Assembly (NCBI RefSeq): GCF_017094505.1
Contig: NZ_CP064787.1
Location: 1,736,001-1,800,000 of the forward strand
Origin: Halapricum desulfuricans
Lineage (GTDB): Archaea; Halobacteriota; Halobacteria; Halobacteriales; Haloarculaceae
Direction of reading: 5' to 3'
Length of the DNA stretch: 64,000 bases
Of this stretch, positions 1 to 64,000 are shown piece by piece; the stretch's first letter is position 1; each line of letters starts with the position of its first letter. The translations under genes and the position numbers were made by a program. The notes beneath the pieces were generated by a model. It worked only from the letters and a program-made list of their open reading frames with translations, was not told the origin of the DNA and ran no database searches.

Positions 1-23
1 GGAGTCGCCGCTGTAGTACGCGC

Positions 24-1310
24 TTATTCGTCGATGTCTCGCATATTGTCGTCAGAGATCTGTGCCGCGTCGTCGACGGATTCCGATCGCGGGGCGTCTT
101 CGTCCGTCTCTGATTCTCCATTGTCTCCCGCTGATGCGTCGCTTGCGCTGTCCGCGTCGCCGAGGACCCCCCCGATCGAGTCCGCCAACCCGGACGAGGA
201 ACTGCTGTCGGTTTCGCCAGTCGCCGCGAGCGGGTCGTGATCGGCCGCGTCCGGCGGTTCGTACCTGTAGACGACGCCGTCGTCGAAGACCAGATACCGT
301 TCGTCGGGCGTTTCGAGCACCCGCCCGTCGGTGTCGATCGCGAGGTCGACCAGCCCAGCAAGGGAGGTCGTCTCGACCCGACTGTCGGCGTCGGCGAGTC
401 GATCGGTCGGTCGCTCGACTTCGGTGATCCACTCGTCGAACTCGCGGCGCTCCGAACGGTAGGCCAGATAGTCACGCGCGCGCTCGCTGACTTCCAGCCA
501 GCCCCGCAAGCGGCCGGCGACCAGCCCAGTCAGGCCCGCGAGTCCGAGAACGGCGAGCAGCGGGCCGCCGTACGCCCGGACCGGGCCGACTGTCACCGGC
601 ACTGGCCGCTCGTCGCGGACCGTCCGCTCTCCCTCGTTCACGACAGGGCCGGTGTCGTTGACGCGATACAGTCCGTCTTCGATCGTGAGCGGGAGCTGGT
701 AGGCCCGGGTCGTCGCGACCGACTCACCACCTCGGCGTCCCTCGAGACGGACCGTCGCCTCGAAGAACGTCTCCGCGGTGCCGGCGGTCGCCCCGAGTTC
801 GGACCGGATCTCCTGTAGCTCGGTTTCGACCGCGGTGACGTTCTGCTCGAACGACAGTCTGAGGGGGTCGCCGGGCGCGAGCGTCCGGTCTGTCCGGTCG
901 AGCGTCTCCGTGACCCGCCACTGCTCGGTTCCGTCCTCGGTGACCGAGCGCACGACCAGCGCCATCGACGCGTTCGCCGCAACGGAGCCGTTCGTTGCCG
1001 TGTAGTCGTAGACGAACGCCCCCTCGAGGGTCGGCGCGATGCGCTGGAAGTACTGCGAGCGATTCGTGAGCGTCTCGCCCTCCTCGAAGACCCTGGTGTC
1101 CTCGATGACTGTCGCCTCGTGGCTGAACTGTCCGGTCGAGTTCCAAGCGATCACCGTCTCAGTCGTCGTCTCGGTCCGCTCGTCCGGTCCGGTGTGTGCG
1201 TCGTATGCGACGCCCCCGCTGACGACGACCAGCACTGCGAGCGCCAGCGCGACAATACTGAAATACCGGTCGACGACTGCACGGACGCGAAGACCCCAGT
1301 CATCCATCAC
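24..1310 (-). CDS. DUF5305 family membrane protein
   Basis: Protein of 428 residues that matches the haloarchaeal DUF5305 family as I know it. One membrane segment lies near residues 17-36 and a second near 245-268. Between them is a beta-rich external region with many NxT/NxS sites. A cytoplasmic part follows and ends in a Ser/Asp/Glu-rich, probably disordered tail. The biochemical function of the family is unknown. It is the last gene of a minus-strand run after the signal peptidase gene, 48 nt downstream of it, so it is probably co-transcribed and may help the export or assembly of the DUF1102 surface proteins encoded upstream. That role is inferred from context only. Confidence 0.85.
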   Translation of the reverse strand: MMDDWGLRVRAVVDRYFSIVALALAVLVVVSGGVAYDAHTGPDERTETTTETVIAWNSTGQFSHEATVIEDTRVFEEGETLTNRSQYFQRIAPTLEGAFVYDYTATNGSVAANASMALVVRSVTEDGTEQWRVTETLDRTDRTLAPGDPLRLSFEQNVTAVETELQEIRSELGATAGTAETFFEATVRLEGRRGGESVATTRAYQLPLTIEDGLYRVNDTGPVVNEGERTVRDERPVPVTVGPVRAYGGPLLAVLGLAGLTGLVAGRLRGWLEVSERARDYLAYRSERREFDEWITEVERPTDRLADADSRVETTSLAGLVDLAIDTDGRVLETPDERYLVFDDGVVYRYEPPDAADHDPLAATGETDSSSSSGLADSIGGVLGDADSASDASAGDNGESETDEDAPRSESVDDAAQISDDNMRDIDE

Positions 1311-1358
1311 ATTCAGAATTCAACGCGTTGATATTAAGGCTGTCGTCGGTCGGCCCCG

Positions 1359-2504
1359 CTATCGCAACCGTGCGAGAAGCCGATCGATCGCCGATGGGCC
1401 GTCTCTGTCGCGTCGCCGGACCCGTTCCGTGCCGACGAGGACGATCCCGACGAGGTAGAAGGGGACGCCGATCAGCGCGTCGATGACGACGATCGGTAGC
1501 CACGGATGGACCGAATAGAGGGCCCGAACCTGGGATTCGGGCAGCAGCGCAAGGTACCTGTGCTCGGTCAGAAACAGTCGGTAGGCACCGGTCTCTGGCG
1601 GCGCGGTGAGCGTGAGCGTGCCGTTGACCAGCTCGTCTCCGCCGACGTCGAACCGATCCGGGTCGATGTCGATGTTCTCGCTGCCTTCCTCGAAGTAGAC
1701 GTAGACGGGCACCTGCCCGCCGTTACCGACTGTGAACTGCAAGGACTCGTTCGTACCAGCCTCGATGACGTCCGAGCGCTCGGACTCGAACTCGGAGCTG
1801 ACGATCTCGAACGACTGAGACCCGGCCGGGGCGACCATGGCAGCCGTCGCCGCCAGCACCAGCGACGCCGCCATCGCGCCGACCACGACGCGGGTGCTGA
1901 GTCCGCTGTCGCGCTCGCGAGCCCGGTCCCGTCGCCGGTCGCTGCTGAGGAAGACGTCGATCGCGTACAGGAGAACCGTCAGGCCGAAGATGAGATAGCC
2001 GAACCCCTGCGTGCCGAGCAGCGAGCGCGTCCCCAGCAGGCCGGCCAGACGGAACTGGAGCGTCTCGACACCCCCCTGGACTCCTTCGGCGACGGTTCCC
2101 AGGTGTGGAATCACGACCGGTTCGCCACCGATCTGCCAGGCGACGGCGACGACCTGCTCGCGCTTGACCGGCGGCTCACCGCTGTCCTGGTCAGTGAAGG
2201 GGTTGGCGTCCCCTCGCGTGACGAACCCGCGGTCGGTCTCACCCACGACGCGGTGTGTCGTGAGCCCGCCCCCCTGAATCTCTTCGGCCTCGAAGACGAC
2301 GATATCGCCCTCCTCGATCGGGCCCGCGACCGCCGACGGAACCGCGACGAAGCCGTCACCGGCACCGATCGTCGGCTCCATGCTCCCGGTGGTGACGTAA
2401 CTCAACAGGACGGGCTGGCCGAGCAGCTGGCCGACGACGAGCGCGACGAGCGCGAGTGCGAGCACCGCACCCACGGCTTTCGTGGCCGTCCCCCGCCAGT
2501 TCAT
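1359..2504 (-). CDS. Signal peptidase I, ER/SipW type, with extra C-terminal domain
   Basis: Membrane serine protease that removes signal peptides outside the membrane. The first membrane segment is at about residues 10-33. The catalytic Ser is in TGSMEPT (Ser41), and the second box is THR with His84 in place of the bacterial Lys, which defines the archaeal/eukaryotic/SipW class. GDAN (Asp99) and Asp105/107 follow. After another membrane segment comes an unusual extra part: a beta-rich external domain at about 220-325 with the strand FTVGNGGQVPVYVYF, then a final membrane helix. The ATG at 2504 was chosen because a TATA-like box at 2528-2536 lies about 28 nt upstream, giving a leaderless start; a GTG at 2513 is the alternative. 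Neighbours are a rhomboid gene and DUF1102 genes. Confidence 0.9.
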   Translation of the reverse strand: MNWRGTATKAVGAVLALALVALVVGQLLGQPVLLSYVTTGSMEPTIGAGDGFVAVPSAVAGPIEEGDIVVFEAEEIQGGGLTTHRVVGETDRGFVTRGDANPFTDQDSGEPPVKREQVVAVAWQIGGEPVVIPHLGTVAEGVQGGVETLQFRLAGLLGTRSLLGTQGFGYLIFGLTVLLYAIDVFLSSDRRRDRARERDSGLSTRVVVGAMAASLVLAATAAMVAPAGSQSFEIVSSEFESERSDVIEAGTNESLQFTVGNGGQVPVYVYFEEGSENIDIDPDRFDVGGDELVNGTLTLTAPPETGAYRLFLTEHRYLALLPESQVRALYSVHPWLPIVVIDALIGVPFYLVGIVLVGTERVRRRDRDGPSAIDRLLARLR

Positions 2505-2527
2505 CACCCCCACGTTCTAGCCGTAAT

Positions 2528-2536
2528 GATAAATAG
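2528..2536 (-). promoter_or_regulatory. TATA-like box of the signal peptidase gene
   Basis: On the minus strand the sequence reads TATTTATCA, centred about 28 nt before the ATG at 2504. That is the spacing expected for a leaderless haloarchaeal transcript. It implies that the peptidase-DUF5305 pair can be transcribed separately from the rhomboid gene. Confidence 0.5.
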
Positions 2537-2566
2537 TTGAGGGAGTTGCCTCAGAACTGTCGGTAA

Positions 2567-3451
2567 CTAACTGAAGACGTGGTAGACGTACGACGAAATG
2601 AACCCCAGCGTGTATCCGACGAAATGGACGTAGAGGTTGAACACGCGGCTCCCGACGATCGGATCGCTCGGGAACGTCGCGAACGGGACCGCCAGAAACA
2701 GGAGGGTCGCGACGATCCCGAACTCGAAGTAGCCGGTTTGCCGAACGGCGTCCCCGAGTCGGTCGCGCGGGTCCCACGCCTCGTTGGCGACTGAAATCGC
2801 GTACAACGACAGGACGAGCAGGAGGGCCACGAGCAGTTCCACGAGTGCCGCCGCGAGCACCCAGGAGACCGACGCGGGCACGCCGTTCACTGCGACGGTC
2901 ACGGGATTTCGAAGGACTGCGCGAAACAGCTGCACGGTCATGAACGCGAGCCCGGCGAAGAAAAACAGCGGCGCGAGGGTCCTGGACCGACCGACCCGCA
3001 GTCGCGATTCCAGATACTCCGCGATCGACAGCGGCAGGTACCCGTAAACTGCCATCAGGACGCCAGAAAAGCCGTACGTGATGCCCAGACGGACGATCGT
3101 CAGGTTCAGATACGACAGCACCGGAGGGGTGACGAGAAGCAGGGACACGAACACGATCCGGAACTCCTCCCGGTGGCCGCTGGCGGCGCTCAGCGCGTAG
3201 ATCGTCCCGACGATCAGCCCATACGCTATGAGGTTGAACAGCAGGTGTAACGCCTTGAGGTGGACGAACGGGGCAGCGATCGCAGTCCGGATCGTCGGAT
3301 CCGCGTATCTGAACACCAGCGCCTCCCGCGTAGCGGCCGGCAGGGCGTACACGCCGATCAGGACGGCGGGTGCGATCCCCAGCAACAGGGCATCAGCGAG
3401 GCTGAGTCGCTCTCGGATCGATCGCCACGGAGCCAGCGGAGGCGAGTTCAT
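2567..3451 (-). CDS. Rhomboid-like intramembrane serine protease
   Basis: Integral membrane protein of 294 residues with about seven hydrophobic segments. The rhomboid signature is visible: H64-x4-H69-x3-N73 in an early helix (GlpG uses His145, His150 and Asn154), GFSG with the candidate nucleophile Ser129, and His276 in the last helix as the candidate catalytic partner. Rhomboids cleave membrane-anchored proteins within the bilayer. The gene lies between a DUF1102/Ig-like surface protein with a C-terminal membrane anchor (upstream) and a signal peptidase (downstream, 53 nt away). Release of such anchored surface proteins is therefore a reasonable but untested guess. The sequence outside the motifs is divergent. 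Confidence 0.75.
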   Translation of the reverse strand: MNSPPLAPWRSIRERLSLADALLLGIAPAVLIGVYALPAATREALVFRYADPTIRTAIAAPFVHLKALHLLFNLIAYGLIVGTIYALSAASGHREEFRIVFVSLLLVTPPVLSYLNLTIVRLGITYGFSGVLMAVYGYLPLSIAEYLESRLRVGRSRTLAPLFFFAGLAFMTVQLFRAVLRNPVTVAVNGVPASVSWVLAAALVELLVALLLVLSLYAISVANEAWDPRDRLGDAVRQTGYFEFGIVATLLFLAVPFATFPSDPIVGSRVFNLYVHFVGYTLGFISSYVYHVFS

Positions 3452-3559
3452 CCGATCTCGTTTCCACAGTCACGTCCCACTCCCGTATCACTGGCGGTCC
3501 CTCTATCAGTCGTGAAATCCGTGACCTCGCTGACGATCGGTCGGGCCGGCTCTCTCCGA

Positions 3560-5209
3560 TCACTCCTCGTCGTTTCGCCGCCGGTACATCGCCAGCAAGA
3601 ACAGCAACAGCGCGAGCGGCAGGAAGACCCCGAGCAACGTCGTCACTTCGAAGCCACCGATCTCCGCCACGTCTCCGCCATCACCGCCGTCGTCGCCTGC
3701 CGTGTCGACTTCGACGGTGTCGTTTTGACCGAGGGCACCGTCGTTCCCGACAGCGTCCGCGGCCGTGTGCAACGTCGCCGTGTAGGTCCCGTCGCTGCTG
3801 CCGTCGTACGTGGCGGCGTAGGTGTACGTGCCGTTCACCGACTCGGTCCTGAAGTCAGTGAGAGTGACGTTTTCCGGACCGCGAAGCGTAACGTTGACAC
3901 GCCACAGTCGCTCGGTGCTGTTGAACGTCACCGCGACGTTCTGACCCGCCGGGTTCGTCGCGGTGAACGAGTCGTCCGGAATCGTCGGCGTCGTGGTGTC
4001 GACAGCGAACTCCACCGTGTCCGATCCGACGTTGCCCGCGTCGTCTTCGGCGTAGACAGTCACGCTGTGTCGCCCCTCAGAGAGCCCAGTCAGTGTCGCG
4101 TTCGGACTGAACGACTGGCTGGCAGCGCCGTCCACGCTGTAACTCCAGTTACTGATCGGCTCGTCGGCGCTGACGGTGAGCGCCACGTCGCTGTCGTTGT
4201 AGTCCGCTCCGTTCGTCGGTTCGATGACCGTCACCGCCGGTCCGGTCGTGTCGACCGTCACCTGATCGGACTGGCCGGCTGCACCGTCGTTGCCGGCGGC
4301 GTCCGCCGCGGCCTGCAGCGTCGCCGTATAGGTCCCGTCGCTGCTGCCGTCGTGTGTCGCGGTGTAGGTGCCGTTCGCCGCGTCGTAGGCGAAGTCCGCC
4401 TCGGTGAGGGTGACGTTCTCCGGACCGCGGAGCGTGACGTTGATGCTCGACAGCTCCTCGTCGCTGTCGAAACGGACCGAGACGTTCTGATCGGCCGGGT
4501 TCGCCGCGTCGAAGCGAGAGACGGACGGTGGGGTCGTCTCCTCGCCGGTACTCCCGTTGCCGTCAGTCCCGTCGCTGTCACCACTCTCTCCGTCAGTACC
4601 GTCATTCTCATCGACTCCATCAGTCCCGTCGCTGCCGTCGCTTTCTCCGTCAGTGCCGTCATCGTCTTCTGGCGTCGGAGTCGGCGTGCCCTGCTCGGCG
4701 TGGACGGTGAACTGCGAGACGTCCGCGACGTCGTGGTCGCCGCGGGTGTCGACGAGCAAGCCGATCTGGACCGTCTCGTCCGGCCCGAGCTCGAGCTCGT
4801 TGCCGGGGCCTTCGAGGCCGTCACCGGGGTCGTCGTTCCGGTAAAATCGGACGTCGTCGGCGTCGTCTTCGATCCAGACGCGTGCGGGTTCGGTGCCGTT
4901 GTTCGTGATCGTGAAGACGCGATGGATCGGCGTGCGGCTGTCTTCGGCGATCCCGCTGCCGTCGAGGTCAGGATTGTCGTCGCTCAGCAGCAGCGCAATC
5001 TCCCCGTTCTCGGTAATGACGGCGTACTTTCCGTTGGGGCCGTCGGCCGGCGACATCTCGATATCGACCTCGGAGATCTCGTCAGTGCCGTCCGAGAACG
5101 GGACCGCTCCGGTCGAGACCAGCAGGGCTGTCGAGGCGACGAGCGCGGCGACGAGGAGCGACGTTCGAGTCACGGGCAGACTGCCGACGGTGGCGTCGGT
5201 ACGAGCCAC
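3560..5209 (-). CDS. DUF1102-type surface protein with Ig-like repeats and C-terminal anchor
   Basis: Secreted protein of 549 residues. The signal segment is at about residues 14-36. A DUF1102-like beta domain (about 45-170) carries the strand HRVFTITNNGTEPARVW. An acidic Asp-Gly-Thr/Ser linker follows (about 175-225), then three Ig-like modules, the first and third of which are near copies sharing NPAxQNV, VNVTLRGPENVTLT and GSSDGTYTATL. The protein ends with a membrane helix and a short basic tail, like a membrane-anchored surface protein. Many NxT/NxS sites suggest N-glycosylation. The start is GTG at 5209; a later GTG at 5173 would still leave the signal segment. It heads the minus-strand run that continues with the rhomboid and signal peptidase genes, 108 nt from the former. 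Confidence 0.8.
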   Translation of the reverse strand: MARTDATVGSLPVTRTSLLVAALVASTALLVSTGAVPFSDGTDEISEVDIEMSPADGPNGKYAVITENGEIALLLSDDNPDLDGSGIAEDSRTPIHRVFTITNNGTEPARVWIEDDADDVRFYRNDDPGDGLEGPGNELELGPDETVQIGLLVDTRGDHDVADVSQFTVHAEQGTPTPTPEDDDGTDGESDGSDGTDGVDENDGTDGESGDSDGTDGNGSTGEETTPPSVSRFDAANPADQNVSVRFDSDEELSSINVTLRGPENVTLTEADFAYDAANGTYTATHDGSSDGTYTATLQAAADAAGNDGAAGQSDQVTVDTTGPAVTVIEPTNGADYNDSDVALTVSADEPISNWSYSVDGAASQSFSPNATLTGLSEGRHSVTVYAEDDAGNVGSDTVEFAVDTTTPTIPDDSFTATNPAGQNVAVTFNSTERLWRVNVTLRGPENVTLTDFRTESVNGTYTYAATYDGSSDGTYTATLHTAADAVGNDGALGQNDTVEVDTAGDDGGDGGDVAEIGGFEVTTLLGVFLPLALLLFLLAMYRRRNDEE

Positions 5210-5408
5210 TTACTGTCGAACGTCCCTTGTATTGATCCGCGAGAAGGGGTTCAAACAGTGTCTGAACGGGGTCGTCCGGCCGCTGGCTGTGGATCGCGAC
5301 GCCACTTTCGTGGTGTTTGTTATCGCGGTTGGTACTGCGAGTAGAGACTGCTTGAGGGCGTACATGCACGACATTACAAAGGGGATCGGAGTCTAGGTTC
5401 TTTCTGGG

Positions 5409-5558
5409 ATGCCCATCGAAAAACGGACCGACGACGCTGCTCTCTCGTCGCTACAGAGCCATCTGTCGGAGGCACTGGAACACGCTGAGGACGAAACCGC
5501 GAGGTACCACATCAGGGAGGCGTATCAGAAAGTCGTGTTCATGGAGATCGAGGAGTGA
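5409..5558 (+). CDS. Small conserved-looking protein, 49 residues
   Basis: The frame encodes 49 residues, from an ATG to TGA. It contains a helical central stretch with ARYHIREAYQKVVFMEIEE at the C-terminus. Third codon positions are moderately G+C-biased, and the protein is acidic and helix-forming, as in small haloarchaeal proteins I have seen annotated as hypothetical. No membrane segment or cysteine is present. The gene is isolated on the plus strand between two minus-strand surface-protein genes. Function unknown; I cannot name a family. Confidence 0.5.
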   Translation: MPIEKRTDDAALSSLQSHLSEALEHAEDETARYHIREAYQKVVFMEIEE

Positions 5559-5691
5559 GGCCGGCGCTAGTGGGTTCTGCTTCTTCAAGGGATGACTCAG
5601 CGGTATCAAGCAGCCCTTACACAATAGAGTAGGGCATTGCAGATCTCGTCAGTCGCCCGACTCGCGTCTGTCTACCACTGAGACGGCAGTA

Positions 5692-6984
5692 TCAGTTCGT
5701 GGCATTATAGAGGTCGCTCACTTCCGAAGCCGAGAGCGCACGGTCGTAAACCCGGACATCGTCGACTGATCCATCGAAGAGGTCCGAAGGATTCCCGTCT
5801 CGTTCGATTTCGGCACCGATCGCACCTGGGTCAGTACTTGTCTCCGGAGTAAAGGACCCTGGAGACTCTATCGTGTCCTGGCTCCCGTTGATGTATATTT
5901 TCTGTTCACCGGAGCTCGCATCGTACGTCCCGACGATGTGTGTGAACGTATCCTGCTGAAGCGAACCGGGGGAGCTGTCCACGCGCTCGTTGTTACTCTG
6001 GTCGAAAATCGACCAATGGACCTGATCTTTGTTTTTGCGGCCCCCGAGCCACCAATTCCGTGTGTCAGCGCTGTTATTGCCCTGAGAGGTTGCCGCTTGC
6101 CACCGACCGTTGCTCTTGCGCTTGACCCACGCTGCGACGGTTAGCGACCCTGATACCTGGATGGGCGGGATTTCGACGTAGTCGTCGTGACCATCGAAAG
6201 ACGCCGCATCGCCGACCTGTCCGACAGTGGCCGCCACGTCGTTCTGTACCGTCCCGTCGTTCCCTCCGACGATGTCCTCGGCAGTCCCGTCTTCGACGCT
6301 GTCCAGGGGCCAATAACCGATCAGGCCGTCAGTCGGTCCGAGAATCTGCGGTACCGGGTCAGTGACGCTGGCGATACAGTCACCGCCGGCATCGGCATGG
6401 ATGGTCAAGTTTGCGTTCTCGAAGAGGTCTCTGCCGGAGCTGAACCCGAAGGCCCGGACCTCAAGGCCGAAGCACTGGCACTCGCCCACATCGAGCGCGA
6501 CCGCTCCCGGTCGTCCGGTGTCGAGTTGGTCGACAGTGACTGGCGTGTTTCTGTCACTGCCGCGGTAGAAGACGACCGCCGGATCATCTGGACCGAAATC
6601 GTACTGGGCAGGTACATCCGCCTCTGAAGGAATGTCTGGAACGTCAACAGCGAAATCCACACAGACGGGTTGCGTTCCTTGATTGCAGATCTCGAAGACG
6701 TTGTGGAACACGGAATGTGCTTCGGGGTTGACGCCGCTGCCGGCAACGCCGCTGTCTCCATCCGCGAGGTCGATAGCCATCGCACCGTTCGAGGCGTTCG
6801 CGACGTAGTCGCCGTTGTCACTATTCTTGCACGGCGCGAGGCGCAGGAAGGCGTTGGCGTCGCCGACGACATCGACAGTCACCGCTCGGTCTGCGCTGAC
6901 GCTGGTGAACGCACCCGACCCCACTGTGAAGACCCCGCCAGCACTGAGCGTCCCGAACGCAGCCAGTACATTTCTCCGTTTCAT
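5692..6984 (-). CDS. DUF1102 protein with C-terminal LamG/concanavalin-like domain
   Basis: Secreted protein of 430 residues. It starts with MKRRNVLAAF and a hydrophobic segment ending GSGAFTSVSADR, the N-terminal motif shared with the proteins at 7084 and 8810. A DUF1102 beta domain (to about 205) contains HNVFEICNQGTQPVCV and several cysteines. A LamG-type jelly-roll module follows (about 215-428), with GLIGYWPLD at its start and FDGSVDDVRVYDRALS near its end; such modules bind glycans or surface ligands. The ATG at 6984 was preferred because GGTGA lies 5 nt upstream and matches the 16S anti-Shine-Dalgarno. It is probably a surface-displayed adhesin-like protein of the same system as the genes at 3560 and 7084. 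Confidence 0.8.
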   Translation of the reverse strand: MKRRNVLAAFGTLSAGGVFTVGSGAFTSVSADRAVTVDVVGDANAFLRLAPCKNSDNGDYVANASNGAMAIDLADGDSGVAGSGVNPEAHSVFHNVFEICNQGTQPVCVDFAVDVPDIPSEADVPAQYDFGPDDPAVVFYRGSDRNTPVTVDQLDTGRPGAVALDVGECQCFGLEVRAFGFSSGRDLFENANLTIHADAGGDCIASVTDPVPQILGPTDGLIGYWPLDSVEDGTAEDIVGGNDGTVQNDVAATVGQVGDAASFDGHDDYVEIPPIQVSGSLTVAAWVKRKSNGRWQAATSQGNNSADTRNWWLGGRKNKDQVHWSIFDQSNNERVDSSPGSLQQDTFTHIVGTYDASSGEQKIYINGSQDTIESPGSFTPETSTDPGAIGAEIERDGNPSDLFDGSVDDVRVYDRALSASEVSDLYNATN

Positions 6985-7006
6985 TCTTTTCACCAATCTG
7001 TGAGGA

Positions 7007-7050
7007 TACCCGCCGGCGGAATCGAACCGCCGTGCGCCAGCGCGAGTGAG
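7007..7050 (-). other. tRNA 3'-end-like fragment
   Basis: On the minus strand, 7031-7015 form a perfect T-arm: a 5-bp stem GGCGG/CCGCC around the loop TTCGATT, with G53, T54, T55, C56, G57, A58 and C61 all as in real tRNAs. It is followed by exactly 7 nt (GGCGGGT) and an A in the discriminator position. Before it is a small stem GCG-CTGG-CGC that could be a long variable arm. No D-arm, anticodon arm or 5' acceptor strand can be found upstream, so this is at most a 3' fragment, the kind left at attachment sites of tRNA-targeting integrases. A chance hairpin is not excluded. Confidence 0.4.
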
Positions 7051-7083
7051 ACTGCTACGAAGACTAAGTTAAATGGATAGATT

Positions 7084-7746
7084 TCAGCTTATCTGGTCAG
7101 TTGCGTTCGCGTATAGGCCGAATTCGTCGGGGATCTCATCTTTGACCCAAGTCGGATATTCTTCCGAGTCCTGAAGATAGAACTCCATATGGACATACGC
7201 GTCTTCACCAGTATCTAATGCCATATACGAAGTCCCAGAAGGAGCCCAATCTCCTGCACCCTCTAGCGGATTCGGTGATCCCCACATAAGATCATCCGAA
7301 TCATATTTATCATAAGCCATATTAGCGTCACTAACTTCCAATTCATTGTCGGTGAAGAACACAGCAACTGGGTCCATCGGATCCGTTTGTCCCTGCCCAG
7401 TAAAAGTGCCCTTATCAAGACCAGTCAATTCAACATAGATAGGATTCGTTCCTCGGTTTTCGACCTTGAAAACATTGTGGAACTTCGTATTCGCTTGGTC
7501 GTTTAGGCCTGACCCATTTTGGCCATTCGATCCGTCGAATTCAAGTTCCATAACATCATTACCGTTTAACGAAGCATATTCGCTTATTGACGGATCAAGA
7601 CCCAAATATGCCTTATGATCCGCAGCAACATTCACGTTAATTTCGCGATTTGCACTTACCGTTGCAAACGCACCTGAACCGATTGCAGCTGCCCCACCGG
7701 CAGCGAGCGATCCCATTCCGAGCAGGAACTTGCGTCGTTTTGTCAT
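7084..7746 (-). CDS. DUF1102 domain secreted protein, A+T-rich gene
   Basis: Protein of 220 residues beginning MTKRRKFLLGMG, with a hydrophobic signal that ends in GSGAFATVSANRE. The remainder is one DUF1102 beta domain with the strand motif HNVFKVENRGTNPIYVEL, close in pattern to the TasA strand containing FENNG. No C-terminal membrane anchor is present, so the protein should be released or assembled outside the cell. Base composition is clearly unlike its neighbours: in 7261-7320, for example, 25 of 60 bases are G or C, and codons such as ATA, TTA and AAT are used freely. That suggests recent acquisition or a fast-evolving surface antigen. The ATG at 7746 was chosen; upstream frames lack coding bias. 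Confidence 0.85.
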   Translation of the reverse strand: MTKRRKFLLGMGSLAAGGAAAIGSGAFATVSANREINVNVAADHKAYLGLDPSISEYASLNGNDVMELEFDGSNGQNGSGLNDQANTKFHNVFKVENRGTNPIYVELTGLDKGTFTGQGQTDPMDPVAVFFTDNELEVSDANMAYDKYDSDDLMWGSPNPLEGAGDWAPSGTSYMALDTGEDAYVHMEFYLQDSEEYPTWVKDEIPDEFGLYANATDQIS

Positions 7747-8157
7747 GATTGGTCTACCTCTTGTCCGCACGCCCCCGAACCCCACCTACTTCGACACCGA
7801 CACCGCGTTCGGCGTCACCGGCCTGCATCGTGGTTCCGGGGCGCGCTTGCTCGACAACAGTGCCCCATCCCACCTTGTATTGACCCGCTTGACTGACCCG
7901 CTGGCTCTTCCAGAAACCCGGGATTACTGTCTTTGAAACACTGTCGCCCGGCCCAAACGGTGCCTGAAATCACGATATATCACAGGCGAATATATTAGGA
8001 CAATATTATTCTATGGCGAACGATCAAACACTAACCCGAGATTGTAGAAAATCACCGAACACAACCGTTTAGAACCGTTCATCGAGGGAGAATGTTGTAC
8101 TGACCAATACCTTTTTGTTTGATTGGGAATACATGTCTGACACCTAGGTGGGCTCTC
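7747..8157. promoter_or_regulatory. Divergent intergenic region between DUF1102 and the membrane regulator gene
   Basis: This 411-bp stretch separates divergent genes. The half next to the DUF1102 gene is G+C-rich and without a convincing reading frame. From about 7970 it becomes A+T-rich, with several TATA-like stretches: around 7975-8012, and CCTTTTTGTTTGAT about 40-50 nt before the ATG at 8158. These could serve promoters in either direction. I see no tRNA or stable RNA here. Confidence 0.4.
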
Positions 8158-8808
8158 ATGGCAAGCAAGACAGAGGCCGTTACGGCCTCGACAGATGGGC
8201 AATCCGTCGCCGGAGTGGGACCGGACGACGGCGCGCGGGGAAAGGACGAACGCGACGAGTCGCCGAAGACAGAGCTCTCTCGGGACGACGCGTTCGAGAT
8301 ACTCAGCAACCGTCGGCGTCGGTTCGCGTTGCACCACCTCCAACACAACGGCGAGCGCGCGGAGCTTGGCGAGCTCTCCGAGCACGTCGCCGCCTGGGAG
8401 AACGACAGCGGCGTCCAGGAGATCTCCGCCAGCGAGCGCAAGCGCGTCTACACCTCCCTCCAGCAGTTCCACCTCCCGAAGATGGACGACAAGGGCGTCG
8501 TCGAGTTCGACGACCGCGAGGGCGTGGTCGAACTCACGCCCGCCGCCGAACAGATGGACGTCTATCTCGAGGTCGTCGAGGACAACGACATTCCCTGGAG
8601 TCAGTATTACCTCGGGCTCGCAGCGGTAAACCTCGGGCTGCTCGTCGCCGCCACGGCCGGGACCTACCCCCTCCGGCTCGTTCCCGACGCCGGCTGGGGA
8701 CTGTTCGTCGTGACGACCTTTCTCGTGTCCGCGCTCGTCCACACCTACTACAGTCGTACCGAGATGCGACTGGGAGACTCCGACAACCCGCCCGAAGTGA
8801 GGGAGTGA
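8158..8808 (+). CDS. Membrane-anchored winged-helix regulator (DUF7344-like)
   Basis: Protein of 216 residues. After a disordered N-terminus, residues about 45-140 form a winged-helix domain that opens with DDAFEILSNRRRRFALHHL, typical of the haloarchaeal DUF7344-type DNA-binding domains. Two membrane segments follow: the first with YYLGLAAVNLGLLVAATAG, the second with LFVVTTFLVSALV. It is therefore probably a membrane-tethered transcription factor. Its stop is one base before the start of the small DUF1102-like gene, so the two form an operon, and it faces the minus-strand DUF1102 genes. It probably regulates this surface system; the signal it senses is unknown. Confidence 0.75.
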   Translation: MASKTEAVTASTDGQSVAGVGPDDGARGKDERDESPKTELSRDDAFEILSNRRRRFALHHLQHNGERAELGELSEHVAAWENDSGVQEISASERKRVYTSLQQFHLPKMDDKGVVEFDDREGVVELTPAAEQMDVYLEVVEDNDIPWSQYYLGLAAVNLGLLVAATAGTYPLRLVPDAGWGLFVVTTFLVSALVHTYYSRTEMRLGDSDNPPEVRE

Positions 8809-8809
8809 C

Positions 8810-9190
8810 ATGGTCCGTCGCTGGGCCTACGCCGCGCTGCTCGCGCTCGCCGTCCTGCTGGTACTCGGGACTGGCGGGTTCAGCGCGATGTCGGCCGACC
8901 GGGGCGTCTCCGTCTCCGTGGCCGACGACGAGGAGGCGTATCTCGGCTACGACGACACGTGCGAGAACGGAACGCTCAAGGTGACGATCACCAATCAGTT
9001 CGACGACCGGCTCACGGACGTCTCGATTACTGTCGACGGAGAACAAAAGGACCTCCCGGAGGACGCAGAGATCGAGGCAGCCAAGCAGTGGACGGCCACT
9101 TTCAACGTGTCCGGGACGAACAGCCGCGACGTGACCGTCGAGGCCAGCGGACCGGGCGTCTCGGTCGAACTCGACCGGACTGCGTGTTGA
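8810..9190 (+). CDS. Small secreted DUF1102-like protein
   Basis: Protein of 126 residues. The N-terminal hydrophobic segment (about 5-25) leads into GGFSAMSADRGVSVSVADDEEAYLGY, the same signal-to-mature junction pattern seen in the proteins at 5692 and 7084. The rest is a single short beta domain with two cysteines, one near the start (DDTCENG) and one as the last residue, which could form a disulfide. It begins one base after the membrane regulator gene and is surely co-transcribed with it. A partner or minor subunit of the DUF1102 surface proteins is a reasonable guess. Confidence 0.7.
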   Translation: MVRRWAYAALLALAVLLVLGTGGFSAMSADRGVSVSVADDEEAYLGYDDTCENGTLKVTITNQFDDRLTDVSITVDGEQKDLPEDAEIEAAKQWTATFNVSGTNSRDVTVEASGPGVSVELDRTAC

Positions 9191-9230
9191 TTCCCTGCAA
9201 GACCAAATCACAAAACGAGACAGAACCCGA

Positions 9231-9566
9231 TCAGTCGTCCGCGGCCGCCGGCTCGCCTGCTTCGCCGTCGGTCGCCTCGTCTTCGATACTGGGCGGGTAC
9301 TCCCCGCGGCGGAGTTTCAGGTCAGACTGGGGACGGGCCATACAGGTCAGGGCGTACTCCTCGCGTTCGTCCTCGGTGAGGCCGCGCGCGGCAGGCTGGG
9401 TCACCTCACCTTCGATGATTTCGGCCGAACAGGCCAGACACATCCCGACGCGACAGGAGTACTCCTGGGCGATCCCCTCCTCGACACACCGGTCGAGGAT
9501 CGTCTCCTTCTCGGAGACTGTGACCGTCTCGCCGGTGCCCACGAACTCCACGGTGTACTCGCTCAT
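9231..9566 (-). CDS. 2Fe-2S plant-type ferredoxin
   Basis: Protein of 111 residues. The cluster motif C-x4-C-x2-C (CRVGMCLAC) followed by a distal Cys in YALTCMARPQ is the standard [2Fe-2S] plant/halobacterial ferredoxin pattern. The N-terminus SEYTVEFVGTGETVTV is the expected beta-grasp strand pair, and the C-terminus is an acidic tail. It is a cytoplasmic electron carrier; its partners are not visible nearby. The ATG at 9566 was selected because it removes six non-conserved residues. Confidence 0.9.
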   Translation of the reverse strand: MSEYTVEFVGTGETVTVSEKETILDRCVEEGIAQEYSCRVGMCLACSAEIIEGEVTQPAARGLTEDEREEYALTCMARPQSDLKLRRGEYPPSIEDEATDGEAGEPAAADD

Positions 9567-9655
9567 GGACGTACGTTGGCTCAAGCCCTACAAAATGCTT
9601 TGGACATCACCAGCGCGCTCCCCTCGGGCACTCTCTGCCGGGAGCGCGCGACCGA

Positions 9656-10027
9656 TCACTCGAGCAGGACGGCGTTGACCTGTCCGTCCTGGCCGGGGCG
9701 AGAGGTGACGCGCGCCTCGCCCTGGGAGGTTTCGATCACTGCGCCTTTCGTGATGATGTTTCGACGGATGTAGTTGGGGTTGGCGGGGTTCTCGACGACG
9801 TTCTCGATATCCGCTTCGACGACTTCGCCGCCGTCGGCGACGCTGGCGACGTCCGTGCTGAGCGCCCGCACCTTCGTCGTGTTGCCGCGGGCGTCGATCG
9901 TCTTCAGCGACGGCTCGTCGAGTTCGGTCTCGGTCGGCTCGTCGCCGAGTTCGTACTTGCGCTTGTTTCGGGAATGGCGGCGTCGACCACCGGTTCGCTT
10001 GCGTGTCGAACGGCCCTGGAATTTCAT
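9656..10027 (-). CDS. rps8e: 30S ribosomal protein S8e
   Basis: Protein of 123 residues, close to the usual archaeal length. It starts MKFQGRSTRKRTGGRRR, the characteristic S8e N-terminus that contacts 16S rRNA, and contains NPNYIRRNIITKGAVIET, the conserved core. It belongs to the small ribosomal subunit of archaea and eukaryotes. It stands alone on the minus strand, divergent from the DUF2240 gene, with a short shared promoter region of about 90 bp. Confidence 0.97.
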   Translation of the reverse strand: MKFQGRSTRKRTGGRRRHSRNKRKYELGDEPTETELDEPSLKTIDARGNTTKVRALSTDVASVADGGEVVEADIENVVENPANPNYIRRNIITKGAVIETSQGEARVTSRPGQDGQVNAVLLE

Positions 10028-10113
10028 ACCCGAGAGAAACACCAGCGGATACTTGAACCTCTCGACTCGCGGAAACGGTAGTATTTACACCACGGAAGTC
10101 CCACGAACTGTCA

Positions 10114-10554
10114 ATGAGTCTTCGAACAGCCGTCGGAGCGCCGTTCGTTCAGGCGGGCACCGACCGGCTCGGTCGCAGCGACTTCGTCGTCGCGCTGTCG
10201 CTGGACCGGGACTGGTTCTCGCCCGACCAGGCCAAGCGACTGATAGATGTCGCAGCCAGCGAGGGACTCCTCGAACCTGACGATGACGAACTGATCGCGA
10301 CCTTCGACCTCGGCGAAGTGACCGTCCCCGAGGGGTTCACGCCCGACGAATCGGTCCTGCAACAGCGGACGACCTTCGAGCGGCTCCTCGACGCAGTCGT
10401 GGAGGCCGGCACCGACAAGCGCGAGGCGGTCGCGGCGATCAACGGCCTGCAGAGCGACCTCGGCGTGACGATCGAGACGGCCGCAGTCGTCTACGCTCGC
10501 CGGAGAGGAGTGTCCGTCGACGACCAGATCGAACGCGTCCGGGAGGGCCTGTGA
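10114..10554 (+). CDS. DUF2240 family protein
   Basis: Protein of 146 residues matching the archaeal DUF2240 family, which commonly sits next to S8e in haloarchaea. The N-terminal half looks like a winged-helix module (FSPDQAKRLIDVAASEGLLEPDD). The C-terminal half is helical, with a conserved-looking FERLLDAVVEAGTDKREAVAAIN segment. Function unknown. Its TGA shares one base with the ATG of the next gene, so the two are translationally coupled. Confidence 0.85.
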   Translation: MSLRTAVGAPFVQAGTDRLGRSDFVVALSLDRDWFSPDQAKRLIDVAASEGLLEPDDDELIATFDLGEVTVPEGFTPDESVLQQRTTFERLLDAVVEAGTDKREAVAAINGLQSDLGVTIETAAVVYARRRGVSVDDQIERVREGL

Positions 10555-10943
10555 TGGTCGAGGAACGCATCACGGACGGCAAGCGCATCGCGGAACTGCT
10601 CGCCTCGGAGCTGTCGGCCCGCGAGACGGGGCCGCTGGCACACGTCGAGGTGATCGACGCCGACCGCGACGCGACGCCGAGCGCCGACGGGACGCCGGCC
10701 TACGGGATCGCGATCGACGGCGTCGACGTCGGGACTGCCTCGCTGTTTCCTGACTACGTCCGGGTGACAGTCTCGGTCGGCGTCGAGGAGGTCGTGACAG
10801 CGGCCGCGAGTGCCGGCGTTCCGGCCCGCCGAGAGGGAGACACGGCGGTGCTACGGGTCGAGAGCGGGGCGGCCGTCAAGCCGGCGGTCGACGTGATCGC
10901 CGCCGCCGTCGAAGGGGCGCGCAACGCCTCGTCCTCACTGTGA
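10554..10943 (+). CDS. Conserved hypothetical haloarchaeal protein
   Basis: Protein of 129 residues starting at the ATG that overlaps the DUF2240 stop; a GTG just before it is possible. It has an alpha/beta pattern with alternating hydrophobic strands (HVEVIDADRD, AYGIAIDGVDVGTASLF, VRVTVSV) and a helical C-terminus, with no membrane segment or cysteine. I do not recognise a characterised family. Coupling to DUF2240 suggests a joint function. Its last bases overlap the 3' end of the convergent lipoprotein gene by 9 nt. Confidence 0.7.
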   Translation: MVEERITDGKRIAELLASELSARETGPLAHVEVIDADRDATPSADGTPAYGIAIDGVDVGTASLFPDYVRVTVSVGVEEVVTAAASAGVPARREGDTAVLRVESGAAVKPAVDVIAAAVEGARNASSSL

Positions 10944-11177
10944 GGGCATCGGGTTCTCTGACTGTTCTGCGCGGTCCTCACCGTCCGGTTCGCGGTCGAC
11001 GACAGTCGGGAAGAGGGGCGTCCGCTGGTCGCTTCCGTTCGTCGTCTCCTCGGACTCGCGTGGCGTCTGTTCGGTGACAGTCGTCCGCGTCGGCCGTTCG
11101 GGATCGCGCCGAAGACACCCGCTCGCGGCGACCGTCCCGGCGAGGCCCGCGAGCACCGCGCGCCTGGTCGTTCGCAT
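10935..11177 (-). CDS. Small Tat lipoprotein
   Basis: Protein of 80 residues. It begins with a twin-arginine signal (TTRRAVLAGLAG) followed by a lipobox ending ASGC at residue 21, so it should be exported folded and lipid-anchored. The mature part is short, acidic and Thr/Glu-rich with no recognisable fold. The ATG at 11177 places the RR motif correctly. Such very short lipoproteins are common in haloarchaea; function unknown. Confidence 0.6.
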   Translation of the reverse strand: MRTTRRAVLAGLAGTVAASGCLRRDPERPTRTTVTEQTPRESEETTNGSDQRTPLFPTVVDREPDGEDRAEQSENPMPSQ

Positions 11178-11248
11178 GGTCGATCGGTCGTGAGCGACCC
11201 GCAAGTGTCTTGGCATCGCTTATCAGCGTGGCGGTCAGAGTGTCGATC

Positions 11249-12793
11249 GTGCTGACGAAGGAGCTGCTTCGCGTCTCCCGGGCCGGCGGCGGCTACCGCC
11301 CGCAGTTCGTCGGCGACGACCACCGCGAGCTCGCGGCCCGCGTTATCGGGATCTATCAGGGCCACGTCGGCAAGCGGCGCGAACAACTCGAGAGCGCGCT
11401 GACCGACCTCGAGCGCGACGCGCCCGACTTCAAGCTCGTCCGCGGGTTCGCCAAACTGCTGGAGCGGGAGGCGACCTTCGAGACGCGGGCACCGCTGCCG
11501 CCGGAGCGGGCCCGCCGTGTCGCCTTCGAGGCGGCCGAACGCGTCGGCGTCGTCACCGAGTCCGATCGCGAGCGCGCGCTCGCTGTCGCGGCCGATCGAC
11601 TGGCCGTCGATCCGGGTGATCTCGACGAGTCGCTGTACGCCGATCTCGAGGACAGACAGGTTCTGACCGACGTTTCCGCGCGGTACGACCCCGAGTCGCT
11701 GTGTCGACAGTACGACCTCTCGCTGGCCCAGACTGCGCTGTTCGACGCTACTGAAGTCCGGATCGAGAGCGACGATCCGAAGGCCGTGATCTCGGCGGTC
11801 AAGCGCCTTCGGCTCATGTACGAGATCGAGCGCACCGGCGACGGGCGGGAGGTCGTCGTGACCGGACCGACGGCGCCCTTCCAGCGGACGCGCCGTTACG
11901 GCACGCGCTTCGCTCGCCTGCTCCGCAGCGTCGCGAAGACCGCCGAGTGGCGTCTCGTCGCGACGATCGACGACGACGGGACCGACCGCCGACTCGTCCT
12001 CACCGGAGCGGACGTGACCGTCCCCGACCACGAACCCGTCACGGAGGTGACCTTCGACAGCGGCGTCGAGGCCGACTTCGCGACCCGGTTCGAGGCGCTT
12101 GATCTCGACTGGGACCTCGTGCGCGAGCCCGAGCCGCTGGCCGCGGGCGCACACGTCGTGATCCCCGATTTCGCGTTCGACTACCGGTACGCCGACTTCC
12201 GGGTGTACTTCGAGATCATGGGCTTCTGGACGCCCGAGTACGTCGCGAAGAAGCTCGACCGGCTCGCGGATCTCGAAGACGTCGAGTTGCTGGTCGCGGT
12301 CGATCGGTCGCTGGGCGTCGGCGAGATCGAGGACATCGACCAGCTGACCGAAAGCGGCGACGCGAGCGCGGAGATCGAGGCCCGCGACCACCGCGCCATC
12401 CCCTACTCGGGGACGGTCCGGGTGAAGGACGTCAGGGACGCGCTGCGGCGCTACGAGGACGAACTGGTTGCAGAGAGCGTGGCCGAACTCCCCGAGAAGC
12501 TGGTCCCCGAGGAGGACGTGACGACGCTCGCCGCCGTCGCCGAGGAGCACGGCGTCAGCGAGGACGCGATCGAGGCCAGATCTCTCCCCGAGCACGAACG
12601 GCTCGGTCGGACGCTCGTCCGTCCCGGCGTGCTCGACTCGCTCGCCGGGGAGATCGAGGCGGGGATGGACCTCGGCGACGTGGAGTCCGTCCTCGAGACG
12701 CACGGGATCGACGACGCGAGCGCGATCCTCTCGCGCCTCGGCTATCGCGTCGAGTGGGACGGACTCAGCGGCGGAACGGTTCGAGAGCGTTAG
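11249..12793 (+). CDS. bax1: Bax1-type nuclease (DUF790), XPB helicase partner
   Basis: Protein of 514 residues from a GTG start, beginning VLTKELLRVSRAGGGYRPQF, the usual DUF790 N-terminus. Bax1 is a structure-specific nuclease that binds archaeal XPB and works in nucleotide excision repair. A PD-(D/E)xK-like core is visible around residues 295-335: VVIPDFAFDYRYADFRVYFEIMGFW, then YVAKKLDRL. The N-terminal region holds the conserved helical domain. XPB is usually next to bax1, but none is encoded on either side here: upstream is the lipoprotein gene on the other strand and downstream a phosphate transporter. The gene end overlaps the convergent transporter gene by 4 nt. Confidence 0.88.
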   Translation: MLTKELLRVSRAGGGYRPQFVGDDHRELAARVIGIYQGHVGKRREQLESALTDLERDAPDFKLVRGFAKLLEREATFETRAPLPPERARRVAFEAAERVGVVTESDRERALAVAADRLAVDPGDLDESLYADLEDRQVLTDVSARYDPESLCRQYDLSLAQTALFDATEVRIESDDPKAVISAVKRLRLMYEIERTGDGREVVVTGPTAPFQRTRRYGTRFARLLRSVAKTAEWRLVATIDDDGTDRRLVLTGADVTVPDHEPVTEVTFDSGVEADFATRFEALDLDWDLVREPEPLAAGAHVVIPDFAFDYRYADFRVYFEIMGFWTPEYVAKKLDRLADLEDVELLVAVDRSLGVGEIEDIDQLTESGDASAEIEARDHRAIPYSGTVRVKDVRDALRRYEDELVAESVAELPEKLVPEEDVTTLAAVAEEHGVSEDAIEARSLPEHERLGRTLVRPGVLDSLAGEIEAGMDLGDVESVLETHGIDDASAILSRLGYRVEWDGLSGGTVRER

Positions 12794-13971
12794 AGCAACG
12801 AGAGCGTCCCGAACCCGATCGCGAACGCCAGCAGGAACGACCCGGCCCAGGCGCCGAGCGTGCGCCCCATCTTCGAGCGACTGACCCCGTCGCCGCCGGC
12901 GACGGCCGCGCCGCTGCCGATGATCGCAGCCACGATAGCCTGATTGAACGAGATCGGGACGCCCAGCGCGACGGCGGCCTGCGCGAACAGGAACGTCGGC
13001 AGGAGCGCGGAGATCGACCGGCGTGGCCCCAGCGAGGCGTAGTCCTGGGCGAGCGACTTGATCATCCGCGGCGCGCCGGTCCACGAGCCGACGAGGATGC
13101 CCACTGCACCGCCGACGAGCACCGCGAACAGCGAGACCTCGACGGTATCGAGCAACGGGACGAGCGGCCCGACGGCCAGCCCGACCTGACTGCCCCCCGC
13201 CGAGAAGGCGACCAGCGAGCCCAGCACGAGCAGGAACCGCCGGAGTCCGCGCTCCTGATCGGTCCCGATCCAGAGGCGGACGACCAGCGCGGACACGAGC
13301 GCGAACAGCACGATGACGGACAGCTCGACCGCGAGAGCGCCGGTCGGGCTCTCGACCGGCCCGAAGGCCGCCGCCGTCGCGGCGATCGAGCGACTCGTCT
13401 CGCCCGGGCCGAGCATGGCGAACCCGATCAGCGACACCGTCGCGCCCGTCAACCCGGCCAGCCCCGGGACGGACCACCGTTCGGGCACGTCGTCTCGCGG
13501 GAGCAGGCTCGCGAGGCCGTAGGCGAGGCCGGCGTTGACCAGCGGGGCGACCGTCCACATCAGGCCGATCTCGGCGTATTTCGACCACGCCGGCAGTCCG
13601 CCCAGCGCCAGTCCGGCACCGACGATCGCGCCAGTGACGGTAAAGGCCGTCGCGATCGGATAGCCCGTCGCGATACCGACCGCCATCAGTCCCGCCGCCG
13701 TGACGAGCGCGAGGATGACCGCCGGCGGCGTGAGCGACACCCCGCGGATCAGTCCGGAGCCGACCGCCTCGGTGACGTTACCGCCCTGCAGGACCGCGCC
13801 GAGAAACCCGAGGACGCCGACGAAGAACGCGGCCTGCATCGTCGAGATCGCGTTGGCACCGACCGCGGGAGCGAACGGGGTCGCGCCGCTTGAACCCGCG
13901 CCGATGACCCACGCCATGAACAGGCTCGCGCCGCCGGCGAGCAAGAAGAGTCCGAGTGTCGAGAAGTCCAT
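12790..13971 (-). CDS. Inorganic phosphate transporter, Pit family
   Basis: Integral membrane protein of 393 residues with about ten helices. The two inverted Pit signatures are visible: an N-terminal one around FAPAVGANAIS and a C-terminal one around GVPISFNQAIVAAIIGSG. Pit proteins carry phosphate (often as a metal-phosphate complex) with cation symport. No regulatory PhoU partner is adjacent. The start is ATG at 13971, followed directly by a membrane helix. Confidence 0.92.
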   Translation of the reverse strand: MDFSTLGLFLLAGGASLFMAWVIGAGSSGATPFAPAVGANAISTMQAAFFVGVLGFLGAVLQGGNVTEAVGSGLIRGVSLTPPAVILALVTAAGLMAVGIATGYPIATAFTVTGAIVGAGLALGGLPAWSKYAEIGLMWTVAPLVNAGLAYGLASLLPRDDVPERWSVPGLAGLTGATVSLIGFAMLGPGETSRSIAATAAAFGPVESPTGALAVELSVIVLFALVSALVVRLWIGTDQERGLRRFLLVLGSLVAFSAGGSQVGLAVGPLVPLLDTVEVSLFAVLVGGAVGILVGSWTGAPRMIKSLAQDYASLGPRRSISALLPTFLFAQAAVALGVPISFNQAIVAAIIGSGAAVAGGDGVSRSKMGRTLGAWAGSFLLAFAIGFGTLSLL

Positions 13972-14005
13972 AACAGAGCAGTGAGATGGAGAAAGAAAAG
14001 TGCGT

Positions 14006-15205
14006 TCAGTCGCCAGTCATCGAGCCCTGGCTCGCGGCGCAGTTGTTCGGGCCGAGTTCCAGGGTGAACGCCTCGTCCTCGTCGGTCTCGCGCTGGCCGA
14101 GGTTCGTGGCAATGATGTCCTCGTAGTTGGCGGGACGGGGCGGCATGTCCTCGAGGACAGTCTCGACGAACGCCGATTCGTCGTAGGTGAGTGCGTCCAT
14201 TTCCTCGCGCAGGTCGCCCAGTGGCGCGGTATAGGAGCCGTCGGCGGCCGGTTCGGCCGCGTCGCTGGTGTGCCCGCCGCCGACGATCACGTCGTCGGGC
14301 AGTTCGAGGACCCGTTCCTGAAGGGTCTCGTAGAGCTGGCGGGCCGCGTCGGGCGCGCCGTCGTCGCCCTCCTCGAGGTCGGGGCGGGCGACGCTCTCGA
14401 CGAACAGGCCGTCGCCGGTCGCCAGGAAGCTCTCCCCGACCAGATAGGAAGTCATCCCGGTGGTGTGGCCGGGCGTGTACAGCGTCTCGATCGTCACGTC
14501 GCCGACCGCGAAGGTGTCGCCGTCCGCGGCCGTCTCGAGTTGGTCGGCGTAGGTGACGCCGCGGTCGACGGCTGCCTCGGGGATGACGCCGGTAACGCCC
14601 TCGTCGTCGAGCGCGCGCACGCCGCTGACGTGATCCGCGTGGATGTGGGTATCGAACGCGTAGGTCAGCTCGACCCCGAGCTCGGCGGCGTCGTCGAGAT
14701 AGCGGTCGGTGAACGCCTGCAGCGGATCGATCACGGCGGCTTCGTCGTCGCCGTAGACCATGTAGCCGAGACAGCCGCTGGAGGGGCGCTGGTACTGGAG
14801 GACCGTTCCGGGGCCGTCGTACCCCTCGACTTCGACCGACTCGTAGATGCTCGCCCAGCCGTTCATCCCGTCTTCGAGGTGCACGACGTCACGACCCTCC
14901 GCGGCGAGCGTCCCGGCGACGTACTCGCTGGCGCCGCCTTTCGCACACAGCACGACCAGCGGGTCGCCGGCCGGGACAGTCTCCAGCAGGTCCTCGTCGA
15001 CGTCGTCGAGGAACTCGAAGTACGGCACGTTCTCGATCTCGACGGCTTCGCCTTCGATGTGCCACTCCTCGAAGTCCCCGCTCGCGCGGGCGTCGAGGAT
15101 CGTCACGCTCTCGCCGTCCTCGATTCGACGACGGAGCTCGTCGGGGGCGATCGTGTCGACCGATTCCTCCGGTGTGGGGAAGTCGTCTGCGTCCATCGTA
15201 CTCAT
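14006..15205 (-). CDS. Rhodanese / persulfide dioxygenase-like MBL fusion
   Basis: Protein of 399 residues. Residues about 15-130 form a rhodanese domain with the active-site Cys87 in VVLCAKGGAS. Residues about 140-350 form a metallo-beta-lactamase domain with THIHADH (186-192) and a GHT metal ligand motif, as in ETHE1/persulfide dioxygenases that oxidise glutathione- or protein-bound persulfide to sulfite. The fusion order is the reverse of the common MBL-then-rhodanese arrangement. It faces a small membrane protein and a TauE/SafE exporter, so the locus plausibly oxidises sulfane sulfur and exports the sulfite formed. Confidence 0.88.
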   Translation of the reverse strand: MSTMDADDFPTPEESVDTIAPDELRRRIEDGESVTILDARASGDFEEWHIEGEAVEIENVPYFEFLDDVDEDLLETVPAGDPLVVLCAKGGASEYVAGTLAAEGRDVVHLEDGMNGWASIYESVEVEGYDGPGTVLQYQRPSSGCLGYMVYGDDEAAVIDPLQAFTDRYLDDAAELGVELTYAFDTHIHADHVSGVRALDDEGVTGVIPEAAVDRGVTYADQLETAADGDTFAVGDVTIETLYTPGHTTGMTSYLVGESFLATGDGLFVESVARPDLEEGDDGAPDAARQLYETLQERVLELPDDVIVGGGHTSDAAEPAADGSYTAPLGDLREEMDALTYDESAFVETVLEDMPPRPANYEDIIATNLGQRETDEDEAFTLELGPNNCAASQGSMTGD

Positions 15206-15520
15206 CGCCGAGTACTGGCGGGACGGATATAAGAGTTTTGTATAGTAATCACAATTCTAGTCGATACTGATGACGGCCGCCTCGACGTGAGGTTGCCGCC
15301 CCGAATTCCGATTATATAAAAATGGCCCAATATTTCGGGGTAGTCTTTTTCTTGTTATGGAGGGAGAGCGGTAGGATAGCGATAACTTATGCGAAACCAT
15401 GCGTAGGGTAGCCGGATATAGTATTGTGCATCAAACCCAAAACTGTTAAGGGGTGTCGACGGATATGCTCAGGCGAACGACGAACCATGACACACACACG
15501 GAACCCAGAGGTGACAACGA
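15206..15520. promoter_or_regulatory. Divergent promoter region of the sulfur locus
   Basis: This 315-bp region is A+T-rich in its centre. ATTATATAAAAATG around 15310-15325 is a strong TATA candidate on either strand. A GGGGTG run and other short blocks lie closer to the plus-strand genes. No reading frame with haloarchaeal codon bias is present. It probably holds back-to-back promoters for the rhodanese-MBL gene and the small protein-TSUP operon. Confidence 0.45.
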
Positions 15521-15670
15521 ATGCTCGGTATTGAGACGCTGGACGGTCCGGTGGGCGCGGCCGCGCTCATCGGGATCGTCCTGCTCGAGGCGATCGTCCT
15601 GTACGTGGGCTACGGGGCGCTCGAAAAGCTGTTCGGCCCGCGTCTCGCGCGCATGCTACGGGGTGAATGA
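15521..15670 (+). CDS. Small single-helix membrane protein upstream of TSUP exporter
   Basis: The frame encodes 49 residues starting MLGIETLDGPVGAAAL. One long hydrophobic helix (about 13-33) is followed by a basic C-terminal tail ending RLARMLRGE. Codon bias is strong. Its TGA overlaps the ATG of the TauE/SafE gene (ATGA), so the two are translationally coupled. I recall small proteins of this type (DUF7512-like) next to sulfite exporters in other haloarchaea. It may be an accessory subunit of the exporter. Confidence 0.75.
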   Translation: MLGIETLDGPVGAAALIGIVLLEAIVLYVGYGALEKLFGPRLARMLRGE

Positions 15671-16701
15671 CAATGGAACTGTTCGGCGTCGCCGCCAGCC
15701 TGCTCGGGATGTTCGTCGGGTTCGGCGTACTCATCGGGCTGCTGTTCGGCTTTTTCGGCATGGGCGGGTCTTTTCTCGTCACGCCCGCGCTGCTGGTGAT
15801 GGGTTATCCGACCGACGTGGCGGTCGCGTCCGGACTGGCGTTCGTCTTTGGAACGTCAGTGATCGCGACGCTGAAACACCGCGATCTGGGTCAGGTCGAC
15901 TACAAACTCGGCGTCCTCATGATCGCGGGGACGACCGCCGGGATCGAGGTCGGGCGGATCGGACTGCACTTCATGCAGAACCTGGGCGTCGCGAACACGT
16001 TCGTCAGCGTCACGTACGTCGTGTTGCTCGGTGCTATCGGGGCCTTCGTCACCCGGAACGCCCTCACGAACAGCGGCGGCGGACTCAGCCACGACGCCGA
16101 CGCCGACGAACCCGACGAGGACGAACTTCCCGAGATCGCGAAGACGATCCAGTCCTACGAGATCCCGCCGATGATGTCCCTGCGCGGCGGTGTGACAGTC
16201 TCGCTGTGGATGATCCTGCTCGTGGCCTTTGCCACCGGCCTGCTGTCGGGGCTGCTGGGCGTCGGCGGCGGCTTCATCCGCATGCCCGCGCTGTTCTATC
16301 TCGTCGGCGTCCCCGTTCCCGTCGCAGTCGGGACCGACCTCTTCGAGATCGTCTTCTCCGGCGGGATCGGGAGCTTCCTGTACGCGATGGACGGGGCGGT
16401 CGATCTGACGATCGTCGCGCCGCTTTTGGCCGGGAGCGCCTTCGGGGCGCGTCTCGGCGCCGCGGCGACCAGCATCGTCGACGAAGACGAGATCAAGGTC
16501 TACTTCGGCGTGATGTTGCTGCTCGGTGCCGTCGCCGTCGCCGTCCGGGAGATCGGCGGCGCGATCGAGATGCCGATCCTGGACACGGTGAGCCTGATTA
16601 TCATTGTCGGGGCCGCAATGCTCGTCAGCGGGGCCGTCGTGGTCAGTTCGGTCCGAGAGCTCCGCAGCGAGGGGCAGGCGACACCGCAGCCGGCCGATTG
16701 A
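15667..16701 (+). CDS. Sulfite exporter TauE/SafE (TSUP) family permease
   Basis: Membrane protein of 344 residues with about eight helices arranged as two TSUP repeats. The first repeat has FGFFGMGGSFLVTPALLVMG and the second LLGVGGGFIRMPALFYLVGVP, the typical glycine-rich motifs. An acidic cytoplasmic loop (about 135-165) separates them. Members export sulfite, sulfoacetate or similar anions. It is coupled to the small upstream membrane protein and faces a persulfide dioxygenase-like enzyme, which supports a sulfite substrate. A second ATG at 15673 is a possible start. Confidence 0.9.
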   Translation: MTMELFGVAASLLGMFVGFGVLIGLLFGFFGMGGSFLVTPALLVMGYPTDVAVASGLAFVFGTSVIATLKHRDLGQVDYKLGVLMIAGTTAGIEVGRIGLHFMQNLGVANTFVSVTYVVLLGAIGAFVTRNALTNSGGGLSHDADADEPDEDELPEIAKTIQSYEIPPMMSLRGGVTVSLWMILLVAFATGLLSGLLGVGGGFIRMPALFYLVGVPVPVAVGTDLFEIVFSGGIGSFLYAMDGAVDLTIVAPLLAGSAFGARLGAAATSIVDEDEIKVYFGVMLLLGAVAVAVREIGGAIEMPILDTVSLIIIVGAAMLVSGAVVVSSVRELRSEGQATPQPAD

Positions 16702-16760
16702 TCGCGGCCGCTGTCGCTCTCTTTCATTCGACCCGTCGCAGTCGGTCGATTTCATCAGAA

Positions 16761-17474
16761 TCAGGGCAACTCGCGGTGACGTCGGAGCGCCGTCTCCAGA
16801 TCGGTTTCGAGCACCGCAAGCGAGAAACCGTCGACGCGTGCCAGGTCTGTCGCGTGCTCCCAGACGTCCGCCCGGTCGATCCCCTGCAGGACCACGACGT
16901 TGGGCGTCGGGTTGACCACGCGCATCGCCACGAGCGGCGACTCCCCGCGCGTGACGCCCGAGAACACGAGCGCACGGTTGGCGCTCTGCCCGTACAGCCG
17001 GTAGAACTCCTCGCTTGAGAGCCGCGTGATCGCGGCGATGCTGTCGATGATCGTGTGGCCGGCGATCGTGTCTTCGCGGCCGCGAACGAGCTCTCTCGCC
17101 CCGATCGTCTCGTAGTACCTGTCGAGGTCGATCGTCGCCGGGTACTCTTTGAGTTCGTGGACGACCTCCCGGTCGAACCCAGAACTGAGTACCCGGGCGT
17201 GCTGGCGGATCCGGCTCCCGCCGCGGCGCTCGTCGATCGCGAGCAGCCCCTCGACGAACCGGCGGATGATGTCGCTCCCCGGGTTCGTCCGCCGGCCACT
17301 CTCGTAATCGGAGATCACCGACGACGAGACGTCGAGCCGGTCGGCCAGTTCCGTCTGACTGATCTCGAAGTCAGTGCGCCACTTCCGCAGGGTCGCACCG
17401 GTGTCCTCGCTGAGCGTGATCTCGCCGGCGAGCCGTTCGGCCAGCCGCTGGCGGGCGTTCGCGTCGACGTCCAT
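16761..17474 (-). CDS. XRE-family helix-turn-helix regulator
   Basis: Protein of 237 residues. The HTH_3 domain lies at about 30-90 and contains LRKWRTDFEISQTELADRLDVSSSVISDYESGRR. The C-terminal 140 residues are a conserved archaeal alpha/beta domain found in this regulator type, function unknown but probably ligand binding. The ATG at 17474 was chosen over an in-frame GTG at 17492. It stands alone between the TSUP gene (convergent) and a GH3 glycosidase gene on the same strand, about 118 nt downstream of the latter. Confidence 0.8.
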   Translation of the reverse strand: MDVDANARQRLAERLAGEITLSEDTGATLRKWRTDFEISQTELADRLDVSSSVISDYESGRRTNPGSDIIRRFVEGLLAIDERRGGSRIRQHARVLSSGFDREVVHELKEYPATIDLDRYYETIGARELVRGREDTIAGHTIIDSIAAITRLSSEEFYRLYGQSANRALVFSGVTRGESPLVAMRVVNPTPNVVVLQGIDRADVWEHATDLARVDGFSLAVLETDLETALRRHRELP

Positions 17475-17592
17475 GCCCGGAATTCGAGCCACGGCTGAAT
17501 AAGCGTTGTCGAACTACCGGTCGTCGATCGTCGAAATCGGGCACCGTGAACTAGCGAGTGTACTGCGAATCGGTACAACAGTAGCCATGCGG

Positions 17593-19845
17593 CTACTCGA
17601 GTTCGACGGTTTCGCTGTGGACGACCGCTCTGGAGGAGCGGCCGACGGCGACCTCGTACTCGCCGGCGTCGACGACCCACTCGCTCTGATCGGCGTCGTA
17701 GTAGGCGAAGGCGCGCTCGTCGACGGGGAGCGACACTGTCTGCTGTTCGCCTGCTGCCAGTTCGAGACTCTCGAACGCAGCGAGCTCCCGCGGTGGGCGT
17801 TCGACGTCCGGGTCTACAGCTCCGAGATACACCTGTATCACCTCGTAGCCGTCCCGATCACTGACGTTCTCGACTGTCACCTCGACGGTCGCTGTCGACT
17901 CGTCCAGAGAGACGGCGACGTCGCGATACGCGAAGTCGGCGTAGCTCAGGCCGTGCCCGAACGGGAACAGCGGGTCGGTCTCCGCACGGTCGAAGTGCCG
18001 GTACCCCACGAAGATCCCCTCCTCGTAGGTCACGTCGCGGTCGATCCCCGGATACTGACGCCGGGCGTTCGCCGGGTAATCCCGGGCGCGTGAACCGAAG
18101 GTGACCGGGAGGCGACCGGACGGGTCGGCATCACCGAACAACACCGACGCCAGACTGCGCCCGTCTTCCTGGCCTGGATACCACGCCTCGAGGACTGCCT
18201 CGACGTCGTCGAGCCAGGGCATTTCGACCGGGCCGGCGGTCTTCAGCACGACGACGGTCTCCTCGGCGACGTCAGCGACCGCCGACACCAGTTCGTCCTG
18301 TCGGCCCGGGAGCGTCAGCGGTCGGTCGTAGTCCTCGGACGCGGCGTCCTGGACGACGACGACCGCCACGTCGGCGTCCTCGGCCGCCTCGACCGCCGCG
18401 TCCATGTCGGCGTCCGAGGGCTCTTCTTCGGAGCCGAAGTAGCTGTCGGCGATTGTCGACAGCGAGAGGTTCCAGACCGTGAGGTCCCGGTCGTCCATCT
18501 CCGCAAGCGGTGTCACGCCGGGTTCGAAAGTGAGAGACACGTCCTCGCCGACCCGGTATCGGATGCCGTCGAGGGGGCTCACCGTCGAGTCGGTCGCGAC
18601 TTCGGAACTGCCACCACCACCGGTCTTGGCCTCGTCTGCGTGGGGACCGATCAACGCGATCTCGTCGAGCGTCGCGGGATCGAGCGGAAGGGTGTCGTCG
18701 TTGTGGAGCAAGACGGTCCCGCGCTCGGCCACCCGCCGTGACAGTTCGTGATGTGCCGGCACGTTCGCTTCCCCATCGGGCATATCGCCGTCGAGGACGC
18801 CGAAGCGTTCCATCTGTCCGAGGATGCGGGCCACCTTTTCGTCGAGGACCGACTCGTCGATCCGACCGTCCTCGATCGCCTCGCGAAGGGATTCGTCGAA
18901 CGCTTCCGAACGGTAGACCCGACATTCGCTCGGTCTGAGACCGATCAGTGAGGAGATCAGTTCGGTCGCGTCGTCCGCCGAGAACCACGCGAATTGTGAG
19001 AGGGTATCGATCAGCCGATAGGCCAGATTCGTCTCCGGGGCCAGTTCGGGGAGCGTGACGCCCGGCATGTCCAGATCGAGCCCCGCACGGGCGGCGGCCG
19101 GACCGTCGGTCGTCGCCCACCAGTCGCTGACGACGAACCCCTCGAACCCCCAGTCCTCTTTGAGGATGTCAGTGAGCAACTCCCGGTTCTCGGTCGCGTG
19201 GGTCCCGTTGACGCGGTTGTACGCGGCCATCAGCGAGGCCACGTCTGCCTCTTTGACGACCGCCTCGAACGCCCGGAGGTACAGTTCGTGCAGCGGTCGT
19301 TCGTCGACGATCGCGTTGTCCTCCATTCGCGCGTGTTCCTGGTTGTTCGCCGCGAAGTGTTTGGCACAGGCGGCGACACCGCCGTCCTGAATGCCTTCGA
19401 CGGTACCGACTGCGATCCGGCTGTTCAGATGCGGGTCCTCGGAGTAGTACTCGAAAGAGCGGCCACATTGCGGGACCCGGATCAGGTTGAACCCGGGCGC
19501 GAGCAGGACGTCTTGGTCGCGAGCGCGCGCCTCGGAAGCCATCGCCTCACCGACTTCGTGTGCCAGTGACGGGTCCCAGGCCGCCGCGAGTGATATCGAT
19601 GCCGGGAACGCCGTCGAGGGAGATCCGTCACCCGCACGGACGCCCAGCGGACCGTCGATCATCGAAAACGACGGAATACCGAGACGGTCGTTCGGGGGGA
19701 CGTACCCTGTCGCCACCCCATCAGGATCGACATCCCCGTGGACGAGACTGATCTTCTCTTCGAGCGTCAGCCGAGAACGGAGATTCTCGACACGGTCGCT
19801 GGTCGATACCGTCACAGATTCACTGACCGAACTTTTGTCTGACAT
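17593..19845 (-). CDS. Glycoside hydrolase family 3 (beta-glucosidase type)
   Basis: Enzyme of 750 residues. An N-terminal TIM barrel (about 20-300) has KHFAANNQE at 162-170 and the nucleophile Asp241 in VVSDWW. A second alpha/beta sandwich domain (about 390-600) follows, and a C-terminal FnIII-like domain starts after FGHGLSYADF. GH3 enzymes release glucose or xylose from the ends of beta-linked oligosaccharides. No export signal is visible, so it should act in the cytoplasm on imported oligosaccharides. No sugar transporter adjoins it. The ATG at 19845 (MSDKSSVSES) was preferred; a TATA-like TTTGAATATC lies about 100 nt upstream. Confidence 0.92.
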   Translation of the reverse strand: MSDKSSVSESVTVSTSDRVENLRSRLTLEEKISLVHGDVDPDGVATGYVPPNDRLGIPSFSMIDGPLGVRAGDGSPSTAFPASISLAAAWDPSLAHEVGEAMASEARARDQDVLLAPGFNLIRVPQCGRSFEYYSEDPHLNSRIAVGTVEGIQDGGVAACAKHFAANNQEHARMEDNAIVDERPLHELYLRAFEAVVKEADVASLMAAYNRVNGTHATENRELLTDILKEDWGFEGFVVSDWWATTDGPAAARAGLDLDMPGVTLPELAPETNLAYRLIDTLSQFAWFSADDATELISSLIGLRPSECRVYRSEAFDESLREAIEDGRIDESVLDEKVARILGQMERFGVLDGDMPDGEANVPAHHELSRRVAERGTVLLHNDDTLPLDPATLDEIALIGPHADEAKTGGGGSSEVATDSTVSPLDGIRYRVGEDVSLTFEPGVTPLAEMDDRDLTVWNLSLSTIADSYFGSEEEPSDADMDAAVEAAEDADVAVVVVQDAASEDYDRPLTLPGRQDELVSAVADVAEETVVVLKTAGPVEMPWLDDVEAVLEAWYPGQEDGRSLASVLFGDADPSGRLPVTFGSRARDYPANARRQYPGIDRDVTYEEGIFVGYRHFDRAETDPLFPFGHGLSYADFAYRDVAVSLDESTATVEVTVENVSDRDGYEVIQVYLGAVDPDVERPPRELAAFESLELAAGEQQTVSLPVDERAFAYYDADQSEWVVDAGEYEVAVGRSSRAVVHSETVELE

Positions 19846-20160
19846 AGTTATGGGATTTGATAGGCCGTAGCCGTACGACGGAGCTGCACGAGCGGTGATC
19901 AGTCGTCCTGTCGTGACCTCCGGCTGCCGTGACGCCGGCCGAAGATATTCAAACAAGGATGATCAATCACACCGCCTACAATCAGCTAAACTAGCCACAA
20001 GGGATATGTCTGACGAGATCTGTGATACAGAGAACATGGGGCAGCTGACAGTGTCGGGATCCGAACCCGACGAGGGGGAGACGCGACCGGACGCATGTGG
20101 GGATCGAGACGTACACAGACGGACAGAACAGATTTACGCTACAACGCCGCTAGCTGAGGT
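19846..20160. other. Intergenic region, no clear gene
   Basis: This 315-bp region lies between divergent genes. It contains a TATA-like stretch on the minus strand near 19945-19955 and A+T-rich sequence around 19950-20000. A short open frame after an ATG near 20007 lacks convincing codon bias at its end. A perfect hairpin with stem GTCGGG/CCCGAC lies around 20052-20072; it resembles a tRNA T-arm but has G instead of A at position 58. Nothing here can be assigned securely. Confidence 0.3.
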
Positions 20161-20838
20161 ATGGTCTCGACGGTCGTCCACGCGGCACTCGCGGGGTTGA
20201 TCGCCGCCGCGTTGCTACGGGACGCCTTCGGCGTTCGAACGCTCGCCGTCGTCGTCGGTGCGGTGATCGTCGTCGATCTGGACGTGTTCGTCGGCCTGTG
20301 GGTCGTCGGCGCACATCGCGCGGCGTTTCACACGCTGCTGTTCCCGCTTTTGCTGGCCGGGCTGGTGCTCTACGAGACGCGCGTTCGGGATCGCTCGTGG
20401 CTTCGAGAACGGTTCGGTGCCGACGGCGTTCGGACCAGCTGGGTCGCCATCGTCGCGATCGCCTTCGCCGGTATCGGCCCTGACCTGTTCACCAACGGCG
20501 TCAACCTCCTGTACCCGCTGCACGACCAGTTCTATCAGCTTTCCGGCCACGTCAGGCTCTCGACGACAGAGGGGCTGGTCCAGACGTTCGTGGACCTCTC
20601 CCCGTCCGAGTCGCCAGCTGGATCGGCCGGCGATTCCGGGCAGGTCGCCGTCGGCTCGACGGAGGAAGTAGGCGATCGCTACTGGACGGGCGTCGATCCG
20701 GAGCCGTCCGAGAGCGGGACCGACCCGACCGTCGTCGAACGCGTCTTCCCGATCGTCGAGTCGGGCGAGCAGCTCCTGCTCGTCCTCACGAGCGCGTTCG
20801 TCGTCGGATCGCGGCTGCTCGAGGAACGGCGGACCTGA
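20161..20838 (+). CDS. Membrane-bound metal-dependent hydrolase (YdjM-like)
   Basis: Protein of 225 residues with about five membrane segments. It matches the YdjM/DUF457-type family: an N-terminal His in STVVHAALAGL, Asp residues in VVDLDVFVG, His in AAFHTLLFP, and GPDLFTNGVNLLYP. These form the usual metal-ligand set. The region around 145-190 is hydrophilic and acidic. The substrate is unknown. The start ATG directly follows an A+T-poor stretch, and the convergent GNAT gene ends one base after its stop. Confidence 0.75.
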   Translation: MVSTVVHAALAGLIAAALLRDAFGVRTLAVVVGAVIVVDLDVFVGLWVVGAHRAAFHTLLFPLLLAGLVLYETRVRDRSWLRERFGADGVRTSWVAIVAIAFAGIGPDLFTNGVNLLYPLHDQFYQLSGHVRLSTTEGLVQTFVDLSPSESPAGSAGDSGQVAVGSTEEVGDRYWTGVDPEPSESGTDPTVVERVFPIVESGEQLLLVLTSAFVVGSRLLEERRT

Positions 20839-21432
20839 TCACTCACTGACGGCGTCCCGGTATTCGGCCTGTGAGACCGAATACCGGACGACGTCGACCG
20901 GTTTCTCGTAGCGGTTGCCGTTGCGGATCGTCCCCTCCTTGCGCCCGCCGAACCGCTCGACGTATCGCTCGATCGCCCGCCGGGAATTCTCGTTGTCGAC
21001 GTGGTGGGTGACGGCGACGATCTCCAGATCCAGGTCCTCGAAGGCCAGCTCGAGCAGTGCCCCGGCACGCTCACCCGAGTAGCCCCTGCCCCAGAAGCGC
21101 TTCCGGAGCCAGACCCCGAGCGTCGCAATCTGGCGGTCCCAGTCGGGGATCAGACCCGCGCAGCCGGCGATCTCGCCGGCTCCGTCCTCCCCCTCGCGCG
21201 GCCTGACGACGAACTGGGCGGATTCGCGCTCGTCCCAGGCCTGGCGGGCGTCGGTGAGGAACTCGTGGGTCTCTTTCGGGCTCGCGTGGGGGTCCCAGGA
21301 CAGGTAGCGAGTGATCTCGTCGATATGCGGGGCGCTCGGATTGACGTGCTCGTACAGCGCCAGCGTGTCGACCGTGTCCGGACCGAGACGTTCGAGCCGG
21401 AGCCGATCCGTCTCGATGGTTTCGGGGAACAT
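20839..21432 (-). CDS. GNAT family N-acetyltransferase (RimJ/RimL type)
   Basis: Protein of 197 residues beginning MFPETIETDRLRLERL, the common opening of RimJ/RimL-like acetyltransferases. The acetyl-CoA-binding loop is at about residues 107-130, around GVWLRKRFWGRGYSGERAGA, followed by VDNENSRRAIERYVERFG. It transfers an acetyl group from acetyl-CoA to an amine; the acceptor (protein N-terminus or small molecule) is unknown. The ATG at 21432 was chosen to fit family length. Confidence 0.88.
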   Translation of the reverse strand: MFPETIETDRLRLERLGPDTVDTLALYEHVNPSAPHIDEITRYLSWDPHASPKETHEFLTDARQAWDERESAQFVVRPREGEDGAGEIAGCAGLIPDWDRQIATLGVWLRKRFWGRGYSGERAGALLELAFEDLDLEIVAVTHHVDNENSRRAIERYVERFGGRKEGTIRNGNRYEKPVDVVRYSVSQAEYRDAVSE

Positions 21433-21489
21433 ACTCACGCTGTCCGGCGACGCGCGAATAAGCATTTGGCTAGTATGGGAGTTCTTCAT

Positions 21490-22263
21490 ATGGATTCGGA
21501 TCGAGAGGGCCGACACATTCAATTGGCGCTCGTACTGAGAGCCACTGTGACCAGAGCAGCCGTAGAGGCCGGGTTCGAGCGGTTCGTCGAGGACGCTATG
21601 GACGCGGCCCTCGAGCACTTCAACGTGGCGCGTGCACTGAGACGGGGCGTCGACGGACCGGGCGCTTCAGTCGTCGATCGCCTGCTCGGAGACACACGGG
21701 CCGTACGCCGTCGTGTCGTCGAGCCCCGGCTACAGCGGTATCGACGACAGGTACTCGCGCAGTTCGACGTCATCCTCGAGTACGCCGAGAGCGGCGACGG
21801 GATCGACGCCTTTCGGGACGAGATCCTCGAACACGACATCTTCGCGCAGTCGATCCGGTCCGACGTACCGCGCGCGCGTCGCCAGGAGATCCGCGATCGG
21901 TTGCTCGAACGACACCGGGCGCTCGGCGACGCGGCTGCCCCGCTGCTCGGCGCGCCCGACGACGACTTCTGGGCGGCTGCCCAGGCGACGCTCGACCGAA
22001 CGGAGGCGAAGCGACTCGTCGAGGAGCAGTTCGTCCTCACGCGGCCGGTACGCGAGTATACCGACGACCTCGCGATTTCGACGACGGTCGATCCGGGCGA
22101 GGTGCTCGGCGGACTCGGGCGCGTGCTCGGCGGGCGACTCCCGTCTATCGAGGTGACCTACACCGAGGAGGCGATCCGGGCGCTCCGACGAGCCGAACGC
22201 GAGGTCGTCGCCGACGCGATCGACGAGATCGATCGCCGGTTCGACGCGTCCGAAGGACCTTGA
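21490..22263 (+). CDS. Conserved hypothetical protein, helix-rich
   Basis: Protein of 257 residues, very charged and mostly helical, with strong haloarchaeal codon bias from about 21545 onwards. No membrane segment, signal or cysteine pattern is present. Arg and Asp are abundant (RQEIRDRLLERHR, EAKRLVEEQF), which suggests a nucleic-acid or protein-interacting helical bundle. I do not recognise the family. Start choice is uncertain: ATG at 21475, ATG at 21490 or a GTG near 21547. It is followed 13 nt later by the DUF2237 gene, so the two are probably an operon. Confidence 0.65.
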   Translation: MDSDREGRHIQLALVLRATVTRAAVEAGFERFVEDAMDAALEHFNVARALRRGVDGPGASVVDRLLGDTRAVRRRVVEPRLQRYRRQVLAQFDVILEYAESGDGIDAFRDEILEHDIFAQSIRSDVPRARRQEIRDRLLERHRALGDAAAPLLGAPDDDFWAAAQATLDRTEAKRLVEEQFVLTRPVREYTDDLAISTTVDPGEVLGGLGRVLGGRLPSIEVTYTEEAIRALRRAEREVVADAIDEIDRRFDASEGP

Positions 22264-22276
22264 CGGTCCAGCACAT

Positions 22277-22654
22277 ATGGCGGCTGTGACACAGCAGAAC
22301 GTGCTCGGAACGTCCCTGCAGACCTGCAGTACCGATCCCACGACCGGCTATCTCCGCGACGGCGACTGTACGGCGCTCCAGCGCGACCCGGGCCGCCACG
22401 AGGTCTGTGCCGTGGTCACCGAGGAGTTCCTCCAGTACAGCAAGCGCCGGGGCAACGACCTGATCACGCCGCGTCCGGACCTCGACTTCCCGGGGCTGGA
22501 ACCCGGCGATCGCTGGTGTCTCTGCCTCCCGCGGTGGGAGGAAGCCCGCGAGGCCGGCGTCGCGCCGCCGGTCGTGCTCGAAGCCACCAACGAAGCCGTG
22601 CTTGACACGCTGGACATCGAGACGTTGCAGGCGTACGCCGACGACGCGGCGTGA
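22277..22654 (+). CDS. DUF2237 family protein
   Basis: Protein of 125 residues that matches the DUF2237 pattern closely: NVLGTSLQTCSTDPTTGYLRDG, HEVCAVVTEEFLQY, GNDLITPRPDLDFPGL and GDRWCLCLPRWEEA. The conserved cysteines and the GNDL-TP motif are present. The family is widespread in bacteria and haloarchaea but lacks an established function. It lies 13 nt after the preceding hypothetical gene. Confidence 0.9.
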   Translation: MAAVTQQNVLGTSLQTCSTDPTTGYLRDGDCTALQRDPGRHEVCAVVTEEFLQYSKRRGNDLITPRPDLDFPGLEPGDRWCLCLPRWEEAREAGVAPPVVLEATNEAVLDTLDIETLQAYADDAA

Positions 22655-22790
22655 GTTGCGGTTCACACGGCGTGCGAATCACTACTGCTCGCACACCTCT
22701 CCTTGAAAAAGCCGCATCAAAGACCTGAATCTCGCGGCGAACCGCCGCTAGATCCGGGCACTACCCCTTCGATCCACCGCAGAGTCCGTC

Positions 22791-23771
22791 TTACTCGTCG
22801 ACGTCGTCGAGTTCCTCGACGATCTCGTCGGCGTCGACGTCAGCGTCTTCCAGATCCATGTCCTCGACCGCCTGCTCGAGGTCGACGTCGACGTCGCCGC
22901 CCATGCCGCCCATCATGCCGCCCATGCCGCCCATCATGCCGCCGCCACCGATCTCCTCCTGGACGATGATCCGGTCGACGCCGAGCTGCTGGGTGAGCTG
23001 CTGGGCGATCTGCTGTTTGCCCATCATCCACTGCTGGTTCATCGTCAGCTGGGGCGTCGCTTCGATGTACAGCGTCTCCTCCTCGACCTCGACGGTCTCG
23101 GTTTCGGGTTCGGGCTCCTCGCCCTCCTCGAGTTCGTCCTCGTCGGGCTCGACGAGCTGTTCTTCCTCGACGGTCTCGGTCTCGAACCAGACGTCCAGTT
23201 CCATCCCGAGGAACATCTCGATGAGGCCCGCGGCCTTCTCCTCGCGGTCGTCGATCTCCCGCAGGATCTCGTACTCGTATTCGATGTCCTCGCCGGCAAG
23301 CGGGTGGTTGAAGTCGACGCGCGCGCGGCCGCCAATGATCGTCTCGACGTGGCCGTGCTCGCCGTCGATGTCGACGTGTGCGCCGGGATAGCGGTCGTCC
23401 TCGGGGATCTTGTTGGCGCTGACGGTCCGGACCTCGTCCTCGTCGTACTCGCCGAACGCCTCCGTGGCGGGGACGACGACGGTGCCGCTGTCGCCGACTT
23501 CCGCGCCAACAATGTCGTCCTCGACGGCCTCGAAGATGTGTCCCTGTCCGAGGACGATCGTTCGCGGACCGAACTCCTGGTCCTCGCCGACGCCTTCCTC
23601 TTCGGCGATTTCGGCGTCAGTCGTGTCGACGAGCTGGTCGCCCTCGACGGTGTAGGCCGTGTAATCGAGTTCGATGAAGTCCCCGCGCTGGATTCCCTCG
23701 GTCTCTTCGTCGCCCGTCTCTTCCTCGACGTCTTCGATGTCGGCCTCCTCGGCCTCGGAATCGTCACTCAT
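22791..23771 (-). CDS. FKBP-type peptidyl-prolyl isomerase (SlyD-like)
   Basis: Protein of 326 residues. After an acidic N-terminus, the FKBP domain (about 25-165) has RGDFIELDYTAYTVEG and the inserted-in-flap region typical of archaeal FKBP29/SlyD, with DFNHPLAGEDIEYE at its end. A C-terminal extension follows with an acidic part and a Met/Gly-rich repeat (GGMMGGMGG). It catalyses proline isomerisation and acts as a chaperone in the cytoplasm. The Met-Gly stretch is unusual and could bind metal or unfolded protein. Confidence 0.92.
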   Translation of the reverse strand: MSDDSEAEEADIEDVEEETGDEETEGIQRGDFIELDYTAYTVEGDQLVDTTDAEIAEEEGVGEDQEFGPRTIVLGQGHIFEAVEDDIVGAEVGDSGTVVVPATEAFGEYDEDEVRTVSANKIPEDDRYPGAHVDIDGEHGHVETIIGGRARVDFNHPLAGEDIEYEYEILREIDDREEKAAGLIEMFLGMELDVWFETETVEEEQLVEPDEDELEEGEEPEPETETVEVEEETLYIEATPQLTMNQQWMMGKQQIAQQLTQQLGVDRIIVQEEIGGGGMMGGMGGMMGGMGGDVDVDLEQAVEDMDLEDADVDADEIVEELDDVDE

Positions 23772-23869
23772 AGTTCCTCTGTCAGTCGTTGCACTCTTAA
23801 GCACAACGTTTCCCGGTCAGTAGTTGCGTCCTGACGGGCGCCTGGCCGATATCGAACCGCTGCACGCAA

Positions 23870-24610
23870 TCACGGACCCGCGTCGGATATCGCGTCGATC
23901 ACGTCGACCGCGACTGCCCGGAGCGCCTCGCTCTCCTCGACGGGCGAGGTACCCTGCAGCCCGGCGGCCGCGACGTCCTCGTCATAGCCGAACGTCTCGA
24001 TAATCGGGATGTCGGCCTGTTCGCGGACGAGTTCGGCTTCGCCCTCGTCGCGGACCTTGTTGAGGAAGCCGTAGATCTCGTCGATACCGATGTCGGTTGC
24101 CAGCGACTGGATCTGGTGGGCCGTCTCGATCGAGGCGCGCGACGGTTCGATCACGACGATCATCGCGTCCATGTCGTCGGCAGTGCCGCGGCCGAGGTGT
24201 TCGATCCCGGCCTCCATGTCCATGATCACGTCGTCAGCGTCCAGCGCCTGGTTGACCAGTGCGCGAATGAAGTTGTTCTCCGGACACATGCAGCCGGTTC
24301 CGCCGCCCTCCGGCGGGCCGATCGTGACGAGTCGCCCGGCCGCCCCGAACGGTACCGAGTAGTCCTTGAGAACGTCTTCGACCTCGGGTTGCATCTGCAG
24401 GAGGCCACCCGAAGAGCCCGCCCGGTCCTCGATGAGGCTCGTTTCCCGGGTGATCGGAGCCGGTTGCTCGATGTCGAGCGTCCCCGCGAGGTTCATGTCC
24501 GGGTCGCCGTCGATGGCGATGACTTCGCGCTCGTCCGCGATGTGCTGTGCGATCGCTGCCGAAAGCGTCGACTTCCCGACGCCGCCCTTGCCAGTGATTG
24601 CCAGTTTCAT
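23870..24610 (-). CDS. cooC: CooC-type nickel-insertion ATPase for CO dehydrogenase
   Basis: Protein of 246 residues of the SIMIBI/MinD group. The deviant Walker A motif is at 8-15 (KGGVGKST), followed by DGDPDMNLAGTL. The CooC-specific metal motif CMC is at Cys107-Met-Cys109, inside GGGTGCMCPENN, and binds Ni or Zn at the dimer interface. CooC uses ATP to load nickel into the C-cluster of CooS. It lies 6 nt downstream of cooS, and the two form an operon. The presence of the maturation factor supports an active Ni-enzyme. Confidence 0.93.
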   Translation of the reverse strand: MKLAITGKGGVGKSTLSAAIAQHIADEREVIAIDGDPDMNLAGTLDIEQPAPITRETSLIEDRAGSSGGLLQMQPEVEDVLKDYSVPFGAAGRLVTIGPPEGGGTGCMCPENNFIRALVNQALDADDVIMDMEAGIEHLGRGTADDMDAMIVVIEPSRASIETAHQIQSLATDIGIDEIYGFLNKVRDEGEAELVREQADIPIIETFGYDEDVAAAGLQGTSPVEESEALRAVAVDVIDAISDAGP

Positions 24611-24616
24611 GAGTGA

Positions 24617-26599
24617 TCAGTCGTCGTCGGCCGCAGTCCCTTCGCTCGCGCCCGCCGCTGACGCGTTCAGCAGCGGTTCGCGGCGCTCGTCCAGCGCGTC
24701 GATCAGCTTCTCGGCGGCACCGTCCGGCGTCTCGTCCTGGATGAGGTGGCCGCCCGTGATGTCTTTCAGGTCTTCAGTGAGCGTCTGCGTGACGGCGTCG
24801 CTCGCCTCGATGCGCAGCCCCGGAGCCGTATGGAGTGGTAGCCCGAGCGAGAGCGCCCACGTCCCGATGCTGACCGCCTTCTCGGCGATCAGCTCGGGCG
24901 CGCTCGCGGCGACCGGCAGGTCGCGAGTCGGGATGCCGCTGCCCTCCGAGATCGCTCGAATGACGTTACCGATCCGGGAGTTGTCGACACAGGACCCCAT
25001 GTGGAGCACTGGCGGCAGCGGCCCGTCGAGTCCTGCCGCGTCCCCGAGCGTGTAGAGCAGGTCGCGGATGCCGTCACCCGCCAGCTCGTCGACCGTTCCG
25101 GGGTCGAGATAGCCGCCCTGAGCCATGATATGGCCGATACAGCCGGTCACGACGGGCAGCACGTCGGCGGCGAGCAGGTTCTCGATGAGGTTCTCCGACA
25201 TCTGTGCTTCCCGCATCTTGGGGTTCGGACAGCCGACGATGCCGACGATCCCGCGCAGCTGGCCCGACTGGATCGCGTCGACGATCGGCTGTGCGGGGTT
25301 GTCCGGGTCGATCGTTTCGAGCACGTCGAGCAGCGCCGTATCCGAGAAGCCGACGACGGCCTCCTGGGAGCGATCCGGGATGTTCACGTCGTACTTCTGG
25401 CGGCGCTGGCGGTCCTCGTAGCCCTCGATCGCCTGCCGGACGATCTCCTTGGCGTCCTCCATCGCGGTCTCCTCCTCGAAGGGGATGTGGGTCGCCTCTC
25501 GCATCCGCACGTAGTCCATCGTCGTGATGAGCCGGGTGTGGTGACATTCCATCAGGTCGGAGATGCCCGGCCAGATGCACTGGATGTCGACGACCATCGC
25601 GTCGACCGCGCCGGTCGTGACAGCCAGTTCCGACTGCAGACTGTGGGCCGCCAGCGGAATCCCGTGACGCTCGGCGAGTTCGTTGCCGGTACAGCAGATC
25701 CCCACGAGGTTGATGCCCTCGGCTCCGACCTCGTAGGCTTCCTCCTCGAGTTCCTGGGCTGCCTTGACGACCATCTCGCTCAACTCTGGGGAGTGACCGT
25801 GAACGGCGAGATTGACCTGGTCCTCCTCGAGGACGCCGAGATGGGCCGTCGCGTTCGTCGGCGTCGGCGTCCCGAAGATCACGTCCTGCAGGTCGGTCGC
25901 CATCGTCAGTCCGGCGTATCCGTCGGCGACGCCCGCCGAGAGCGCACTTTTGAGAATGTGACCTGTATCGGAGTCGTTGCCCTGGTGGGTCTGTGCCAGC
26001 GCCCGCGAGGCCTGCTGATCGACGCTGCTCAGCGGGAGCAGGTCCTGCTCGTCGAGGTGTTCGCGCTGTTCGGCCGGCATGCGCTCGACCCAGTTGAGCG
26101 TCTCCCCGCCGCCGGGCGCGAAGTCCTCCTTCGCCGCCTCGGCGACGTCCTTCGCGATCTCGTTCACCTCGCCGTCGGCGTCGAGCCCGAGGTCCTCGGC
26201 GATGTCCCGTAACTTCCGTTCGTCTTTGATCTCGTAATCGGCGGCGTTCTCCTCGGCGATGTCTTCGAGCAACTCGACGGCTTCCCTGGCGTGGTGAGAA
26301 TGGGCGGAGACGCCGCCGGCGATCTCCCGGTAGAGATTGCGCGAGACGACGGTTCCGGGAGTCGCTCCACAGACGCCCCGATCTTGACCGTACTGGTCGT
26401 CGTCGCTCACTCGACACGGCCCCATGTAACAGATGTCACAGCAACTGCCCGCAACCCCGAACGGACACTGGGGCTGGCTCTCCTCGAGGCGATCGGCGGG
26501 CATCTCGTAATCGACCTCGCGCTGTACCTCCATCGTCCGGTCCTCGCTGCCTGCCGGACCGAAATCGATCACCGGATCCGCTGGTTCGTCCCCGCTCAT
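24617..26599 (-). CDS. cooS: Anaerobic Ni-containing CO dehydrogenase catalytic subunit
   Basis: Protein of 660 residues that interconverts CO and CO2 at a Ni-Fe-S C-cluster. Near the N-terminus Cys45, 53, 54, 57, 62 and 77 match the D- and B-cluster ligands. All C-cluster motifs are present: His in VHGHSPELSE, Cys in VGICCTGNE, DIQCIWPG, IVGCPNPK, TGCIGHIMAQGG and HMGSCVDNSRIG. The conserved Lys in APELIAEKAVSIG is also there. It is paired with cooC. No acetyl-CoA synthase, CooF ferredoxin or hydrogenase genes are near, so its electron partner is unknown. An upstream ATG at 26635 (12 residues longer) lies about 38 nt after a TATA-like box and is a possible true start. Confidence 0.94.
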   Translation of the reverse strand: MSGDEPADPVIDFGPAGSEDRTMEVQREVDYEMPADRLEESQPQCPFGVAGSCCDICYMGPCRVSDDDQYGQDRGVCGATPGTVVSRNLYREIAGGVSAHSHHAREAVELLEDIAEENAADYEIKDERKLRDIAEDLGLDADGEVNEIAKDVAEAAKEDFAPGGGETLNWVERMPAEQREHLDEQDLLPLSSVDQQASRALAQTHQGNDSDTGHILKSALSAGVADGYAGLTMATDLQDVIFGTPTPTNATAHLGVLEEDQVNLAVHGHSPELSEMVVKAAQELEEEAYEVGAEGINLVGICCTGNELAERHGIPLAAHSLQSELAVTTGAVDAMVVDIQCIWPGISDLMECHHTRLITTMDYVRMREATHIPFEEETAMEDAKEIVRQAIEGYEDRQRRQKYDVNIPDRSQEAVVGFSDTALLDVLETIDPDNPAQPIVDAIQSGQLRGIVGIVGCPNPKMREAQMSENLIENLLAADVLPVVTGCIGHIMAQGGYLDPGTVDELAGDGIRDLLYTLGDAAGLDGPLPPVLHMGSCVDNSRIGNVIRAISEGSGIPTRDLPVAASAPELIAEKAVSIGTWALSLGLPLHTAPGLRIEASDAVTQTLTEDLKDITGGHLIQDETPDGAAEKLIDALDERREPLLNASAAGASEGTAADDD

Positions 26600-26668
26600 A
26601 CGTGTCGGTGAGGACGGTCCCGTATAATCAACCATTCTAAATTCTGCATCCGTGGGATTCCAGTACAA

Positions 26669-26675
26669 CATTTAT
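26669..26675 (-). promoter_or_regulatory. TATA-like box of cooS-cooC
   Basis: On the minus strand the sequence reads TATAAAT. A transcript start about 26 nt downstream (near 26646) would give a leader of about 10 nt to the ATG at 26635 or about 45 nt to the ATG at 26599. Confidence 0.5.
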
Positions 26676-26723
26676 ACGTGTCGAGTCATAACTGGGCCGT
26701 TAGCAGTAGGACAATATTCCCTG

Positions 26724-26778
26724 CTCTACCGGCTAAATCCTGCATTTTCCGTTTCTATTGATATTTCCGCCGGTAGAG
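26724..26778. promoter_or_regulatory. Perfect 10-bp inverted repeat upstream of cooS
   Basis: Arms CTCTACCGGC (26724-26733) and GCCGGTAGAG (26769-26778) are exactly complementary, separated by 35 bp of A+T-rich sequence. They lie about 50-105 bp upstream of the cooS TATA box, in the 277-bp gap after cgi121. This could be an operator for CO or redox regulation of cooS-cooC. It could also be a hairpin at the end of the hel308-cgi121 transcript, although the long loop makes a terminator less likely. Confidence 0.45.
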
Positions 26779-26876
26779 TGGATGGAGTAGAATTGCATAA
26801 ACTGCACTCAACAAAAACCCAGTTTCCGGTCAGGTGCCAGTCGGGGAGCGGTTGTGGCACGGTCGTCCGCGCCTCT

Positions 26877-27386
26877 TCACTTCTCCACGACGAGCAACGC
26901 GACCCGCTCGCGCACCAGCGCCGACAGGTCGGCGCCCGTCGCGAGTTCGGAGTCGGTGATCTCGAACCACTCTCTGACCCGTCGCTCGTCGTAATCACCG
27001 AGCGTCGCCTCCGGCCGGACGGCCGAGAGCGCTCGCACGGCCTCGATGGCGGCTGTTTCGTCGCCCTGTGAGTCCACACCCGAATCGTGGACGACGATCA
27101 CTGCCGGACATTCGCCGGTCTCGACACCCAGCTCGAGCGCGCGGCTGATCTGTCGCGTGGCGGCCGCATACAGCAGGACCTCCACGGACCGTTCGTCGGC
27201 GATGTTCTCTCCGCGTTCGAAGGCACGGTCGGCCAGTTCGACCGCCCGCTGGAGATGTTCCCTATCGACCACGTAGCGCGCGTCAAGTGCCTGGACGGCC
27301 ACACCGTGCTCGTCGCCGATCTCGCCGAGTCGCGCGACGAACTCGTCGAGGTCGTCGACGGTGACCGTCGCCTCCAGTATCTCCAT
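26877..27386 (-). CDS. cgi121: KEOPS complex subunit Cgi121
   Basis: Protein of 169 residues that fits archaeal Cgi121. It contains LDARYVVDREHLQRAVELADRAF, then SVEVLLYAAATRQISRALELG and a late alpha/beta strand ECPAVIVV. In the KEOPS complex with Kae1-Bud32 and Pcc1 it binds the tRNA 3' CCA end for t6A37 modification. It is directly coupled to hel308 (its ATG shares one base with the hel308 stop), an arrangement I know from other haloarchaea. Other KEOPS genes are not in the window. Confidence 0.9.
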   Translation of the reverse strand: MEILEATVTVDDLDEFVARLGEIGDEHGVAVQALDARYVVDREHLQRAVELADRAFERGENIADERSVEVLLYAAATRQISRALELGVETGECPAVIVVHDSGVDSQGDETAAIEAVRALSAVRPEATLGDYDERRVREWFEITDSELATGADLSALVRERVALLVVEK

Positions 27387-29680
27387 CAGAAATCACCCAG
27401 ACTCGCCTGATCGTCCGTCTTCGTCCCGGCCGACGAGGCGTCGCTGTCGGTCGAGCCGCCGTCGGTCGGTGCGGCCTCCGGGTCGGGTTCGACGCCGTCC
27501 ATCGAGGGATCGCGATGCCCGACGTTCTCCAGGATCGTCTCGGCGGTCGAGCGCCGTCCCCGCAGTGCGGCCAGCACGGCCGACTTGTCGGCCTCGCGCA
27601 GCGCCGCGCGGTCCTCGATTCCCGCGTCGTAGAGTCGCCGGGCGCGCTTGCGCCCCACGCCACGGACGCTGACCAGATCGAGCAACTCCTCCCTGACGCC
27701 GTCCTCGACCCGGGTCCGGGCCTGTCGGATCGCCGGCGTCCACTCAAGGCCGAGTTCGCCCGCCAGCGACTCGGCGGCCCCGAGCAGCCACGAGGCGGCC
27801 TCGACCTTCCCGCGGATGTCTCCCGGCCCGATCCCGTACCGGTCGGTGATCTCGTCCTCGTCGAGTTCGCTCGCCCAGTCCTCGAGCAGTCGAGCGGTCT
27901 TCAGCGCCGAGAGCCAGTCCTCGAAGCGCTCGTCCTCGAACTCGCTGGGCATCGGTCCGAGGAACTCCTCCTCGCGCTCGTAAGCCAGCATCGTGTATTC
28001 CTCGTCCTCACCGGAACGGAGGTACAGCTCGTACATGTCCGGCGTCCGGGCGACCAGGTGATAGAGTCCCAGCACCGTGGGCCGGTCGTCGGCAGCGTCC
28101 AGTCCGTCGATGATCTCCGCCGCGCTCATCGGGTCGAGATACAGCCGCGAGACCGTGTGTCCGAGGTTCGTCGCGGTGAGCCCTCCATCGCGCGTGAGAA
28201 AGTCGTTCCGTTCGAGATACGCGATCACCTCGTCGGTCACCTCCTCCAGGCGATCGCGCCCGTCGGTCTGGGTCGCGTACAGCGTCGCCTCCAGAAACTC
28301 CAGCAGCCCTTCGCGCGTGCTGGCGAATCCCGAGGCGACGGTCGCGAGGACGTGCGTCCGAAGGGCCGGCTCGGCGGCCAGCTTCGACCGGACGGGTTCG
28401 GGTTCGGCCCAGACGTACCGTTCGAACAGCTCGTCGAGTTCGTCGTGACTGCTTGCGGTCAACACCGCCTCGCCGTAGGGATCCCGGCCGGGACGGCCGG
28501 CACGGCCCATCATCTGGTGGACCTCCAGCACCGACAGCGGGGTCATCCCGCCGGCGGTCCCGTCGTAGCGCCGCCAGTCCCGGACGATCACCCGACGGGA
28601 GGGCGTGTTGACCCCCGCCGCCAGCGTCGGCGTCGCGCTGACGACCTTGATCAGCCGATCGCGGAACGCGTCCTCGACGAGTTCGCGGTGACCGCGCGAG
28701 AGGCCCGCGTGGTGGAAGGCCGCGCCCCCCTCGACCGCGTCGGCCAGATCGTCGCTGGTCTCGGTGTCGCTGACGTCCCGGATCTCCGCCGCCACGTCGG
28801 CAAGCGCCTCGCGCTTCTCGGCGTCGAGGTACTCCTCGACGACGCCGGCGAGCCGCCCGGCCGCCGCTTCGGCGTTGCGCCGGGAGTTGACGAACACCAG
28901 CGACGACCCGCCGTCCTCGCGTACCGTCCCGTCCTCGTCGCGGTCTGGTTCGAGCGTGTCCCGGACGATCGCGGCCGTCTGTTTCTCGCCGTCGCGGACG
29001 CGCAACTCGCGCTGGCTGCCGTCCTCCAGGTGGAGCGCCTGCCCGTAGTGGACGCCCTTCTTGAGGTCGATCGGCCGCCAGTCGGAGTCGAGCAGTTCGG
29101 CGTCGAGCCAGTCGGCCAGCTCCCCGGCGTTGCCGATGGTCGCCGACAGCGCGACCGTCTGGAGGTCGGCGGTGATCCGACGGAGCTTCGCCAGCGTCAC
29201 CTCAAGCGTCGGGCCGCGCTCGCCGTCGTCGACCAGATGCACCTCGTCGGCGACGACGCAGGTCAACTCCTCGAGCCACGGCGCGCCGTTGCGCACCAGC
29301 GAGTCGACCTTCTCGCTGGTCGCGACGATGACGTCTTTGCCCGCGAGCCACCCGCCCTCGGACTCGTAGTTGCCCGTCGAGACGCCCACCTCAAGGCCGT
29401 ACTGTTCGAACTGCTCGAACTCGGCGTGTTTCTCGCTGGCCAGCGCCCGCAGCGGGACGATGTAGAGGGCCTTCCCGCCGCGAGCGACGCTTGCGAGCAT
29501 CGCCAGTTCAGCGATCAGGGTCTTGCCGCTGGCCGTCGGGATCGACGCGACCAGGTTTTCGCCCTCGGTGACGCCGGCCTCGACGGCCTCGGCCTGCGGG
29601 GGGTAGAGGGATTCGATACCCGCCGCCTGCAGGTGCTCGGGGAGCCACTCCGGGACCGCGGGGATGTCCGCAACGTCCAT
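27386..29680 (-). CDS. hel308: ATP-dependent DNA helicase Hel308
   Basis: Superfamily 2 Ski2-like helicase of 764 residues. Walker A is at 46-54 (SIPTASGKT), the Walker B box is DEVH at 145-148, then SATIGNA and, in the second RecA domain, [10 protein letters not shown] winged-helix and ratchet domain follow, and a C-terminal helix-hairpin-helix region contains [18 protein letters not shown]. The protein ends with a low-complexity tail and a possible clamp-binding peptide (QASLGDF). Hel308 unwinds lagging strands at stalled forks with 3'-5' polarity. It is co-transcribed with cgi121. Confidence 0.96.
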
Positions 29681-29760
29681 TGGGACGTGATTGGGTCGTC
29701 GCCGGGTTTAAACTGTCGTACTGCCGCCAGTGCTTTGATCCCCGGGCGCGAAGGACGCGT

Positions 29761-30003
29761 ATGCGTATCGAGTACGATTATGACACCTGTATCGGGATGT
29801 TCCAGTGCGTCGAGGAGTGGGACGCCTTCCAGCGCGACGAGGACGCCGGCAAGGCCGTGCTGGCCGGCAGCGAGGAAGACGGGGGCGTGTTCGTCCGTGA
29901 GGTACCCGAGGACGCCGAACTCGACGCGAAGTTCGCCGCCCGGACCTGCCCGGTCGACGCCATCACCGTCTACGACGACGACGGCGAGCAGCTCGTCCCG
30001 TGA
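29761..30003 (+). CDS. Ferredoxin, 3Fe-4S/4Fe-4S single-cluster type
   Basis: Protein of 80 residues beginning MRIEYDYDTCIGMFQCVEEW. The expected CxxCxxC is CIGMFQC, with Met in place of the middle Cys, and the distal Cys is in RTCPVDAITVYDDDG. Three cysteines suit a 3Fe-4S cluster, or a 4Fe-4S cluster with a non-Cys ligand as in the Pyrococcus-type ferredoxin. It is a small cytoplasmic electron carrier. It stands alone, divergent from hel308, starting at the ATG at 29761 with a short leader. Confidence 0.85.
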   Translation: MRIEYDYDTCIGMFQCVEEWDAFQRDEDAGKAVLAGSEEDGGVFVREVPEDAELDAKFAARTCPVDAITVYDDDGEQLVP

Positions 30004-30073
30004 TCGCGTCGCCGGTCAAACGGCCATTTGAGCGTTCCTGACGACTTTTACCGTCTCGGTCGTCGGTACGGGT

Positions 30074-30787
30074 GTGAAACGACGATACTTCCTCGCCGGA
30101 ACAGCCTCGGTCGCCGCGTTGCTGGCCGGCTGCTCCGGTGACGACGAACCGGCCGACGACGACCCGACCGACACGTCGACGCCGTCGGATCCGACGACCG
30201 AACCGCCCACGACTGAGCCGCCGACCACCGAACCTCCAACCACCGAGCCGCCGACGACTGAGCCGCCGACCACCGAGCCGCCGGGTACCGACCCGTCGGA
30301 CGGATCGGACGAACTCGTCGACGGCAGTTTCGAGTACGGGCTCGAGAGGTGGTACGTCGATACCGATCTGCCTGACAAGCCGGGCAACCCCGGTCAGAAG
30401 GTCGACGCGAGCGTCACGACGGCCGACCGCGCCTCGGACGGCCAGCAGGGCATCGAGATCTTCATCGACGGGAGTGCCGACGACGGGACAGTCTGGGTCC
30501 AGCAGGAAGTCGACCTCTCGGAGGTCTCGACGCTGAAGGTCGACGGCTACAGCGAACAGAACTCGTTCAACACCGTCCTGCAGGTCGCGACCTACACCGG
30601 GCCGGTCCCCGAAGACGGGCTCGTGGAGACAGATTTCAACCGCGATCACTCGCTGTGGGACCACGAGGGCTGGAAGACCTACGAGTACGACGTCGACCAC
30701 GACGGGACCGGACTGGTCGCGGTCGGGCTCAGCATCATCTGGGAGACCGGCGCTGCCGGCGTCCTGGACAACGTGCGACTCGAGTAG
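30074..30787 (+). CDS. Tat lipoprotein with Pro-Thr-Glu linker and carbohydrate-binding-like domain
   Basis: Protein of 237 residues from a GTG start. It has MKRRYFLAG as a twin-arginine signal, then a lipobox ending LLAGC at about residue 20. An acidic Asp/Thr region leads into a six-fold PPTTE repeat (about 40-70), a stiff cell-wall spacer. The C-terminal domain (about 80-237) starts DGSFEYGLERWYVDTD and ends GVLDNVRLE, the frame of galactose-binding jelly-roll domains of the CBM4/9 kind. It is probably a surface glycan-binding lipoprotein. No enzymatic domain is attached. Confidence 0.75.
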   Translation: MKRRYFLAGTASVAALLAGCSGDDEPADDDPTDTSTPSDPTTEPPTTEPPTTEPPTTEPPTTEPPTTEPPGTDPSDGSDELVDGSFEYGLERWYVDTDLPDKPGNPGQKVDASVTTADRASDGQQGIEIFIDGSADDGTVWVQQEVDLSEVSTLKVDGYSEQNSFNTVLQVATYTGPVPEDGLVETDFNRDHSLWDHEGWKTYEYDVDHDGTGLVAVGLSIIWETGAAGVLDNVRLE

Positions 30788-30796
30788 CCACCAGCA

Positions 30797-31282
30797 TCAC
30801 TCCTCGACGAGCGTCTCGACCAGCGTCTCCAGACTGTAGCTCTCGATACCGCGGGTGAACTCCCGATCGGTCGAGATCACGTACGTCGAGTTCGTCCGGT
30901 CGACCTCGTCGATCATCTCGAAGTCCCGGATGAGCCGCTCGACGGCGTCGCTGCCGGGCAATCGGGCAATGACGATGAAGTCCGTCTCGCCCATCGTCGA
31001 GAACACCTGCGTCACGCCCTCGATATCGCCCAGTTTCTCGAGGACGACGTCGTGATCGTCGCTGTAATCCGACAGCACCTCGACGATGACGGTGACGTCC
31101 AGTCCCAGCTCCGCGAGATCGAAATCGTAGAGGTCGTTCTCGATGATCCCCTCCTCGCGGAGGTTCTGGAGCCGGTAGTGGATCGTCGAGACCGGGATGT
31201 CCGTCTCCTCGTGCAGTCGATCCGGGCTCCCGGTCCCCAGATCCGCGATCGCTTTCAGGATGCGGATGTCGCGCTCGTCCAT
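30797..31282 (-). CDS. Lrp/AsnC family transcriptional regulator
   Basis: Protein of 161 residues. The N-terminal winged helix starts MDERDIRILKAIADLGTGSPDRLHEE and includes STIHYRLQNLREEGII. The C-terminal RAM/AsnC domain is at about 60-150, with VTQVFSTMGETDFIVIARLPG. Proteins of this family bind amino acids or other small molecules and oligomerise on DNA. The ATG at 31282 was chosen; a GTG at 31306 adds eight residues. It is divergent from the DMT exporter gene 200 bp away, which it may regulate. Confidence 0.88.
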   Translation of the reverse strand: MDERDIRILKAIADLGTGSPDRLHEETDIPVSTIHYRLQNLREEGIIENDLYDFDLAELGLDVTVIVEVLSDYSDDHDVVLEKLGDIEGVTQVFSTMGETDFIVIARLPGSDAVERLIRDFEMIDEVDRTNSTYVISTDREFTRGIESYSLETLVETLVEE

Positions 31283-31484
31283 CTCGTCTGTCCGTTCGGC
31301 GCTCACCCCTATCAATCTCGGGTATCCGGTCGGCCCGAGTTTAGAAGTCGTATGCAATCCAAAATAACGTATATTATTGAGTGAAAATCCAAATTAGGCA
31401 CTGTATAGGGGTGCGAGTTCTGGCCAACAGGATAAAGTCAAAGAAATCTTTAAGTTGGGGTCCGAAATAGTTAGAAATAGATCC

Positions 31485-32417
31485 ATGTATTCGACGAGGA
31501 GTTGGAGTTCGATACCAACGACCGGGTTGTTGTTCGTATTGCTTTCGCTACTCTGGGGAGGCTCGTTCGTCGCGATCGACATCGGGCTCCGGGACCTCCC
31601 GCCGGTGTTGTTCGCGGCGATGCGTTACGACGTCGCGGGCCTGCTCGTTCTCGGGTATGCGGCAAGCAGGACCGAGCGCTGGCGACCTCGATCGCGCCGG
31701 GAATGGACGCTGGTCGCGTTTCTCGGGCTGTTCATGTTCGGCGCGTACAACGCGTTGATCTACATCGGTATCGACCACGTCTCCGGGGCCGTCGCGTCGA
31801 TCGTCATCAGCTTCGGCCCCGTCCTGACGGCCGGGTTCGCGACGACGCTCGGGATCGAAGAGCCGCCCAGCCGAATCGGAGCGCTGGGCTTTCTCGCGGC
31901 GATCGTCGGGGTCGTCCTCGTCGCCGACCCCGATCCCAACGCCTTGCTGGATTCGAGCACGGTCGGGGTCGGGATCGTCCTGCTCGGGTCGGTGAGTTTC
32001 GCCTTCGGGACCGTCGCGTCCCGGCCGATCGACGTCGATCTCCCGCTGTCGACTGTTCAGGCCTGGGCGATGCTCGTCGGGGCCGCCTTCCTGCACCTCG
32101 CAAGCCCGCTTCGCGGCGAGGCGCTTTCGCTCACTGCGGTGACGCCCTCGACTGTCGCCGCGCTCGTCTACCTGGGCGTCGTCTCGGGCGCGTTCGCCTA
32201 CGCGCTGTACTTCCGTCTGCTGGATCAGCTCGGCCCGACCGAGATCAACCTCGTCGGCTACGCCGAGCCAGTCGTCGCGAACGGCCTCTCCTGGCTCGTA
32301 CTGGGGCAGGCGATCGCGCTCTCGACGCTCGGCGGGTTCGTCGCGATCTTCACCGGCTTTTTCCTCATCAAGCGCCGGGCGCTCCTTGAGACCGTTCGCC
32401 CGGCCGACCGGCAGTGA
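31485..32417 (+). CDS. DMT/EamA family transporter
   Basis: Membrane protein of 310 residues with ten predicted helices in two EamA repeats. The first repeat begins LLFVLLSLLWGGSFVAIDIGL and the second is near VGIVLLGSVSFAFGTVASRP. The EamA-typical GAxxALYFRLLDQLGPT and YAEPVVANGLSWLVLGQ motifs are visible. These proteins export amino acids or other metabolites. The neighbouring Lrp-type regulator on the opposite strand suggests amino-acid efflux. The promoter region is A+T-rich (AATCTTTAAGTT about 35 nt upstream). Confidence 0.9.
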   Translation: MYSTRSWSSIPTTGLLFVLLSLLWGGSFVAIDIGLRDLPPVLFAAMRYDVAGLLVLGYAASRTERWRPRSRREWTLVAFLGLFMFGAYNALIYIGIDHVSGAVASIVISFGPVLTAGFATTLGIEEPPSRIGALGFLAAIVGVVLVADPDPNALLDSSTVGVGIVLLGSVSFAFGTVASRPIDVDLPLSTVQAWAMLVGAAFLHLASPLRGEALSLTAVTPSTVAALVYLGVVSGAFAYALYFRLLDQLGPTEINLVGYAEPVVANGLSWLVLGQAIALSTLGGFVAIFTGFFLIKRRALLETVRPADRQ

Positions 32418-32817
32418 TCGGGACTGTTCCAGCCACGGAGATCCCGGACAGTTTCACTTTCACTCCGGGCGGCGGACGTTCATACCGCTGGACGCGCTAA
32501 GACAGCACACGGGGCCCGGATCACTGTCACACGCTCCATGGCCCCGCCCCTTTGTCCCGCGGCTGTCCGCGAGGAGTCACTATTCGGCCAATATCGCACG
32601 ATCCGCAGCACTCAAAATAGCCGGGGTACTCGATCAGGGTGGCGGCTGGTCGTTTCGATCTACCCGCCATGGTACACTCGGTCCTCACGGACCGTTTTCG
32701 CGGGACAGTGCGACCGATGATGGCCGCCGTGACAATTTGCCGGCGGGACCGATGCAGTTGTGCGGGTTGATGCGGAAGGGACTTACAACAGTCCGTATAA
32801 CTTCAGGGAGACGAGTC
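32418..32817 (+). promoter_or_regulatory. dinB upstream region with 18-bp element
   Basis: This 400-bp region has no convincing gene. At 32451-32468 it holds GTTTCACTTTCACTCCGG, followed after 8 bp by CGTTCAT (32477-32483). The same element with the same spacing precedes the RNR gene at 45694. If CGTTCAT acts as a weak TATA element, the dinB transcript would have a leader of about 300 nt. Confidence 0.55.
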
Positions 32818-34086
32818 ATGCCCGAGCGTGCGCGTCTGCCCGGGGTCGATCGCCGTCCCGAGCAGGTAGTCTGTCACGTGGACATGGACTGTTTTTACGC
32901 CGCCTGCGAGCGGTTGCGCGAGCCCCAGCTACGGGGCGAGCCAGTCGTCGTCGGGATGGGATACGAGGACGGCGACGACCACGGGGCCGTCGCCACGGCG
33001 AGTTACGAGGCGCGCGCGTTCGGTGTCGAGAGCGCGATGGCGATCTCCGAGGCCCTGGAGCGACTCCCGCGCCGGGCGGAGACCGACGGCGACGCGGACG
33101 GACAGGACGCGAGCGAGCGCGACTCATCGGAGGAAACCGGCTACTACCGGCCCGTCGACATGGACTACTACGAGTCCGTCAGCGAGGACGTGCGGGCGAT
33201 CCTCCGGGACAGCGCGGACGTCGTCCGGGCGGTCAGCATCGACGAGGCCTATCTCGACGTGACTGACCGCACCGACTGGGACGGCGTCGAGGGGTTCGCT
33301 AGCGACCTGAAAGCCCGGATCGAATCAGCAGTCGGCGTCGTCGCGAGCGTCGGCGTCGCGCCGACGATGAGCGCCGCGAAGATCGCAAGCGACGCCGACA
33401 AACCGGACGGACTGGTCGTCGTCGAACCCGGGGCAGTTCGGGAGTTTCTCGCGCCGATGGACGTCGAGGCCGTCCACAACGTCGGCCCCGTCACCGCCCG
33501 CGAACTCCGCGAGACCGGCATCGAGACCGCGGGCGATCTGGCCGAGTCCGACCCCGACCGACTGGCAGATCGCTTCGGCGAACGCGGCCGGGAGATCTAC
33601 CGGTTCGCCCGCGGTGAGGACGCCCGCGAGGTCACGCCACGGGACGACCCGAAGAGCTTCTCGCGGGAGTCGGCATTTTCCGAGGCCGTCGCGGACACCG
33701 ATCCGGTCCGCGAGCGCGTGCGGACGCTCGCGACGGCAGTGGCGGGGCGTGCCCGCCGGGAGAGCGCGCTCTACCAGACGATCGGAATCAAGGTCGTGAC
33801 ACCGCCGTACGACGTGCACACGCGCGCCCGGTCGCTGTCCGGTCCCGTCGACGATCCCGAACTGGTCGAGGCGATCGCGACGGACCTGCTCGCGGAGTTC
33901 GAGGACGCTCGCGTCCGCAAGGTCGGCGTTCGCGTCTCGAAACTGTCCTTTACCGACCGCGAACAGGCCAGTCTCGACGGGTTCGACGACAGCGACGAGC
34001 GAGTCGGACAGAAGCGAGGCGATCGGTCCCACCACCCTCCGGACCACACGCGAGACGATTGCCAGCTGACCCTTTCGGACTTCTAA
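32818..34086 (+). CDS. dinB: DNA polymerase IV (Y-family)
   Basis: Protein of 422 residues. The palm starts VCHVDMDCFYAACERLREPQLRG, with the first catalytic Asp in DMD; the second acidic pair is in RAVSIDEAYLDVTDR. The finger motif has TASYEARAFGVESAM. Helix-hairpin-helix segments (NVGPVTARELRETGIETAGDLAE) and a little-finger domain follow, and the C-terminus CQLTLSDF resembles a PCNA-binding peptide. It performs translesion synthesis. An insert near residues 85-105 is acidic, as in haloarchaeal homologues. The gene ends overlap citrate synthase by 4 nt. Confidence 0.95.
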   Translation: MPERARLPGVDRRPEQVVCHVDMDCFYAACERLREPQLRGEPVVVGMGYEDGDDHGAVATASYEARAFGVESAMAISEALERLPRRAETDGDADGQDASERDSSEETGYYRPVDMDYYESVSEDVRAILRDSADVVRAVSIDEAYLDVTDRTDWDGVEGFASDLKARIESAVGVVASVGVAPTMSAAKIASDADKPDGLVVVEPGAVREFLAPMDVEAVHNVGPVTARELRETGIETAGDLAESDPDRLADRFGERGREIYRFARGEDAREVTPRDDPKSFSRESAFSEAVADTDPVRERVRTLATAVAGRARRESALYQTIGIKVVTPPYDVHTRARSLSGPVDDPELVEAIATDLLAEFEDARVRKVGVRVSKLSFTDREQASLDGFDDSDERVGQKRGDRSHHPPDHTRDDCQLTLSDF

Positions 34087-35204
34087 CGTTCCTCGATCGG
34101 CGTCCACGAGCGCCCGCCCTCTCCGACGTACCTCGATTCGGGGCGGATCAGGCGGTTGTCCTCGAGCTGTTCCAGCGCGTGGGCCATCCAGCCGCCGACC
34201 CGGGCGATGCCGAACGTCGCGGGGAACAGCTCCTGCGGGACACCGACGCCATGCAACAGTGCCGCCGTGTAGAACTCCACGTTGGTCTCCAGGTCGCGAT
34301 CGGGCTTGTACTCCGCCAGCAACTCGACGGCGACGTCCTCGAAGTCGGTGATCGTCTCGAAGAAATCGTCGTCGTCATCGTAGAACTGCTCGGCGGCGGC
34401 CTCGAGGACGGCCGCACGGGGGTCGCGCACCCGGTAGATCCGGTGGCCGAACCCCATCAGGCGCTCGTCGGCCTCGAGTTTCTCCCGAACGTACGCCTCG
34501 GGGTCGCTCGACTCGTGAACCTCCTTGAGCATGTCCAGCACGGGCCCGGGCGCGCCGCCGTGGAGCGGCCCCTTCAGCGCCCCGACCGCGGCCGTCGCCG
34601 CCGAAACCACGTCCGACTCTGTCGAGACGACCACGCGCGCCGTGAACGTCGAGGCGTTGAGGCCGTGATCGACGGCGGCGTTGAGATACGTCTCCAGCCC
34701 GCGAACCGCGCGCTCGTCCGGTCGCTCGCCGGTCAGCATGTAGAGGTAGTTCGCCGCGTGGCCGAGGTCGGAATCGGGTTCGATCGGCTCCTCGCCGACA
34801 CGGTATCGCCAGTAGGCCGCCACGATCGTCGGGAACGCGGCGACGACCCGCAGGGCGTCGGTCTCGGGATCGCCGTCCCCGGTGCCGAGGTTCGCCGCCG
34901 CGGCCCCCATCCGGAGCGCGTCCATCGCTGGTTTCCCCTCCTCGGCGGCCCGTCGCAACACCGCCAGCACCTCGTCGCCGATCGCCCTGCATTCGGCCAG
35001 ATCACCGCGGAACGCGGACAGCTCCTCGGCGTCCGGAAGCCGGCCGCGAAAGAGCAGGTACAGCGTCTCCTCGAAGGCGGCGTTGTCGGCCAGCTCCTCG
35101 ACGGGAAACCCCCCGATGATCAGTTCGCCGGCCTCGCCGTCCATCGTGCTCAGGCGCGTTTCTGCGACGGCAACGCCGTCGAGACCCGGGTTGACTCCAG
35201 TCAT
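34083..35204 (-). CDS. gltA: Citrate synthase
   Basis: Protein of 373 residues, the usual length of archaeal/Gram-positive-type citrate synthases. Catalytic His residues are in ALKGPLHGGAPG and MGFGHRIYRVRDPR, and the catalytic Asp/Glu region is in LETNVEFYTAALLHGVGVP. It condenses acetyl-CoA with oxaloacetate. A 2-methylcitrate synthase role cannot be excluded from sequence, because this family includes both activities. It lies convergent with dinB, and the gene for a small hypothetical protein precedes it on the same strand. Confidence 0.93.
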   Translation of the reverse strand: MTGVNPGLDGVAVAETRLSTMDGEAGELIIGGFPVEELADNAAFEETLYLLFRGRLPDAEELSAFRGDLAECRAIGDEVLAVLRRAAEEGKPAMDALRMGAAAANLGTGDGDPETDALRVVAAFPTIVAAYWRYRVGEEPIEPDSDLGHAANYLYMLTGERPDERAVRGLETYLNAAVDHGLNASTFTARVVVSTESDVVSAATAAVGALKGPLHGGAPGPVLDMLKEVHESSDPEAYVREKLEADERLMGFGHRIYRVRDPRAAVLEAAAEQFYDDDDDFFETITDFEDVAVELLAEYKPDRDLETNVEFYTAALLHGVGVPQELFPATFGIARVGGWMAHALEQLEDNRLIRPESRYVGEGGRSWTPIEER

Positions 35205-35287
35205 GCCCCGTCGTTTCAGGGCCGGCGATAAATGTGTCTCGGCTTCGAACCGGTCGCGCGGGCGAGATGGCTCCTGTCACGCCCCGC

Positions 35288-35638
35288 CTAGTCCAGCCCG
35301 TTCTCGAGGTTCTCAAGTAGTTTGCCGACGAACAGCCCCGTCCGCGGCGCGATCGCGTCGGGGTCGTCGGAGGGCGTCTCGGCCGGGTGGGCGGCCAGCG
35401 TCTCGACGAACCGCTCGCCGTGGGTCATCGTCTGGAGCATGTCCACGACGTCGACCGTCAGCCCCTCGTCCGAGGTGTCCATTCCGGGGTGGCGTCGCTT
35501 TTCGGCCTCGGTATACTGGATCGTCCAGGCCGGTCCGCCGACGACGTCCACGATGTCCTCGACCGGGCCGATCTCCAGTCGCTCCTCGTGGCCGACGTAG
35601 ACGGTCCCGTCCTCGACGAAGGTCTCGTAGCGCGTCAT
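35288..35638 (-). CDS. Conserved hypothetical haloarchaeal protein
   Basis: Protein of 116 residues that starts MTRYETFVEDGTVYVGHEERLEIG. It has a beta-rich N-terminal half (VDVVGGPAWTIQYTE) and a helical C-terminal half (DMLQTMTHGERFVETLAAHPAE), with no signal, membrane helix or cysteine. Codon usage is normal. It resembles haloarchaeal hypothetical proteins near citrate synthase, but I cannot give a function. It lies 83 nt upstream of gltA on the same strand. Confidence 0.75.
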   Translation of the reverse strand: MTRYETFVEDGTVYVGHEERLEIGPVEDIVDVVGGPAWTIQYTEAEKRRHPGMDTSDEGLTVDVVDMLQTMTHGERFVETLAAHPAETPSDDPDAIAPRTGLFVGKLLENLENGLD

Positions 35639-35736
35639 CTGTCGCCGGTCGCGTCGGGATCACGCGACAGTCGGTGTCGCGTGTCCCGGGCGACCGTTAC
35701 CTGTACTTCGTCGGCGACCGTGAAAGTAGTTGACCG

Positions 35737-36468
35737 TCACTCTTCGTTGCGGTGTTCGGCCAGCGCCTCCTCGATCGAGAGGTCGCCGACGGCGACGCGC
35801 CGGGCGAGTTTCTCGTCGATCGCGCGGTTGGTCTCGCTCGCCTCCCGCGAGCGGTCTTTGATCCGCTGGATCTCCCCGGCCGTGGGCTCGACGTCGCGCG
35901 AGTCGATCGGTTCGCCCTCCATGCGAGCGATGTTGACCGCCGCCAGCACGTCGCCCATCCCGCGTGCACCGGCCCCGAGATACGGGGTCGTCCCGGTCTC
36001 GTCGACCAGTTCGATCGGCGCGTCGATGTCGTCGATGACCCGCGCGCCGACCAGCCGCGCGCCGTCGCCGATCCGCACCAGCGGGTCGACCGCGTCCTCG
36101 AGTTCCCGGGCGACGACCCCGGCGGCCTCGGCGGCCGGCACCTGAAACGCCGCGACGACGACCTCGCCCGTGAGGACGGCGATCCCCGGCTTCTCGCCGG
36201 GATCGATACCGACGACCGTCCGCCCGTGACCGCCCCTGAGCCGCGCGAGCGCCTCCTCGACCGCACGGCGTGGCGTCTCCGGGTCGGCAGTCACGACCGG
36301 CACGTCCGGGTGCGTCTCGACGGACTCGCCGGGGCCGACAATCACCAGCGACGTACGATCAGGCAACTGCGCGTCGGGTTCGACCGTGGTGAACTCGACG
36401 CTGCGGTCGCGCAGCGCCGTGACGACCCCGTGATAGACCTCGAAGTCCGCCGTGGCGACGACGATCAT
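35737..36468 (-). CDS. RNase H/RuvC-fold-like protein, uncharacterised
   Basis: Protein of 243 residues. The N-terminal 80 residues look like a Rossmann-type module (MIVVATADFEVYHGVVTALRD, SLVIVGPGE). The central part has TVVGIDPGEKPGIAVLTGE, a first-strand motif with Asp-x-Gly as in RuvC/RNase H nucleases. A later acidic strand includes VRIGDGARLVGARVIDDID, then ARGMGDVLAAVNIARMEG. It may be a Holliday-junction or RNA nuclease of archaeal type, but catalytic residues cannot be confirmed by eye. It is divergent (118 bp) from a DUF429 gene, which also has a predicted RNase H fold. Confidence 0.65.
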   Translation of the reverse strand: MIVVATADFEVYHGVVTALRDRSVEFTTVEPDAQLPDRTSLVIVGPGESVETHPDVPVVTADPETPRRAVEEALARLRGGHGRTVVGIDPGEKPGIAVLTGEVVVAAFQVPAAEAAGVVARELEDAVDPLVRIGDGARLVGARVIDDIDAPIELVDETGTTPYLGAGARGMGDVLAAVNIARMEGEPIDSRDVEPTAGEIQRIKDRSREASETNRAIDEKLARRVAVGDLSIEEALAEHRNEE

Positions 36469-36586
36469 CCCGTCTCCAGTCACGACGTCTCGGCAGTAAA
36501 ACCCACCGACCGGTCTGATACCGACAGACAGTCCCCGACCGCAGTACAGGCCGGGATTTACTGTCCCGGGCAACGAACAATCGACC

Positions 36587-37327
36587 ATGGCCCGATACGT
36601 GGGCGTCGACTGGGCGTCGCGCGGCTGGTTGACCGTCGCCACCGACGGCGAGGAGTGGACGGCGCAGATGCACCCGTCGATGCACAGCGTCTGGTTCGCT
36701 CACCGCGATGCGACGGCGATTCTGATCGACGTCCCGATCGGACTCCCCGAGGCGGGACGCCGGGAATGCGACCGGCAGGCCAAGGAGTTCCTCGGGGAGC
36801 GATCGAGCAGCGTCTTCTGGACGCCGTGTCGGGCGGCCGTCGAGGCCCCGACCTACGAGCGAGCCAAGCAGGAAAACGAGGACTGCCGCGGGGACAGTCT
36901 CTCCAGTCAAGCGTGGGGACTGATTCCGCGCATCCGGGAGGTCGACCGGCTCCTCCGTGACGGGGTCGACGTCGAAGCGACGGTTCTTGAATCCCATCCG
37001 GAGGTCTGCTTCCGTGCACTGGGCGACGGCGAATCGCTCCCCTCGAAACACGACGCGGACGGCCTCGAAGCCCGGCGTGCAGTGCTCGAAGCCGCCGACG
37101 ACTCGATCGCCGGCGTCCACGAGGGCTTCGAGGAATCGCTGATCGAATCACAGCCCCAGTGGGCGCGGCGGGTCGGCGAGTCCAACCGGGACGACCTGCT
37201 CGACGCGATGGTACTGGCGCTGACGGCGAAACGCGGCGCCGGAGACTTCCGGACGCTGCCGGACGACCCGCCGCTCGACGCCGAGGGACTGCCGATGCAG
37301 ATCGTCTACGCTGCCGATGGTCAGTGA
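36587..37327 (+). CDS. DUF429 family protein (predicted RNase H-fold nuclease)
   Basis: Protein of 246 residues. It opens with MARYVGVDWASRGWLTVATDG, where the Asp is the first acidic residue of the RNase H-like core. It continues with AILIDVPIGLPEAGRRECDRQAKEF, ESHPEVCFRALGDG, SKHDADGLEARRAVLEA and NRDDLLDAMVLALTAKRG, the last Asp pair being typical. The COG2410/COG4328 groups of this family are described as predicted nucleases. The exact target is unknown. Its last 39 bp, including the stop codon, are tandemly repeated downstream. Confidence 0.85.
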   Translation: MARYVGVDWASRGWLTVATDGEEWTAQMHPSMHSVWFAHRDATAILIDVPIGLPEAGRRECDRQAKEFLGERSSSVFWTPCRAAVEAPTYERAKQENEDCRGDSLSSQAWGLIPRIREVDRLLRDGVDVEATVLESHPEVCFRALGDGESLPSKHDADGLEARRAVLEAADDSIAGVHEGFEESLIESQPQWARRVGESNRDDLLDAMVLALTAKRGAGDFRTLPDDPPLDAEGLPMQIVYAADGQ

Positions 37328-37387
37328 TTGCCGGTGCAGATCGTCTACGCTGCCGATGGTCAGTGATTGCCGGTGCAGATCGTCTAC
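37298..37387 (+). repeat. 39-bp tandem repeat at the 3' end of the DUF429 gene, 2.3 copies
   Basis: Copies start at 37298, 37337 and 37376 (each CAGATCGTCTAC...), spaced exactly 39 bp. The third stops after 12 bp. The first copy is the final coding part of the gene with its TGA. The period is a multiple of three, and copies 1 and 2 are almost identical, so the duplication is recent. It probably arose by slippage at the gene end. Confidence 0.9.
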
Positions 37388-37418
37388 AGGCGGAGCAGGC
37401 CGAGTGCCTCGGGGTCGT

Positions 37419-37463
37419 ACGGAAGACGCAGTCTTCCGTGATGACGAGAGACGAAGTCTCTCG
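37419..37463. repeat. Pair of perfect short hairpins
   Basis: ACGGAAGAC-GCA-GTCTTCCGT (37419-37439) has a 9-bp stem. CGAGAGAC-GAA-GTCTCTCG (37445-37463) has an 8-bp stem. They are 5 bp apart, both with 3-nt loops. Further on, 37470-37500 reads like haloarchaeal IS200/IS605 end sequence (CTCGAGGCAGTTCACGCC). This is probably an insertion-sequence end or a MITE-like remnant. No transposase is present. Confidence 0.5.
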
Positions 37464-37553
37464 AACCACTTGACCTCGAGGCAGTTCACGCCGACTGAAG
37501 TGCCGTCGATCGGTAGTGACCGCTGGCCCGTGCCGATGGCGTTCGTGCGTCTA

Positions 37554-38809
37554 TTACTCGTATCTGAGCGCGTCGATCGGGTCGGTCCGGGAGGCGCTCC
37601 AGGCGGGGTAGAGACCGGCAAGCACGCCGACGGCGATGCCGACGACGATCGCGATCACCGTCCATTGAACTGGGAGCACCCACGGGATTCCGATGTAGCC
37701 CGCGACGGCATAGCCGGCGAGTAGTCCCAGCGCGGTCCCGAGGATCGCGCCGAGCACGCCGAGGATGATCGCCTCGACGATGAACAGCCCCAGGATGTCT
37801 CGGCGCTGTGCGCCGACGGCCTTCATGATCCCGATCTCGCGGGTGCGTTCGGTGACCGAGACGAGCATGATGTTGGCGATACCGATCGACCCGACAAGCA
37901 GTGAGATCCCCGCGATCCCCACGATGAAGTTCTGCAGGAGGTTGAGGACGTCCTCCAACTGGCCGATCAGCTCGGTGCTGGTCTGGAGTTCGAACTCCAG
38001 GTCCTGATTCGTCGCGCGCTCGCCCGCGTCGGAATCAGGGCTCGTGAGATACTCTCTCGTGACGGTCTTGACCTGCTCGATGTCGGCGTCGCTTCTGGTC
38101 GGAGCTTCCGCGATCAGCGCGATGTAGCGCGGCTGCTCGCCAGCGTTGGCGATCAGCTGGAAGTCCGCGGGGATGTACAGCCGCGGCGACGGGCCAAACC
38201 CTTCGAACGCGCTCCGGCTGTCGGAGTCTTCGAGGATGCCGACGACGGTGACGTCGACCTGTAGCCCCTGGAATGCGCCGATCGTGAGCGTGTCGCCGAC
38301 GGAGACGTTCTGTTCGAACAGCCCGGCCATCGCCGGGTTGAGGACGGCCTCGATAGAGCCGTTTCGGATCGATGTCCCGCTCGAGAACCGCCGTCCCTCG
38401 GCGATCTCGTCGTCGTCGAGATAGCCGGCCCCGGTCGCGATAAAGCCGCCCTGTCTGGCGATCGTCTCGTCGCCGAAGGCGACTGACTGGCCCGGAACCT
38501 GCGTGTAGACGTAGGCGTCTTCCACCCCCGAGAGGTTCGCGACCGCGCTGGCGTCTTGCTGGGTGAACACCGGCTGTGCGCCGGCGAGCGGACCCTGACC
38601 GCTGTTCTCGGGCGGGGCCGCCCAGGTGTAGACGTTGCGCTGGTCGTCCGGACTGATGTCCCCGATGATCCCCGCTTCGAGGCCCGTCCCGAGCGTGACA
38701 AACGTGATCACGGCGGCGACGCCGATGATCACGCCGAGCGTCGTCAGCGTCGATCGCAACTTGTGACCGCGGATCGAGCGCCAGGAGATCCGCAGGCTCT
38801 CGAGGACGT

Positions 38810-38813
<4 letters not shown>
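37554..38813 (-). CDS. MacB/FtsX-type ABC transporter permease
   Basis: Protein of 419 residues. One membrane helix is at about 20-45 after [23 protein letters not shown] large external MacB_PCD domain follows (about 50-255), and then three C-terminal helices of an FtsX domain, the first containing [30 protein letters not shown]. These proteins are mechanotransmission transporters that export lipoproteins, peptides or drugs, or act on the cell surface. It overlaps the ATP-binding gene (ATGA) and forms a two-gene operon with it. Confidence 0.93.
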
Positions 38814-39520
<707 letters not shown>

Positions 39521-39630
39521 ACCCGACCTCCGTGCGCGACTCCCAAAAACACGTTGCACAATCCGACAGGTGCCTGCCGGCCGACGGTAGGTAGTCGACT
39601 GGAACGGTCACGTCTGACCGATATCCAATC

Positions 39631-39642
39631 TTTTTTATATAT
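39631..39642 (+). promoter_or_regulatory. TATA box of the first ABC-2 module
   Basis: TTTTTTATATAT lies centred about 26 nt before the ATG at 39663, the classical archaeal spacing for a leaderless transcript. Confidence 0.6.
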
Positions 39643-39662
39643 CGAAGGAGAGGTATCCGAGT

Positions 39663-40574
39663 ATGACCGCTATCGAACTGAGCGGCCTCACCAAGCGATT
39701 CGGTGAGTCCGTGACGGCCCTCCGCGGAGTGGATTTGCGGGTGGACGAGGGAGAGGTGTTCGGCTTTCTCGGCCCGAACGGCGCGGGGAAGTCAACGACG
39801 ATCAACATCCTGCTTGACTTCGTCCGGCCGACCTCGGGGACGGCCCGGGTACTCGGGATGGACGCACAGCGGGATTCACAGGAAGTGCGCCGCCGGACGG
39901 GCGTGCTTCCGGAAGGCTACAAGGTCTACGATCGGTTGACCGCACGTCATCACGTCGAGTTCGTCGTCGAGTCCAAGGAGACGAACGACGACCCCGGGGC
40001 GATCCTCGAACGGGTCGGACTGGAAGATGCGATCGACCGGAAAGCGGGCGGCTTCTCGAAGGGGATGAAACAGCGACTCACGCTCGGGATGGCGCTGGTC
40101 GGCGATCCCGACCTGCTGATTCTCGACGAACCCTCGACGGGACTGGACCCTTCGGGCGTGCAGGACGTTCGCCAGATCGTCAACGAGGAGGCCGACCGCG
40201 GGACGACGGTGTTTTTCTCCAGTCACATCCTTAGTCAGGTCGAGGCCGTCTGTGACCGCGTCGGTATCCTCCGGGAGGGGGAACTGGTCGCCGTCGACAC
40301 GATCGACGGCCTGCGCGAGGCCGCGGGGACACAGGCGACGCTGCAGGTGACAGCCGACGGGATTACCGACGACGCGATCGAGGCGGTTCGGTCGCTGTCG
40401 GGCGTCTCGAGCGTGAACGCGTCGGGCGGCACGCTCACCGCGTCTGTCGACGACGGCGCGAAGATGGAGGTCGTGACGACGCTCGAAGACCACGGCGCGA
40501 ACGTCTCGGACTTCGAGACGGAGGAAGCCTCGCTCGAGGAGCTGTTCATGTCCTACACGGGAGGCGAACGATGA
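39663..40574 (+). CDS. ABC transporter ATP-binding protein (ABC-2 module 1)
   Basis: Protein of 303 residues of the NatA/CcmA type. Walker A is GPNGAGKSTTINIL, signature FSKGMKQRLTLGMAL, Walker B LLILDEPSTGLDPSG and switch His in FFSSHIL. A C-terminal regulatory part of about 90 residues follows. It powers the permease encoded by the overlapping gene (ATGA). It is closely related to the ATPase at 41459 over its whole length, so the pair arose by duplication. The substrate is unknown. Confidence 0.93.
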   Translation: MTAIELSGLTKRFGESVTALRGVDLRVDEGEVFGFLGPNGAGKSTTINILLDFVRPTSGTARVLGMDAQRDSQEVRRRTGVLPEGYKVYDRLTARHHVEFVVESKETNDDPGAILERVGLEDAIDRKAGGFSKGMKQRLTLGMALVGDPDLLILDEPSTGLDPSGVQDVRQIVNEEADRGTTVFFSSHILSQVEAVCDRVGILREGELVAVDTIDGLREAAGTQATLQVTADGITDDAIEAVRSLSGVSSVNASGGTLTASVDDGAKMEVVTTLEDHGANVSDFETEEASLEELFMSYTGGER

Positions 40575-41422
40575 GCTGGGTCGCCGTCGCGCGCAAGGAC
40601 TTCCGGGACGCGATCCGATCGCGGATGTTCCTCGCACTGGCGGTCGTCTTCGGGCTGTTCGCCGTCGCTATCGGCGGCGCGTACGGGTATTTCGACGTGT
40701 TCCGGGACGCCGGCGCGACGAACCAGGGGCTGATTCTCGTGTCGTTCGTCGCGACGCCGGTGTCGCTTTTCGTGACGCTGACGGCCGTCATCATCGCCCA
40801 CAAGGCGGTCGTCGGCGAGCGGGCAAACGGGAGTCTCAAGATACTGCTCTCGCTCCCGCACACCCGACTCGACGTCATCGTCGGGAAGATCGTCGGTCGA
40901 TCGCTCGTCCTGGCGGTGCCGGCGCTCCTGTCGCTCGTCGTCGGCGTGGGCGTCGGCGCGGCGCTCATCGGAGACCTCGCGCCGCTTCCGCTTCTCGCGT
41001 TGCTCGGTGCAATGGTCGTCCTGATCGTGACGTACGTGAGTCTGATGGTCGGCCTGTCGTCGATGACCAGCTCGACGTCGCTGGCTACCGCCGGTGCTGT
41101 CGGCTACTTCGTCGTCTTCGAGCTCCTGTGGGGGACGATCGGACAGGTGGTCCTGCTCGTTCGCGACTACAACCCGCTCGATCCGCCGAACTGGTATTTC
41201 TTCTACCAGAACGTCCCCCCGGGAAGCGCGTTCAACATGGTTCTCGGCGAAGTCCTCTCTTCCCTTGCAGAAGCCGAGCAGACTGTGACTGAAGTAGCCG
41301 CGATCGGTCAGGGCTACGACGCCGCCTACGCGAGTCCCTGGGTCGCAGCGGTGATCCTCCTGCTGTGGCTCGTCGTTCCGGCCGCGATCGGATACTGGCG
41401 GTTCTCGAACGCCGATCTGTAG
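40571..41422 (+). CDS. ABC-2 type permease (module 1)
   Basis: Membrane protein of 283 residues with six helices, beginning SWVAVARKDFRDAIRSRMFLALAV as in NosY/ABC-2 permeases. A cytoplasmic loop contains HKAVVGERANGSLKILLSLPHTRLDVIVGK, the CLD-like coupling motif. The last helix ends in RFSNADL. It is coupled to the preceding ATPase gene and is the paralogue of the permease at 42364. Confidence 0.9.
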   Translation: MSWVAVARKDFRDAIRSRMFLALAVVFGLFAVAIGGAYGYFDVFRDAGATNQGLILVSFVATPVSLFVTLTAVIIAHKAVVGERANGSLKILLSLPHTRLDVIVGKIVGRSLVLAVPALLSLVVGVGVGAALIGDLAPLPLLALLGAMVVLIVTYVSLMVGLSSMTSSTSLATAGAVGYFVVFELLWGTIGQVVLLVRDYNPLDPPNWYFFYQNVPPGSAFNMVLGEVLSSLAEAEQTVTEVAAIGQGYDAAYASPWVAAVILLLWLVVPAAIGYWRFSNADL

Positions 41423-41424
41423 GG

Positions 41425-41434
41425 AAATTTATTT
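41425..41434 (+). promoter_or_regulatory. TATA-like box of ABC-2 module 2
   Basis: AATTTATTT lies about 28 nt before the ATG at 41459 in the 36-bp gap between the modules. This suggests that the second module has its own leaderless promoter. Confidence 0.5.
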
Positions 41435-41458
41435 CACATACCCGTCAGAATCGGGCGT

Positions 41459-42363
41459 ATGGCCGCGATCGAAACCAGGGGCGTCGGCAAGCGGTTCGGC
41501 GACGTCACAGCCCTCCAGAACCTCGACCTCACGGTCGAAGAAGGCGAAGTGTTCGGCTTTCTCGGCCCGAACGGTGCGGGAAAGTCCACGACGATCGACA
41601 TCCTGCTGAACCACGTCCGTCCCACGTCGGGGTCGGCGCGGGTGTTCGGCATGGACGCCCAGGAACAGTCAGTCGCCGTCCGCGAGCGAACGGGCGTGCT
41701 CCCGGAAGGCTACGGGACGCTCGGGCGGATGACCGGGCGCAAGCACGTCGAGTTCGCGCTCGAGGCCAAAGGCGTGGACGGCGACCCCGACGCCGTTCTC
41801 GAGCGGGTCGGGATCGCCGGGGCGAGCGACCGCCGGGCCGAAGCCTACTCGAAGGGAATGAAACAGCGGCTCATGCTCGCGGTCGCTTTGACCGGCGATC
41901 CCGACCTGTTGATTCTCGACGAGCCGACGACCGGCCTCGACCCCAACGGCGCACGGCGGATCAGACAGATCGTCCAGACCGAAGCCGACCGCGGGACGAC
42001 GGTGTTTTTCTCCAGTCACATCCTCGAACAGGTCGAGGCGGTCTGTGACCGGGTCGGCATCCTCAATCAGGGACAGCTGGTCGCCGTCGACACGATCGAC
42101 GGCCTGCGCGAGGCGACCGGCGCGACCGGCCAGCTCCGCGTGACGATGGCGTCGGTTCCCGACGGACTCGTCGAGACGGTCCGGGAACGGGACGGCGTCA
42201 CCAGCGTCACCGTCGAGCAGACGACGCTCGTCGTCGGCTGTGAGAACGCCGCCAAAAGCGCCGTCGTCAGTGACTGCCACGGGGCTGGGACCGTCGAGAA
42301 CGTCGAGACCAGCGAGCCCTCGCTTGAGGACCTGTTCGTCTCCTACACGGGGGGTGAGAGCTG

Positions 42364-42364
<1 letters not shown>
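41459..42364 (+). CDS. ABC transporter ATP-binding protein (ABC-2 module 2)
   Basis: Protein of 301 residues with Walker A GPNGAGKSTTIDIL, signature YSKGMKQRLMLAVAL, Walker B LLILDEPTTGLDPNG and FFSSHILEQVEAVCDRVG. Large stretches are identical to the ATPase at 39663 (VFGFLGPNGAGKSTT, RTGVLPEGY, LVAVDTIDGLREA). The C-terminal domain is the most divergent part and may distinguish partners. Its last base is shared with the start of the permease gene. Confidence 0.93.
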
Positions 42365-45726
<3,362 letters not shown>

Positions 45727-45955
45727 TAACGTTCAGTGCTTTCGTTGTCGCGTACGCTGCACACCCGCGGGGCGCGTACTCGACCGAGAAGAACACGCAC
45801 AGCGACTGGTGTCTCGCGGGAAGCCGAACAGCGAGGCGACGGGTTCATTAGGAACCCACAAGTAACGAACTTCCGCCACAGATGATTCGTACACGGACTC
45901 ATATCACGACTCGTATCGACCGACGACGGGACGATACCGACCGGAGGGCCGACGC

Positions 45956-48900
45956 GTGAGCCAGCAGGACCTCTCTGCGGACGAGATCTCGCTGCCGATC
46001 AAGCGCACGACCGGCGACAGCCTCGAGGAGCGACTCACCTCGAACGCCTATCACAACATCCTGCCGGCGCGGTATCTCCGCCAGGACGCCGACGGGGAAC
46101 TCGTCGAATCCCAGGAGGACCTCTTCGAACGTGTCGCCAAAAACGTCGCGCTGGCGGAGGCGGTCTTCGAGGCCCGCCAGGAAGACGTCGAGATCACGGT
46201 CACGCCAGAGCAGTTGAAGCCGTCTCACCCCCGACGCGACGAACTCGCCGAGGAAGTCTTCGGCAGGGGGACGACCGTCGACGACGACGCCGAGACTACG
46301 CTGACACAGTACAACGTCAACAAGTTCGCGTACGAGACGATCGTTCCGGAGTTGCCCGCTGACGTCCGCGAGCACGTCGAGGAGACCGCCGCGGAATACC
46401 GGCAACTCATGGAGGACCTCTCGTTCATCCCGAACTCGCCGACGCTCATGAACGCGGGCGACGAACTCCAGCAACTCTCCGCCTGTTTCGTCGACTCCCC
46501 CGAAGACGATATGGAAGACATCCACGAAACCGTCAAAGAAGCAGCAGAAGTCTTCCAGTGCCTCACTGAGGACACGCAGGTCTACGTAGAGGACAAGGGC
46601 GTCGTCTCCGTAGCTGATGTCGAGCCCGGCGACCGGATCGTCCAGCGTGACGGGGACGACCACGATGTCCAGAACGTCGAAGAAACCCACGCATACGATA
46701 ACTCGCCGGTCCGTCGAATCGAGACGGCGGCCGGAATCGAACTGACAGGGACTCCGAACCACGAGCTACTCGTTGACGGCTCGTGGACGCGGATCGATCA
46801 GATCGAGGCCGGAGACACCCTCTCGCTGCGGCTCGGCTGGATCGACAGCGAGGACGCGACACCGGAACTCACGACCGTCGCTGGCGGGGCACAGTGGTCC
46901 GAAAACCGAACGGTCTCGAACGACGACATCCTCGAACTCCACGCGGACGGACTCAGCGATTACGAGATCGCGGACCGACTCGACAGCTCGCCCTCGACGA
47001 TCCAGCGCCGTCGCTCGCTCGAACTCGGGCTTGATCCCAACGGGAGCGGCGGCCGGTCCGGCGGTGACGTGAGCTTCGACGAGACCGAGTTCGAGACGCT
47101 CTACGACGACGGTCACTCGGACGGTGAGATCGCTCGGGAACTGGGTGTCTCGACCCGCAGTGTCGCCCGGTTCCGCGAGACCCAATCGCTTGAGGCGAAC
47201 GGAGACGCTGTCAAGACCGTCACGCAGCCGACCGAGTTCACGCCCGAGCTCGCTGACCTCGTCGGCATGTGGGTCGGCGACGGCTCGAAACACGAAGACG
47301 GAATTCGATTCCACCTCAGACGGGAGGAAACGCTTGAGCACGCTGACCGACTCTCCCGGGACCTCTTCGATGTCGGGCTGGACTGGCGGTGGGACGACGG
47401 TTGCTACGAGGCTGTCTTGCACAGCCACGAGATCAAGCGCTGGTGGCTCGCCAATTTCGGTGACGCCAAGCCGGACGCGACCGCCGCTTCGGTTCCGAGC
47501 GAAGTCTGGGAGGCCGACCGGGAGACGATCGGCGCGTTCCTTCGAGGGCTGTTCTCGACCGACGGAGGGCTACAGAAAGACGTCTACCCGCGACTGTGGA
47601 GTGCCTCGGAGGATCTGGTTGAGGACATCCAGCAGTTGTTGCTCGGTCTCGGCGTGCCAGCGATCCAGTGGGAGTACGACACCGACGAGCGCGACTACTA
47701 CAACGTCGGTCCGACCGGCGAGCGAGGTCTCGAACGGTTCATCGAGTCGATCGGGTTTGTCGACGACCGCCAGGAGACGATGGCAGAGGCACTCTCCGCG
47801 ATCGACTCCGAAGGACCGAGCGTCGGCACACGCGAGGGATCGACCTGGCATGTGCCGGTCGAGGCCGTCGAAGATGCCGGAACGGACACCGTTTACGACG
47901 TTACCGTCGCCGATGACCACGAATACGTTGCGAGTTCAGTCGTCTCACACAACAGCGGGGGCGGCATGGGATACGCCTTCTGGCGACTGCGGCCGTACGG
48001 CGATCCCGTCGGATCGACCGGGGGAGTCGCCTCGGGGCCGATCACGTTCATGCGGACGTTCGATCAGGCTTGCGAGACTATCGCCCAGGGCGGGGCCCGG
48101 CGCGGGGCACAGATGGGTGTCATGCGCGTTTCACACCCGGACGTCATCCAGTTCATCCACGCCAAGAACAAGGACGTCTCGCTGGCACACACCCTGCGCC
48201 TCAACGATCCCGACGACTTCACGCACAACTCCTTCGCGGACGCGCTGGAGGAGGCCCGCGAGTTGATCGACGAGGACGGTCGCGTCCCCGAACACCTCCG
48301 AAACGCCGTCGAGGGTCACCTCTCGAATTTCAACATCTCCGTCGGGATCACCGACGACTTCATGGAGGCGCTGCAGAACGGCGAGGAGTTCACGTTCACG
48401 AACCCGCGGACGGGTGAGCCGCACGTCACCACGCCGGAGACCAAAGAGCTGTACGACATGTTCGGCCTCGGCGAGTACGTCGAGGTCGGCGAGGAACTGT
48501 CGGTGCCGGCCGAGGAGATCTGGGAACGGATCGTCGAAGGTGCCCACGAGAACGGCGAACCCGGCGTCATCTATCTCGAACGCGCGAACAAGGAACATTC
48601 CTTTGATATAGAAGAAAACCCGGAGCACAGGATCCTTGCAACAAATCCTTGTGGCGAGCAGCCGCTGGAGGAGTACGAGGCCTGTAACCTCGGACACATC
48701 AATCTCTCGACGCTGGCGGCGGAAGACGCGCCCGACTGGCGAGTCTGGTCAGACCGTCACGCCGGCGACTACGAGACGACCGGGGCGGCCGTCGAAGCGT
48801 TCCTCGAGGAGGCCATCGACTGGGAGGAGTTCGACTACCGGATCGAAACGGGGACGCGTTTCCTGGAAGACGTCGTCACGATGTCCGACTTCCCGGTCGA

Positions 48901-50458
48901 GGAGATCGAGCAGAAGGTACGGGAACTGCGCAAGGTCGGACTGGGTATCATGGGCCTGGCGCAGCTGTACGTCCAGCTCGGGATGAAATACGGCGAGGAC
49001 GTCTCCGACGAGGTCGCCCGCCAACTGATGTCCCACATCAACCACCACTCCAAGTGGACCAGCCACGAACTCGCCGAGGAGCGCGGCTCCTTCGAGGAGT
49101 GGGAGAAATCGAAGTACGCGAACCCGACCGAATACCGCGAGTGGTTCGAACACTACACCGGTCTGGACGCCGACGAGTGGGCCGACGGCTTCCCGATCCG
49201 CAACCACAACACTACGACGATCGCCCCCACGGGGACGACTAGCATGGTGGGTAATACCACGGGCGGCTGTGAGCCCATCTATAACGTCGCCTACTACAAG
49301 AACGTCTCCGACGACGTGCAGGGCGACGAGATGCTCGTCGAGTTCGACGATTACTTCCTGCGCGTTCTGGAAGAAAACGACATCGACGTCGAGGCTGTCA
49401 AGAAAGAGGCCCAGGAGCAGATGGCCGAAAACGAGTTCGACGGTATCGACGGGCTCTCGACGGTACCGGACGCCATCGGTGAGCTGTTCGTCACGACCGG
49501 CGACCTATCGCCAAACCAGCACGCGTCGATCCAGTGCGCCCTGCAGGACGGGGTGGACTCGGCGATCAGCAAGACCGTCAACGCGCCGAACGATTCGACC
49601 GTCGAGGACGCCAAGGAGGCCTTCGAGTACATCTACGAGCACGGCGGCAAGGGCGTCACCTACTACCGGGACGGAACCCGATCGAAGCAGGTGCTGACGA
49701 CCCGCGCCCAGAACGCCGAGTTCGCCGACATGGACCGCGAGGAGATTGTCGCCCAGATCGAGGAGGTCTTCGACGGGATCGAGGGTTTCCTCGAGAGCGA
49801 GGAAGTCAAGGCTGCTCTCGAAGAGTCCGTCGAGGACTTGCTCGGCGTGGCCGACGGCGAGACGGCCGAGTACGCAAAAAAGCGCCCGCGACCGGACGTC
49901 CTCCACGGCGTCACACAGCGGATCGACACCGGATACGGGAAGCTGTACGTCAACATCAACGAGGACGAGGACGGTCGGCCGTTCGAACTGTTCGCCAACA
50001 TCGGCAACTCCGGCGGGTTCACCGCGTCGTTCACCGAGGCGCTGGCAAAGACCATCTCGACGGCGCTGCGCAGCGGCGTCGACCCCGAGGAGATCGCCGA
50101 CGAGATGCAGGGCATTCGCTCGCCGAAAGTCGCCTGGGACAAGGGCGAACAGATCCAGTCGATCCCCGACGCCATCGGCACGGCGATGCGCCGATATCTG
50201 GACAACGACATCGAGCGAGCCTATCCCCAGCAGCAGAACCTGACCGAACTCGAAGACGAGGTCGAGGGCCCCCAAGCGGACGCCGGGTCCCGGTCGACTG
50301 ACGGCGGTGCGGCTGGCGCGGGCGAGGCGACCACTGACGACCAACAGGAACTCATCGCGAACGGCGAGAGCCCCGAGTGTCCGGAGTGTGGCTCGATGTC
50401 GCTGTATTACTCGGAGGGTTGCAAGACCTGCGAGAACTGCGGCTGGAGTGAGTGCTGA
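45956..50458 (+). CDS. nrdJ: B12-dependent (class II) ribonucleotide reductase with intein
   Basis: Precursor of 1500 residues from a GTG start; removing the 465-residue intein leaves about 1035. Extein landmarks: NSPTLMNAG and LQQLSACFVD (first redox Cys), SGGGMGYAFWRLRPYGD (substrate loop, directly after the intein), TNPCGEQPLEEYEACNLGHINL (radical Cys region), and RNHNTTTIAPTGTTSMVGN. The C-terminus carries a zinc ribbon, CPECGSMSLYYSEGCKTCENCGWSEC, with the terminal Cys pair needed for reduction. It makes deoxyribonucleotides using adenosylcobalamin and needs no oxygen. The promoter region shares an element with dinB. The large gene has no partner subunit, as expected for class II. Confidence 0.95.
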   Translation: MSQQDLSADEISLPIKRTTGDSLEERLTSNAYHNILPARYLRQDADGELVESQEDLFERVAKNVALAEAVFEARQEDVEITVTPEQLKPSHPRRDELAEEVFGRGTTVDDDAETTLTQYNVNKFAYETIVPELPADVREHVEETAAEYRQLMEDLSFIPNSPTLMNAGDELQQLSACFVDSPEDDMEDIHETVKEAAEVFQCLTEDTQVYVEDKGVVSVADVEPGDRIVQRDGDDHDVQNVEETHAYDNSPVRRIETAAGIELTGTPNHELLVDGSWTRIDQIEAGDTLSLRLGWIDSEDATPELTTVAGGAQWSENRTVSNDDILELHADGLSDYEIADRLDSSPSTIQRRRSLELGLDPNGSGGRSGGDVSFDETEFETLYDDGHSDGEIARELGVSTRSVARFRETQSLEANGDAVKTVTQPTEFTPELADLVGMWVGDGSKHEDGIRFHLRREETLEHADRLSRDLFDVGLDWRWDDGCYEAVLHSHEIKRWWLANFGDAKPDATAASVPSEVWEADRETIGAFLRGLFSTDGGLQKDVYPRLWSASEDLVEDIQQLLLGLGVPAIQWEYDTDERDYYNVGPTGERGLERFIESIGFVDDRQETMAEALSAIDSEGPSVGTREGSTWHVPVEAVEDAGTDTVYDVTVADDHEYVASSVVSHNSGGGMGYAFWRLRPYGDPVGSTGGVASGPITFMRTFDQACETIAQGGARRGAQMGVMRVSHPDVIQFIHAKNKDVSLAHTLRLNDPDDFTHNSFADALEEARELIDEDGRVPEHLRNAVEGHLSNFNISVGITDDFMEALQNGEEFTFTNPRTGEPHVTTPETKELYDMFGLGEYVEVGEELSVPAEEIWERIVEGAHENGEPGVIYLERANKEHSFDIEENPEHRILATNPCGEQPLEEYEACNLGHINLSTLAAEDAPDWRVWSDRHAGDYETTGAAVEAFLEEAIDWEEFDYRIETGTRFLEDVVTMSDFPVEEIEQKVRELRKVGLGIMGLAQLYVQLGMKYGEDVSDEVARQLMSHINHHSKWTSHELAEERGSFEEWEKSKYANPTEYREWFEHYTGLDADEWADGFPIRNHNTTTIAPTGTTSMVGNTTGGCEPIYNVAYYKNVSDDVQGDEMLVEFDDYFLRVLEENDIDVEAVKKEAQEQMAENEFDGIDGLSTVPDAIGELFVTTGDLSPNQHASIQCALQDGVDSAISKTVNAPNDSTVEDAKEAFEYIYEHGGKGVTYYRDGTRSKQVLTTRAQNAEFADMDREEIVAQIEEVFDGIEGFLESEEVKAALEESVEDLLGVADGETAEYAKKRPRPDVLHGVTQRIDTGYGKLYVNINEDEDGRPFELFANIGNSGGFTASFTEALAKTISTALRSGVDPEEIADEMQGIRSPKVAWDKGEQIQSIPDAIGTAMRRYLDNDIERAYPQQQNLTELEDEVEGPQADAGSRSTDGGAAGAGEATTDDQQELIANGESPECPECGSMSLYYSEGCKTCENCGWSEC
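46559..47953 (+). other. Intein in RNR with LAGLIDADG endonuclease and two HTH inserts
   Basis: The intein is 465 residues long. It starts at Cys202 (CLTEDTQVYV, block A) and contains block B TPNHELLVDG and the terminal pair His-Asn (VASSVVSHN) before the +1 Ser of the extein. Homing endonuclease blocks LVGMWVGDG and FLRGLFSTDGG are present, each with its Asp. Between block B and the endonuclease lie two helix-turn-helix-like segments: ILELHADGLSDYEIADRL...STIQRRR (about 46918-47034) and FETLYDDGHSDGEIAREL...RSVARFR (about 47092-47196). All splicing residues look intact. The insertion is next to the active-site loop, a known RNR site type. Confidence 0.92.
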
Positions 50459-50533
50459 CACTCCATAGCCAATTTCCCGGAAAGCACCGCTTCGAGCACA
50501 ACGATCAAACCCGTTCCTGCGGAACCCGGATGT

Positions 50534-50653
50534 ATGACCGATTCGGGCGGCCGACTGTGTCCGCGCTGTGACCGGCCGATGTACCATCGCCACTGCAAGT
50601 ACGTCTGTCCGGTCCACGGGGTCGTCTTCGACTGCGCAGACACGTTCTATTGA
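50534..50653 (+). CDS. Small zinc-finger protein (HVO_2523-like)
   Basis: The frame encodes 39 residues: MTDSGGRLCPRCDRPMYHRHCKYVCPVHG and a short tail ending FDCADTFY. Two CxxC-like pairs (CPRC and CKYVC) plus further Cys/His residues form a zinc-binding knuckle. It resembles the tiny haloarchaeal zinc-finger proteins I know as the HVO_2523 family. Codon bias is strong. It lies about 75 nt downstream of the RNR gene on the same strand, so it may be co-transcribed, and its 3' end overlaps the TVP38 gene by 7 nt. Confidence 0.75.
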   Translation: MTDSGGRLCPRCDRPMYHRHCKYVCPVHGVVFDCADTFY

Positions 50654-51321
50654 TCGACCGCCGGCCCGTCGAGCACGCCGCGCCGTCGGAGATGGCGGTA
50701 CGCTGGCCCGCTCAAGATGACGACGCCGAGCAGCGTCGCCGCCAGCAGCAACGAGAGAGTCGATCCGGCTTCCTCGAGCGCGAACGTCCGCATCGACGCG
50801 CCGGCGAGCACGGTCGCGACGACCCACGGCGTCTCCCCGAGCGCCGTGCCGAGCGCGTAGCGTCCGACGGGGACTTCGGCCAGTCCGGCAGCATACGAGA
50901 CGGCGTCCGCGGGCAGCGGAATCAGGCGCGCGGCGATCAGCCCGCGGAGGGTGCCAGTCACCTCGACTGCGGAACGACCGAGCGCGTGCAGGCGTGCGAG
51001 CGGGCCGCGCTGGCGGGGTGCGTACCGCGCGAGCACGTACGGCGGCAGGCACGTATAGACCGCCCCGGCCAGCCCGATCGGAATCCCCACCACGGGTCCG
51101 TAGGCGAACCCGACAAGTAGCGACAGCGCCGAGATGGGCCACAGCACCAGCGACCGCACCCCGTAGAGTGCGACCAGCGCGAGCCCGAACAGGACGGGTC
51201 GCTCGGCCGTTCCGGCGAGCGACGCCAGTGCCCGCTCGGGCGTGACCACGAGGACGCCGAGCGCGCCGGTCGCCGCCAGCGCGAGCCCGCCCGCAAGCTG
51301 GATCCGCACCTGCCGGTCCAT
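50647..51321 (-). CDS. TVP38/TMEM64 family membrane protein
   Basis: Protein of 224 residues with about five hydrophobic segments, starting MDRQVRIQLAGGLALAATGALGV. The SNARE-associated (VTT) core is visible in PISALSLLVGFAYGPVVGIPIGLAGA and in the re-entrant segment RLIPLPADAVSYAAGLAEVPVGRYALGTALGETPW. Family members are implicated in lipid scrambling or transport across membranes. The ATG at 51321 was chosen to fit the first helix. Confidence 0.85.
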   Translation of the reverse strand: MDRQVRIQLAGGLALAATGALGVLVVTPERALASLAGTAERPVLFGLALVALYGVRSLVLWPISALSLLVGFAYGPVVGIPIGLAGAVYTCLPPYVLARYAPRQRGPLARLHALGRSAVEVTGTLRGLIAARLIPLPADAVSYAAGLAEVPVGRYALGTALGETPWVVATVLAGASMRTFALEEAGSTLSLLLAATLLGVVILSGPAYRHLRRRGVLDGPAVDQ

Positions 51322-51397
51322 CACTCGACTGTGGACCTGCCAGCGAAATACGCCTTGTGGTCGTGTCTTTCTTGCTCGCGGCGGTCGTTGTGCCAGC

Positions 51398-51754
51398 GTG
51401 GACTCCGATCCCGTCGAGCTCGGCGTGACGCTGCTCGCCCACCTCGAAGACGAGTCGCTGTCGGTCGCGGAGGCGATCGACCGCCTGGAGACGATCACGA
51501 CCGACCCTCACCTCACCAGGGAGATCCTCGACACGGCCGAACTGCGCGGGATCATCGAGCGCGAGGAGGGGCTGATCCGCACGCGATCGGGCTCGTTCGT
51601 CCGCTTCGAGAGCCAGGTCGTCTCCCGGGAAGGCGACTTCGAGTGTCGGCGCTGTGGCTCGTCGCTGTCGACCGGCTACTTCATCCGGTTCGAGGCCGGC
51701 GAACTCGGTCCCTTCGGCTCCTCGTGTATCCGGAAAGTGACGGGCCGGGAGTGA
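51398..51754 (+). CDS. DUF5830 family protein
   Basis: Protein of 118 residues from a GTG start, VDSDPVELGVTLLAHLEDESLSVAEAIDRLE. The N-terminal two-thirds look like a winged-helix domain (TTDPHLTREILDTAELRGIIEREEGLIRTRSGSFV). The C-terminal part has two Cys pairs, FECRRCGSSLSTGYFI and FGSSCIRK, suggesting a metal site. It matches the haloarchaeal DUF5830 family, probably a DNA-binding protein of unknown target. It is divergent from the TVP38 gene (76 bp). Confidence 0.85.
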   Translation: MDSDPVELGVTLLAHLEDESLSVAEAIDRLETITTDPHLTREILDTAELRGIIEREEGLIRTRSGSFVRFESQVVSREGDFECRRCGSSLSTGYFIRFEAGELGPFGSSCIRKVTGRE

Positions 51755-51815
51755 GTCTTTCCACGCGAGTTACAGAAATCCAGGAGAACGCCTACGACTT
51801 CAGTCGTGTGGGGGA
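51755..51815. mobile_element. Likely IS200/IS605-type end remnant
   Basis: Downstream of DUF5830 the sequence reads TTTCCACGCGAGTTACAGAAATCC and then the palindrome ACGACTTCAGTCGT (51794-51807), followed by GTGGGGGACGTCA. The palindromic ACGACT-TC-AGTCGT with this flank is the type of hairpin found at ends of haloarchaeal IS1341/IS605 elements. No transposase or tnpB is nearby, so only an end would remain. Confidence 0.4.
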
Positions 51816-51817
51816 CG

Positions 51818-52855
51818 TCAGAGTCCGTAGACGAGCTTCTCGCCGGTGTCCAGCCCGTTCCGCAGCGCGGCGTGGAGACGCGCCTCGCCGGAGACCCAGT
51901 CACCGACGAAATAGAGGTCGTGATCGGTAGCCGAGTCGATCGGACCCTGCCGAACTGGCTCGTCGGGGAGCGCGTAGCGCCAGCCCTGGTAGTCGGTCCA
52001 GTCGGGCTCGCTGAGACGGGCGTCGTCCAGCAACTCTGCCGTCAGATCGATCAGTTCGGCGACGTTAGTCTCGGGGTCGCGCTCGAGGTGTCGCTCAGAC
52101 CAGTCCTGTCCGGCCTGGACGACCAGCAGCGACTCCCCGTCGGGGACGTGGCCGGGCTTGCACTCCTCGCGGGCGACCCAGCCGATCTCGTGCTCCGCGT
52201 CCGTGTTGATGACGGCATAATAGGGCCGGTCCAGCTCGAAGGGATAGTGCAGGACCGCCGTCCAGACGCTCCGATAGGGGACGGCATCGGTCGCCTCAAT
52301 GAGGTCCTCGCGCAAGGGGTCGGCCCACTCGGCCGTCCGCAGGAGGTCGGCGGTCTGGGGGGCCGGCGGGTTCACGACCAGCGCGTCGAACGGGCCCCAC
52401 GACTGCCCGTCGGCGTCGGTCAGCCGCCACTGTTCGCCCTCGCGGTGGATCCGCTCGACGCGGGTGTTGCGATGAACGGTCGCTTCGGTCCGGTCGAGCA
52501 GACGCTTGGCGATCTGCGTCAGTCCGCCCTCGTAGCTCCACTTGCGGTCGTCGCTGTCCCTGCCGGGGTTGATCTCGCCGTCACTTTCATAGGCGTAGAT
52601 CGGGCCCCGGGTGTCAACCAGCCCCTCGGCGTCAAGCGTCTCGGTGATCAACTCGGTTACCCGGCTGTCGTCGTCTTTGAGGTAGTTCGCGCCGTAATCG
52701 TAGGTGACTGGCCCCCGGCGGCGAGTGGCCGCACGGCCACAGAGACCGCCCGACTTCTCGAGCATCGTCACTTCGGCGTCTTCGAGAGCCTGATCGACGA
52801 CGTGTGTCGCGGCCGCTGCCGCCGCACCGGCACCGACGACTCCGATCGTAGTCAT
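51818..52855 (-). CDS. FAD-dependent oxidoreductase, renalase/amine-oxidase-like
   Basis: Protein of 345 residues. A dinucleotide-binding fold opens with TTIGVVGAGAAAAAATHVVDQA and continues with VTMLEKSGGLCGRAATRRR, the FAD-binding Glu and RxxT region. The second half has VVNPPAPQTADLL and, near the end, DHDLYFVGDWVSGEARLHAALRNG, the C-terminal FAD motif. It belongs to the renalase-like group that oxidises dihydronicotinamides or amines; the true substrate is unknown. Start ATG at 52855. It is isolated, with an IS-like palindrome beyond its 3' end. Confidence 0.88.
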   Translation of the reverse strand: MTTIGVVGAGAAAAAATHVVDQALEDAEVTMLEKSGGLCGRAATRRRGPVTYDYGANYLKDDDSRVTELITETLDAEGLVDTRGPIYAYESDGEINPGRDSDDRKWSYEGGLTQIAKRLLDRTEATVHRNTRVERIHREGEQWRLTDADGQSWGPFDALVVNPPAPQTADLLRTAEWADPLREDLIEATDAVPYRSVWTAVLHYPFELDRPYYAVINTDAEHEIGWVAREECKPGHVPDGESLLVVQAGQDWSERHLERDPETNVAELIDLTAELLDDARLSEPDWTDYQGWRYALPDEPVRQGPIDSATDHDLYFVGDWVSGEARLHAALRNGLDTGEKLVYGL

Positions 52856-52996
52856 GCCCGCCCGTTAGGATCGGATCCACAAAACTGCCAGCCTCGAACG
52901 CGCACGCTGCCGAAAGTCAACGAACGATGATCGGAGATGGCTCGAAACGTTCAACACTGAGACCACGAATCCGTAAATATGGCTCACAGGTTTAGC

Positions 52997-53752
52997 ATGG
53001 ACCGTCGTGCGTATCTCAAGACGGTCGGGGCGGTCGGTGCAGCGTCCGCAATTGCGGGTTGCTCCGGCGGCTCCGGCTCCGAGACGATCGTTCCCGGCAC
53101 GAACGCCGCGTTCGCACCGTTCGAGTTCGAGGAGAACGGCGAGATCGTCGGCTTCGACATCGAGCTGGCCGAGGAGGCGATCGACCGCGCCGGCTACGAG
53201 GTCGGCGACTGGTCGGACCTCGAGTTCGGCTCGCTCATCCCGTCGCTGAACAACGGCGACATCGATCTCATCGCGGCCGGGATGACGATCGAACCGGACC
53301 GTCAGGAACAGATCGACTTCACCGACCCCTACTGGGAGTCGAACCAGTCCGTGCTCGTTCAGTCGGGCGGCGACTTCCAGCCAGAAGGCGAGAGCGATCT
53401 CGAGGGTGCGAGCGTGGGCGTCCAGGGCGGGACGACCGGCGAAGGGGAAGCCGAGCGCCTCCTCGGGGAGGGCGTGATCGCCGAAGACGACCTCGAGCGG
53501 TACCCCAACTACGTGCTGGCCGTCGAAGACCTCGAGGCCGGTAACGTCGACGCGGTGATCGTCGATCAGCCGGTCGCGAAGAACTTCGCGGCCGAGCGCG
53601 ACGTCTCGGTCGCGTTCGTCATCGAGACGGGCGAGCAGTTCGGCATGGGGATGCGCCGGGACGACGATCGACTCGCCGAGATCAACGACGCGCTCGCCGA
53701 GATCCGCGAGGACGGGACGTACGACGAACTCGTCGCCGAGTGGTTCGAATAG
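52997..53752 (+). CDS. Amino-acid ABC transporter substrate-binding lipoprotein
   Basis: Protein of 251 residues. It starts MDRRAYLKTVGAVGAASAIAGC, a twin-arginine signal with lipobox ending AGC at residue 22. The mature domain has the SBP_bac_3 opening (APFEFEENGEIVGFDIELAEEAIDRAG), IDLIAAGMTIEPDRQEQIDFTDPYWE, the central GVQGGTTGEGEAERLL and NVDAVIVDQPVAKNFA. This is the polar amino acid or glutamine-binding type. The ATG at 52997 was preferred over the ATG at 52979 because the RR motif is then near the start. It is the first gene of a four-gene importer operon. Confidence 0.93.
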   Translation: MDRRAYLKTVGAVGAASAIAGCSGGSGSETIVPGTNAAFAPFEFEENGEIVGFDIELAEEAIDRAGYEVGDWSDLEFGSLIPSLNNGDIDLIAAGMTIEPDRQEQIDFTDPYWESNQSVLVQSGGDFQPEGESDLEGASVGVQGGTTGEGEAERLLGEGVIAEDDLERYPNYVLAVEDLEAGNVDAVIVDQPVAKNFAAERDVSVAFVIETGEQFGMGMRRDDDRLAEINDALAEIREDGTYDELVAEWFE

Positions 53753-53757
53753 GAACG

Positions 53758-54531
53758 ATGATCGGCACCGCGTCGCAGGCGAACGGGATCGAGGCCGTGT
53801 TCGGGCCCGGCGGTCAGATCGACAGCGTGCTTCAGGCCGGCGACTGGGCGTTCGTCGCCGCCAACTGGGAGTACCTGCTTGCGGGGACAGTCGTGACGAT
53901 CCTGCTGACGATCACGAGCCTCTCGCTGGGCTTTCTTGCCGGGTTCCCCGCCGGCGCGATCGAGGTCTACGGTTCCGGTCGAGTTAGCGATGCCGTGAGC
54001 ACGCTCGGCGTACTGCTCCGCGGAACGCCGATCGTCGTGCTCGTCGTGCTGTTTCACTACGGGTTGCCCCTGCCGCGGTTCGGGTCGGTCCCGTGGCTGG
54101 AGATCAATCTCACGGCGTTTCTCTCGGCGACGCTGGCGCTCGGGTTCCGGAGCGGTGCCTACCAGAGTCAGGTATTTCGCGGCGCGATCGAGTCGATCGA
54201 CGACGGACAGACCGAGGCCGCTCGCTCGGTCGGGATGAGCAAACGGCAGGCGGTCCGCCACGTCGTTTTCCCGCAGGCGTTGCGACGCTCGCTGCCGGGC
54301 TTTCAAAACGAGTTCACGATCGTCCTCAAGGACACGAGCATCGCCTTCGCGATCGGGCTGGCGGAGCTGTTGACCCGCGCGGAGAGCCTCTACCTCCAGC
54401 CCGGCAAAGGCACGGCCGTGATGGAAGTCATCCTCACGATCACGGCGATCTACTTCGTGTTGACCTTCGCGACCAACCGGTCGCTGGACGCGCTTCACGA
54501 CCGCTATTCGATTCCGGGTGGTACGGAATGA
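53758..54531 (+). CDS. Amino-acid ABC transporter permease 1
   Basis: Membrane protein of 257 residues of the His/Glu/Gln/Arg permease type. The HisM-like start is [26 protein letters not shown]. The conserved [17 protein letters not shown] and [44 protein letters not shown] carry the EAA loop. It ends in [12 protein letters not shown]. The operon starts 5 nt after the binding-protein stop, and its own end overlaps the ATPase gene. Confidence 0.93.
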
Positions 54532-55262
54532 GTCTGCTACGCTTCGAGGACGTGTCCAAGTCCTACGGCGACGAGGAGGTACTGCACGACGTCAGCTTCG
54601 AACTGGACGCACGCGACGTCGAAGTGATCGTCGGCCCGAGCGGGTCGGGCAAGTCGACGCTGTTGCGGTGTGTCAACCGACTCACCGAGATCGACGACGG
54701 CGCGATATACCTCGACGGTGAGGACATCCACGCCATGGACGAGAACGTCCTGCGACGACACGTCGGCATGGTGTTTCAGGACTTCAACCTCTTTGCCCAC
54801 CGGACCGCACGCGGGAACGTCACGCTCGGACTGACCGAAGTGCTTGGCCTCTCGGAACGCGAGGCCGACGAGCGCGCCGACCAGTACCTCGAGCGGGTCG
54901 GCGTGGCCGATCAGGCCGAGTCGTATCCGGCGGAGCTGTCGGGCGGGCAGAAACAGCGCGTCGGGATCGCCCGCGCGCTGGCGATGGATCCCGACCTCAT
55001 GCTGTTCGACGAACCGACCAGCGCGCTGGACCCCGAACTCGTCGGCGAAGTGCTCGGGGTCATGCGCGACCTCGCCGACGACGGGATGACGATGCTGGCG
55101 GTGACCCATGAGATGGGGTTCGCCCGCTCGGTCGCCTCGCGGCTGACCTTCCTCGAAGACGGTCGGATCGTCGAGCGCGGGCCGCCAGAGCGACTCTTCG
55201 AGCAGCCCGAACACGACCGGACGCGCGAGTTCCTCGGCGAACTGACCGAACTCCACCGATGA
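54528..55262 (+). CDS. Amino-acid ABC transporter ATP-binding protein
   Basis: Protein of 244 residues of the GlnQ type. Walker A is [14 protein letters not shown]-loop [14 protein letters not shown], signature [15 protein letters not shown], Walker [15 protein letters not shown] and switch His in [13 protein letters not shown]. It energises import of the amino acid caught by the lipoprotein. It sits between the two permease genes and overlaps both of them by 4 nt (ATGA). Confidence 0.95.
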
Positions 55263-56266
55263 GCGTCGACGAAACCGAACCGGCTGCAGTCGGCGAACTC
55301 CCCGGGCGACGACGCGCGGTCGTGCTCGCGGTCGGGGCCGTCTTCTGGGCGTGGCTGCTGGCCCGCTGGGCGTATCACAACGCGGTGCTGGATCGGGTCT
55401 TCGGGGCGCTGGGCGCGCCGGACCTGATCCGCTCGGAGGTCGCCGTGATGAGCCGCGATCCGTGGCTGTCGCCCGCTCCCCTCGAATCGGCTGCCGATTC
55501 CGTGGCGTCGCTCGGCCTGCCGGAGGTCGCCACCGGCTGGCTCGTCTGGCTGCTTGATCTCACCGCGTTCGCCGTCGAGAGCGCGCCCGCGCTGGCCGAG
55601 GGTGCCTACGTCACGGTCTATCTCACGATCGCGTCGATGCTGCTCGGACTGGTGGTCGCCGTGCCGCTGGCGGTCGCACGAGTCTACGGCGGGGCCGTAC
55701 TCAGTCGTCTCTCGCTGGCGTACACGGAGTTGATCCGAGGGACACCGTTGCTCGCACAGCTGTTCCTGCTGTACTACGGACTGCCGCTCGCGGGCGTGAT
55801 CGGCAGTATCGACCTCGTCGGGAGCGGATCGATCCCGGGCGCGGCGGTCTTCGTCGCGATCCTCGGGTTCACGATCAACTCCTCGGCCTACCAGTCGGAG
55901 TACATCCGGTCGGCCCTGCAGTCGGTCGACGACGACCAGCTCGTCGCCGCCCGGTCAGTCGGGCTCTCGAAGTGGGGCGGAATCCGCCACGTCGTCCTGC
56001 CACAGGGGTTGCGGTACGCGATCCCCGGCTGGACCAACGAGTTCGTCTATCTCATCAAGTACTCCGCGCTGGCTGCGTTTATCACCGTGCCGGAGCTGTT
56101 CGGTCGGGCGGACATCATCGGCTCGGACACCTTCCGCATTACCGAGATCTACGTGATCGTCGCGGTGTTCTACCTCGCGCTCGTGTTGACGGCCGCACTC
56201 GCGATGGATCGGGTCGCAGCCGCCGTTGCGATCCCCGGCGTCGGACAACACGAGGGCGACCGGTGA
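55259..56266 (+). CDS. Amino-acid ABC transporter permease 2
   Basis: Protein of 335 residues. Its N-terminal extension of about 100 residues has one additional membrane helix (near 20-40) before the HisM-type core. The core has [51 protein letters not shown] and [43 protein letters not shown] with the EAA loop. With the upstream permease it forms a heterodimeric pore. The long N-terminus is typical of the second permease in some haloarchaeal glutamine-type systems. Confidence 0.92.
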
Positions 56267-56327
56267 TCGCGGTCAGAAATCGCGGACGCTCCGATCAACA
56301 CGACGCGGTTTTCGATACGACGGACAC

Positions 56328-57647
56328 TCACCGCCGTAGCAACACCGCTACCGGCACGAGCAGGAGCGCTCCGGCGACGAACGGCGACCAGTCGACGACA
56401 ACGTAGGCGGCGGCAGCGAGCGGCGGTCCGACCGTCCGCCCGAGGCTTCCCGCACCCTGCGTAACCCCGAATGCGGCCCCCTGTGTGTCGTCGGTGGCAC
56501 CCCTCGAAACGAGCGCCGCGAGCCCGACCGTGATCGCGCCGTTTCCGAACGAGGCAAGCGCCCCGAATGCGAGCAACACGACGAGTCCGCCGGTCACCCA
56601 TCCGGGACCACCGGCGGCGATGGAGTCCGTCCCCGCCAGCGGAGACACAGCGAGCAGAACGAGCGCGAGAAACAGCGACGTCACACCGCCCCGGACGACG
56701 TGTCGGACGCTGAACCGCCGCGAGAGCCAGCCGATGAGCACGCCCTGGTTGACGATGCCGAGCGCACCGATGTAGGCGAGGAACATCGCCGCTTCGGTCG
56801 CGTCGTATCCGAAGGCGTCGGCCATAAACGGGACGAACATCACGGTGACGCCGGCGAACGCGAGTGAGGTCAGGAAGAACGCGACGACGAGCGGCCGGAG
56901 GGTCGCGTCGGCGAGCGCCGTCCGGAACTGACCGACAAACGACACGCGCCGCGCCGGGACGCGGGGTCGATTCGGCTCTTCCAGCACGGCGGCTGTCACA
57001 CCGAGCGCGAGAAACGAGAAGCCGGCAGCGGCGAAACTCGGCAGCGAGAAGGGCGTCACCGGGACGAACCCCGGCAACACGGTGCGGGCGGTCGACACCG
57101 CGGTGTCGCTGGCCAGCAGACCGCCGACCGCCGGGCCGAACACGAAGCCCAGACCGAAGGCCGCGCCGACGAGACCGAGTGCTCCGGTCCGGTCAGCCGG
57201 TGACGTCACGTCGGCGATGTACGCCTGTGCGGCCGCGATGTTCCCGCCGGCTGCGCCGGCCAGCAACCGGGCACCGAACAGGACGACGAGACCGAACGTC
57301 ACCCCCATAGCCGCACCGATCTCCGAAGCGAACCCGAAGACGACCCAGGCGATCCCGGAGACGCCGACGGACAGCATGAGCACCGGCCGCCGTCCGCGCT
57401 CGTCCGAGATCCGACCGAGCATCGGTGCGGCGACGAACTGCGCCAGCGAGTACGACGCCGCCAGCAGACCGATAAAGACGTCGCTCACGCCGAACGAACG
57501 GACGTAGAAGGGCAGAATCGGGATGATGATGCCGAAGCCGAGCAGATCGATAAAGACGATCCCGACAACGACTGCGACCCGGCGACGTGTTCCCGACGCG
57601 GGAACCGGCTCCGCCTGCCCGCTCGTCGCTGCCTGACTCGAAGCCAC
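56328..57647 (-). CDS. MFS transporter (TetA-like multidrug efflux type)
   Basis: Membrane protein of 439 residues with twelve helices. After a hydrophilic N-terminus it opens VAVVVGIVFIDLLGFGIIIPILPFYVRSF, with the loop motif GRISDERGRRPVLMLS between helices 2 and 3. The motif C-like GAAFGLGFVFGPAVGGLLA of the DHA1 (TetA) group follows. It is probably a proton- or ion-driven efflux pump with unknown substrate. The start is GTG at 57647. The gene is convergent with the amino-acid importer operon. Confidence 0.9.
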   Translation of the reverse strand: MASSQAATSGQAEPVPASGTRRRVAVVVGIVFIDLLGFGIIIPILPFYVRSFGVSDVFIGLLAASYSLAQFVAAPMLGRISDERGRRPVLMLSVGVSGIAWVVFGFASEIGAAMGVTFGLVVLFGARLLAGAAGGNIAAAQAYIADVTSPADRTGALGLVGAAFGLGFVFGPAVGGLLASDTAVSTARTVLPGFVPVTPFSLPSFAAAGFSFLALGVTAAVLEEPNRPRVPARRVSFVGQFRTALADATLRPLVVAFFLTSLAFAGVTVMFVPFMADAFGYDATEAAMFLAYIGALGIVNQGVLIGWLSRRFSVRHVVRGGVTSLFLALVLLAVSPLAGTDSIAAGGPGWVTGGLVVLLAFGALASFGNGAITVGLAALVSRGATDDTQGAAFGVTQGAGSLGRTVGPPLAAAAYVVVDWSPFVAGALLLVPVAVLLRR

Positions 57648-57761
57648 ACTGTGGACATCCGTACGCGATCATATACGGGTGTCGGATCCCGCACCGCTCT
57701 GTGCTCGATAGGAGCTTTCATCGATAGTCGTTTCGAGTGGAGGAACCGGTAGATTCAGGCC

Positions 57762-58376
57762 ATGAAAATAGACGAGATAAGGAAAGACCGACGCGATAGG
57801 TCGAATGCGGGCATGGGTGAATCGCTGCATTCGCTACTGGATGTTGGGGAGGACGCGGATCCGGAGACGATACGCCGGGCGTATCGCGAGCGGGCCAGCG
57901 ACGTGCACCCGGACGTCAGCGACGCTCCAGACGCGGCCCGGCGGTTCAAGCGGCTCACGGTGGCCCGCGATACGCTCGTAGACGAGGACGAACGTGCCAG
58001 ATACAACCGACTGGGTCACGAGGCGTACCGCCGCCAGCGCGCCCGGGCGGACCGTTCGAGGGAACGCGACCGAACCGGACCGCTGAACCACGCTCGAAAA
58101 CGCAAGAGTAGTTTTTTATCCCCCACATTAATAATGATTTTCCGGGAAGGAAACCTTCATTCCCCCGCCACGACTTGGAGCGAACGTCATGAACGTCGAG
58201 GACATCACACGAGTCGCGGTGCTCGGTGCGGGCAACATGGGCCACGGGATCGCCGAGGTCGCGGCGCTGGCGGGATACGACGTCACGCTGCGCGACATCG
58301 AGGAAGACATCGTTCAGGAAGGCTACGAGGACATCGAGTGGTCGGTACACAAACTGGACGACAAGGATCGGCTTGA
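57762..58376 (+). CDS. J-domain protein, truncated or frameshifted at its C-terminus
   Basis: The N-terminal J-domain (about residues 20-90) has SLHSLLDVGEDADPETIRRAYRERASDVHPDVSD, with the HPD triad, and ends RARYNRLGHEAYR. J-domains stimulate DnaK ATPase. The region after about residue 105 is unlike any J protein: the frame passes through the promoter-like A+T stretch (58110-58140) and then runs 188 nt into the next gene in another frame, ending at 58376. The natural stop seems lost. The functional product is probably only the J-domain. Confidence 0.6.
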   Translation: MKIDEIRKDRRDRSNAGMGESLHSLLDVGEDADPETIRRAYRERASDVHPDVSDAPDAARRFKRLTVARDTLVDEDERARYNRLGHEAYRRQRARADRSRERDRTGPLNHARKRKSSFLSPTLIMIFREGNLHSPATTWSERHERRGHHTSRGARCGQHGPRDRRGRGAGGIRRHAARHRGRHRSGRLRGHRVVGTQTGRQGSA

Positions 58377-60153
58377 GGAGGACCCCGAGACGGTACTGGA
58401 GCGGATCACGCCGCTGGTCGACATGGCGGCCGCCGTCGAGGACGCGGACGTCGTCATCGAGGCCGTCCCGGAGGTCATGGACATCAAGACCGAGGTCTAC
58501 GAGGCCCTCGAGGCGCACGCGCCCGACAGGGCGATCTTCGCGACAAACACCTCGGCGCTCTCGATCACGGACCTCTCGGAAGTCACCGAGCGGCCGACGC
58601 AGTTCTGCGGGATGCACTTTTTCAACCCGCCCGTACGGATGCAACTGGTCGAGGTCATCTCCGGGGCACACACCGACGAGGGGACGGTCGAGACGATCGA
58701 GGCCCTGGCCGAGTCCTTCGAGAAGACGCCGGTCAGGGTCCGGAAGGACAGCCCCGGGTTCGTCGTCAACCGCGTGCTCACGCCCCTGCTGAACGAGGCG
58801 TGCTGGGCCGTCCACGAGGGCGATGCCGACATCGCGACTGTCGACAGCACGAGCAAGTACGACATCGGACTCCCGATGGGGACGTTCGAACTGGCCGACC
58901 GGGTCGGCAACGACGTCGCCCATCACGTGCTCGAATATCTCCACGCCGAACTGGGCGAGGCCTACGAACCGTGTCCGCTGCTCGCAGAGAGAGTCGAGGC
59001 CGAGCAGTTCGGCGAGAAGACCGGCGAAGGGTGGTACGACCACGACGAGAGCATCGAGATCCCGACCGAGGCCGGCGACGAGGTCATCGAACGCCGACTG
59101 CTCGCAGTGCTGGCAAACGAGGCCGCGAAACTGGTCGGCGACGACGTCGCGTCGATCGGCGCGATCGACGAGGCGATGATGCTCGGCACCGGATTTCCCG
59201 AGGGCCCGGGCAAACTGGCCGACGAGGCGGGCGTCGAGACGCTCGTCGGGACGCTCGAAGATCGACACGAAGAAACCGGCCACCCCCGATATGAGGTCAG
59301 CGACGCGCTCGAAGCGGTCGCAGCGGACGGTGGATTTTACATGGGCGGGGAAGGGGACGCAAGCGAGGGCCGCACCTACGAGCAGATCAGCGTCGAGGTC
59401 GACGACCGCGTCGGTCACATCGAGATCGACCGACCACACCGGATGAACTCGATCACCGTCGGGATGCTCGAGGAGATCGAACACGCGGTCGAGACGCTAC
59501 AGGAGGACGACGACGTTCGCGCGTTGCTGGTCTCCGGCGCGGGCGATCGAGCGTTCTCTGCTGGCTTCGACGCCGCCTCGGCCGCACCGGGGAGCGGGCT
59601 GGAGGCGGCCGAGATCTCTCGGTACGGCCAGCAAGTCACCGGCGCGTTCGAGGAGTGTCCCAAGCCGGTCGTCGCGGCGATCGACGGCTACTGTCTCGGC
59701 GGCGGGATGGAACTGGCCACGGGCGCGGATCTGCGGGTCGCCAGCGAGCGCTCGCAGTTCGGCCAACCCGAGCACGAACTCGGTCTCCTGCCGGGCTGGG
59801 GCGGCACCCAGCGACTCAGTGCGATCGTCGGCGAGGGCCGAGCCAAGGAGATCATCTTCACCGCGCGAAAAGACTACGACGCGGAGACGATGGCCGAGTA
59901 CGGCTTCGTCAACGAGGTCGTCGCGAACGACGCCATCGAGGAACGGGCCCGGGAACTGGCCCGCGAACTCGCCGCCGGCCCGCCGATCGCCCAGAAGTTC
60001 ACCAAGCGCGCGATGCACGCGGGCCGTGACGACACCGACGCCGGCCTGGAAGTCGAGGCGTCGGCGTTCGGCCACCTCTTTACGACCGACGACGTCTGGG
60101 AGGGGCTAGCCGCCTTCCAGCAGGACCGCGACCCCGAATTCGAGGGCGAGTAG
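58189..60153 (+). CDS. 3-hydroxyacyl-CoA dehydrogenase/enoyl-CoA hydratase fusion
   Basis: Protein of 654 residues. The N-terminal dehydrogenase (about 1-385) has the NAD-binding GAGNMG at 13-18, SALSITDLSEVTERPTQFCGMHFFNPP and a C-terminal dimer domain. The hydratase (about 395-654) has RVGHIEIDRPHRMNSITV, the oxyanion loops FSAGFDAAS and CLGGGMELA, and PEHELGLLPGWGGTQRL with the catalytic Glu. Together they carry out two steps of fatty-acid or crotonyl-CoA degradation. The order (dehydrogenase first) is the haloarchaeal type, opposite to bacterial FadB. A TTTTTTA box lies about 75 nt upstream. Confidence 0.95.
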   Translation: MNVEDITRVAVLGAGNMGHGIAEVAALAGYDVTLRDIEEDIVQEGYEDIEWSVHKLDDKDRLEEDPETVLERITPLVDMAAAVEDADVVIEAVPEVMDIKTEVYEALEAHAPDRAIFATNTSALSITDLSEVTERPTQFCGMHFFNPPVRMQLVEVISGAHTDEGTVETIEALAESFEKTPVRVRKDSPGFVVNRVLTPLLNEACWAVHEGDADIATVDSTSKYDIGLPMGTFELADRVGNDVAHHVLEYLHAELGEAYEPCPLLAERVEAEQFGEKTGEGWYDHDESIEIPTEAGDEVIERRLLAVLANEAAKLVGDDVASIGAIDEAMMLGTGFPEGPGKLADEAGVETLVGTLEDRHEETGHPRYEVSDALEAVAADGGFYMGGEGDASEGRTYEQISVEVDDRVGHIEIDRPHRMNSITVGMLEEIEHAVETLQEDDDVRALLVSGAGDRAFSAGFDAASAAPGSGLEAAEISRYGQQVTGAFEECPKPVVAAIDGYCLGGGMELATGADLRVASERSQFGQPEHELGLLPGWGGTQRLSAIVGEGRAKEIIFTARKDYDAETMAEYGFVNEVVANDAIEERARELARELAAGPPIAQKFTKRAMHAGRDDTDAGLEVEASAFGHLFTTDDVWEGLAAFQQDRDPEFEGE

Positions 60154-60254
60154 TTCGGGAATCGGGGACGTGCTGGCGTTCCTTCGGCGGTCCAACGACC
60201 TGCCACTATTCGACGGTCCAAAGAGTTACCACTGTTCCGACCACCGGGTTCGGT

Positions 60255-61334
60255 ATGACGCGCCGGACGCCGCTCTATCAGCGCCACGCCGACCGGGACG
60301 CCGAGTTCACCGACTTCGGCGGCTGGGAGATGCCCGTCTCGTTCGACTCGATCCGAACCGAACACGGGGCCGTTCGCCAGTCGGCCGGGAAGTTCGACGT
60401 CTCGCACATGGGCCAGATCGAGGTCACCGGCCCCGACGCGGAGCGTCTCCTGCAACGGCTCACGACCAACGACGTGACTGCGCTCGATCCCGGGGAGGCG
60501 CAGTACGCCGCGATCACCGACGAGGAGGGGATCATGCTCGAGGACACGGTCGTCTATCGCCTGCCGGACGGCGAAACGTACCTGTTCGTGCCCAACGCCG
60601 GCAACGACGAAGCGATGGCCGAACGGTGTCAATGGATTCGCGCCGAGTTCGATCTCGACGCCGAAATAGACAACGCGACGACCGACTGGGCGATGATCAC
60701 TCTGCAGGGCCCGGACGCGCCCGAGCGCTTCGCGGAGGTGACCGACGCGCGCTACGCGCTCGATCGGTTCGAGATCGAGCGTACCGACGTCGCCGGCGTG
60801 GACTGTCTGGTCGCGGCCACGGGCTACACCGGCGAGGACGGCGTCGAACTGCTTGCCCCGGCAGACGACGCTTCGACCGTCTGGGACGCCTTCGACGTCC
60901 AGCCATGCGGGCTCGGCGCGCGCGACACGCTCCGTCTGGAGATGGGTTTCCTGCTCTCCGGACAGGACTTCGACCCCGAGGACGAGCCGCGGACGCCATA
61001 CGAGGCGGGGATCGGGTTCGTCGTCAAACTCGACACGGAGTTCGTCGGCCGCGACGCGCTGGAAGGGGTCGCCACGGAGGGGCCGGCGTCGAAACTCCGG
61101 GGCGTGCAACTGATCGACCGGGGCGTCCCGCGCCACGGCCAGACCGTGACGACAGCCGACGGCGAGGCGATCGGACACGTCACCAGCGGGACGATGAGTC
61201 CGACGCTGGGTGAGCCGATCGGGCTGGCGTACGTCGACGTCGAGTACGCCGACCCGGAGACCGTCGTTCGCGTGCTCGTCAGGGGCGAACCGAAGAAGGC
61301 ACGTATCAGGACCACGCCATTCCTCGATAGATGA
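60255..61334 (+). CDS. gcvT: Glycine cleavage system T protein (aminomethyltransferase)
   Basis: Protein of 359 residues. It starts [28 protein letters not shown] and has the folate-binding [37 protein letters not shown] and the C-terminal [16 protein letters not shown]. It transfers the methylene group from the H protein to tetrahydrofolate and releases ammonia. Its end overlaps the gcvH start (ATGA). Tetrahydrofolate supply is encoded next door (MptE, FolP). The P protein is not in the window. Confidence 0.95.
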
Positions 61335-61714
61335 GCTACGACATCCCCGAGTTGCTGTATCTCGACTCCCACGAGTGGATCGATCCGACCGACGGCACCG
61401 CGCGAATCGGCATTTCGGACGTCGCACAGGACGAACTCGGCGACGTCGTCTTCGTCGAGTTGCCGTCGACCGGCGACGAACTCAGCGCCGGCGATGACTT
61501 CGCCGTCGTCGAGAGTATCAAGGCCGTTTCAGACGTGTACGCGCCGGTCTCCGGCGAGGTGACGGCGGTCAACGAGACGCTGCTCGACCGGCCCGAACTG
61601 CTCAACGACGACCCGTACGGCGACGGCTGGCTCGTCGAGGTCGAACTCGCCGATCCCGAGGAACTCGAGTCGCTGCTCTCCGCCGAGGAATACGAAGCGT
61701 CGATCGAGACGTAG
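61331..61714 (+). CDS. gcvH: Glycine cleavage system H protein
   Basis: Protein of 127 residues. The lipoyl attachment Lys64 is in [14 protein letters not shown], and the sequence around it is well conserved ([33 protein letters not shown]). It shuttles the aminomethyl group between the P, T and L proteins. It is translationally coupled to gcvT. No gcvP or lipoate ligase gene is adjacent: 26 bases after its stop comes the end of a convergent gene. Confidence 0.96.
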
Positions 61715-61740
61715 CGATCTCGGAGAGAGACATGCGCGAA

Positions 61741-62433
61741 TCACGGGCCGATCGGATCGATCCCGTCGCGCCGGCCCTCAAGCAGATCGAACCGCTCGTC
61801 GCGGCGTCGCTCGAGCCAGTGTAACAGTCGCTCGGCCCAGCGGAGTTTCCGTCGCTTCGTCGGCCCGACCGTCGGGTCGTCCAGATCCCACCCGGGGAAG
61901 ACGAGCTCGCTCGCCCCGAAGTGATCGGCCAGAAACGCCGCGCGGTCGCCGTCGGTGAACCCGCCGAAGTTCCTGACGGGCGATCGCGGGGCCGCCTGCG
62001 TCGTCGGGAGCACCGACGACAGCCGACAGCGGGGAACGTACTCCTGGATGGCGATCGCGTTGTCGCCGTGTGCGTGGATCGCGACTGGCGTCTCGTAGGT
62101 CGTCAACCGGACGGCGGTCTCGGGCGCGCCGTCGAGGTCGGTGACCAGACAGTCGACGCCGACCTCGCTGGCGAGCAGTCGTCGCCCCGCGCTCGAGGCG
62201 GCGACGACGGCGTCCGCTCGCCGCGCTACGTCCAGTTCGTCCGCCAGAGACGGACCCGCCCCTGCGATCGCCACGCGATCGCCGGCGAAATCGAGCGACC
62301 CGTCGAAGACGTTCCCCCCCAGCGCGCGCAACGTCCCGGCGTAGACGTCACGGGCACGCTCGTCGGCACCGCGGTCGTAGCCCATGTCCTCGAGGATCCG
62401 CTCGTAGACCGGTTCCCAGGTTTCGAAGTCCAT
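61741..62433 (-). CDS. mptE: 6-hydroxymethylpterin diphosphokinase MptE-like
   Basis: Protein of 230 residues matching the archaeal MptE family (COG1634), which transfers pyrophosphate to 6-hydroxymethyl-7,8-dihydropterin. Visible motifs are RVAIAGAGPSLADELDVARRADAVVAASSAG, DCLVTDLDGAPETAVRLT, VAIHAHGDNA and FTDGDRAAFLADHFGA. It follows folP with a gap of one base, so pterin activation and condensation with p-aminobenzoate are co-expressed for tetrahydrofolate synthesis. The ATG at 62433 (MDFETWEPVY) was chosen. Confidence 0.92.
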   Translation of the reverse strand: MDFETWEPVYERILEDMGYDRGADERARDVYAGTLRALGGNVFDGSLDFAGDRVAIAGAGPSLADELDVARRADAVVAASSAGRRLLASEVGVDCLVTDLDGAPETAVRLTTYETPVAIHAHGDNAIAIQEYVPRCRLSSVLPTTQAAPRSPVRNFGGFTDGDRAAFLADHFGASELVFPGWDLDDPTVGPTKRRKLRWAERLLHWLERRRDERFDLLEGRRDGIDPIGP

Positions 62434-62434
62434 G

Positions 62435-63622
62435 TCAGTCGAGTCGGTCCGCGATCGTCGCGAGCGCTTCCCCGAGCACGTTCGCCTCGTCGACATCGGT
62501 CGCGAGCGCGCGGAGCGCGGCCGGCGAGCCGATCAGGAGGTCGCCGTCGCCGTCTCCGGGCGCGTAGACGCCGCCGTGGGCCGGGGCGTGCGTGTCCAGC
62601 CAGTCGCGCTGGGTCGGCGCGAGCCCGCCGAGTTCGAACACCCGGACGACCGATTGAGCGGCCGTCGTTTCGTCGGCACCGACGCGCTCGCAGTGTCGCC
62701 GTGCCTCGCCCTCGGTCGTCACGTCGAGTTCCTCGACGTCGATCGCGCCGTCGTCGATCCGCTCGCGCGTGAAGGCACTGCCGACGAGGGCGGCGTCGCG
62801 GGTCTCGGCGACGTCGTGAGTGCGAATCACGTGTGCGCCGCGCTCGACGGCCATCGACGTCGCCGCGAGACTCACCGGTAATGCCTCCTCAGTCGAGCGA
62901 TCCGCGATCGTCCGCAGGAAGTTCTTGCGGTTGATCGAGACGAGGATCGGCCGTCCGAGCCCCCGGAACTCCCGGAGGCGGCGGAACGTCTCCCGGTCGT
63001 CCTCGATCGTCTGGGCCTCGCTCCAGCCGCCGAAGGCCGGATCGACGATCGTCTTGTCAGTCAGCCCGTTTTGCTTCAACGCTTCGTAGACCTGATCGAC
63101 GTACTCGGCCCGCCGGGCCCACTCCGGCGAGCGCCGCTGTGCCCAGGGCGTTTCCTCGACGGCACCCGGCCGCTTCAGGTCCGGCGGGCTGGCCATCTTC
63201 GCGACGGCGACGTCGTACTCCTCACAGACCTCCGCCATTTTCGGGTCGGCGAACCCGCAGATGTCGTTGACCATGTCGAACCCGCGATCGAGCGCCTCCT
63301 CAGCGACCTCGTGGTAACGGGTCTCGATCGAGAAGACGGCGTCGCCGCTCACCGACTCGATCGTATCGATCGCGACGTCGAGACGGTCGAGTTCCTCCTC
63401 AGCGGAAAGAACCTCGAAACGTTTGTTCGCCGATTCGAGCCCGACGTCGACGATGTCGGCCCCCTGATCGATGAGTTTGCGATCGACGTATTCGGCCGCC
63501 TCGCTCGGATCGTCGTAGACGCTGGGGTCGTACGGCGACTCGCGGCTGACGTTGAGTACGCCCATGATGCGCGGCGGCTGGTCGTCACCGATCCGCACGC
63601 CGGCGGCGTCGACGGTTTGCAT
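62435..63622 (-). CDS. folP: Dihydropteroate synthase
   Basis: Protein of 395 residues, longer than bacterial FolP (about 280). The TIM barrel begins PRIMGVLNVSRESPYDPSVYDD. Pterin-binding strands are VDVGLESANKRFEVLSAEEELDRL, FDMVNDICGFADPKM and IVDPAFGGWSEAQ. The C-terminal extension of about 110 residues (DVTTEGEARRHCERVGADETTAAQ...) is found in haloarchaeal homologues and contains a conserved-looking Cys; its role is unknown. It condenses the MptE product with p-aminobenzoate. Confidence 0.92.
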   Translation of the reverse strand: MQTVDAAGVRIGDDQPPRIMGVLNVSRESPYDPSVYDDPSEAAEYVDRKLIDQGADIVDVGLESANKRFEVLSAEEELDRLDVAIDTIESVSGDAVFSIETRYHEVAEEALDRGFDMVNDICGFADPKMAEVCEEYDVAVAKMASPPDLKRPGAVEETPWAQRRSPEWARRAEYVDQVYEALKQNGLTDKTIVDPAFGGWSEAQTIEDDRETFRRLREFRGLGRPILVSINRKNFLRTIADRSTEEALPVSLAATSMAVERGAHVIRTHDVAETRDAALVGSAFTRERIDDGAIDVEELDVTTEGEARRHCERVGADETTAAQSVVRVFELGGLAPTQRDWLDTHAPAHGGVYAPGDGDGDLLIGSPAALRALATDVDEANVLGEALATIADRLD

Positions 63623-63666
63623 AACTGTCCGGACGCACCGAACGAAGAAAAACGGCGGGGAGGCGG

Positions 63667-64000
63667 CTACCCGGTTGTGTTGACGTTGCCGGTCCAGTCG
63701 GGCTCCTCGACGGTCGTCTCGTTGAGATCAGTCACTGTGAACTCGTAGGTGCTCGTGACGTCGCCACCGTTCGGTCCGGTCCCGGACACCTGTATCGCGG
63801 TGTAGGTGACGAGTCCGTCCTCCGTCACGAGGACCGTCGCGTTGATTTCATCGAGGCTTCCCAGGGAAGCACCGACGTTCTCGGAGAGGTACGGAAGGCT
63901 CTCCTCGCCTTCAGCACGGTACTGCTCGACGGTTTCTCCCTGGAAGTCCGTTTCGCCCTGCGACTGGAGAGACGGACTCCAGGATTCGTAGAGTTGGCCC
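63667..64000 (-). CDS. Partial secreted protein, DUF7537 lipoprotein-like (5' end outside)
   Basis: The last 110 codons of a gene that continues beyond the window; its TAG is at 63667-63669. The visible part is beta-rich: ATVLVTEDGLVTYTAIQV and STYEFTVTDLNETTVEEPDW. This pattern resembles the C-terminus of haloarchaeal lipoproteins such as DUF7537, which have a LolA-like shape. The N-terminal signal is not in view, so the lipoprotein assignment is an inference. Confidence 0.55.
   Translation of the reverse strand, partial: GQLYESWSPSLQSQGETDFQGETVEQYRAEGEESLPYLSENVGASLGSLDEINATVLVTEDGLVTYTAIQVSGTGPNGGDVTSTYEFTVTDLNETTVEEPDWTGNVNTTG

Follow-up and report, generated by a model that had tools for sequence, protein, structure and literature searches.

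Two copies of one 18-bp element, GTTTCACTTTCACTCCGG, occur in the window analysed here, a stretch of 64,000 nucleotides from Halapricum desulfuricans (contig NZ_CP064787.1, positions 1,736,001 to 1,800,000), one on the map before dinB and one before nrdJ. The locus raises the question whether a single activator couples translesion synthesis to dNTP supply, as was proposed in the initial annotation. The copies are identical, lie on the forward strand and are each followed after exactly 8 bp (GCGGCGGA and TCTACTCA) by a TATA-like box (Table 1). Chance, considered very unlikely from the outset, is indeed no explanation: local shuffles of the window yielded an expectation of 0.04 matches with up to 3 mismatches per shuffle and in 0 of 100 cases two matches, and a scan of the host genome gave 10 sites against 0 for the reversed pattern. 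With up to 3 mismatches to the 18-mer, the window contains nothing beyond the two exact copies.

Table 1. Features of the window (window positions) and sites of the element elsewhere in the host genome
Feature	Position	Strand	Remarks
18-bp element, tandem TTTCAC (A-G-TTTC / A-C-TTTC) plus TCCGG	32451-32468	+	sequence match
TATA-like box CGTTCAT	32477-32483	+	sequence; 8 bp 3' of element
Putative non-coding RNA gene	32507-32698	+	start inferred about 25 nt past TATA box; end at terminator
5' hairpin CGGGGCC-c-GGA-...GUCACACGC-UCC-au-GGCCCCG	32510-32546	+	sequence CGGGGCCCGGATCACTGTCACACGCTCCATGGCCCCG; loop GUCACACGC at 32526-32534
Terminator-like hairpin CGGTCCTCACGGACCGTTTT	32679-32698	+	about 130 nt past 5' hairpin
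dinB (Y-family polymerase)	32818-34086	+	Pfam IMS/IMS_C; own TTACAA TATA-like sequence near 32783
18-bp element of nrdJ	45694-45711	+	sequence match; kept upstream of nrdJ in 24/29 other genomes
TATA-like box CGTTTAT	45720-45726	+	sequence
nrdJ (class II ribonucleotide reductase with intein)	45956-50458	+	Pfam PF02867, PF12637, PF14890, PF14528
Host site before nrdJ	window gene start 45956		
Host site before radA	about 41 bp 5' of radA ATG		TTTCACTTTCAG
Host site before rpa			
Host site before mre11-rad50			
Host site before orc/cdc6 paralogue	G000:C1:929422 (L016 4423-5424 onward)		perfect 12-mer; CRISPR-looking repeat array adjoins
Host site before gene of 48-aa Zn-ribbon-like protein			upstream of pspA
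Host site before DUF5790 gene			triple repeat TTTCACTTTCACTTTC
Host site before threonine deaminase gene ilvA			

An 11-bp motif, TTTCACTTTCA, was found upstream of the UV-B-induced genes radA1, top6B, vng17 and vng280 in Halobacterium sp. NRC-1 and was proposed as a regulator site (Boubriak et al. 2008, PMC2556686); nrdJ was UV-induced in the same strain but is not listed with the motif (PMC2556686). Both window elements contain this motif and, as described for it, lie directly upstream of a TATA-like box. The distance from the end of the element to the start codon is 244 bp for nrdJ and 349 bp for dinB, thus not of the radA1 type (about 50 bp), a spacing which is found at host radA, mre11 and orc.

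In the host genome of 2.94 Mb, 10 sites have at most 3 mismatches to the element, and the core TTTCACTTTC has 12 matches, one of which (1492791) lies inside a coding region; these counts are from pattern searches, not from a full weight-matrix scan. The sites lie mostly just upstream of TATA boxes and many precede replication and repair genes. Scatter into coding regions, which would have spoken against a regulon, is limited to the single core match; sites before genes unrelated to repair do occur, and the regulon is not purely a repair regulon, with ilvA, the pspA-linked gene and genes for tiny proteins also among the targets. Two host sites are without a gene immediately downstream, and the window site at 32451 is one of them.

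Two further observations concern the host genome. A 16/18 copy of the element is located just past the radA stop codon (G000:C1:144220-144237, + strand, L014), oriented antisense into radA and without a clear TATA box, so that radA is flanked by element sites on both sides. Downstream of the site CTTTCACTTTCACCCCGG (G000:C1:14720-15016, - strand, L013; L332 in congener G069) lies a strongly structured region (255 nt, about -99 kcal/mol) with a conservation of 97.5%, no recognised gene and no Rfam match; a 77%-identical copy is present near G000:C1:1735348-1735599 (L032 13348-13599), and in G069 the region is split by an insertion of about 1.4 kb.

Among the matches listed from a collection of 84,980 genomes, of which haloarchaea form a small fraction, the exact 17-mer occurs in at least 120 stretches; title or G+C content marks about 86 of these as haloarchaeal. 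The families downstream of the listed matches are two kinds of very small proteins (15 and about 20 loci), ilvA, rpa, nrdJ, radA and mre11, together with an ATP-dependent helicase of 819 aa, the Orc protein encoded by orc6, and top6B, which was identified from its N-terminus. The distance from the 17-mer to the TATA box that follows it is 9-14 bp in most haloarchaeal matches. Of 145 Halobacteria genomes, 142 contain the 12-mer; this figure is weak alone, since triple repeats contaminate the reversed control. Proteins of 50-80 aa with the pattern VxVSxx...GGRTFLV belong to the commonest haloarchaeal targets (L071, L090, L112, L120, L141, L062, L100 and others), and an NCBIfam search with two members of this family gave no match. 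The 17-mer locus L091 of Halosimplex carries three successive CACTTTCACTCCG/CACTTTCACCCCG boxes at a spacing of about 45 bp, with a TATA-like sequence after each.

The element could be nothing but a favourable extended BRE/TATA context, or a chance product, read by no dedicated regulator, as it mostly adjoins TATA and haloarchaeal promoters are compositionally biased. This is very improbable, considering that only about ten sites exist per genome, concentrated on replication and repair genes, that in one and the same set of genomes nrdJ and orc6 have kept the element upstream and dinB and orcX have not, and that genes with the motif are UV-induced (PMC2556686). The proposed shared regulator of replication and repair genes is supported by the targets in the host and across the class (nrdJ, radA, rpa, mre11-rad50, top6B, helicase and orc6) and by the published TTTCACTTTCA motif, and a shared regulon with nrdJ as a member is very likely.

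The membership of the two window genes was compared in 29 further haloarchaea from across the class, with the 17-mer allowed up to 4 mismatches within 350 bp upstream of the gene (shuffle expectation 0.3-0.7% per sequence; P values treat the genomes as unrelated). The 17-mer was found upstream of nrdJ in 24/29 genomes, of the orc paralogue in 3/29, and of dinB in 0/29. Because of the contrast of 24/29 to 0/29, the nrdJ operator is, by the measure of sequence conservation, ancestral and dinB is generally not a member of the regulon; dinB as a conserved member was accordingly discarded. Of the initial proposal, the half concerning dNTP synthesis is thus strongly supported by conservation, and the half concerning the translesion polymerase is not supported: in addition to the missing dinB sites, two congeners carry the element and an RNA hairpin beside other genes. 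The placement of the element before dinB is correct as a map position, but a terminator-like hairpin and about 120 bp more lie between it and the dinB ATG.

The intein of nrdJ contains a LAGLIDADG endonuclease and HTH domains, and several other haloarchaeal nrdJ frames are likewise 1400-1900 aa long. The nrdJ leader of about 205 nt (window 45727-45955) is conserved in length, the start codon lying 220-300 nt past the element in most genomes, and a conserved ATGA occurs about 70 nt upstream of the nrdJ start. A leader peptide or an RNA control is possible; an Rfam search for an nrdJ, cobalamin or other known leader gave no match.

Downstream of the element at 32451 the order is 5' hairpin, terminator-like hairpin, TATA-like TTACAA and dinB ATG. 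In congener G069 the element, hairpin and terminator are shared at 86% mean column identity, with the similarity ending just past the terminator. On one flank the unit has relatives of the genes that lie upstream of it in the window, on its other flank purQ, which is encoded on the opposite strand. In congener G165 the element and the hairpin are retained; the 3' part and the adjoining gene differ. In a neighbouring genus (L356, L358) the unit is once more oriented towards purQ, at a distance of about 1 kb. Since the relatives carry the unit beside other genes, with purQ recurring, its position next to dinB is most likely a derived state.

The element at 32451 might nevertheless be the dinB promoter, with one activator inducing dinB and nrdJ together through a long and possibly attenuated leader with read-through of the terminator. 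The identical element on the same strand, dinB as the next gene and a dinB reading frame open back to 32386 fit such a leader, but the intervening terminator-like hairpin and separate TATA-like sequence, the other genes adjoining element and hairpin in G069 and G165, and the 0/29 count at other dinB genes make it unlikely. It is quite likely that the 32451 element is instead the promoter of a separate structured RNA of about 190 nt, with predicted boundaries and with its own terminator before dinB. Rfam at gathering score across the window assigned no family to the RNA at 32510-32698, and at E <=1 the related loci gave only a tRNA and a weak match due to chance, both located elsewhere in these loci.

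The putative RNA would belong to a hairpin family with a variable stem, a constant GUCACACGC loop and a C/U-rich 3' flank, occurring elsewhere as a free-standing RNA or as ilvA leader. The element followed by GTCACACGC at 38-68 bp is present in 29/194 Halobacteria genomes and 14/65 genera (control 0), with the family defined by a sequence pattern instead of a covariance model, since the stems vary so freely that MAFFT did not align them correctly. About half of these loci are 5' leaders of ilvA, and most of the others have no recognised gene immediately downstream on that strand. At least 5 base pairs enclose the loop in 32 of 38 distinct sequences, in stems that are unrelated in sequence: GGGGCC/GGCCCC, UGCAC/GUGCA, GGAGCGU/ACGCUCC, AAGAG/CUCUU and AGGGAGUC/GACUCCCU. 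The folding z-scores have a modest mean of -1.5, and some of the ilvA leaders give poor folds. The constant loop on a freely changing stem suggests a selected hairpin, and it may be speculated that the C-rich loop with the adjacent CUCC could pair with ribosome-binding sites.

The element itself points to a class of regulator. A typical site reads A[C/G]TTTC-ACTTTC-ACTCCGG, with ACTTTC in every exact site and a second ANTTTC in 61/85. Two positions before the 17-mer, 61/85 sites have A, against an average of about 9% A in the flanking columns, and for this reason the site is regarded as two copies of ANTTTC; the extra A is present in fewer than half of the host core sites and is missing at the nrdJ site of the window. 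Orc1-2 of Saccharolobus binds ANTTTC in its own and in other damage promoters (PMC9738581).

Haloarchaea possess a universal single-copy Orc paralogue of about 379 aa, detected in 58/59 genomes at E <=1e-90 and likewise in two genomes that lack an exact 12-mer. In the host it starts with MSDDPEE, and relatives end with AVLDRL. Knockout primers for Halobacterium orc6 encode an MDEDPEE start and an AVLERL-stop end (PMC1906834), and because of this similarity of the termini the paralogue is identified as Orc6. The clade to which Orc6 was assigned extends over the archaea and includes a Sulfolobus member produced in G2, and orc6 can be deleted in Halobacterium NRC-1 (PMC1906834). Among solved (PDB) structures, Orc6 is closest to the initiator types Orc1 / Orc1-1, which speaks against it as the regulator. 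The G2-made Sulfolobus member is taken by us to be Cdc6-2/Orc1-2, and Orc6 is, as the clade suggests, its probable haloarchaeal counterpart.

The orc6 promoter carries the 12-mer (up to 2 mismatches, either strand) in 24/30 haloarchaeal genomes, 13 in forward and 18 in reverse orientation; the reverse copy is usually GTGAAAGTGATG at the start codon and hence partly coding. The exact 17-mer occurs at orc6 in two genera (L072, L107), and a second orc paralogue has the forward 12-mer (up to 2 mismatches) upstream in 1/29 genomes. In G021, the one genome in which a close Orc6 is missing, nrdJ is not preceded by the motif, a weak observation with n=1 on a deep branch. Orthologues of Orc6 in other classes of the phylum show a mean of 3.6 mismatches upstream versus 3.9 in shuffled sequence; most of them are without the tandem motif, which is not clearly enriched, and this counts against Orc6. 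The CRISPR-adjacent orc paralogue (G000:C1:929422) was rejected as regulator, its close relatives being few and their promoters mostly without the site.

Orc6 is put forward, tentatively, as the best candidate for the DNA-binding regulator of the element. Its role as master regulator of the damage response, acting through tandem ANTTTC on a regulon that includes a damage-induced GUCACACGC-loop RNA, both free-standing and as ilvA leader, is more doubtful still. A literature search for a link of Orc6 to this motif in haloarchaea found none, and a search of mostly open-access journals found no later paper naming a regulator of the 2008 motif. That another protein reads the operator, be it a damage-specific TFB, a small haloarchaeal HTH/RHH factor or a small protein of the regulon (Zn-ribbon, DUF5790), comes close to an even chance: haloarchaea have many TFBs and factors, the boxes directly abut the BRE, and the triple repeat at the DUF5790 gene and the frequent targeting of the Zn-ribbon gene are as for an autoregulated repressor. 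Against such proteins stand the universal presence of orc6, the site at its own promoter and its probable ANTTTC-binding relative; we know of no relative binding ANTTTC for the TFB, HTH/RHH, Zn-ribbon or DUF5790 candidates.

The proposed operator is made up of tandem ANTTTC-like hexamers that adjoin BRE/TATA directly on the upstream side; transcription would start about 35-55 bp further on, and a protein bound at this place could help or hinder the recruitment of TBP/TFB. Since 8 bp separate the element from the TATA-like box in the window and 9-14 bp in most other haloarchaeal matches, the protein is predicted to touch the BRE and to recruit or block TFB. Orc6 would control its own gene as well as the regulon, and because orc6 has an inverted copy at its start codon, the regulator may also repress itself. 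Activation after damage would be the simplest reading because of the published induction; the position just upstream of BRE/TATA is compatible with an activator, with a repressor or anti-repressor as alternatives. Taken as a whole, including the RNA and Orc6, the reading of both 18-mers as copies of one haloarchaeal DNA-damage or replication-stress operator is likely.

In the bacterial SOS system (LexA) one operator is likewise common to the recombinase and other repair genes; the haloarchaeal regulon differs by its operator, by having no LexA and by dinB not being a conserved member. With the Orc1-2 DDRE regulon of Sulfolobus/Saccharolobus it has in common the ANTTTC box, an Orc1/Cdc6 paralogue with the box in its own promoter and targets of the damage response (PMC9738581), whereas the haloarchaeal box is tandem and not a single hexamer, the targets are recombination, RNR and RPA genes and not Ups/Ced and ESCRT genes, and Orc6 is a candidate binder only. 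If true, Sulfolobus and haloarchaea, two distant archaeal branches, would both have their damage genes under an Orc1/Cdc6 paralogue. Like haloarchaeal structured 5' leaders and sRNAs, the RNA would be a short hairpin with a promoter of its own or within a 5' leader; it differs from them by the constant GUCACACGC loop on a freely changing stem and by the lack of an Rfam match; the damage regulon of haloarchaea would thereby gain a structured RNA without an Rfam entry. The Halobacterium TTTCACTTTCA motif shares with the element its sequence, the internal repeat, the place just upstream of TATA and the targets radA and top6B. The kind of motif has thus been known since 2008, and the longer consensus ACTTTC-ACTTTC-ACTCCGG, the additional targets (nrdJ, rpa, mre11-rad50, orc6, helicase, ilvA and a putative non-coding RNA), the hairpin family outside Rfam and the specific regulator hypothesis are added here; the class-wide targets together with the site in the orc6 promoter provide one specific and easily tested regulator candidate.
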